In this document: piece by piece, positions 1 to 36,353 of the stretch | Position numbering within the stretch: position 1 is the first letter of the stretch | How the letters are laid out: each line of letters starts with the position of its first letter | Assembly: GCA_009778135.1 (NCBI GenBank) | Contig: WRKJ01000091.1 | Coordinates: 1-36,353 of the forward strand | Reading direction: 5' to 3' | DNA: 36,353 nt | Origin: Defluviitaleaceae bacterium | GTDB taxonomy: Bacteria > Bacillota_I > Bacilli_A > MOL361 > Turicibacteraceae | Made by a program: the position numbers and the translations under genes | Notes under the pieces: generated by a model | What the model saw: only the letters and a program-made list of their open reading frames with translations | Databases searched by the model: none | What the model was told of the DNA's origin: nothing

Positions 1-77
1 AGCTTTGTTTTGATGTTTTCACACATCTTGCTGTTTAAACTTTTTATGCAACGAACGTGATAGATGAAAGAAAATGA

Positions 78-106
78 TTGACTTTTGAAATATAATCTGA
101 TAAAAT
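78..106 (+). promoter_or_regulatory. sigma-A-type promoter for the small exported protein gene
   Basis: A -35 box TTGACT (78-83) and a -10 box TAAAAT (101-106) are separated by 17 bases, a near-consensus vegetative promoter. The only downstream gene before a palindromic terminator-like element starts at 180, so this promoter should express that gene strongly. An alternative -10, TATAAT at 91-96, sits too close to the -35 box to pair with it. Confidence 0.75.
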
Positions 107-179
107 GACTGTTAATGAAAGAAAATCTGCTGGAGAAGAGGATAAATCTTTCAAGATAACAAAATAAGGAGGATTTGCG

Positions 180-599
180 ATGTTAAAAATATTAATTGGT
201 GTTGTTGGTGTCGTTGCAACAACGCTTGCGATCTTACAAGGTGTTAATGTGCATATTAGCTCTGCATCTCATCCAGAACGAACAGATTTTGTTTTTTCTG
301 CTCATCAAACACATTCACGCCAGATTACATTTCGCCCTTCCAGAGGGAATATAAGAGCGGCTGGTACACAGATAGCGGGAAGTACGCCGACAACGTACGG
401 ACTTAGAAGAGCTTTAAATAACGGTGCAATGACGCGAATTGCTACGATAACAATTAGCACTAATAATGCTCGTTCTAGTACTAACGTTTTGCTGGGAACA
501 CAAAATGCAACACTTACTAATCAGTTCCGAGTTGACATGGTACGTGATACGCCACGAGCTTCTGCTAACACGTTTAGGCTTTTCGCTTTTATTCAATGA
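180..599 (+). CDS. small exported protein of unknown family
   Basis: I do not recognise this 139-residue protein. It starts at an ATG 6 bases after an excellent AAGGAGG. The N-terminus has one Lys followed by about 18 hydrophobic residues and then a small-residue stretch (SSAS), consistent with a Sec signal peptide or a single membrane anchor. The mature part is rich in Ser, Thr, Asn, Ala and Arg, has no Cys and no obvious repeats, and alternates polar and hydrophobic residues as in secreted beta proteins. It has its own promoter and is followed by a palindrome and then two fused ATPase-permease genes. That layout is typical of a peptide or bacteriocin-like product with dedicated export or immunity transporters. 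The role is inferred from context only. Confidence 0.75.
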   Translation: MLKILIGVVGVVATTLAILQGVNVHISSASHPERTDFVFSAHQTHSRQITFRPSRGNIRAAGTQIAGSTPTTYGLRRALNNGAMTRIATITISTNNARSSTNVLLGTQNATLTNQFRVDMVRDTPRASANTFRLFAFIQ

Positions 600-601
600 T
601 A

Positions 602-633
602 AATTAAGTACCTCATGAGGTACTTAATTTTAA
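602..633 (+). terminator. perfect palindrome, probable terminator or attenuator
   Basis: Bases 602-629 form a perfect 28-nt palindrome centred on CTCATGAG, followed by TTTTAAATTT. It lies 3 bases after the stop of the small exported protein and 38 bases before the first ABC gene. It can fold as a 12-13 bp hairpin and would end most transcripts while allowing some read-through into the transporter genes. A perfect palindrome could also be a dimeric repressor operator. Confidence 0.65.
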
Positions 634-666
634 ATTTAGAAAGATTTCTTGTATAGGAGGCTTTTT

Positions 667-2484
667 TTGAAAATAAACTTCAAGGATATTACGATTAAAA
701 ACAATTTATATGTACAGGCTGGAGAAATTGAGATTTTTCCTAATAAAATTAATGTCATCACGGGCAAAAATGGCGTTGGAAAATCTTTACTTTTATCTTA
801 TTTCCACAATCAACTGCCCAATAGTACATTGATCTCACAGAAAAATGATGAAATTATTCCGACTATCACAACATTAGAAAATGTTTCTTTAACGATTAAG
901 ACCAAAAATAAAGTTGATCAAGTGACAGAATGGTTTGATATGTTTCATTTAGCTTATTTACTCACATCTAAAACAAAGAACTTGAGCGGGGGAGAAAAGC
1001 GGATTATCTCCATTATTCGAGGTTTATTATCAGATGCACCGCTTATTTTAATAGATGAACCGACGAATGATTTGGATTTTGAAAAAGTAGCGATCTTACT
1101 TGATTTATTGATCAACTGTTGTGATCATAAAACATTTTTAATTGTGACACATGATGACAGGGTTGAAAAAATCGCTCATGTGAACTATGTCATAGAAAAC
1201 AGGAAAATAGGTTTAAGTCATGCTGATACGAAAACCTCTATCGATCCAATCAAGGCGTGGGAAACATCTCCTGCGTGTGATGAAAAAAGTATCAAAACAA
1301 ATCAGGAACCCTCTTTTAAAAAGATTTTATGCAGCGCACTATCTTCTCTCATAAGAGCGCTATCAGGCTTTACAACTTTCAACTCTAAATTTGGTGCTAA
1401 TAAAATAGAAAAAGTTTTCACTTTCAATTTTATGATGATGATGTTAACAGCTACTGCCATTATTTATAGTCATGGCATGATACAAGAAGCAAACGCTCAT
1501 TATGTGATGCAGTTTGATGAAATAAATGAGAATCAAATAGATATTATGAGTCCTATGACAGTGAGACAAGATAGCTTAGTCACGGCTTTACCGATTAGCT
1601 TTATTGAATTTATACAGACATCTGCATTGATTCCCAGTCGAGATGAAATTGAAGCATATGTTGATCGTATCATTCATATGCCATTTACATTTACCTTGGA
1701 GTTGCCACCGAGTGATGATTTTGAAAAATTTGTACTTGAATATCGAAAAATTAATGAAGGACGTTTTTTACAACCTTTAGAAATTTATGCGACGGATATA
1801 TTAGGGTATGAAGTTGGCTCTGTTTTTATTGATTCGTCGACTATCTTTACAGATGATTTTAATTTTAATAATGGGATGGAAGCTTATGTGATGGAACCAG
1901 CCCTTTATTTTGAAGCGACATCATTACTAAGGGAGCGTTATAATAGTCGGAATGATCCTTTGCGTGCAACTTACATTGTTTTGATCTTGTCTGAAGAAAT
2001 TGATTTTTGGCAGTTTTTAGAAAGTCGTTATATTCAGCGTATTTCTGGGGGTAACTATTGGATAAGATCAAATGAAATTATTAGCATTTTAAATCAAGTT
2101 TTGATATTTTCTTCTCATGACACTTTATTAAATCAGTCACTGACAATCGGATTATTTTTATTCATGGGTAATACGTTTAGTAGTCTCTTATATTCAATTG
2201 TTAATAGAAAAAAAATGACTATTTTACGTCATTATGGCTTTGATTATTCAGAAGTTCGCGTGAAAATTTTGAAAAAACTTAATTCTAGAATCATCTTGTT
2301 ACTTCTTGTGATGACGATCTTGTTTGGAAACACATTTTTTTTAATAGGTACACCACTGTATCAAACATTCGTTGGCTACGCACCGGCCCTTTCGATGATA
2401 GCTGCGTTAATAATGAGTCAATTAATGAATCGAATACTTATTTATTTCAATTTAAAATCGATTTATCGCTGGGAATCCAGATAG
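667..2484 (+). CDS. MacB-like ATPase-permease fusion, first subunit
   Basis: This is an ABC exporter subunit of the MacB (type VII) layout. The N-terminal ATPase has Walker A GKNGVGKS (about 33-40), signature LSGGE (about 106), Walker B LILIDEP (about 126-132) and an H-loop His near 162. It is followed by TM1 (about 252-274), a large extracytoplasmic domain of about 210 residues, and TM2-TM4 (about 492-514, 542-561, 574-595). The cytoplasmic loop after TM2 (RKKMTILRHYGF) resembles the FtsX/MacB coupling segment. I chose the TTG start at 667 because AGGAGG (655-660) sits 6 bases upstream; the longer reading from 649 would translate through that site. The protein is about 605 residues. MacB-family pumps move substrates from the outer membrane face by mechanotransmission. 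The substrate is unknown, but the adjacent small exported protein is the natural candidate. Confidence 0.85.
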   Translation: MKINFKDITIKNNLYVQAGEIEIFPNKINVITGKNGVGKSLLLSYFHNQLPNSTLISQKNDEIIPTITTLENVSLTIKTKNKVDQVTEWFDMFHLAYLLTSKTKNLSGGEKRIISIIRGLLSDAPLILIDEPTNDLDFEKVAILLDLLINCCDHKTFLIVTHDDRVEKIAHVNYVIENRKIGLSHADTKTSIDPIKAWETSPACDEKSIKTNQEPSFKKILCSALSSLIRALSGFTTFNSKFGANKIEKVFTFNFMMMMLTATAIIYSHGMIQEANAHYVMQFDEINENQIDIMSPMTVRQDSLVTALPISFIEFIQTSALIPSRDEIEAYVDRIIHMPFTFTLELPPSDDFEKFVLEYRKINEGRFLQPLEIYATDILGYEVGSVFIDSSTIFTDDFNFNNGMEAYVMEPALYFEATSLLRERYNSRNDPLRATYIVLILSEEIDFWQFLESRYIQRISGGNYWIRSNEIISILNQVLIFSSHDTLLNQSLTIGLFLFMGNTFSSLLYSIVNRKKMTILRHYGFDYSEVRVKILKKLNSRIILLLLVMTILFGNTFFLIGTPLYQTFVGYAPALSMIAALIMSQLMNRILIYFNLKSIYRWESR

Positions 2485-2514
2485 CCATATGTACGTTCAA
2501 AGGAGTCTAATTGT

Positions 2515-4413
2515 ATGATCATTAAAAATAAAACACTTAAGAACAATCGAATCCAAATTTCAAATATCAATTTGGATTTTAGCCAAAAAGGTGTTTATAT
2601 CATCAGTGGAGAAAATGGTGTTGGAAAAACAACATTATTAGAATCATTGCTTTATGAATTGAATAATGGGCTGTCGTTTGTGAATGAAGCCCATCAAAAA
2701 GCATATGATCAAAGCAAACAATCATTATTTGCTTATTTACCACAAAATATCGCAGCTCCTAAATTGAGAATTGAAGATTATCTAATCGAAACGCATTCAG
2801 AAGAGAGCGCAACCTTGTCACATTATTTTAAAGCATTTGAATTGAATGTCAATGTATTAAAAACTAAATTTTCAGATTTGAGTGGTGGAGAACAAGTTAA
2901 AATTGCTTTTATCAATACGTTATTAAAGAACACACCGTATATCTTTTTGGATGAGCCGACAAACAACTTAGATGACACATCTACTTTACAATTAAAGAAG
3001 ATGATTGAATCTTTTAAGAATGAACGCACTTTCATCATTATTACCCATGATAGTAGATTGCTGGCGTTAGAAGCAACTCAAATTGAACTTACTAAAGAGG
3101 ACGTCAAGATAATCAAAGAAAATTCATCAACAACTCATTTGAATGATAAAGAGATTAAACGGATTCCTTTTTCACCTTTTAAAATGACTAAGTCATCTTT
3201 TTTTCATCCTTTAAATATCTTTGTGTTAATATTTTATCTACTCATTATTTATGCGACTTTTATTTTAAATCAGCTATTTATCGAACCGAACTATGGGAAT
3301 ATACCGCTACCAGATGAAGATATTATCTTTGTGTCATCAGGTTGGGAGTGGTTTTTCGAAGAAACGAATTGGCGTGTTTCAGAGTCATTGAACTTGACCA
3401 TTGATATCGTCGATCAAGCTCCTTTTGTTCCTTTTTCATCAATTTTAGACATTGCAGAAATGCATGGTGTTTCAGATATTATCTTAAGTGACAGTACGTA
3501 TTGGCGTGATATTCATCATTTGATCTATCGTAACGAATTATTATCTGATGTTGTCATTGTTAATCCACCAGACATGATTTGGGGGGGTTACACCATTGGA
3601 CATGAGTTACTCAGACATGATTTTTTACAAGAAGGGCGTTTCCCGAAAGATAATGAACGAGAAGTTGTTTTATCAGAAGCACTTTTGCGTACCCATTTTG
3701 GATTTAATGAAAATGAGATAGAAAATGCGATAGGCGCCGTTGTTGACTTGAATCAGATTAATCATACAATTGTAGGTATATATGGAATCGATCTTTCAAT
3801 TATCTCACATCACACATCTGAAAACTTTGGTTTTTATACGTTTTCAAAAGAAACTTTTGATGGTTTCCTGAGTAGCTTCACTGATGAAGGAATCGGGATA
3901 AATGACATGTTAACTTATCCACTTCAACCCATTTTTATTGTCACAATGCCTGGTGAAGAAGCGCAACTTTTAACAGAACTCCTGACTCAATTCCCAAATG
4001 GTGAATTCTTTTCAAGTACCTATGCATCTGCATGGACGATGTCTTTAAATCGTGAAACGATGGGCGTTCTTTATCGAAGGGGCTTTTTACAAATGGGTGC
4101 AATTGGTATTTTTGGTTTGCTATTTGCTTCTGAATTTCACAAAGCTTTGAAAGAAAAGTTTAACTATTTAGAAGTTTATTATCTTGATAAAAGAAGAATA
4201 AGATGGGCATTTTTCATGTGGCATTTCATTGGCTATGTTTCTATTCTCTCTATATGCCTTGTTTTAATGTTCATCACACCTTATGTTGTCAATCATATTT
4301 TTAATGATCATGTATTTAATCAATTTTTTAGACGACTAGCACCGCTTACGACACTAGGTGTTGGGCTCGTAAGCCTCCCTTCTTTCATATATCTCTACAT
4401 AAAGAGCTTATAA
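2515..4413 (+). CDS. MacB-like ATPase-permease fusion, second subunit
   Basis: This 632-residue protein has the same architecture as its upstream neighbour but a divergent sequence. The ATPase carries Walker A GENGVGKTT (about 32-40), LSGGEQ (about 122), Walker B YIFLDEP with Asp146/Glu147, and an H-loop His near 178. TM1 is at about 233-254, a long extracytoplasmic domain follows (about 255-520), and TM2-TM4 are near 526-545, 566-588 and 608-630. The start is ATG 2515 with AAGGAG about 9 bases upstream. Only 30 bases separate it from the first subunit, so the two are co-transcribed and probably form a heterodimer with two competent ATPase sites. Export, immunity or envelope-stress detoxification are all possible; none is shown directly. 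Confidence 0.85.
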   Translation: MIIKNKTLKNNRIQISNINLDFSQKGVYIISGENGVGKTTLLESLLYELNNGLSFVNEAHQKAYDQSKQSLFAYLPQNIAAPKLRIEDYLIETHSEESATLSHYFKAFELNVNVLKTKFSDLSGGEQVKIAFINTLLKNTPYIFLDEPTNNLDDTSTLQLKKMIESFKNERTFIIITHDSRLLALEATQIELTKEDVKIIKENSSTTHLNDKEIKRIPFSPFKMTKSSFFHPLNIFVLIFYLLIIYATFILNQLFIEPNYGNIPLPDEDIIFVSSGWEWFFEETNWRVSESLNLTIDIVDQAPFVPFSSILDIAEMHGVSDIILSDSTYWRDIHHLIYRNELLSDVVIVNPPDMIWGGYTIGHELLRHDFLQEGRFPKDNEREVVLSEALLRTHFGFNENEIENAIGAVVDLNQINHTIVGIYGIDLSIISHHTSENFGFYTFSKETFDGFLSSFTDEGIGINDMLTYPLQPIFIVTMPGEEAQLLTELLTQFPNGEFFSSTYASAWTMSLNRETMGVLYRRGFLQMGAIGIFGLLFASEFHKALKEKFNYLEVYYLDKRRIRWAFFMWHFIGYVSILSICLVLMFITPYVVNHIFNDHVFNQFFRRLAPLTTLGVGLVSLPSFIYLYIKSL

Positions 4414-4464
4414 CGAATCATTGATTAGAAGGGGTTGGCAAGGAAAAGTTTGATCCTCGGATAA

Positions 4465-4629
4465 GGCGACAAAATAAAAACGTATTTATTAAATATGCTT
4501 CACTTATGAGACACTCCCAATGAAATAGACGAAGGAAAACGAAAAATTTCCGAAATCTATTCATTGGGCGTTTTAATGTTAGAGCCATATAAAATGAAGC
4601 ATCAATTTTTTATAAAAAGATGTGTCGCC
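4465..4629. repeat. 165-nt imperfect inverted-repeat element
   Basis: Nested complementary blocks run from both ends toward the centre: GGCGACA (4465-4471) with TGTCGCC (4623-4629); ATGCTTCA (4495-4502) with TGAAGCAT (4595-4602); the block at 4516-4529 with 4556-4568; and GGAAA (4534-4538) with TTTCC (4547-4551). The whole fills most of the 334-base gap between the transporter cassette and the pilus island. It could be a structured RNA, a MITE-like element or an unusual terminator. No ORF was seen inside it. Confidence 0.6.
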
Positions 4630-4747
4630 CAGTGTTTATTTTCTTGATAACATGTTAAAATTTCTTTTTTTAAGGTATGAAATGATATCGAATGGTGCAT
4701 GATTTAATCATCATGTGTTTTTAAATCAAGAAGGAGTGTACGAATAG

Positions 4748-7700
4748 GTGAAGAAGTTAAAGTTAATGCTTGTTATGTTCACGGTCAGTTTTTTTATAAT
4801 GGGTTGGGTCATGACTGTTTGGGCTCAAGAAGGTGGTTATGAAGATGATGTGGGCTTACTTGAAGCAGTGAATGAAGGTGAAGCAGTTGATGCTTTAGAA
4901 GATGATCAAGACAGGTTGATTGAAGCGGTTGAAGATGATGTCGGGGGAACTGGGTGGATGAGTACGCAAGGTTTCTTTTCGGAAGAAGATCGAGAAAATG
5001 CTTATATTTGGTATGATGAGCCAGATCGTGTGGTGACCTTAGCAGCGACGCCAGCAGGGACTGCGTATACCAGGTTGAGACAGGAGATTATTGCTGCACC
5101 AGCAGGAGAAATTACCCATATTATTATTCCTTTTCATATTAATACTGGTGATATTACAGGTAATGGTGTCACAAATACAGCGGGAAGTGGTTCGGTAGTC
5201 GGCATACGCCCAGGTGCAACGGTCGTGTTGATCGGACAACATCAAGTCGCAACGACGAGTATTATTGAGCCTAATGATCGAAGGATTGTCATCACGGACA
5301 CCAATGGTTTAGGTGTGTCACGGATGTTTCGGGTGCGTGGCGACGGTGATGAGCGAACAGCTCTGGTCTTTAGAAATATTGTGCTCCAAAATGGTTCTAC
5401 AGGTGCTCAGGGAACACCAGCGAATCCACCTGCACCGCTTGCTTTAGCTTCACAAACAGCAGCAGGTGGAACGCGCGGCGGTTCTGTTACGATTGAAAAT
5501 GGATCTGTGACAGCAGGAGCAGCGGGTGGATCGGTTCCCAATGGTACGTTGATTTCACCAGGTGGTGGTGGTCATGTGGTTTTTTGTCGTGGGACTGTGA
5601 TTAGAAATACGTCATCGGATAATAATTCAGGAGCTGTTGAGCTGCAACTAAATGGACGTTTCACGATGCAAGAAGGTGCTCAAATTATTAACAATGCGGC
5701 GCATAATAGCGGAGGCGGTGTCGGTTTAACAGGTGGGAATGCCATTTTTAACATGCATGGTGGCGTGATCGAGGAGAACTTTGCCCGTTTAGGTGGCCCA
5801 GGTGGCGGAGGCGGTGGCGTCCTTTTGGGAAATGGGACTGCGATTTTTAATATGCATGGTGGTGTGATCAGGGGTAATCGAGCAGGTGTCACCAATGCAG
5901 CGGGAATGGCTCAAGCAGATGATGCCAGCCGTAATGGCGGTGGTGTTCGCGTTTTTAATGGGACCTTTAACTGGTATGGTGGAGATATTTATAATAACAG
6001 TGCTTCTAATGGTGGCGGTATTTCGGTGGCGAATGGCACTGTTAACATGGACCGAAGCCGTGTTTTGAGGGAAAATGTTGCAACAGGTGGTGGTGTGCTT
6101 GGTGTGGGTGGTGGTGTCCACGTCACAGGTGGCTATTTTCATTTACACGCCGGTGAAATTACGGCTAATGCAGCTAATACGGTCGGTGGCGGCATCGCCG
6201 TTCTTGGGGGTCAAGTGATTGTTCATGGCGGTGAAATTCATGCGAATCGCTTCATTCCGACTACAGGTGGAAGTGGTGGCGGTGTTTACATTCGCGACGG
6301 TGAGTTTCGGTTAGCTGGTGGAAGCATTCATGATCATGGCGGTGAAGGAAATCAAACTGTTGTTAATGGTGGTGGTGTTTTTTTGTCTGGCGGTTCACTT
6401 GTTATGACGGATGGCGACATTCATCATAACACAGTAACAGGTCACGGTGGTGGCATTGGTGTAACTGGAACGGGTGTAACGGCAATTCATGTGCGTGTCG
6501 AAGGAGGTCACATTCATCATAATACGGCTGGTGGTTTTGGTGGTGGTGTGGGCATTACGAGGACGGCTGCACCTGATGCGGCTGCAACAGCAGCACTTAT
6601 TCCCATTTTTAATATGACAGGTGGCGAAGTAAGTAACAACTTAGCAAGTCAATTTCCAGGGATCCACTTTGCACCAGTTGTTAACAATACCATTGCCGGA
6701 ACAGTGGAGAGCACCTTACCTAACAACAACTTGAATGTTTCAGGAACTGCGATCATTGATGCGCTTAGTTATGTTCCGAATGTGACACAAACAAAAAATG
6801 GCACAACAGGGAATACGAGCAATACCATGACGCTCAATATAGGCGGTGAAGCAGAGATTGGGTTGTTGATAGTCGAACCCCTTCTTGCCATCCAAGGAAC
6901 TGGAACAACAGCTGCTAGAGAAAATAGCTTTCAATTCAACTTATCAGATCAAGCGTTGATTAGGCAAAGGCTCGTCTTTGATCCGACACTCACCTCATCA
7001 GGTGGAACGGGAGGTGAAAGTATACGAGCGAATACATTAAACTTTACGATGAGCGGTGGAACACTTGGACAAGGTGTCGATTTTGTTCCAAGTATGATCT
7101 CAGGTGGTGGTGCGACCACGGGTACACGCAACAACCAAGTGACATTCACAATAAGTGGCGGCGTCATTTATGGGACAACGGTACAAAATGGTGGTGGTAT
7201 TAATTATCAACCCCATTTACAAGTGGCATCAGGTGGTGCAGTGGCACAACGTTCTAATGTCTTTCACTTGAATCTTGACGGTGGTGTCATTCGTGAAGGT
7301 GTGGCAACAAGTAACGGTGGTGGTGTTTTTCATCTGCCAGTTGGGCAAGTGCCACCAGGGACAACGGAGGGTCACAGCTTTTTTATGAGGATGCGTGATG
7401 CAACGGTTGAAGACAATCGAGCGATTGTCAATGGTGGTGGTATTTTTGTTTCATTTCAGATTTTGAATGGAACCACATCAATTCCCATCGTTAACATGAG
7501 TGAAGAAAGTGGTGAGAATCAACCTCGATTTGAAAGGGTCATTCGCAATAATATAGCTGGAGGCGATGGCGGTGGTTTATACCTGGATCAAAACATTAAT
7601 CTGCCTTTGATCATGAATGATGTCATCGTGACAGGAAACAGGGCAGAATCTGGCAATGGTGGTGGCATCTTTGTTTGGCCAACTGGTGAAAACAGAGCAC

Positions 7701-9592
7701 TCACGATGAATAACAGTCGGATAAGCGATAATGTCTCCTTTGGCAATGGTGCTAGTCTTTGGAATAATCGTGGACATCACCTCACGATGAATAACAGTCA
7801 TTTGGATCGCAATACAACGCTGACAGGAGAAGGTGGTGGCTTACATTTTAATCCGAATGATACAGGTCCAGCGAGTAACCGTGTCCTTACTTTAAATGGT
7901 ACAAGTACCATTAATGACAATGAGGCCCCTGGCGCCGCCGATGGCGGTGGTCTTTTCGCAGAACGTGCGACGATCACGCTTAATGATGAAAGTGAAATGA
8001 GCGGCAACAGGACGACGGGTAGAGGTGGTGGTCTGTTTGCCGTTGACACGATTTTTAATCTTTATGGTGAAAGTCGAATGAATGGGAACAGTGCAGGAGA
8101 AGGTGGTGGCATTGCTGCTACTGGCACAACGATTAACTTCCATGATGAAAGTCGAATGAATGGGAACAGTGCAGGAGAAGGTGGTGGCATTGCTGCCACC
8201 GACACAACGATTAACCTTCATGATGAAAGTCGAATGAATGGGAACAGTGCAGAAGAAGGTGGTGGCATTACTGCGACTGGCACAACGATTAACCTTCATG
8301 ATGAAAGTCGAATTGATGGGAACAGCGCAGGAGAAGGCGGTGGCATTACTGCGACTGGCACAACGATTAACCTTCATGATGAAAGTCGAATTGATGGCAA
8401 TGATGCTCAGCAAGGTGGCGGTATTGCTGCTACCAACACAACCATTCATCTCTATGGTGAAAGTCGAATTGATGGCAATGATGCTGGCAATGGTGGTGGT
8501 ATTTCAGGGGTGGATGCAACCATTCATCTGAATGATTCAAGTCAAATAAGTGATAATGACGCTGGCAATGGTGGCGGTATTTTCGCCACCAACACAACGG
8601 TTGTCCTTCGTGGAGAAAGTCAAATAAATAGAAATCAAAGTGATCACGGTGGTGGTATTTTTGCCATTAATGGGACGATCCAATTAGAGAATGGCATGAT
8701 CGGAAATAATCGATCATTTGGCAATGGTGGTGGTGTCTTTTTGTCAAGTGGCAGTCATTTCTACCTGGTTGATGGATGGGTCAGTGGCAACGTGGCTGTT
8801 AATGGTGGTGGCTTTTATGTTGAAGAATCAGCCTATTTAACAGCGACTCATGGGCAGATTGTCAACAATGCAGCTGATGCAGGCGGTGGTATTTTTTCAG
8901 AACGTTATGAAGATACGGCCATCTTGACTGAGTCAGCATACAATCATTTATTCCTCACAGAAGCATTGATTTTTGAAGGGAATAGTGCCTTTTTTTCGAC
9001 TGTTGGACCGGTGAATCCAGAGCTCATTCATGAGTGGATTCCAACGACGCTAGCGAGTAGTATTCCAGATACCCATGTTTTGAATCACTATGACATTAAT
9101 TATCCAAATGAGACGTTTGCGGAGTTTATCTTTTTTAAGATGGATGAGCTGATGTATACAGATTTTGAACATGCCACATTTTTATCAGGTGCAGTCTTTG
9201 ATCTTTTCTATGCACAAGGTGATCAATGGGTATTTGATCAACGCATGGAGAGTGATGAATTTGGTCGTGTCGTCTTCACATCTTTAAGGCTAAACACAAC
9301 GTATCGATTAGTTGAAGTTGGCGCACCGGCTGGTTATCGACTACCACAAGGTGACTGGTTGATTGCCATTGATGAAACGGGTTATCCAACCATCACAGCA
9401 CAAGGTGACAATGTGCTTGCGTTTATGCACCATGAAGATCAGTTTTATTTAGGAAATTTAAAAGAATTCGAACTGCCTATTTTAGGTGGACTTGGCTTAA
9501 ATGAGACCTTGGTTTTTGCAGGGCTTTCTTTGATGATTTCAGCGTGCTGTTTGTTTTTAATTGTCAAAAGATATCAAAAAAAGAGACGATGA
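4748..9592 (+). CDS. giant beta-helix adhesin with sortase anchor
   Basis: This 1614-residue surface protein starts with GTG, preceded by AAGGAG 11 bases upstream. It has a Sec signal peptide of about 27 residues with a probable cut after WA. Most of the chain (about 180-1440) is made of short repeats carrying GGG[IV] and GN.. motifs, characteristic of right-handed parallel beta-helices of the Pmp or pectate-lyase-like kind. A block of nearly identical 26-residue repeats lies around 1080-1260. A SpaA-like immunoglobulin domain follows (about 1472-1560) with the typical ..EVGAPAGY.. end. The C-terminus has LPILG (1576-1580), a hydrophobic helix and a KRYQKKRR tail, an atypical sorting signal. 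Lying upstream of a pilin and a class C sortase, it is most likely the tip or ancillary pilin that binds a host or matrix ligand. The ligand is unknown. Confidence 0.88.
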   Translation: MKKLKLMLVMFTVSFFIMGWVMTVWAQEGGYEDDVGLLEAVNEGEAVDALEDDQDRLIEAVEDDVGGTGWMSTQGFFSEEDRENAYIWYDEPDRVVTLAATPAGTAYTRLRQEIIAAPAGEITHIIIPFHINTGDITGNGVTNTAGSGSVVGIRPGATVVLIGQHQVATTSIIEPNDRRIVITDTNGLGVSRMFRVRGDGDERTALVFRNIVLQNGSTGAQGTPANPPAPLALASQTAAGGTRGGSVTIENGSVTAGAAGGSVPNGTLISPGGGGHVVFCRGTVIRNTSSDNNSGAVELQLNGRFTMQEGAQIINNAAHNSGGGVGLTGGNAIFNMHGGVIEENFARLGGPGGGGGGVLLGNGTAIFNMHGGVIRGNRAGVTNAAGMAQADDASRNGGGVRVFNGTFNWYGGDIYNNSASNGGGISVANGTVNMDRSRVLRENVATGGGVLGVGGGVHVTGGYFHLHAGEITANAANTVGGGIAVLGGQVIVHGGEIHANRFIPTTGGSGGGVYIRDGEFRLAGGSIHDHGGEGNQTVVNGGGVFLSGGSLVMTDGDIHHNTVTGHGGGIGVTGTGVTAIHVRVEGGHIHHNTAGGFGGGVGITRTAAPDAAATAALIPIFNMTGGEVSNNLASQFPGIHFAPVVNNTIAGTVESTLPNNNLNVSGTAIIDALSYVPNVTQTKNGTTGNTSNTMTLNIGGEAEIGLLIVEPLLAIQGTGTTAARENSFQFNLSDQALIRQRLVFDPTLTSSGGTGGESIRANTLNFTMSGGTLGQGVDFVPSMISGGGATTGTRNNQVTFTISGGVIYGTTVQNGGGINYQPHLQVASGGAVAQRSNVFHLNLDGGVIREGVATSNGGGVFHLPVGQVPPGTTEGHSFFMRMRDATVEDNRAIVNGGGIFVSFQILNGTTSIPIVNMSEESGENQPRFERVIRNNIAGGDGGGLYLDQNINLPLIMNDVIVTGNRAESGNGGGIFVWPTGENRALTMNNSRISDNVSFGNGASLWNNRGHHLTMNNSHLDRNTTLTGEGGGLHFNPNDTGPASNRVLTLNGTSTINDNEAPGAADGGGLFAERATITLNDESEMSGNRTTGRGGGLFAVDTIFNLYGESRMNGNSAGEGGGIAATGTTINFHDESRMNGNSAGEGGGIAATDTTINLHDESRMNGNSAEEGGGITATGTTINLHDESRIDGNSAGEGGGITATGTTINLHDESRIDGNDAQQGGGIAATNTTIHLYGESRIDGNDAGNGGGISGVDATIHLNDSSQISDNDAGNGGGIFATNTTVVLRGESQINRNQSDHGGGIFAINGTIQLENGMIGNNRSFGNGGGVFLSSGSHFYLVDGWVSGNVAVNGGGFYVEESAYLTATHGQIVNNAADAGGGIFSERYEDTAILTESAYNHLFLTEALIFEGNSAFFSTVGPVNPELIHEWIPTTLASSIPDTHVLNHYDINYPNETFAEFIFFKMDELMYTDFEHATFLSGAVFDLFYAQGDQWVFDQRMESDEFGRVVFTSLRLNTTYRLVEVGAPAGYRLPQGDWLIAIDETGYPTITAQGDNVLAFMHHEDQFYLGNLKEFELPILGGLGLNETLVFAGLSLMISACCLFLIVKRYQKKRR
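8065..8475 (+). repeat. 78-bp in-frame tandem repeats in the adhesin gene
   Basis: At least five consecutive, nearly identical units of 78 bp (26 residues, core ESRMNGNSAGEGGGI) lie here, with more diverged copies on both sides. Each unit likely forms one beta-helix coil. The near identity at DNA level means copy number could change by slippage or recombination without breaking the frame. Confidence 0.8.
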
Positions 9593-9656
9593 TGCATAAA
9601 GCAAGCCATTTGAGGTATGCTAAAACTATCACAAAAGTTAAAGGAGAATTCGTGAG

Positions 9657-11081
9657 ATGATAAAAAAAATAATAAAAAGCGTTGCCATTTTGGCATTTGC
9701 TTGTATGCTCTGTGTACAAGGAACAATGCCGATTTTGGCACAACCCAATGTAAGTGGCATCGATCCTAATCAACCAGGGAGTATTACCATTAATCGCTTT
9801 GCAGGAACAACAGCAGTGAATCCAACAGAAGGAACACCACTGAATGGTATTCCTTACACCATCGAATTGGTTAGGTTGCGACCGGGAACACCACAAACGG
9901 CTGAGCATTTACGTCATCCAGAAAATTTTGAACCGGTTGAAGGAGCAGAAGCTTTCAGTGCAACGAATTCGACGGTCAATGGTGTGGCTCATTTTCCAGG
10001 GTTGCCACATGGTATTTTCTTAGTCACAGAAGGCGAACATGCGGTAACGCCAGTGGAAGACCGTGTTGCACCTTTCATTGTAGGGATACCAAGACGATCA
10101 GCAGATGACGAATCATGGATTTATGATGTGGTTGTCTATCCAAAGTCGGAAGCAGATACGATTTTAGATTTAAATAAAGAACTTGACTTAGCATGGCACC
10201 CAGAGCTGGAAGCCATGGTTGCCACTTGGACCCTTGAAACGACGATTCCAAGATTGATTGGTAATGCCACAAGACTCGAATTTGTGGATTCATTAGATCC
10301 ACGATTAACCTTAGTTCCAGGAAGCGTAGTCGGAACTTATTTACGAATGGCGGAAGTGGGTGGGGTTTTAACAGCCACTGAAACGACGTTACCAACAACG
10401 GCATTCGATTACCATGTCGATAGCAATCGTGTATTGACCATTGGACTCACGCAAGAAGGGTTCAACCATTTGGGGACTCATGCAGTGCTTGCGCCAGAGG
10501 GTCGGTTAACCTTTCATTTTGAAACGACCCTTGCCACTGATGAAGCTTATTTCGGTCCGCTTACGAATGAAGCAACGCTTTATTATAACGAAGAAGACGG
10601 TGTGACAACAGCTGTGCCACCGACAGACATGTTATTTGGAATTGAGGTAGAAAAAGTGGACGTGACAGGTGCATTGCTTGACGGTGCTGTATTTGAACTG
10701 TTTTTAGATGAAGACGGAAATATCCCTGCACTTATCGGTGCCAATGGTGATAATTTACGTTTTACAACGGTCAATGGGCGCGTGATGATTCCGAATCTTC
10801 AAGCAGGTACTTATTACTTGCAAGAAGTTGAATCACCGGAAGGATTTCGCTTGATTTCAAATTTAATGCCGGTACGAGTGGGTGCCAATTATGTAACTGA
10901 AGAAGGGCGAAACCATGTCGTGATTGGACGTGTCGTCAATGAAGTAGAAGGTGGTTTTGTCTTACCTGAAACCGGTGGCGTCGGTACGATGTTATTCACG
11001 GTTGTCGGATTGGCTTTGATCGGAGGTGCGCTTTCACTTATCTTGATCGCTAAACGTCGACGCGACGATCAGCATGGCTAG
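9657..11081 (+). CDS. sortase-polymerised pilin, SpaA/isopeptide type
   Basis: This 474-residue backbone-type pilin begins at ATG 9657 with AAGGAG 10 bases upstream. Its parts are a Sec signal peptide ending near ILAQ (about 29), an N-terminal Ig-like domain, and a pilin motif at W-x3-V-x-VYPKS whose Lys163 would be the nucleophile for pilus polymerisation. The usual motif is VYPKN, so the last residue differs. A middle isopeptide-type domain follows, then a C-terminal SpaA domain with an E-box (YYLQEVESPEGF, Glu390), the sorting motif LPETG (436-440), a TM helix and an Arg/Lys-rich tail. The gene overlaps the sortase gene by 8 bases, implying translational coupling. It should form the pilus shaft, with the large upstream protein as tip or ancillary subunit. 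Confidence 0.92.
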   Translation: MIKKIIKSVAILAFACMLCVQGTMPILAQPNVSGIDPNQPGSITINRFAGTTAVNPTEGTPLNGIPYTIELVRLRPGTPQTAEHLRHPENFEPVEGAEAFSATNSTVNGVAHFPGLPHGIFLVTEGEHAVTPVEDRVAPFIVGIPRRSADDESWIYDVVVYPKSEADTILDLNKELDLAWHPELEAMVATWTLETTIPRLIGNATRLEFVDSLDPRLTLVPGSVVGTYLRMAEVGGVLTATETTLPTTAFDYHVDSNRVLTIGLTQEGFNHLGTHAVLAPEGRLTFHFETTLATDEAYFGPLTNEATLYYNEEDGVTTAVPPTDMLFGIEVEKVDVTGALLDGAVFELFLDEDGNIPALIGANGDNLRFTTVNGRVMIPNLQAGTYYLQEVESPEGFRLISNLMPVRVGANYVTEEGRNHVVIGRVVNEVEGGFVLPETGGVGTMLFTVVGLALIGGALSLILIAKRRRDDQHG

Positions 11082-11949
11082 TTCGTCGACAAAAACGTCA
11101 AATAAGAACAGAAAAAAAAGTGACATGATCTTGATTTTGGCGATTGTTGTTTTATTCCTCATTGGCGCAGGGTTGATGATTTATCCTGATGTGGCCAGTT
11201 GGCTTGCCAGTCGCAGCCAAGCAGGGATCGCAGCTCAGTATCATCGTGCGGTTGAATCGATTCCCAATGAAACGATTTTAGAACATTTTGAACGTGCGCG
11301 TGCTTACAATGCGTCGCTAATAGGGGGGCAAATTGAAGACCCTTTCGTTCCAGGAAGTGGTCGTGTCATCCCACCGGATTATTATGCCATCTTAAACTTG
11401 AATCAAGCCATGGGTGTGATTGACATTCCAGCGATAGATGTTCGCATTCCGATTTTTCATGGGACTGGTGAAGACGTTTTAATGCGTGGGGTCGGGCATA
11501 TCCCAGAGACACCTTTTCCCATCGGTCAACTGGGAAAACATGCTGTTTTAACCGGTCATACAGGCATTCCTTCTTCGCGCTTGTTCACTGATTTAGAACT
11601 GTTGGAAGTGGGAGATCTCTTTCTTATTACTGTTTTAAATGAGCGGATTGCTTATGAAGTGGATCAAATTAATGTTGTCCTACCCGATGAAATCAACAAC
11701 CTACGCAACTTACCAGACGAAGACTTGGTCACGCTGGTGACATGTACGCCTTATGGGATTAATTCCCATCGACTCCTTGTACGCGGACATCGTATTCCTT
11801 ACGAAGAAAACATGGAAGCAGAGATTGAACTGATTATCAACCCGTTAAACTGGCGTATCTTACTTATTATAGGAATGTCAAGCTTATTTCTATTAGGCTG
11901 GTTGATTTACGGGATTAAAAATTGGCGAAGAAAAAAACGAAAAACATAG
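11074..11949 (+). CDS. class C sortase (pilin polymerase)
   Basis: This 291-residue membrane transpeptidase joins the pilin Lys to the Thr of LPETG and so builds the pilus. The catalytic triad is visible as His162 (LTGHTG), Cys224 (TLVTCTPYG) and Arg233 (SHRLLVRG). A DPF lid motif at 89-91, N-terminal TM (about 19-40) and C-terminal TM (about 263-285) are class C hallmarks. The ATG lies inside the end of the pilin gene, so the two are co-translated. A strong hairpin terminator follows within 2 bases of the stop codon. No housekeeping (class A) sortase is encoded in the window; final wall anchoring would need one elsewhere. Confidence 0.95.
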   Translation: MASSSTKTSNKNRKKSDMILILAIVVLFLIGAGLMIYPDVASWLASRSQAGIAAQYHRAVESIPNETILEHFERARAYNASLIGGQIEDPFVPGSGRVIPPDYYAILNLNQAMGVIDIPAIDVRIPIFHGTGEDVLMRGVGHIPETPFPIGQLGKHAVLTGHTGIPSSRLFTDLELLEVGDLFLITVLNERIAYEVDQINVVLPDEINNLRNLPDEDLVTLVTCTPYGINSHRLLVRGHRIPYEENMEAEIELIINPLNWRILLIIGMSSLFLLGWLIYGIKNWRRKKRKT

Positions 11950-11950
11950 A

Positions 11951-11986
11951 AAAAGGTTGCCTTGATTATGAGGCAACCTTTTGTGG
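11951..11986 (+). terminator. rho-independent terminator of the pilus operon
   Basis: AAAAGGTTGCCT (11951-11962) pairs perfectly with AGGCAACCTTTT (11971-11982) around an 8-base loop. It ends the adhesin-pilin-sortase transcript. A group IIC intron boundary begins about 7 bases downstream, matching the known habit of IIC introns of inserting just after terminator stems. Confidence 0.9.
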
Positions 11987-11988
11987 TA

Positions 11989-12110
11989 GTGTGCCAGACA
12001 TGGCGATGTTCTAGACGATGAAAGTCCGCTTCGGAGGTATTCGTCGACCAACCATTAGGGAAGCACAAGGTGTGTGCACCGTGAGGTGTAAGCTAATTGT
12101 CGTGATCATC
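11989..12110 (+). mobile_element. group IIC intron remnant, 5' end (domain I)
   Basis: The segment opens with GTGTGCC-x-GACATGG and continues with TCTAGACGATGAAAGTCC and a late ACCGTGAGGTG. This matches, from memory, the conserved 5' end of bacterial group IIC introns such as that of Oceanobacillus iheyensis. It begins 7 bases after a terminator stem, the preferred IIC target. Only about 120 nt of domain I survive before an antisense permease gene begins. No reverse transcriptase is present. Confidence 0.8.
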
Positions 12111-12120
12111 ATTCAAGATT

Positions 12121-13677
12121 TTAAACGAGTTTCTGCTTCTTTAAAACAAACATGATTGCAATCAATGTAGTCATCATAACGATAATGATTGAAGAAAAGT
12201 AAATCTTAAGCGTATTAAGCAAACCGAGAGAGAAGTGATGACTCGCCAACACGTCCTCTAGCGTAGGTATAAATCCAAATCCCATCAGATTCAAATCATT
12301 AACTCGCCCTAAACTTATGACCGTAATTTCTGGTTGCGCATTTACCCATTCATTATACACTAATTGCAATGATATTTCAGAAGATATAAAATAGGAAGCA
12401 ATCATGAAACATACAAATGCAACATGGAAAATCAATAAAGTTTCTGTCATAAACTGCAATACAATGTTTTTACTTTTTTCCCCTATTGCGTTATAAACAT
12501 TTATTTCATATCGTCTATCGTAGAAAAACAGCATAAGTGTTAGTGAAAGTAATGATAGACTAACCAAAGAGGCTGTTATGCTAATTCCATCTGCAATTGA
12601 CCTCATATCTCGAAAAATTGTCGAAACACGTTCAATCTCATGATAAAAATCATCTACTATCCAGAATTCTGGTAGCATCTCTGTCACTATCGTGCGAAAG
12701 CCATATATATATGAGAAATCATCAAAAACAAACAGAACATTTTGGTATTCCGCAGCAAGCGGAGCAACTTCAAAAGAAAAGAAATCACTACCAAAAGCTT
12801 CCAGTATTTCATCCTCTGTTGCTGATTCTAAAAATGTATCTCTAAAGGTTAAAGAATTTCTCGCAATTGAAATAGGAACGTAGATTTGTTGATTGAAACT
12901 AAGGTAGTTTCGAGCAGCTACCCAATCATAGATTGTGGGTTCTACCAAAACTTCAAATATCCCTACAACTTCCAACTCAACTTTTTCATAAATCGGACCT
13001 ATAAAAGATGGAAAAAACGAATTCAATACAAAAATATCTCCTATTGAAAGCTGATTTTCTTCTGCAAATCGCTCAGGTATCACAGCAACCCCAATTCCTA
13101 GCCTAATCTCCTCTTCTATAAAAGTTCTCCCCTCTATTAATTGCATGCTCCCTGATCTCAAATCAAGAATATCAGGATTTCGGACACCTTTAACTGTAAA
13201 TAATTCAAGCAAGTCATATTCAGGTTCAGTAAAAAGCACAGGTGGCCAATTGCGAAAAAGATCGTCTACTTCCCAATCGGAAAATCCTGCATCTAGATAA
13301 ACTTCACGAATATCAGGATTTCGAAGTTCTTCTGAAAAAAGGAAGTGACTAAAAACAGCATAATCAAACTCACGGACATGAGGAAGTGATCCAATTTGGT
13401 CCAAAAGTTCACGATTAAGCATGTATTGAAACTCAAAATTTCCAGCCCCCCATATCTCGGTTTCCAATGCAAGTGCGTCAGTATCAGTGGTTAGTGTTGC
13501 AATAGGTAGAACCCTACTCTTTAAACTATTTTCTGTTTGATAAATCGCTTCGTTGATTAAGAAACCACTGCCAATCAAAAGACCTATTGCTAGAATCAAA
13601 AAAAATGTGATCATCGTTTTGATGAGATTTCGTGTTAAACTAATCATTGCTCTCTTATGTAACTTCATAAATGACAT
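12121..13677 (-). CDS. orphan MacB/FtsX-type ABC permease
   Basis: This 518-residue membrane protein has TM1 near 20-41, an extracytoplasmic domain of about 320 residues, then TM2 (about 361-382), TM3 (about 408-430) and TM4 (about 490-512). That is the MacB/FtsX permease layout. The loop after TM2 (DRRYEINVYNAIGEKS) fits the FtsX coupling segment. The start ATG is preceded by AGAGGAG about 5 bases upstream. No ATPase gene is adjacent, so it must borrow an NBD or its partner has been lost. It is transcribed antisense to, and lies between, the 5' and 3' remnants of a group IIC intron. It differs from the two fused MacB proteins at the left of the window in lacking an ATPase domain. Confidence 0.82.
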   Translation of the reverse strand: MSFMKLHKRAMISLTRNLIKTMITFFLILAIGLLIGSGFLINEAIYQTENSLKSRVLPIATLTTDTDALALETEIWGAGNFEFQYMLNRELLDQIGSLPHVREFDYAVFSHFLFSEELRNPDIREVYLDAGFSDWEVDDLFRNWPPVLFTEPEYDLLELFTVKGVRNPDILDLRSGSMQLIEGRTFIEEEIRLGIGVAVIPERFAEENQLSIGDIFVLNSFFPSFIGPIYEKVELEVVGIFEVLVEPTIYDWVAARNYLSFNQQIYVPISIARNSLTFRDTFLESATEDEILEAFGSDFFSFEVAPLAAEYQNVLFVFDDFSYIYGFRTIVTEMLPEFWIVDDFYHEIERVSTIFRDMRSIADGISITASLVSLSLLSLTLMLFFYDRRYEINVYNAIGEKSKNIVLQFMTETLLIFHVAFVCFMIASYFISSEISLQLVYNEWVNAQPEITVISLGRVNDLNLMGFGFIPTLEDVLASHHFSLGLLNTLKIYFSSIIIVMMTTLIAIMFVLKKQKLV

Positions 13678-13745
13678 CTACTCCTCTACAACTTCATTGC
13701 TCATTCTAAAGTAGTTCATCGTGCATTATCTAATAAAAGATTAAA

Positions 13746-13766
13746 GCAGAGGGGAATATCCTCTGC
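13746..13766. other. hairpin upstream of the permease gene
   Basis: GCAGAGG (13746-13752) pairs perfectly with CCTCTGC (13760-13766) around a 7-base loop. It lies between the permease start and the intron 3' remnant. It may be a terminator for the membrane-protein gene read from the right, or a leftover of intron domain IV; the T-run is poor on either strand. Confidence 0.45.
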
Positions 13767-13807
13767 CTTAGAACATTATTTAACTGATGCACACTGTAAT
13801 ATGAATT

Positions 13808-13881
13808 GAACCGCCGTATACGTGACCAGTATGTACGGTGGTGTGAGAGGGGCGAATTAACTTTGATTAATTCCCTCTACT
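13808..13881 (+). mobile_element. group IIC intron remnant, 3' end (domains V-VI)
   Basis: GAACCGCCGTATAC through TACGGTGGTGTGAGAGG matches the domain V and linker of group IIC introns. A 9-bp lower stem (ACCGCCGTA with TACGGTGGT) contains the CGC catalytic triad and a 2-nt 3' bulge (TG) is present, but the distal stem pairs poorly, as expected for a decayed copy. Domain VI is seen as GAGGG...GAATTAA paired with TTAATTCCCTC, followed by the TACTC-type 3' end. It has the same orientation as the 5' remnant at 11989. Confidence 0.85.
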
Positions 13882-14362
13882 CGTTTTTGGCTATGATTGA
13901 TTTTCTCCAATACATATAGGCGGTAAAGGACAACATAACAATTGATAAGACATCCAAGATGAGAAGCGTTTGTCCATTTAGAAAAAATCCTTGGCTTGAA
14001 TTAGCACGTGTCGCACCAGAAAGCAACGAAATAATTGATCTATCATTTGTTACAGCTGAAATGTAAAGTCCACCTTGAACAACGGTATGAATGAAGATGT
14101 GAATCAAATATAGCATCGCCACAATAAACGTTTGCTTATTTAGTGGAATCCAAGTGAGCGGAACAATGATGAGAGGTGAGATGCGTCTTACAACGTCTAA
14201 TCCATTTAAGATGAGTGGCAAAAAATGTTCCAACCATATTTCTTGTTCTTCTAAATAAAATGTAACTCTAAACATGACTACCCAACTAATGATTGTCGAC
14301 AGTAGCAAAAAAATTGATAGAAATATTTTTACGTAACATGTATGACTAAGTATTTTTTTCAT
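13877..14362 (-). CDS. four-helix membrane protein of unknown function
   Basis: I do not recognise this 161-residue protein. It has about four hydrophobic helices (near 9-30, 60-75, 80-98 and 130-150), a short Lys-rich N-terminus and a polar tail. It has a good promoter on the same strand (14404-14432). The TAG stop lies inside the group IIC intron 3' end (TACTC on the opposite strand), so the native C-terminus may have been replaced when the intron inserted. It could be an immunity or accessory protein, but nothing in the sequence proves this. Confidence 0.6.
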   Translation of the reverse strand: MKKILSHTCYVKIFLSIFLLLSTIISWVVMFRVTFYLEEQEIWLEHFLPLILNGLDVVRRISPLIIVPLTWIPLNKQTFIVAMLYLIHIFIHTVVQGGLYISAVTNDRSIISLLSGATRANSSQGFFLNGQTLLILDVLSIVMLSFTAYMYWRKSIIAKNE

Positions 14363-14403
14363 ATCATTTTCTCTCTTTTTTTGGTAGTTTGTTTACAACC
14401 ATT

Positions 14404-14432
14404 ATTCTACAATGTTTTCGGTACTATGTCAA
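14404..14432 (-). promoter_or_regulatory. promoter for the four-helix membrane protein
   Basis: On the minus strand TTGACA (14432-14427) and TAGAAT (14409-14404) are separated by 17 bases, a near-consensus vegetative promoter ending about 40 bases upstream of the ATG. Confidence 0.75.
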
Positions 14433-14563
14433 GTGTTTACACAGCCTAAATCGCGTAAAACGCATGAAACTTGTAACAGTAATCAATGCAGTCAAGCTAA
14501 GGAAATCCCCTTTGAGATCAGTTTTGTTCAATTTCATTTGTGTGTGGTGTTCTGAATGCTTGC

Positions 14564-14928
14564 AAAATCGTCTGTAATCATTGATTTTGGAGTCGAAAAA
14601 GACGAATTGGGTGCTGGATACCTGGAAAATCGTCTGTAACCATCGATTTTGGAGTCGAAACAGACGAATTGAGTGTTGAATACCTGCAAAATCGTCTGTA
14701 ATCATCAATTTTGGAGTCGAAACAGACGAATTGGGTGCTGAACACTTGTAAAATCGTCTGTAATCATCAATTTTGGAGTCAAAACAGACGAATTGAGTGT
14801 TGAATGCTTGCAAAATCGTCTGTAACCATCGATTTTGGAGTTAAAACAGACGAATTGGGTGTTGAATGCTTGCAAAATCGTCTGTAATCATCGATTTTGA
14901 AGTCAAAACAGACGAATTGGGTGCTGGA
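14564..14928. repeat. six 62-bp tandem repeats, each with a hairpin
   Basis: Units beginning AAAATCGTCTGTAA recur at 14564, 14626, 14688, 14750, 14812 and 14874, an exact 62-base period. Each holds the complementary pair TCGTCTGT and ACAGACGA around a loop of about 22 bases, so the array can form a row of identical stems. The period is not a multiple of three, so it is not a coding repeat. It fills most of the gene-free gap between the four-helix protein and the collagen-like gene (14363-14998). Confidence 0.9.
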
Positions 14929-14998
14929 TTTGTTCCGATGGCAAATCTTTTCAAGTTAAGACTCGTTTTATTAAAAAAGATTCTGATATAGCATTTTT

Positions 14999-16807
14999 TT
15001 AAGCAATTTGTGTTAATGTCATAATGGCGCCTGTTCCATTAGAAAGTGTGACAGGTGAGTTACCGCCGAACATGGTGAGTTGGACAGTGTTTCCTGCATT
15101 CAAGTGGATGATACTGGTGTTGGTGTAAGTTGTGGAAGGGGTTGAAGCGCTAAAAACTGTTCCAGTGACAGCAGTGCCATTGACATAAATGGCAGTGTTG
15201 TTGTTAACGGGTGTTGTCGTGTTAACGGTGTAGGAAACCAAGTAGTCTCCAGTCATGGTTGCTGTAAAAACGGTGTTTGCACCATTGGCTGTGAATCCAG
15301 ATGATGTATAAGTAGCGGTAGGTAATGGAATGGCTGTCCCAGCTGATGTGATAGTAAGGGTAGGTGAAATGGTGTTGGCAACGCTTAGCCCATTTGATGT
15401 GAGGCTTGTCCCGGTAGCACCGGTGACGCCATTTGTTCCGGTTGTGCCTGTTTCGCCTTGGACGCCTTGAACACCTTGAGGTCCCGTTGGACCAATAGGC
15501 CCTTGTTCGCCTTGCAAACCTTGAACACCTTGGGATCCTGTTGGTCCTTCAGCGCCTGTTTCGCCTTGTAAACCTTGAACACCTTGAGGACCCGTCGGAC
15601 CAATAGGTCCTTGTTCACCCTGGAGTCCTTGAATACCTTGGGACCCTGTTGGACCTTCAGCGCCTGTTTCGCCTTGCAAACCTTGAACACCTTGAGGTCC
15701 CGTGAGACCAATAGGTCCTTGAACACCTTGCAAACCTTGAACGCCTTGGGATCCTGTTGGTCCTTCAGTTCCTTGTTCGCCTTGCAAACCTTGAACGCCT
15801 TGGGGACCGATGGGTCCTTCAGGTCCTGTCTCCCCTTGGATCCCTTGCACACCTTGAGGTCCAGTGGGACCATCAAGTCCTTGTTCGCCTTGGACACCTT
15901 GTAATCCTTGAGGGCCGGTTGGTCCTTCGGGTCCTTGCTCGCCTTGAATGCCTTGCACGCCTTGAGGACCCGTCGGTCCGATTTCTCCCGCTTCTCCTGT
16001 TCCACCTGACCCTGGAGGTCCTTGGGGGCCTTGAAGTCCTTGAACACCTTGAGATCCTGTGGGGCCAATAGGTCCTTGCTCGCCTTGAATGCCTTGTAAT
16101 CCTTGAGGTCCGGTAGGACCATCAAGCCCTTGTTCGCCTTGAAGTCCTTGAACACCTTGAGGCCCAATGGGTCCTTCGGGTCCTGTTTCCCCTTGAAATC
16201 CTTGAACACCTTGCGGACCCGTGGGACCATCAAGTCCTTGTTCGCCTTGAAGTCCTTGAATACCTTGAGGTCCCGTGGGACCGTCGAGTCCTTGTTCGCC
16301 TTGAAGTCCTTGAACACCTTGAGGACCTGTGGGACCATCGAGTCCTTGTTCGCCTTGAAGTCCTTGAACACCTTGAGGACCTGTGGGACCATCAAGCCCT
16401 TGTTCGCCTTGCAAGCCTTGAACACCTTGAGGACCTGTGGGGCCGTCGAGTCCTTGTTCGCCTTGAAGTCCTTGAACACCTTGAGGACCTGTGGGGCCGT
16501 CGAGTCCTTGTTCGCCTTGCAAGCCTTGAACACCTTGAGGTCCAGCTGGTCCTACAGGTCCCGTCGCCCCTGTTGCGCCAGTTTCACTGGCAATTCCTGG
16601 TTCCCCTTGAGGACCTGTTGGTCCTGTGTTTCCTGTTGGCCCTGTTGCGCCAGTTTTTCCTGGGATACCGCGAGGACCTTTAGGTCCTTGACAAAAAGAA
16701 TGTTTTGAACAGCAAGGAGACATGCTGCTCTTATTGCAATAAATGATCCCACCACATGAACTGCAATATGTTGTATCTTGTTGCCAGATGCTTGTCTTGT
16801 CATACAT
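14999..16807 (-). CDS. collagen-like protein with Cys-rich head and C-terminal jelly-roll-like domain
   Basis: This 602-residue protein has three parts. The head (1-40) carries six cysteines (15, 18, 24, 32, 33, 39) and no signal peptide. The stalk (about 41-465) is Gly-X-Y triplets, mostly an 18-residue module [18 protein letters not shown] repeated many times. The C-terminal about 137 residues are beta-rich (Thr, Asn, Val) and resemble the BclA/C1q-like trimerising domains of exosporium and spore-associated filaments. Two interruptions of the triplet register are visible, near GIASET and GPPGSGGTG. The start is the ATG after AGGAG. With no Sec signal, it is either laid down on a spore surface, where a Cys-rich head could crosslink it, or exported another way. 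Spore association is inferred. Confidence 0.88.
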
Positions 16808-16923
16808 AAAATCACTCCTACTCTATCAAATCATAAGTCAAAAAGCGATGCCTTTAGCAAGTTTAGCGCATGTAAAGCAGTAGGTTGAAAACTTAAAGGT
16901 CGTTGATTCCTTGTCGCCCATGA

Positions 16924-16953
16924 TTGATAGAATTGATTTACTACTGATAGAAT
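16924..16953 (+). promoter_or_regulatory. candidate promoter for the methyltransferase gene
   Basis: TTGATA (16924-16929) and TAGAAT (16948-16953) are 18 bases apart on the plus strand, about 140 bases upstream of the methyltransferase start. The fit is fair and this is not the only AT-rich candidate in the interval. Confidence 0.4.
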
Positions 16954-17094
16954 ATGATTCAACGCTTAAAAGGTAAATCATTTTTAGTTTTAATGATCAA
17001 TGCGTCGTGTGACTGGCGTCGAGGTGGAAAAGACTTGTTCATACTTTGGCTGAACAGGCATAAGCTTTAATAACACGAATAACGAGGTGTTTGC

Positions 17095-17913
17095 ATGAAA
17101 GGAATGAACACGACCATGAAAATGGTTAAAGCATTTTATGACGATCATACAGAGGAGGAGTGGACACGTTTAGACAGAAGACCCATTGAATTTGAAATAG
17201 CTAAACGCTTTCTAGCTCGTTTTATTAAACCAGGGGATAAAGTGTTAGATATGGGAGGTGGCCCTGGACGTTACGCCATTTGGTTAGCCAAAATGGGATG
17301 CAAAGTGACGTTGGCAGACTTATCAAGTAAAAATGTCGGATTCGTGAAAAAGAAATCCAAAGAGCTCGGTTTGTCGATTCGTGCTTTACAATTAGATGCA
17401 CGCTATCCCGACGGGTTAAAAGGAGAGAAATTTGATCATGTTTTATTATTCGGACCTTTGTATCACTTACTAGAAGAAAAAGATCGCAAAAGAGCCGTTC
17501 AAGCTAACTTAGCCTTACTCAAACCAGGCGGGACGCTATCGTGCACGTTTATTTCATCTTATACGATTATGCTATACTACTTAAAAAATGCACCTAATCA
17601 AATTTTAGAAGACAGTGAATTTATGAAAAAAAGCATTCAACAATTTACATCAGATGAACCGTTTTGCGGCTTATCATTTACCCAAGTGTACTATACCAAA
17701 CGAAAAGAAGCTTTGGCTTTCATGTCGGGATTTCCCCTTGAAAAGCAACACTTTCTCGGCATGGAAGGCATGTTGGCGCCTTTTGAAAAAATGACGAATG
17801 AACAACCTGAAGAAGTTGTCAATACGTGGATTGATATTGCCGAGCAAGTGTGTGAGCGAGAAGACTTAATGAGCTGGGCTGAACATTTTTTATACATCGG
17901 AAAGAAAATGTAG
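17095..17913 (+). CDS. class I SAM-dependent methyltransferase
   Basis: This 272-residue Rossmann-fold methyltransferase has motif I VLDMGGGPGRYA near residue 50, followed by an acidic beta-2 end (VTLADLS) and a motif IV-like region (FDHVLLFGPLYHL). The GPLYHL signature is found in small-molecule methyltransferases of the UbiE/Methyltransf_11 type. The substrate cannot be told from sequence. The ATG at 17095 follows GAGGTG by 7 bases. The signal peptidase gene starts 18 bases after its stop, so the two are probably co-transcribed. Confidence 0.85.
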   Translation: MKGMNTTMKMVKAFYDDHTEEEWTRLDRRPIEFEIAKRFLARFIKPGDKVLDMGGGPGRYAIWLAKMGCKVTLADLSSKNVGFVKKKSKELGLSIRALQLDARYPDGLKGEKFDHVLLFGPLYHLLEEKDRKRAVQANLALLKPGGTLSCTFISSYTIMLYYLKNAPNQILEDSEFMKKSIQQFTSDEPFCGLSFTQVYYTKRKEALAFMSGFPLEKQHFLGMEGMLAPFEKMTNEQPEEVVNTWIDIAEQVCEREDLMSWAEHFLYIGKKM

Positions 17914-17931
17914 TCACATCAAAAGAGGTGC

Positions 17932-18429
17932 ATGATGAGGACAGTATTAGCTTTACTACTTTCAGTTATTTTTTCCATCATTTTTGCGCTTTTCATCACG
18001 ACCTTTATCGGAGAACGCGCTAAAGTAAGTGGTCCTTCTATGAAACCTTTCTTGAAAGATCATGACCAGATCATCATTGACAAACTATCTTATCGCTTTC
18101 GTGACCCTAAACGCTTCGAAATTGTCGCGTTTCCCATCCGTCATGGAAAAAAAAGACAGTACTACTTGAAACGCATTATTGCTTTACCTGGAGAAACCGT
18201 TCAAATCAAAAATGGCTTTATTTATTTAAACGGTCAAAAATTAGAAGAGTCTTACGGTTTAACGCCTATTCAACGTTCAGGACTTGCTAAGCAAAAAAAG
18301 ACACTCAAAAAAAATGAATATTTTCTGCTAGGAGACAACCGAGCTGATAGTCTTGACAGTCGTGATGAAGCAGTTGGAACTGTTTTGAAAGAAAAGATGA
18401 TCGGTCGACTTTGGATCAAGATAAAATAG
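17932..18429 (+). CDS. lepB: signal peptidase I
   Basis: This 165-residue type I signal peptidase removes Sec signal peptides at the outer membrane face. It has one N-terminal TM (about 5-26), the catalytic Ser36 in SGPSMKP, the general-base Lys80 in YYLKRIIALPGE, and the conserved GDNRADSLDSR box. The length fits the short Gram-positive (SipS-like) class. An AGAGGTG site precedes ATGATG, so either of two adjacent ATGs could be used. The stop codon lies inside the stem of its terminator. Confidence 0.93.
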   Translation: MMRTVLALLLSVIFSIIFALFITTFIGERAKVSGPSMKPFLKDHDQIIIDKLSYRFRDPKRFEIVAFPIRHGKKRQYYLKRIIALPGETVQIKNGFIYLNGQKLEESYGLTPIQRSGLAKQKKTLKKNEYFLLGDNRADSLDSRDEAVGTVLKEKMIGRLWIKIK

Positions 18430-18447
18430 CCCAGCGGGCTATTTTTA
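18423..18447 (+). terminator. terminator after signal peptidase
   Basis: AAAATAGCCC (18423-18432) and GGGCTATTTT (18436-18445) form a 10-bp stem with an AGC loop and a short T-run. The signal peptidase stop codon is part of the stem. The T-run overlaps the -35 box of the next promoter. Confidence 0.85.
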
Positions 18448-18471
18448 CTTTTTCGTACTTTATGGTATAAT
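18444..18471 (+). promoter_or_regulatory. promoter of the fpg transcript
   Basis: TTTACT (18444-18449) and TATAAT (18466-18471) are 16 bases apart. Transcription would begin near 18478, leaving an untranslated leader of about 130 nt before fpg. Confidence 0.7.
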
Positions 18472-18602
18472 TAAAAGTGGAGTCGAGCGTATGAGCCCCG
18501 ACAAGCATTTTGAAGGATGACTTAGCACGAAGTGATCAGTACAGCCTGAGAAATGACCTCGAGGGGCTGGGAGACGTAACTGGATATCATTAAAAGTGGA
18601 GT
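18470..18602 (+). ncRNA. structured fpg leader flanked by 14-bp direct repeats
   Basis: ATTAAAAGTGGAGT occurs at 18470-18483 and again at 18589-18602, the second copy providing the ribosome binding site for fpg. Between them, CGT...AGCCCC (18488-18499) can pair with GGGGCT...ACG (18563-18575), and CACGAAGTG forms an inner hairpin. I compared it from memory with TPP, FMN, T-box, SAM, guanidine and other known leaders and found no convincing match. It may be a new cis-regulatory RNA, or a small insertion that duplicated its target. Confidence 0.5.
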
Positions 18603-18610
18603 TGATGAAG

Positions 18611-19438
18611 ATGCCAGAGTTACCAGAAGTAGAAACGGTGAAAGAGGTACTAAAGTCTAAGCTGATCCAACTTGAAGTACAAGATATTCTGATTCATTAT
18701 GACAAAATGATCAAAACAGGGAGTCGGACGACCTTTAAAAACCAATTAATCGGTCAGAAGTTTGTTGATGTGAAACGTCGTGGCAAGTATTTGATTTTTG
18801 AATTGACCGATTATTACTTGCTTTCGCATCTTCGCATGGAAGGTAAATTTTTCTACGGAGCGGATACGAGCATTCGTGATAAGCATGTTCATGTTGAATT
18901 TTTACTTTGCAATGGGTTGACATTAAAATATGAAGATGTGCGTAAGTTTGGAACGTTTCATTTATATGACAAAAAGGTGCCGTTAGAATCAACGTCTTCG
19001 TTTTCGGTGTTAGGGCCTGAACCGTGGGAATCAGCATTTAATGTTGATCAAGTCATGTCTTTTTTAAAAGGGAAGAAAATGCCCATTAAGTCCATGTTAC
19101 TTTCCCAAAAAGTCGTGGCAGGGTTAGGTAACATTTATGTGGATGAAGTCTTATTTGCTGCCAACGTTCATCCGCTGAGAAAAAGTGGTGAATTGACCCG
19201 TGACGAAATAAAAAAAGTGATTCACCATACACGAGATATTTTAAGTCGAGCGATTGTTTTTAAAGGAACGACCATTCGGACTTTTTCGACACAGCATGGC
19301 GCAAATGGTGAGTTTCAACAGTTTCTTCAAGTGCATACCAAAAAAGACGAACCTTGTCCAAAATGTGACGCATTGATCATCAAAACGAAAGTGGGCGGTA
19401 GAGGAACTTACTTTTGTCTAGCGTGTCAACCATTGTAA
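18611..19438 (+). CDS. mutM: formamidopyrimidine-DNA glycosylase
   Basis: This base-excision repair enzyme removes oxidised purines such as 8-oxoG and nicks the resulting abasic site. The start is fixed by the mature N-terminus PELPEVE: Pro2 is the Schiff-base nucleophile and Glu3 a catalytic acid, so ATG 18611 is right, with GTGGAG 9 bases upstream. The zinc finger at the C-terminus has C-x2-C-x16-C-x2-C with the loop Arg in VGGRGT. At 275 residues it is the usual length. It has its own promoter and a structured leader. Unlike in many Bacillota it is not next to polA or coaE here. Confidence 0.95.
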   Translation: MPELPEVETVKEVLKSKLIQLEVQDILIHYDKMIKTGSRTTFKNQLIGQKFVDVKRRGKYLIFELTDYYLLSHLRMEGKFFYGADTSIRDKHVHVEFLLCNGLTLKYEDVRKFGTFHLYDKKVPLESTSSFSVLGPEPWESAFNVDQVMSFLKGKKMPIKSMLLSQKVVAGLGNIYVDEVLFAANVHPLRKSGELTRDEIKKVIHHTRDILSRAIVFKGTTIRTFSTQHGANGEFQQFLQVHTKKDEPCPKCDALIIKTKVGGRGTYFCLACQPL

Positions 19439-19493
19439 ACCAAGCTACGGCGAACAAAAATTTGAAAAATTTACGTTAAGGAGCTAATTTAAA

Positions 19494-19757
19494 ATGAATG
19501 AGAATCATGTAGTTATGTGTCAATCATGTTCGATGCCACTGATGAATGAAACGGATAAAGGGACAACGGCTGATGGAAGCCTATCATCGGAATACTGTAA
19601 GCATTGTTTTGAAGCGGGAAAGTTTATCGGATATGAAACATTAGAAGAAGCAATTGCAGATAGTGTCAATTTTGCAGAAGTTGCAGGAATGACAAAAGAA
19701 GAGATGTTGGCATCTGCAAAAGCTATTTTGCCAACATTGAAAAGATGGCAGAACTAA
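19494..19757 (+). CDS. putative zinc-ribbon protein
   Basis: This 87-residue protein begins with a C-x2-C (CQSCSMP) and a later C-x2-C (YCKHCFEAGKF), matching the small 'putative zinc ribbon' family often found as stand-alone proteins or fused to regulators. The C-terminal half is a helical segment. An AAGGAG site lies upstream of the ATG. Function is unknown; the Cys ligands suggest zinc binding. Confidence 0.8.
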   Translation: MNENHVVMCQSCSMPLMNETDKGTTADGSLSSEYCKHCFEAGKFIGYETLEEAIADSVNFAEVAGMTKEEMLASAKAILPTLKRWQN

Positions 19758-19814
19758 CAGATTTTAAAATCTTTCAACTTAATGGGGATTTAAATAAATC
19801 AAGGAGGAGAAAAC

Positions 19815-21155
19815 GTGGGAAAATATTTCGGGACTGACGGTATTAGAGGGGTTGCAAATACCGAATTAACAGTAGAATTGGCGATGAAATTAGGGCGTGT
19901 TTTAGGTGCTAGATTAGTGGAAAACCAAACACGTCCAAAAGTATTAATAGGACGTGATACACGTATTTCAGGTGAAATGTTAGAAAGTGCATTAATTGCA
20001 GGGTTTGTTTCATCAGGGGTAAGTGTCATGAAATTGGGTGTTATTTCGACGCCGGGTGTTTCCTATTTAACGAAAAATTTGGATGTGGGAGCCGGTGTGA
20101 TGATTTCGGCATCACATAACCCGGTAGCAGATAACGGCATTAAAATCTTCCAAGGTGACGGTTATAAATTAAACGATGACTTTGAGTTAGAAATTGAAGC
20201 ATTATTAGATGAAGTCGTCGATACGTTACCACGACCAACAGGGAGTGCCATTGGAACAATTGAAAGTTTCAAAATGGGTGCAAACAAGTATATTAACTTT
20301 TTAAAAACGACCATTGATACCGATTTAGCAGATTTTAAAATTGCGATTGATCCAGGACATGGTGCTGCATCAGCACTTGCACGTCAGTTATTTGTTGATT
20401 TAGGTGCTGAGGTCGTTACCATCGGGGATCAACCCGATGGTCTAAATATCAATTTAGGTGTTGGTTCAACTCATCCTGAAAAATTACAAGAAGTTGTTGT
20501 GACCGAAGGTGCCGATTTTGGATTTGCTTTTGATGGGGATGCAGATCGCTTAATTGCAGTTGATGGTGAAGGGAAAATCGTTGATGGGGATCATATTATG
20601 TTTATTTTAGGGCGTTATTTACAAGAAGAAGGTCGATTAAAAGATCATGTCATTGTTTCGACAGTGATGAGTAATTTAGGCTTTTATCAGTCAGTAGAAG
20701 CTGCCAATTTAAAAGCTGTTACGACCAAAGTAGGCGATCGCTATGTACTAGAAGAAATGTTAGCGCATGGTTATTCTTTAGGTGGTGAGCAGTCAGGCCA
20801 TATCATTATGCTCGACTACTTAACAACTGGAGATGGTTTGCTGTCTGCTGTTCAACTCGCAAGTGTCGTTAAGAAATCTGCGAAGTCATTAGCTGAACTG
20901 GCAGGCGAGATGTTGACATTCCCACAGTTGCTTGAAAACATACGTGTACGTGATAAAGAAGCGGTTCAAAATAATCCCGAAGTTTTGGCTAAAATTGCAG
21001 AGGTCGAAGCAGAAATGGCGGGTCAAGGTCGCGTGTTGGTGCGTGCTTCTGGTACGGAACAGCTACTTCGTATTATGGTTGAAGCCAAAACAGATGAATT
21101 ATGTGCAACCTATGTCGATGAGATTCTTGAAGTAGCAAAAAGGGTGGATGTTTAA
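19815..21155 (+). CDS. glmM: phosphoglucosamine mutase
   Basis: This cytosolic enzyme converts glucosamine-6-phosphate to glucosamine-1-phosphate for UDP-GlcNAc and peptidoglycan synthesis. The 446 residues are standard. Hallmarks are GTDGIRG at the N-terminus, the phosphoserine loop MISASHNP (Ser100), the metal-binding DGDADR, the sugar loop GGEQSGH, and the phosphate-binding RASGTEQ. It starts with GTG after a strong AAGGAGGAG. The usual cdaA-cdaR neighbours are not present, so it is uncoupled from the c-di-AMP module here. Confidence 0.96.
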
Positions 21156-21215
21156 AAGTGATTAAAATCGTCCCATTCAAAAAGGGTTAAACAATTTTTC
21201 AAAGTAGGCGAAAAA

Positions 21216-21830
21216 ATGAATTTTCAAATAAAAAATGCGACCGAGCTAACAACGATCGATACGCAAGATGCTTTGGCAAAAATTTTTGTTGATGGTTTTT
21301 ATCCACATTTAAAAATATTTTCTAAAGATAAAGCGACATTAAGAAAGGCACTCCATGGCAGTTTTCATATCGAAGATTATTTTGTTGCACGCGATAAAAA
21401 TCAAATTGTCGGTATGGTCAGTGTTCAAAAAAAAGATGAACAGGGCATGACACTTAATAGAAGACAAATGATCAAACAATTGGGTTTGATAAAAGGAAAT
21501 TTGGCGTATTTCTCATTAAATAAATTTATGATTAAGAAACCTTGGCCGATTGAACTTGAAGAAAATACATTGATCATCGGTTTTGTTTCGACCGATGAGT
21601 CTTACTTGCGTAAAGGGGTCTCAAGTCAAATTTTTAAACATATTTTCGATGTGAATTCGACGCATGATTTCGTGTTATATACCGAAAGCAGTAATGAAAA
21701 GGCGTTAAACCTTTACAACAAATTGGGCTTTAAGGAATTTTTACGCTTACCGGAAAAGCATGCAAAACGGGCAGGTTTTGATTCCTATGTGTATATGAAA
21801 CGAAGTCAATCAACATTGATAACGAAATGA
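21216..21830 (+). CDS. GNAT-family N-acetyltransferase
   Basis: This 204-residue protein has a GNAT fold signature: GMVSVQKKD (beta-4 region), the acetyl-CoA-binding segment IGFVSTDESYLRKGVSSQIF, and a C-terminal LYTESSNEKALNLYNKLGFKE block typical of motif B. The substrate is unknown. It follows glmM by 60 bases and may be read from the same transcript. Confidence 0.85.
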   Translation: MNFQIKNATELTTIDTQDALAKIFVDGFYPHLKIFSKDKATLRKALHGSFHIEDYFVARDKNQIVGMVSVQKKDEQGMTLNRRQMIKQLGLIKGNLAYFSLNKFMIKKPWPIELEENTLIIGFVSTDESYLRKGVSSQIFKHIFDVNSTHDFVLYTESSNEKALNLYNKLGFKEFLRLPEKHAKRAGFDSYVYMKRSQSTLITK

Positions 21831-21928
21831 TCCTTAGGATTGTTTTAAATTTGACGTCGACTTTACGCGATAAAATCATCCCCGCTTGGTTATCATAATG
21901 ATAAAATCATTTATATTGAAAAGTAGTA

Positions 21929-21957
21929 TTGACTGAAAGACAATTAAATGGTAAAAT
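21929..21957 (+). promoter_or_regulatory. promoter of the rplU operon
   Basis: TTGACT (21929-21934) and TAAAAT (21952-21957) are 17 bases apart, starting a leader of about 125 nt before rplU. Confidence 0.75.
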
Positions 21958-21963
21958 TATTTA

Positions 21964-22085
21964 GTTGCTAGTGCCTTCTTAAAGCGAATGGCCTACAACC
22001 GCACAGATTGGGTCATTTTAAATGCTCTCGTGTTTAGAGCTACCTACTTTGGCGAGTCTGAGGACTGTTAAAATTTATTCGGAGG
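21964..22085 (+). ncRNA. L21-type ribosomal protein leader
   Basis: The transcribed leader between the promoter and rplU has several short complementary blocks and the stretch TTTGGCGAGTCTGAGGACTG just before the ribosome binding site. Position and size fit the L21 leader of Bacillota, which is believed to let L21 repress its own operon. The assignment rests on context and partial recognition, not on a covariance search. Confidence 0.6.
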
Positions 22086-22092
22086 TGCAAGT

Positions 22093-22401
22093 ATGTACGC
22101 GATTATTAAAACTGGTGGAAAACAAATTCAAGTTTCTGCAGGAGATGAGATTTACATTGAGAAATTAAATGTTGAAGCAGGAGAGACTGTCACATTTGAT
22201 GAAGTTGTCATGGTTGGTGGAGAAGAGACGAAAGTCGGAGCACCACTTGTTGCAGGTGCTACTGTAACAGGTAAAGTTGAGCGTCATGGACGTGGAGAAA
22301 AAATCATTGTTTTTAAATATAAGCCGAAAAAGGGTTATAAAAAGAAGCAAGGGCACCGTCAACCTTATACGAAAGTTGTCATTGAAGCCATCAACGCTTA
22401 A
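22093..22401 (+). CDS. rplU: 50S ribosomal protein L21
   Basis: This 102-residue protein begins [14 protein letters not shown] and contains the family end [17 protein letters not shown] that binds 23S rRNA. The length is standard. GGAGG lies 6 bases upstream of the ATG. It heads the rplU-prp-rpmA operon. Confidence 0.97.
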
Positions 22402-22405
22402 ATAG

Positions 22406-22717
22406 ATGATTACAGCTAAGTTTAAATATGAAGGCGAAGATGTGGTCGCTTATGAAATTTCAGGACATGCCATGTCAAACGAACCCGGTAAAGACTTGGT
22501 TTGTGCAGGTGTAAGTGCGGTGGCTTTTGGATTAACCAATGCGTTAATCGGACTTGGTCTAGATGAAGGCAAAGTTAAACTAAGTGACGGTTATTTACGT
22601 GTAGATACCTGTGGTGCTGATGAAGATATGAATGCGTTGATTTATGGCTTGATCGTTTCTCTTGAAACCATTGAACGCACGCATGATGACTATTTGTCAG
22701 TTGTTATGGAAGTATAA
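22406..22717 (+). CDS. prp: ribosomal-processing cysteine protease Prp
   Basis: This 103-residue protease removes the N-terminal extension of L27, a step required for ribosome function in Bacillota. The catalytic pair is visible as His21 (SGHA) and Cys33 (DLVCAGVSA). It starts 4 bases after rplU with no clear ribosome binding site, so translation is probably coupled. Its substrate is encoded immediately downstream. Confidence 0.95.
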   Translation: MITAKFKYEGEDVVAYEISGHAMSNEPGKDLVCAGVSAVAFGLTNALIGLGLDEGKVKLSDGYLRVDTCGADEDMNALIYGLIVSLETIERTHDDYLSVVMEV

Positions 22718-22749
22718 GATTATCATAAAGATACAGGAGGTTACTAGAT

Positions 22750-23034
22750 ATGTTAACTTTAAATTTACAATTTTTTGCATCGAAAAAAGGTGTCGGTTCA
22801 ACGAAAAACGGTCGTGATTCAGAATCTAAACGTCTAGGTGCTAAAAGAGCAGATGGACAACCGACCAAAGCTGGTATGATTATTTACCGTCAACGTGGAA
22901 CGAGAATTTATCCTGGTGTTGGTGTTGGAATGGGGAAAGATCACACTTTATTTGCTAAAGTTGATGGTGTTGTTCGTTTTGAACGTTTAGGACGCGATAA
23001 GAAAAAAGTGTCTGTTTACGCAATTGCTGAATAA
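22750..23034 (+). CDS. rpmA: 50S ribosomal protein L27, with Prp-cleaved extension
   Basis: This 94-residue protein carries the Bacillota N-terminal extension MLTLNLQFF followed by [14 protein letters not shown]. Prp cleaves after the FF, exposing the L27 tail that reaches the peptidyl-transferase centre. An AGGAGG site precedes the ATG. A terminator follows the stop. Confidence 0.97.
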
Positions 23035-23044
23035 GTCAATGAAG

Positions 23045-23069
23045 CCCCGAAAATCGGGGTTTTATTTTG
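23045..23069 (+). terminator. terminator after rpmA
   Basis: CCCCGA (23045-23050) pairs with TCGGGG (23054-23059) and is followed by TTTTATTTT. It separates the L21/L27 operon from obg. Confidence 0.85.
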
Positions 23070-23111
23070 TAAGAAAGTGTTGAAGTATATTTTCCTGTAA
23101 AAGGAGGTTGA

Positions 23112-24422
<1,311 letters not shown>

Positions 24423-24426
24423 AAGA

Positions 24427-24457
24427 AAAACGTGATCCGATTGTGGGTCACGTTTTA
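24427..24457. terminator. bidirectional terminator between obg and lysS
   Basis: AAAACGTGATCC and GGGTCACGTTTT form a stem with one G-T wobble around a 7-base loop, with A and T runs on both sides. It can serve both converging genes. Confidence 0.8.
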
Positions 24458-24474
24458 ACGTATCTGGGTTAACC

Positions 24475-25977
<1,503 letters not shown>

Positions 25978-26083
25978 TTATCAAACCTGTGTGTTTGAAA
26001 ACATATGCTTCCATTATAACATGAAAAATGAGTTTTGTTTAGTGAAAAACGAGAATAAAGCAGTGAAAAACGATGAAAATGCC

Positions 26084-26236
26084 TTCAATTCCACAGATGA
26101 TTTCTACGGAATTGGATAGATGATCCTCGTTTCAACCCTTTTGCCTATTCTTTATCTCGTTCGATTAAAACCGAAAAAAATCTTGATGAAAGCAGCCATT
26201 GGTTAGATGTTTTTTCTTTATTACTCTTGTTGATTT
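26084..26236 (+). pseudogene. possible gene fragment between lysS and the small membrane unit
   Basis: One plus-strand frame stays open for about 47 codons, ends in a hydrophobic run (DVFSLLLLLIFCL) and lacks a start codon. A second frame gives a 28-residue hydrophobic peptide from ATG 26120. Both look like debris of a lost membrane-protein gene. I cannot assign a family. Confidence 0.25.
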
Positions 26237-26251
26237 TTTGTTTGTAAGTAC

Positions 26252-26620
26252 TTAAAATTGCCTAAATAATAGTGGTATTAACATTATAGCAATACTAGCT
26301 ACACACGCAAATATTACGATTAGTATGCTTAGTATGGTTTCTAAATATTTTTCCACTCTTTCTTCTTGAGATAATTTTTTCGAAGAAATGTTACGAGAAA
26401 ATATTTTAGGGATATCTGAAATAGTTTTCGTCCAAATAATCGAAATAACTAGAAATGTAGTTGCAATCAAAATATCGAGAACTGTATCGTTTAATTCCCA
26501 AGGGTTGATAAAGCCCATCATTGCAGTAAAAACGACGATCATAAAAGTGAAAAAAATCGAAACAAATAATAACAGTTTTATTTGTTTCGACACTTGTTTT
26601 GCTTCAAAATTCTGCTTCAT
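26252..26620 (-). CDS. 122-residue membrane protein of unknown function
   Basis: I do not recognise this protein. It has three to four hydrophobic helices (near 17-38, 46-66 and the last 25 residues) and a charged cytoplasmic loop (SRNISSKKLSQEERVEKYLE). The ATG at 26620 is chosen because the longer reading begins inside the preceding small ORF. No clear ribosome binding site is seen, so translation may be coupled to that small ORF, which ends 4 bases upstream. Both lie downstream of a strong minus-strand promoter. Confidence 0.55.
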   Translation of the reverse strand: MKQNFEAKQVSKQIKLLLFVSIFFTFMIVVFTAMMGFINPWELNDTVLDILIATTFLVISIIWTKTISDIPKIFSRNISSKKLSQEERVEKYLETILSILIVIFACVASIAIMLIPLLFRQF

Positions 26621-26624
26621 AAAT

Positions 26625-26763
26625 TTACATGCCCATGCAGCCAACAACCGCCTTTTGTGTACCTACCCCAACCGATGAAAGTCCCGGAACCAAAGCCACA
26701 ATGGCACCAATCCCTAAAACAAGCATCTGCTTTGAGTAGTCAGCCTTTGTCTTGGGTTAGACA
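26625..26763 (-). pseudogene. small Gly-rich membrane peptide gene, apparent frameshift
   Basis: A textbook ribosome binding site (TAGGAGGAG) and ATG at 26763 open a frame that ends after 16 codons. A second frame, open from the TAA just after the start codon region, reads PKTKADYSKQ and then a Gly-zipper helix (MLVLGIGAIVALVPGLSSVG), ending at 26625. A one-base insertion near the third codon would restore an about 46-residue single-span peptide. Either the gene is frameshifted or the inner ATG (26726) is used to make 33 residues. Size, Gly-rich helix and a following membrane protein recall small bacteriocin or membrane-toxin units, but no family is recognised. Confidence 0.45.
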
Positions 26764-26788
26764 TTACTCCTCCTACAAAATTTGTAAC

Positions 26789-26818
26789 ATTTTATCATAA
26801 GTTAGATATGAATGTCAA
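26789..26818 (-). promoter_or_regulatory. promoter for the small membrane unit
   Basis: On the minus strand TTGACA (26818-26813) and TAAAAT (26794-26789) are 18 bases apart and lie about 26 bases before the strong ribosome binding site and ATG of the small peptide. Confidence 0.75.
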
Positions 26819-26879
26819 CAGCATATAGATGTCAATCCTGGTTTTTAACTTTATCCCGGGGAAATACAATGAAAAACAA

Positions 26880-26908
26880 TTGACGAAAATTAAAAAACAT
26901 GCTAGAAT
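26880..26908 (+). promoter_or_regulatory. promoter of the rnf operon
   Basis: TTGACG (26880-26885) and TAGAAT (26903-26908) are 17 bases apart. A leader of about 105 nt follows before rnfC; it carries an unused AGGAGG near its 5' end. Confidence 0.7.
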
Positions 26909-27020
26909 AAGGAGGATGGGCTAAAAACCGGTCGTGCTGTAAAGCGATTTTGCAGATTTTACACTAAAGGCAATAAGTTCGACAAAATGCATGTTCAGCA
27001 TGTGGAAGAAAGGTGATTTG

Positions 27021-28322
27021 ATGGGTTTTTTTAGCGGGAAAAGTAGTCTAATGGTAGATGGAAAAAAAGGGTTGACGAATCAAAAAGCCATTGAGACATA
27101 CACACAGCCAAAGGTTGTTGCCATACCCCTTAAAAACAGAGATTCTGATAACTTTGAGATTCATGTAGAAGTGGGGAGTAAAGTTAAAATTGGGACGGTA
27201 CTTGCAATGCGAAAGGATCATTTAAAAGTACCGTGTTTTTCTTCGGTGAGTGGTACCGTGCTTGCCATAGAAAAAAAAGATCATGTCTCAACGAGAAAGA
27301 CCAACCATATCGTCATTGAGAATGATTTTCAAGATGAAAAAGAACGGTATGCCGACCCTGTAGAAGAGCTGTCAACACTGTCGGTGGAAGAGATTAAAGA
27401 AAAACTACAGCTTAGCGGCGTTATGGGGTTAGGTGGCACCGAGTTACCCATTTATGAAAAGTATCGAGATGTGGATGAGATCGAAACACTGTTGATTAAT
27501 GGCGTCGAATGTGAGCCTTATTTAACTTCAGATGAAGCCAACATGAAAACGTCGGCAACTTTGCTTTTTGATGGTATTTACTTGTTGATGAAAGCTGCTT
27601 CTGCGAAGAAAGGGATTTTAGCGATTACAAAAGGAAAAAAAGAACTGTATGACGCTTTGAAACCTTATGAAAACAGCTATCCAAATGTTGAAATTAAACA
27701 AATGGATGATGTTTATCCCATGGGTTGGGAGAAGTATTTAATTCGGAGACTTTTTAAAAAAACGTATGATCAGACGCCAGCAGAATTAGGCATTCTTTGT
27801 GTCAATTCTTCGACTGTCATTGAGTTTGCGCGCAGCGTTAGAAGTGGGTTGCCACTTTATGAGCGCATTGTGACATTGGCAGGCGAAGGTTTTGTTCACC
27901 AGCAAAATGTAAAAGTTAGAGTAGGAACATTGCTTGCGGATGTCGTTGCTGCGATCGGTGGTTATGTGGAAGAAGTTGGTTTTAAAACAGCTCGGTTGAT
28001 TCATGGTGGTCCATTGATGGGAACGTCTATTATTACAGATGACTTAGCTGTGACCGCGACAACGAATGGTTTTTTATGCTTGCTTGAGTCTTTAAAGGAA
28101 GAATCGCCTTGTTCGAGATGTGGTGCTTGTATTGACCATTGCCCTGCGGGGTTACAACCTGTTCAAATGGCTCAAGCTGTTAAAAATAAAGATGTGGGAA
28201 TGCTTAAAACATTGGCGGCAGATGCCTGTGTTGGATGCGGCTTATGCTCGTTTGTTTGCCCATCTTCGATCAATGTGACCAAATCGTCTATTCGTGCAAA
28301 GAGCATGGTTTTACGAGGTTAA
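27021..28322 (+). CDS. rnfC: Rnf complex subunit C
   Basis: RnfC is the peripheral NADH-binding subunit of the ferredoxin:NAD+ oxidoreductase that pumps Na+ or H+. The about 433 residues include an N-terminal biotinyl-lipoyl-like region, the NADH/FMN region with GVMGLGGTELP, a SLBB-like part, and two [4Fe-4S] motifs near the C-terminus (CSRCGACIDHCP and CVGCGLCSFVCP). I chose ATG 27021 because AAGGTGA lies just upstream; an ATG at 26991 is in frame but has no such site. First gene of rnfC-D-G-E-A-x-B. Confidence 0.93.
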   Translation: MGFFSGKSSLMVDGKKGLTNQKAIETYTQPKVVAIPLKNRDSDNFEIHVEVGSKVKIGTVLAMRKDHLKVPCFSSVSGTVLAIEKKDHVSTRKTNHIVIENDFQDEKERYADPVEELSTLSVEEIKEKLQLSGVMGLGGTELPIYEKYRDVDEIETLLINGVECEPYLTSDEANMKTSATLLFDGIYLLMKAASAKKGILAITKGKKELYDALKPYENSYPNVEIKQMDDVYPMGWEKYLIRRLFKKTYDQTPAELGILCVNSSTVIEFARSVRSGLPLYERIVTLAGEGFVHQQNVKVRVGTLLADVVAAIGGYVEEVGFKTARLIHGGPLMGTSIITDDLAVTATTNGFLCLLESLKEESPCSRCGACIDHCPAGLQPVQMAQAVKNKDVGMLKTLAADACVGCGLCSFVCPSSINVTKSSIRAKSMVLRG

Positions 28323-28400
28323 AGCCAATAGTAACTTGTTTATTTAATATCGAAAACCGGTACACGTTCAAACATGTCGGGTGAGAAAGGAATTAGAGTG

Positions 28401-29543
28401 ATGAATTTTCCGCTTAAGCAACAAGGCACACATATGAGTATTAATACAGGCAAGTCTATCTCACGAAATACTGAGATATTAAATGTCGTCACCCACGCCC
28501 TTCTTTTTGTTGCGGCTTGGGCTGTCTTTAACCGTCATCAAGTTTTTGGTCTGGCGGTTGCCCTTCATGGCGTTCTTATTTTGTTCACAGCTGTGACTTC
28601 AGCTGTTATGGCACACATGCTTTTTTATCTGTTCTTTGATTGGGTGGATAAAAAGGAATTTCCTTCTTTTAAAGTACAGCTACAATCGGTCATGAAACGC
28701 ACTTGGAGTGGGACACCTATTGTAACGGCTTTAATTTTAGGATTGGCTGTTCATCCGGGCATTGCACTTTATGTCATTGGTATCACCGTTTTTTTTGCAG
28801 AAATTTTAGCTAAACTGTTGTTTGGTGGTTATGGGCAAAATATTTTTAATCCCGTTGCTTTTGGCCTTGTTTTTATTCTGCTTGCTTTTGGTGCAACGGA
28901 AATGATGGCTGGCCATTTACCAGATGCTGTAACAGCAGCGACACCTTTGGTTGGGTTAAGTCAGGTCAATTGGATGATGGATTCACAAGAGATCCAACGT
29001 TTCATGACGGATCAAGGTGGTTTTTTAAACATGTTGCTTGGTCTTGTTCCAGGTTCTTTTGGTGAAACGGCAAGACTTGCTTCGTTACTGGCACTTGCTT
29101 ATATGATTTATAAAAAAGTATTAGATTGGGCAATTCCGTTGTTTTATTTGGGAACGATCTTTGTGATCACGTTGGTTTATGGTTTTTCTATCGGTGCAGG
29201 GTGGTGGTATCCGTTCGTACATCTTTTAACGGGTGGCATTGTTTATGGGAGTATCTTTATGATCACTGATCCTGTCACATCACCGATTAATCGTCAAGGG
29301 AAAGCCATTTTTGCCATTTTGCTTGCGATGTTTACGTTATTGATTAGATTGAATACGCCGCATCCAGAAGGGGTGGCTTTTGCCATCTTGTTAATGAACA
29401 TGTTTGTGCCTTTTATTGATGCAAAAACAGCCAATGTCACATTGGTAGACACGCATAAAAAAATCACATCTGTTGGCATCACATTTGTTGTTGCACTGGT
29501 CGTTGTGATTGGTTTTACAAGTCTCATCCACTTTTTTGGATAA
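28401..29543 (+). CDS. rnfD: Rnf complex subunit D
   Basis: RnfD is an integral membrane subunit with about nine to ten helices that carries a covalent FMN. The FMN-binding segment is seen as DAVTAATPL, with Thr181 as the likely attachment residue; the usual sequence is SGATPL, so the two residues before Ala-Thr differ from consensus. ATG 28401 follows AAAGGA by 10 bases; an upstream ATG at 28374 would add nine residues. RnfD homologues (NqrB) form part of the ion path. Confidence 0.92.
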   Translation: MNFPLKQQGTHMSINTGKSISRNTEILNVVTHALLFVAAWAVFNRHQVFGLAVALHGVLILFTAVTSAVMAHMLFYLFFDWVDKKEFPSFKVQLQSVMKRTWSGTPIVTALILGLAVHPGIALYVIGITVFFAEILAKLLFGGYGQNIFNPVAFGLVFILLAFGATEMMAGHLPDAVTAATPLVGLSQVNWMMDSQEIQRFMTDQGGFLNMLLGLVPGSFGETARLASLLALAYMIYKKVLDWAIPLFYLGTIFVITLVYGFSIGAGWWYPFVHLLTGGIVYGSIFMITDPVTSPINRQGKAIFAILLAMFTLLIRLNTPHPEGVAFAILLMNMFVPFIDAKTANVTLVDTHKKITSVGITFVVALVVVIGFTSLIHFFG

Positions 29544-29595
29544 GTATCCTGAAGTTGGGTATTAAGTTTTTAAAATTTCGAAGGGTGGAGGTTTT

Positions 29596-30132
29596 ATGAA
29601 AAAAATTATATATCTCGGTATCTTTTTAAGTTTAGTTACATCTGTTTGTGCGGTTGCGTTAGCGACTGTCAGTCAAATTACGACACCGATTATCCAAGCA
29701 GCTCAAGAGGAAGCTTTTTTAGCAGCAGTTGAGCGGTCATTTCCAACGGCTACGCATTCGGAAGTACTTGCCACTGCGGATGAGGATGACGTGGTTCAAG
29801 TGTTAGCCATTTTTGAAGATGAAGAACCATTAGGTTTTTTCTACACGAAAGTTATTCCAGGTGTTTGGGGTCCGATTCTTTATTTGGTTGGCATTGATAT
29901 GAATGGGGTTTTTACCAGTTTTGATGTGCTTGATCACAGTGAGACGCCTGGGATAGGTGATGTGATTGAACGTCCTGAATGGATAGATCGTGTCGTAGGT
30001 GCTTCTTTGATGTATCCAGTTGATGCCATCTCTGGTGCAACAGGGACAACAGCACTTGTTTCTAATGCTTTATATGACATGTATGAACATTTTAGCGTGT
30101 TGCGAGATAACGGAGGGATAACGAATGAGTAG
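29596..30132 (+). CDS. rnfG: Rnf complex subunit G
   Basis: This 178-residue subunit has one N-terminal TM and an extracytoplasmic FMN-binding domain. The covalent flavinylation motif is SGATGTT (146-152), in which a Thr carries FMN. It would be loaded by an ApbE flavin transferase, which is not encoded in the window. GGTGGAGG precedes the ATG, and the gene overlaps rnfE by 8 bases. Confidence 0.93.
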   Translation: MKKIIYLGIFLSLVTSVCAVALATVSQITTPIIQAAQEEAFLAAVERSFPTATHSEVLATADEDDVVQVLAIFEDEEPLGFFYTKVIPGVWGPILYLVGIDMNGVFTSFDVLDHSETPGIGDVIERPEWIDRVVGASLMYPVDAISGATGTTALVSNALYDMYEHFSVLRDNGGITNE

Positions 30133-30859
30133 TGAATTAGCGATGGAATCGTTAGATGTAGTAGCCCCAGCGGGTTCAAAAACAAAAGAACGTTTTGATT
30201 ATAAAGGACATTTTATCAAAGGTGTCATTGTGGAAAATCCAGTTTTCAAAATGCTGCTGGCACTTTGTCCTGTTTTAGGTGTGACTGCGACGCTGATCAA
30301 TGGTGTAGGCATGGGCGTTATTGTTATTTTTGCTTTAACTGTCGCCAATGCCATGGTTGCCATTGTGAGTAAATTTACGCCAGATGAAGTTAGAATTCCA
30401 GTTTTTATTACGATTATTGCCACTTTAATCACGGCCATTGAAATGCTCGTCCAAGCTTTTCTACCCAATTTATTTGCTGCATTAGGGATCTTTTTACCGC
30501 TTGTGGTAACCAATTGCATTTTGTTGGGACGAGCGGAAGCTTTTGCGGCTAAAAATAAGTTTCTTCCTTCTGTTGTAGACGGTCTTAGTTTTGGTCTTGG
30601 CTTTGCTTTGGCTGTGAGCCTTTTATCGTTTATCCGAGAGTTGATTGGGACAGGGGCTTTGAACTTCTTTGATCTTTTTTATCTTCGATTGTTTCCTCAG
30701 CAATTTGCCATCGGTTTATTTGTGCAACCTTTAGGTGCTTTTATTGCGCTTGGGTTAATTATCGGGGTGATGTTTTCTTTTAGGCTTTCTAAAGAAGAAC
30801 AAGAAAAGAAAGCGGCAACGGCTCAAAAGACAGCGAAGCTGGCTAAGTCGGTCGCGTAA
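30125..30859 (+). CDS. rnfE: Rnf complex subunit E
   Basis: This 244-residue integral membrane subunit is homologous to NqrD. It has six helices and the conserved VTNCILLGRAEAFA segment, whose Cys helps hold a membrane [2Fe-2S] cluster with RnfA. It has an N-terminal polar extension of about 30 residues before the conserved part and a Lys/Glu-rich C-terminal tail. The start overlaps the end of rnfG. Confidence 0.93.
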   Translation: MSSELAMESLDVVAPAGSKTKERFDYKGHFIKGVIVENPVFKMLLALCPVLGVTATLINGVGMGVIVIFALTVANAMVAIVSKFTPDEVRIPVFITIIATLITAIEMLVQAFLPNLFAALGIFLPLVVTNCILLGRAEAFAAKNKFLPSVVDGLSFGLGFALAVSLLSFIRELIGTGALNFFDLFYLRLFPQQFAIGLFVQPLGAFIALGLIIGVMFSFRLSKEEQEKKAATAQKTAKLAKSVA

Positions 30860-30870
30860 GGAGGGTTAAG

Positions 30871-31446
30871 ATGGAGTTGTTTAGTATATTTATCGGTGCT
30901 TCATTGGTCTCGAATATCATTCTTGCGAACTTTTTAGGGATCTGTTCGTTTATGGGCGTGAGTAAGAAAAGTAGCTCGGCGCTTGGGATGGGGTTTGCAG
31001 TCGTTTTTGTTATTACCACGAGTTCCATGGCAACTTGGGCGATTTTTCATTTTTTACTCGTTCCTTTTCAGTTGGAGTTTATGAGAACCATTGTATTTAT
31101 TCTTGTGATTGCAACGCTGGTTCAATTTGTTGAGATGTATATGAAGAAAAACATGCAAACCCTTTATAAAGCGTTGGGCGTGTATTTGCCTCTTATTACG
31201 GTTAATTGTGCTGTTTTAGGTGCTGCGTTGTTAAACATTGACAGAGGGTTCAACTTTTTAGGAACTGTGTCAAGTGCGTTAGGTATTTCACTTGGGTATA
31301 CCCTTGTTATTTTTATCTTTTCGACCATTAGAGAGCGTTTAGAGTTAGCCAATACGCCGAGAGGTTTCCGAGGTGCACCGATTGCGTTAATTACAGCAGC
31401 CATTATGGCCATGGCATTTTTTGGATTTTTTGGGTTGGGAGGTTAA
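30871..31446 (+). CDS. rnfA: Rnf complex subunit A
   Basis: This 191-residue membrane subunit is homologous to NqrE and pairs with RnfE in inverted topology. It has six helices, the N-terminal NFLGICSFMGV Cys and the LITVNCAVLGA Cys that ligate the intramembrane Fe-S cluster. GGAGG lies 7 bases before ATG 30871. Confidence 0.94.
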   Translation: MELFSIFIGASLVSNIILANFLGICSFMGVSKKSSSALGMGFAVVFVITTSSMATWAIFHFLLVPFQLEFMRTIVFILVIATLVQFVEMYMKKNMQTLYKALGVYLPLITVNCAVLGAALLNIDRGFNFLGTVSSALGISLGYTLVIFIFSTIRERLELANTPRGFRGAPIALITAAIMAMAFFGFFGLGG

Positions 31447-31449
31447 TGA

Positions 31450-31614
31450 GTGATACAAAGTTTAATCGTCGCATTGATCTTAATTATTGCTTTAGGTGGT
31501 TCTTTTACGGGTGTCTTTTTGATGAATAAAAAAACGCAGGTTCCAGATGGTGCAGAAGCTGACTTTCTATGTGAAAGTTGTAAGTCAACAGGTGGTTGTA
31601 AGTTTAAAATTTAG
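31450..31614 (+). CDS. 54-residue Cys-rich single-span membrane protein
   Basis: A GTG start 4 bases after the rnfA stop, with GGGAGG inside the rnfA end, opens a 54-residue protein. It has one N-terminal helix (about 4-25) and a cytoplasmic tail with C41-x2-C44-x5-C50. The Cys pattern resembles the small FeoB-associated Cys-rich membrane proteins and could bind an Fe-S cluster or metal. It sits between rnfA and rnfB on the same transcript, so it is probably an Rnf accessory or maturation protein. I know of no assigned role. Confidence 0.75.
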   Translation: MIQSLIVALILIIALGGSFTGVFLMNKKTQVPDGAEADFLCESCKSTGGCKFKI

Positions 31615-31632
31615 CATGAAAGAGGTGGAAAT

Positions 31633-31953
31633 ATGTTACAAACAATTTTAACGCCTGCAGTGATACTTTTAATCATCGGTCTTTGCTTTGGTCTTATTCT
31701 CGGGATTGCAGATAAGTTTTTAAAAGTAGAGATTGATGAAAGGATGGAAAAGTTAATCGAGTTACTTCCTGGTTATAATTGTGGTGCCTGTGGCTCACCA
31801 GGATGTGCAGGGCATGCGGAAGCTATTTTTAGTTATAGCAGTAAAATAAGAGCGTGTAAGCCCATGAAAGACGAGCAAGAAGTCGCTGTTAGAGCTTATT
31901 TAGAAACAGCGAAAGGACCAGATGGTCGTGTTTTGGACTTGAAAAAGTTATAA
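31633..31953 (+). CDS. rnfB: Rnf complex subunit B, short form
   Basis: This 106-residue RnfB has the N-terminal membrane helix and the first Fe-S motif, C50-x2-C53-x4-C58-x16-C75, then ends in about 30 mostly polar residues. Typical RnfB continues with two ferredoxin-like [4Fe-4S] domains (250-330 residues in total) that receive electrons from ferredoxin; these are absent. A terminator follows at 31969, so the short length looks genuine and not a sequencing break. AGAGGTGG precedes the ATG. Last gene of the rnf operon. Confidence 0.9.
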   Translation: MLQTILTPAVILLIIGLCFGLILGIADKFLKVEIDERMEKLIELLPGYNCGACGSPGCAGHAEAIFSYSSKIRACKPMKDEQEVAVRAYLETAKGPDGRVLDLKKL

Positions 31954-31968
31954 GTAAGTGTTTGAATG

Positions 31969-31999
31969 CTCTTGACCTGATAAAGGTCGAGAGATTTTT
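31969..31999 (+). terminator. terminator of the rnf operon
   Basis: CTCTTGACC (31969-31977) pairs with GGTCGAGAG (31985-31993, one G-T wobble), followed by a T-run. It ends 15 bases after the rnfB stop. Confidence 0.8.
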
Positions 32000-32037
32000 A
32001 ATGCAGCATGGATGTGTTGGAAAAAGGATTGAAAATA

Positions 32038-32913
32038 ATGTCACTCGTGTTAACGTACCAGATTTGTTTGAAAAACCACCATCAATCACTGGGAAATTTT
32101 CTTAAACAACAGGCTTTATCTAAAAAAGCGATCAGTGTTCTCAAGCATCAAAGCGGCAAAATTGACGTGAATGGGAAAGTCCAAACGACACGGTTTATCC
32201 TTCATGTTGGAGATGTTGTCACTGTGACATTTCCTGAGGAATCAGTTAGTCATGCACTCGTTCCGATCCAACTGGATCTTGCGATTATTTATGAGGATGA
32301 CTTTTTATTGGTGGTTGACAAACAAGCAGGTTTACCAGTGATGCCGACTGGTCAGCATGGCACTTCCCTTGCCAACGGCATTTTGGCTTATTATGAGACA
32401 ATCGGATTGAAGTCTACTGTACATTTTGTGAACCGGTTGGATAAAGATACGTCTGGCTTGCTTTTGATTGCGAAGTATCGACAGCTACATCACCTTCTGA
32501 CCATGGACAACAAGCATTTGAAACGCAAGTATTACGCATTGGTCAGTGGAATTTTACAGCAATCTGGTCGAATCAACGCACCGATCATAAGACCATCTGC
32601 TGATTCTATTAAGCGGACGATTCATCCCGATGGGAAGTTTGCCATCACGCATTATGAAGTTGTGGAAAACTTTACGTCTGAAACGTTGGTTAGATGCAGG
32701 TTGGAAACAGGACGTACCCATCAAATACGGGTTCATATGCGGCACTTGGGACATCACATTTTAAAAGATCCTTTATATGGCGACGGTGTAGCTGGGGATC
32801 AACAGCTGTTACATAGTTATTTGCTTGAATTTGTTCATCCGATGACAGGTGAAACATTGCGCTTTGAAACAGATGTACCCAGCAGGTTTGAGATCAATCA
32901 GGTGGCGACATGA
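32038..32913 (+). CDS. RluA-family pseudouridine synthase
   Basis: This 291-residue enzyme isomerises uridines in rRNA or tRNA. The N-terminal part is S4-like, followed by the catalytic segment VNRLDKDTSGLLLIAK with its essential Asp and the family end ETGRTHQIRVHMRHLGH. The length fits RluD/YlyB/YjbO-type proteins. I chose ATG 32038 after AAAAGGA; the in-frame ATG at 32008 lies next to the rnf terminator. The target position cannot be told. Confidence 0.92.
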   Translation: MSLVLTYQICLKNHHQSLGNFLKQQALSKKAISVLKHQSGKIDVNGKVQTTRFILHVGDVVTVTFPEESVSHALVPIQLDLAIIYEDDFLLVVDKQAGLPVMPTGQHGTSLANGILAYYETIGLKSTVHFVNRLDKDTSGLLLIAKYRQLHHLLTMDNKHLKRKYYALVSGILQQSGRINAPIIRPSADSIKRTIHPDGKFAITHYEVVENFTSETLVRCRLETGRTHQIRVHMRHLGHHILKDPLYGDGVAGDQQLLHSYLLEFVHPMTGETLRFETDVPSRFEINQVAT

Positions 32914-33107
32914 AGCCCTCACCCTTATGAAAAACCAGTTAGCCTCTGTTTTATTTGCTTGAAATGTGCGAGAGCGTTTAGGTATTTCGGATTTATCGAT
33001 CCAATAATAAAAGCGTTGCTACTGTCTAGCTTAGAAACGGAAAATATGGTACAATGGAAAAAGCGTGTTTTAAAAGCGAAATTCAACATTAAGGTGGTAA
33101 AAAAATC

Positions 33108-34694
33108 ATGTTAACAGTATCTAACGTGAGTTTGCGTTTTGCAGACAAGAAATTATTTGAAGATGTAAGCTTGAAGTTTATTCCAGGTCATTGTTATGGG
33201 GTTATTGGTGCTAATGGTGCTGGGAAATCCACATTTTTACGTGTGTTATCAGGTGAAACCGAGCCGAATTCAGGAGAGGTGAATTATCCGAAAGGCTTAC
33301 GTATGTCAGTACTCAAACAAGATCATTATCAATATGACGATATGACTGTGTTGGACGTCGTGATCAGTGGTAATGAGCGGCTTTTGAAAATCATGAAAGA
33401 AAAAGATGCCTTGTATGCAAAGCCTGACTTTAGCGAAGAAGACGGCATCAAAGCAGCCAATCTTGAAGGAGAATTCGCTGAATTAAATGGTTGGATGGCT
33501 GAATCAGATGCAGCTACATTGCTTCATGGACTCGGCATCCCTCATGAATTACAAGACAAAAAAATGTCAGAGTTAACCGGTGATCAAAAGATCAAAGTTT
33601 TACTTGCTCAAGCTTTGTTTGGTGATCCGGACATTTTAATTTTAGACGAGCCGACCAACCATTTAGATGTGAAATCCATTGCGTGGTTACAGGATTTTTT
33701 AGGCAATTTTGAAGGAACGGTCATCGTTGTTTCCCATGACCGTCACTTTTTAAACAATGTCTGTACCCATATTTGTGATGTTGACTACGGAAAAATTAAG
33801 TTGTTTGTTGGGAATTATGATTTCTGGTATGAATCAAGTCAGTTATTAACCCGTTTGCAAAAAGATGCCAATAAGAAAAAAGAAGAGCAAGTAAAAGAAC
33901 TCCAAGCTTTTATTGCGCGCTTCTCTGCTAATGCATCAAAATCAAAACAAGCAACATCTCGTAAGAAGTTGCTGGATAAAATTGTTATTGAAGATATGGA
34001 ACCATCTAGTCGTCGCTATCCATTTGTCGGATTTAAGCCAGACCGTGAGCCTGGAAATAATATTTTACGTGTTGAAGGGTTAACGAAAACAGTGGATGGG
34101 ATCAAAGTTTTAAATAATATTAGCTTCACCATTAACAAAGGAGAAAAAGCAGCCTTTATCGGTGATGAAATTGCCGTTACGACTTTGTTACAAATTTTAG
34201 CAGGTGAACTTGAAGCAGATGCCGGTGAATTTGAATTTGGTGTGACCATGACAACAGCGTATTTTCCAAAAGACAACACTGAATTTTTTGAAGGTGTGGA
34301 TTTGTCATTGGTTGATTGGTTACGTCAATATTCGACAGATCAAACGGAATCTTTTATTCGTGGATTCCTTGGACGCATGCTGTTTTCGGGAGAAGAAGCT
34401 TTGAAAAAAGCGCGTGTTTTATCAGGAGGCGAAAAAGTCCGTTGTATGCTGTCACGTATGATGCTCTCAAGCGCTAACCTTTTGATGTTAGACCAACCAA
34501 CCAACCATTTAGACTTAGAAGCCATCACTGCATTAAACAATGGCTTGCGTGATTTTCCAGGGATTATTCTTTTAGCGAGTCATGACCATCAATTGTTACA
34601 AACCATTGCCAATCGGATCATCGATTTTAAAGAAGATGGAACCATTGTTGATAAAATGACGACCTATGATGCTTATTTGGCGTTGGCATTATAA
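33108..34694 (+). CDS. ABC-F ATPase, YbiT-like
   Basis: This 528-residue soluble protein has two ATPase domains and no membrane part, as in ABC-F translation factors. The first domain has Walker A GANGAGKST, a degenerate signature (LTGDQK) and Walker B LILDEPTNHLD. A Lys-rich linker (about 250-300) follows. The second domain has a canonical LSGGEK, but its Walker A reads GDEIAVTT with no Lys, and Walker B reads LMLDQPTNHLD with Gln at the catalytic Glu position. The second site should therefore bind or hydrolyse ATP poorly. ABC-F proteins act at the ribosomal E site, in translation rescue or antibiotic resistance. A TACAAT -10 box lies about 60 bases upstream. Confidence 0.92.
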   Translation: MLTVSNVSLRFADKKLFEDVSLKFIPGHCYGVIGANGAGKSTFLRVLSGETEPNSGEVNYPKGLRMSVLKQDHYQYDDMTVLDVVISGNERLLKIMKEKDALYAKPDFSEEDGIKAANLEGEFAELNGWMAESDAATLLHGLGIPHELQDKKMSELTGDQKIKVLLAQALFGDPDILILDEPTNHLDVKSIAWLQDFLGNFEGTVIVVSHDRHFLNNVCTHICDVDYGKIKLFVGNYDFWYESSQLLTRLQKDANKKKEEQVKELQAFIARFSANASKSKQATSRKKLLDKIVIEDMEPSSRRYPFVGFKPDREPGNNILRVEGLTKTVDGIKVLNNISFTINKGEKAAFIGDEIAVTTLLQILAGELEADAGEFEFGVTMTTAYFPKDNTEFFEGVDLSLVDWLRQYSTDQTESFIRGFLGRMLFSGEEALKKARVLSGGEKVRCMLSRMMLSSANLLMLDQPTNHLDLEAITALNNGLRDFPGIILLASHDHQLLQTIANRIIDFKEDGTIVDKMTTYDAYLALAL

Positions 34695-34710
34695 AGAGCG
34701 AAGAATGGTT

Positions 34711-34822
34711 TTAAATAGGGTTAAACATCGTGAAAATTGCCAGCCAGACCATCATCGTGACGATGAAGATTGCTTATAACATGAGCAGTCTTTTTTCTTG
34801 TGCTTCATCATTTGTAAGCGAG
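34711..34822 (-). pseudogene. possible membrane-protein gene fragment
   Basis: A minus-strand frame reads NSLTNDEAQEKRLLML, a TAA stop, then a hydrophobic run (AIFIVTMMVWLAIFTMF) and a final stop at 34711. It looks like a broken C-terminal membrane segment abutting the HipA-like gene. The family is unknown. Confidence 0.25.
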
Positions 34823-36007
34823 TTAAAAGTGCAACCGATCTTTTAGTCTGTTTATATCGTCTCCGTGTTTGATGACCATGTTGATTATTGCATCCTTTCT
34901 ATCCTCCAGCATAGTTGGGTGTTGGTCTAATGTTGATTTTATCATGTTGTGTAATGTTTCTTCGGGTATTGGATGATACCATGAGAGATCGGTCACTAAT
35001 TCTAATTGTTTATCTAAGGTTTTATGTTCCTTAAATGTCTGTGTTGCAACATTGCTTATGACATGCGGATGGTGTTGCCAGAAGGATGCGCCATTATCAA
35101 ATATAGGAGAGAAGTCTTTAAATTCTAAAGTGTTTACATCTCTGATGAAACCGAAATTCTTCCAGTGACGGTCATAATTGCCTATTAGATAATCAACGAC
35201 CATCATTTTGTCAAGTTGTAACTTAATATGCTTTGGATCCATGTTGAGATTTACACAACCTCTGAGTAAATGGCTTAGTCTTGTGTCATCTTTTTCTTGT
35301 GGCTCATGCATGACGATGTTTAACGCTGGTACTAGCTCTGTGTTTTCGTCAATAAAGGTCTCACATAGGCTGAAATATTCTCCTTGGTTTTTGGTGAGAT
35401 CGTATGTAACATGATTTATACCTAGATGCTTCATGATGTCAGATGCTATTTTCTCGTTAAAAGGTTCTTGCTTATATAATGGGCTTGCGCCTTTCATTAA
35501 TATTCGTTTGCTATCTTTAATGATCCACTTTTTCTTTAACCAGCCGTCTGCTGATGAATCTGGTGTGTAGAAAATCACGTCTGGAAGTTCTTCTGATGGA
35601 ATCTTCCTTTCTCCAGATATCATTTCTCCTAGGTCTTTACTGAATTTGTTTTGAAAGAAATTCACACGATCCCATGTGATATTCGATCCGTAGGGCTTTA
35701 GCCAGTATTGATCTGATAGACTTAGACCATAACTTCTAAGTGACAGCTTTCGGGTGTTTTGAATTCTTAAATTTTCTAGTACCTCGTCAATATTTTCTCT
35801 ACTTGCAGGGATGGCTCGTCTACTTAACCAATTTTCTAATCTTGCTTCACTAATCTCATTATCTTCTGTGATGCCTAGGGGTGCATGTGATATATGATAT
35901 GTTTTTGTGATCCCTGTAATTGTAGCGTTCCTTTTTATTAATTCTATGTCAGCTACAGGTATGTTTTTATGCATGAGTGTCCATTCTTCAATGTTCTTTC
36001 TACTCAT
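34823..36007 (-). CDS. HipA-like Ser/Thr kinase domain protein
   Basis: This 394-residue protein shows the HipA/CtkA-type kinase motifs in its C-terminal half: MMVVDYLIGNYDRHWKNFGF (catalytic loop DRH..N) and SPIFDNGASFW (metal-binding D-x-G). An ILMKGASP segment may be the ATP-binding Lys region. The N-terminal about 150 residues are not a recognisable Gly-rich HipA N-domain. The ATG at 36007 is preferred over an upstream GTG because AAAGGA lies 10 bases before it. No HipB-like antitoxin is adjacent. HipA kinases phosphorylate translation factors such as glutamyl-tRNA synthetase; the target here is unknown. Confidence 0.8.
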   Translation of the reverse strand: MSRKNIEEWTLMHKNIPVADIELIKRNATITGITKTYHISHAPLGITEDNEISEARLENWLSRRAIPASRENIDEVLENLRIQNTRKLSLRSYGLSLSDQYWLKPYGSNITWDRVNFFQNKFSKDLGEMISGERKIPSEELPDVIFYTPDSSADGWLKKKWIIKDSKRILMKGASPLYKQEPFNEKIASDIMKHLGINHVTYDLTKNQGEYFSLCETFIDENTELVPALNIVMHEPQEKDDTRLSHLLRGCVNLNMDPKHIKLQLDKMMVVDYLIGNYDRHWKNFGFIRDVNTLEFKDFSPIFDNGASFWQHHPHVISNVATQTFKEHKTLDKQLELVTDLSWYHPIPEETLHNMIKSTLDQHPTMLEDRKDAIINMVIKHGDDINRLKDRLHF

Positions 36008-36016
36008 GGTTATCAC

Positions 36017-36353
36017 GTCCTTTTTTCATATGGTTATTATACCACAGGTATTTGGATTATAAAAGAAATGTACATTTAAAAATCTTCATACATGTATCAG
36101 CTTTGAAAGATAACGGAATTACTGCATATTTTAAAGCTTGTTAAGGTTATACAGCATAAGATCAGCGAAATCGATGATAAGCCGATTCTAAAAATTATTG
36201 AATACATTCCAGATGAGAGGTAAAGCACGTTTAGACATGTTTTTTCTTCTAGCTTTAAAAATTATCGTGCAATTTGTCGACATTTATGTTATAATTTTAA
36301 ATTAGAGCGACAAAAGACGTGAAGGTAAGTTCATCTAATCTTTCCCTATTAAA
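36017..36353. other. gene-free right end with gene debris and promoters
   Basis: A TATAAT at 36041-36036 on the minus strand, with extended -10 character (TGTGG before it), is the likely promoter of the HipA-like gene. On the plus strand, one frame at about 36131-36222 encodes the tail KVIQHKISEIDDKPILKII and a stop, while an adjacent frame reads SALKDNGITAYFKAC before a stop, suggesting one broken gene with a frameshift. A plus-strand TATAAT near 36290 may start a gene beyond the window. Confidence 0.4.

Follow-up and report, generated by a model that had tools for sequence, protein, structure and literature searches.

An antisense permease gene between the ends of what is probably a single decayed group IIC intron

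Group IIC (bacterial class C) introns prefer sites after transcription terminators (PMC4424553, PMC8919778). Truncated copies make up most of the group II introns in bacteria (PMC4424553), and loss of the 3' end together with the reverse transcriptase (RT) is the general route of decay (PMC5894124). The truncated intron FRE652 of Sinorhizobium is an inactive decay remnant (PMC5894124), and so is the locus described here; FRE652, however, has lost its 3' end, whereas this locus keeps both ends with a gene between them. The locus shares with group IIC introns at large the GTGTG start, the structure of domains V and VI, the RT C-terminus and the position after a terminator. It differs from them in having neither the body of domain I, nor domains II and III, nor nearly all of the RT, in carrying a foreign antisense gene, and in a mutated 3' dinucleotide. 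IS-interrupted IIC introns of relatives (L098, L099, L100, L101) likewise have a foreign gene between two ends, but there the insert is a transposase element, while here it is a permease gene with no transposase.

The window, meaning the whole stretch of DNA analysed, is a contig of 36,353 nucleotides from the genome of a Defluviitaleaceae bacterium, a 2.3 Mb draft assembled in 109 contigs. Below, G000 denotes the window's own genome, C-numbers contigs (those of G000 unless another genome is named), and L-numbers the loci that were fetched. We judge, at a probability of roughly 0.7, that one IIC intron died at a terminator and that its interior was replaced by an antisense permease segment. 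Coordinates of the features are collected in Table 1.

Table 1. Features of the intron locus and its immediate surroundings, in window coordinates.
Feature	Coordinates	Strand	Basis
Terminator hairpin of the sortase (pilus) operon, AAAAGGTTGCC...GGCAACCTTTT	11951..11982	.	Sequence reading; terminator scan
Group IIC intron 5' remnant (start of domain I, ~106-109 nt)	11989..12097	+	blastn to L075; stubs in same genome
Foreign segment (~1.59 kb) in place of ~1.6 kb of intron interior	~12098..13686	-	Unmatched to intron or RT
Orphan MacB/FtsX-type ABC permease gene, 518 aa	12121..13677	-	Pfam; paralogues; TM-like segments
Intron RT C-terminus, in-frame remnant (40 codons)	13687..13806	+	tblastn to L075 RT; open frame YNFIAHSK...HCNMN*
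Domains V and VI of the intron, 3' boundary at 13885, terminal AT changed to TT	13808..13885	+	Rfam RF00029; multi-copy boundary comparison
Membrane-protein ORF, 161 aa, same strand as the permease and upstream of it, stop codon inside intron domain VI	13877..14362	-	

In the pilus operon, the sortase gene ends at 11949; the terminator hairpin comes next and then, directly after it, the intron start. As the sequence-only reading had proposed, this hairpin is a canonical IIC target; the terminator scan scored it as terminator-like on the minus strand also, making it a two-way terminator. The 5' end that the same reading saw here is well supported. The sequence GTGTGCCAG begins at 11989 with GTGTG, in agreement with a GUGYG start, and continues into the beginning of domain I. 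By blastn, the remnant is 77% identical over 101 nt to the 5' end of L075, an RT-bearing IIC intron from a relative, and it also matches other 5' stubs within the window's own genome (best E=1.1e-13). Its score of 89.7 bits against our model R1 is not independent, since the window was included in R1; all covariance models built here contain the window itself, and the independent evidence comes from BLAST, tblastn and Rfam.

At the other end, and in the same orientation, 32 of the 40 codons in the RT remnant match residues 402-433 of the L075 RT with 66% identity (tblastn, E=1e-8). Domains V and VI follow, with a match to RF00029 at 13809-13885 (31 bits, E=0.0015) that lies under the family gathering score of 40; in a 10-sequence alignment the pairs of both domains are retained, save one domain V pair that is broken in the window. 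The 3' part (13687-13885, ~199 nt) is 80% identical to L075 over 146 nt. A further copy of the 3' end, at 93-94% identity, is found on C80 of the same genome, the similarity beginning only near 13774. RF00029, C80 and L075 thus agree that the IIC 3' end reported from the sequence alone, at 13808-13881, is real; its boundary, however, lies four bases further, at 13885, because multi-copy relatives terminate in ...CTCGAT with a T as the first base beyond the intron. Intact relatives end in ...CTCGAT, whereas the window ends in ...CTCGTT and so has no terminal AY. The C80 remnant has CT at this dinucleotide, so that both 3' copies in the genome are mutated there. That remnant lies directly against an IS66-like fragment whose ends, GTAAGCGAG...CTCGCTTAC, are inverted (L015:5095-5560), an arrangement that is probably an IS-linked intron deletion, and a second degenerate group II-like RT fragment occurs near 2526-2753 of L015.

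Only about 109 nt of domain I are left, and between the two parts, in 12098-13686, no match to the intron middle or to an RT was found with both strands searched. The claim that domains II-IV and the RT are gone needs one amendment: the interior, domains II and III included, is absent from both strands, but the RT C-terminus persists. The 518-residue antisense product seen between the ends is a permease, with Pfam matches to MacB_PCD (29.1 bits) and FtsX (26.3 bits), both above cut-off, and about four TM-like segments with a large loop. An antisense-ORF artefact was considered and rejected, the Pfam matches and the paralogues showing a real permease. The protein shares fold families, length and apparent topology with MacB/FtsX-type ABC permeases. 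Paralogues in the same genome reach ~32% identity or less, and several have a partner of ~370 residues encoded upstream; the window permease differs in having neither such a partner nor an ATPase gene next to it, its neighbours being the sortase and the 161-aa membrane protein. Its GC3 of 0.28 is at the low edge of the range of its neighbours (0.29-0.40). The foreign segment starts about 9 nt before the permease start codon, at a GAGGAG motif, and stops about 23 nt past the stop codon. In relatives, searches for the same permease returned paralogues only, at most ~33% identical. Searches for the permease or its junction returned nothing from genome contigs, viral contigs and phages, and a single 22% match from plasmids. 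No second copy of the intron with its permease was found in these searches, and a check for intron ends flanking similar permeases elsewhere, suggested with the original observation, found none among the relatives and contigs searched.

Judged from what is left of it, the intron is dead and no longer splices or moves, because it has lost most of domain I, domains II and III and the RT body, its 3' dinucleotide has changed, domain V has a broken pair, and no intact IIC RT was found in the genome. Of a class C RT ORF, the locus has only the C-terminal remnant, and the complete ribozyme and related RT of an ORF-less IIC intron mobilised in trans are both lacking. Neither an intact IIC intron nor an intact IIC RT was found in the window's genome. 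Its two RVT_1 matches lie on C68, where the RT is retron-like or otherwise unrelated, and on C80, where it is a broken fragment. The former belongs to an RT-containing ORF of ~595 codons with a possibly structured leader (L013 and L016, G000 C68:20000-23440), and is perhaps a retron-type or other non-intron RT.

Three further 5' stubs occur in the genome (on C100, C82 and C58), each directly past a terminator-like hairpin. The C58 stub (L091, 1501-1630), diverged and past a terminator, runs straight into a large membrane-protein gene that is DUF1430-like by eye; intron domain I may be the source of this gene's ribosome-binding site. The C100 stub (L006:2601-4139) is followed by a QueC-like gene, seemingly shortened at its N-terminus, and a GNAT acetyltransferase gene; no intron 3' end was found at this locus.

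Intron-end models were run on 198 relatives and on a partly overlapping set of 295 genomes, and loci were fetched and their ends paired. The result was 67 paired intron ends in total, mostly full introns of 1853-1963 nt. An RT was present in 20 of the 20 full-length loci checked, including all twelve single-copy ones previously unexamined; same-length copies within one genome were sampled for this check rather than all checked. The other pairs comprised ORF-less introns of 536-628 nt, gutted minis of 137-284 nt, one intron with a shortened RT (1384 nt), and IS-interrupted introns of 3.2-6.7 kb. Only in the window, among all 67 pairs, does a non-transposase gene lie between the ends. In six gutted loci from relatives (L110, L118, L119, L120, L139, L154) a short 5' stub is joined to domain V or the RT C-terminus, with no cargo, and lone 5' stubs were common. 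Where IIC introns are truncated or gutted, about 10 of 22 5' breakpoints fall close together, at intron nt ~101-121 (window 11989-12097; L091, G000 C58:15911-16021; L107, L109, L110, L119, L120, L122, L138, L143). Biased detection may contribute to this clustering, as the search model covers nt 1-112 and a local alignment stops once conservation drops. At G310:C48:95229-95413, the 5' start of one intron comes two bases after the 3' end of another on the same strand, which suggests a tandem IIC insertion.

The alternative that survives best, although we consider it unlikely, is that the permease gene is native and lies between two separate intron remnants, one a 5' stub next to the pilus terminator, the other a 3' remnant that has lost its 5' side and separates the permease from the 161-aa gene. 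Lone remnants of both kinds exist in the genome (5' stubs on C58, C82 and C100, a 3' remnant on C80), and the permease and 161-aa genes, on one strand, could be an old operon. The flanks joined without the intron also give no tidy empty site: the 161-aa ORF then continues across the hairpin of the terminator, so that the two flanks may originally have lain apart, a result that slippage by one base within the junction's T run would alter. Such a history, however, requires two insertions and two truncations, and would put the 3' remnant at a site without a plus-strand terminator, on the wrong side of the start codon of a minus-strand gene. At its inner edge the 3' part abuts the permease start and not a terminator, so that this edge does not mark an insertion of its own. 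This, together with the similar divergence of the two parts from L075 (77% and 80%), favours one intron over two, and both ends probably belong to a single intron at a single canonical terminator target.

On the single-intron reading, a group IIC intron would have entered past the terminator of the sortase operon and then died. An illegitimate rearrangement would have swapped its interior, from intron nt ~109 to RT codon ~400, for an antisense segment consisting of almost nothing except the permease gene with its ribosome-binding site. The order of these events was not seen, because no empty or intact-intron state of the site was found in the relatives searched; a homologue of the 161-aa protein, sought as a means of locating the empty site, was absent from 12 relatives. 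The total length of 1897 nt falls within the full-intron range. The near-equal length of the insert and the lost intron is unexplained, and we treat it as a coincidence.

The sequence-only reading had offered two histories, a gene inserted with ribozyme parts deleted, or an intron that captured cargo in place of its own ORF. The first fits these results. The second does not, since more of the interior than the ORF was replaced, the 3' splice site is mutated, and neither a helper RT nor a second copy was found. A mobile intron that captured the permease and was moved by an RT acting in trans is thus very improbable, in spite of the presence of both ends and the tight trimming of the gene: the ribozyme body is gone, and functional-looking ORF-less IIC introns retain ~540-630 nt of ribozyme, compared with ~310 nt here. 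Just as doubtful is a non-autonomous IIC-derived element, with an antisense passenger gene between minimal ends of ~109 and ~199 nt, that once moved in trans. If true, an intron with a passenger would represent a novel means by which group II introns move genes, but the evidence is against it.

Group II RTs switch templates, and in this way intron cDNA could have been linked to an RNA copy of the permease during retrotransposition. In favour of this history, the insert is little larger than the gene, but a switch onto permease mRNA would give a sense insert, and the antisense orientation observed would call for an antisense transcript; we regard this history, too, as highly unlikely. Least probable of all is an artefact of assembly, with unrelated DNA wrongly placed between intron ends, for although the draft is in many contigs and the 3' end is a repeat (94% copy on C80), the junctions at 12098 and 13686 are not at a repeat edge, the similarity to C80 starting well inside the 3' part and reaching only 93-94%.

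If the permease is expressed, as is probable, its transcript would come by read-through from the 161-aa gene or from a promoter in the old intron, and would stop at the two-way terminator past the 5' stub. Upstream of the 161-aa gene there is a strong promoter-like match, TTGACA-17-TAGAAT, and the promoter scan found no more than chance inside the old intron. Read-through is uncertain because a terminator-like hairpin (13770-13742) intervenes between the two genes. Further along the window, at 14424-14930, units of ~74 nt repeated in tandem (GCAAAATCGTCTGTAATCATCGATTTTGGAGTCGAAACAGACGAATTGGGTGCTGAA...), each with a hairpin-like motif, separate the 161-aa gene from a collagen-like gene (14999-16807), whose 602-aa collagen-repeat product has a BclA C-terminal domain and which adjoins the pilus operon.

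The locus is a chance relic of intron decay with an unusual insert. As a decayed intron it matters little. It shows, however, that an ordinary gene can sit in a dead IIC intron and keep an open frame, perhaps with expression through old intron DNA.
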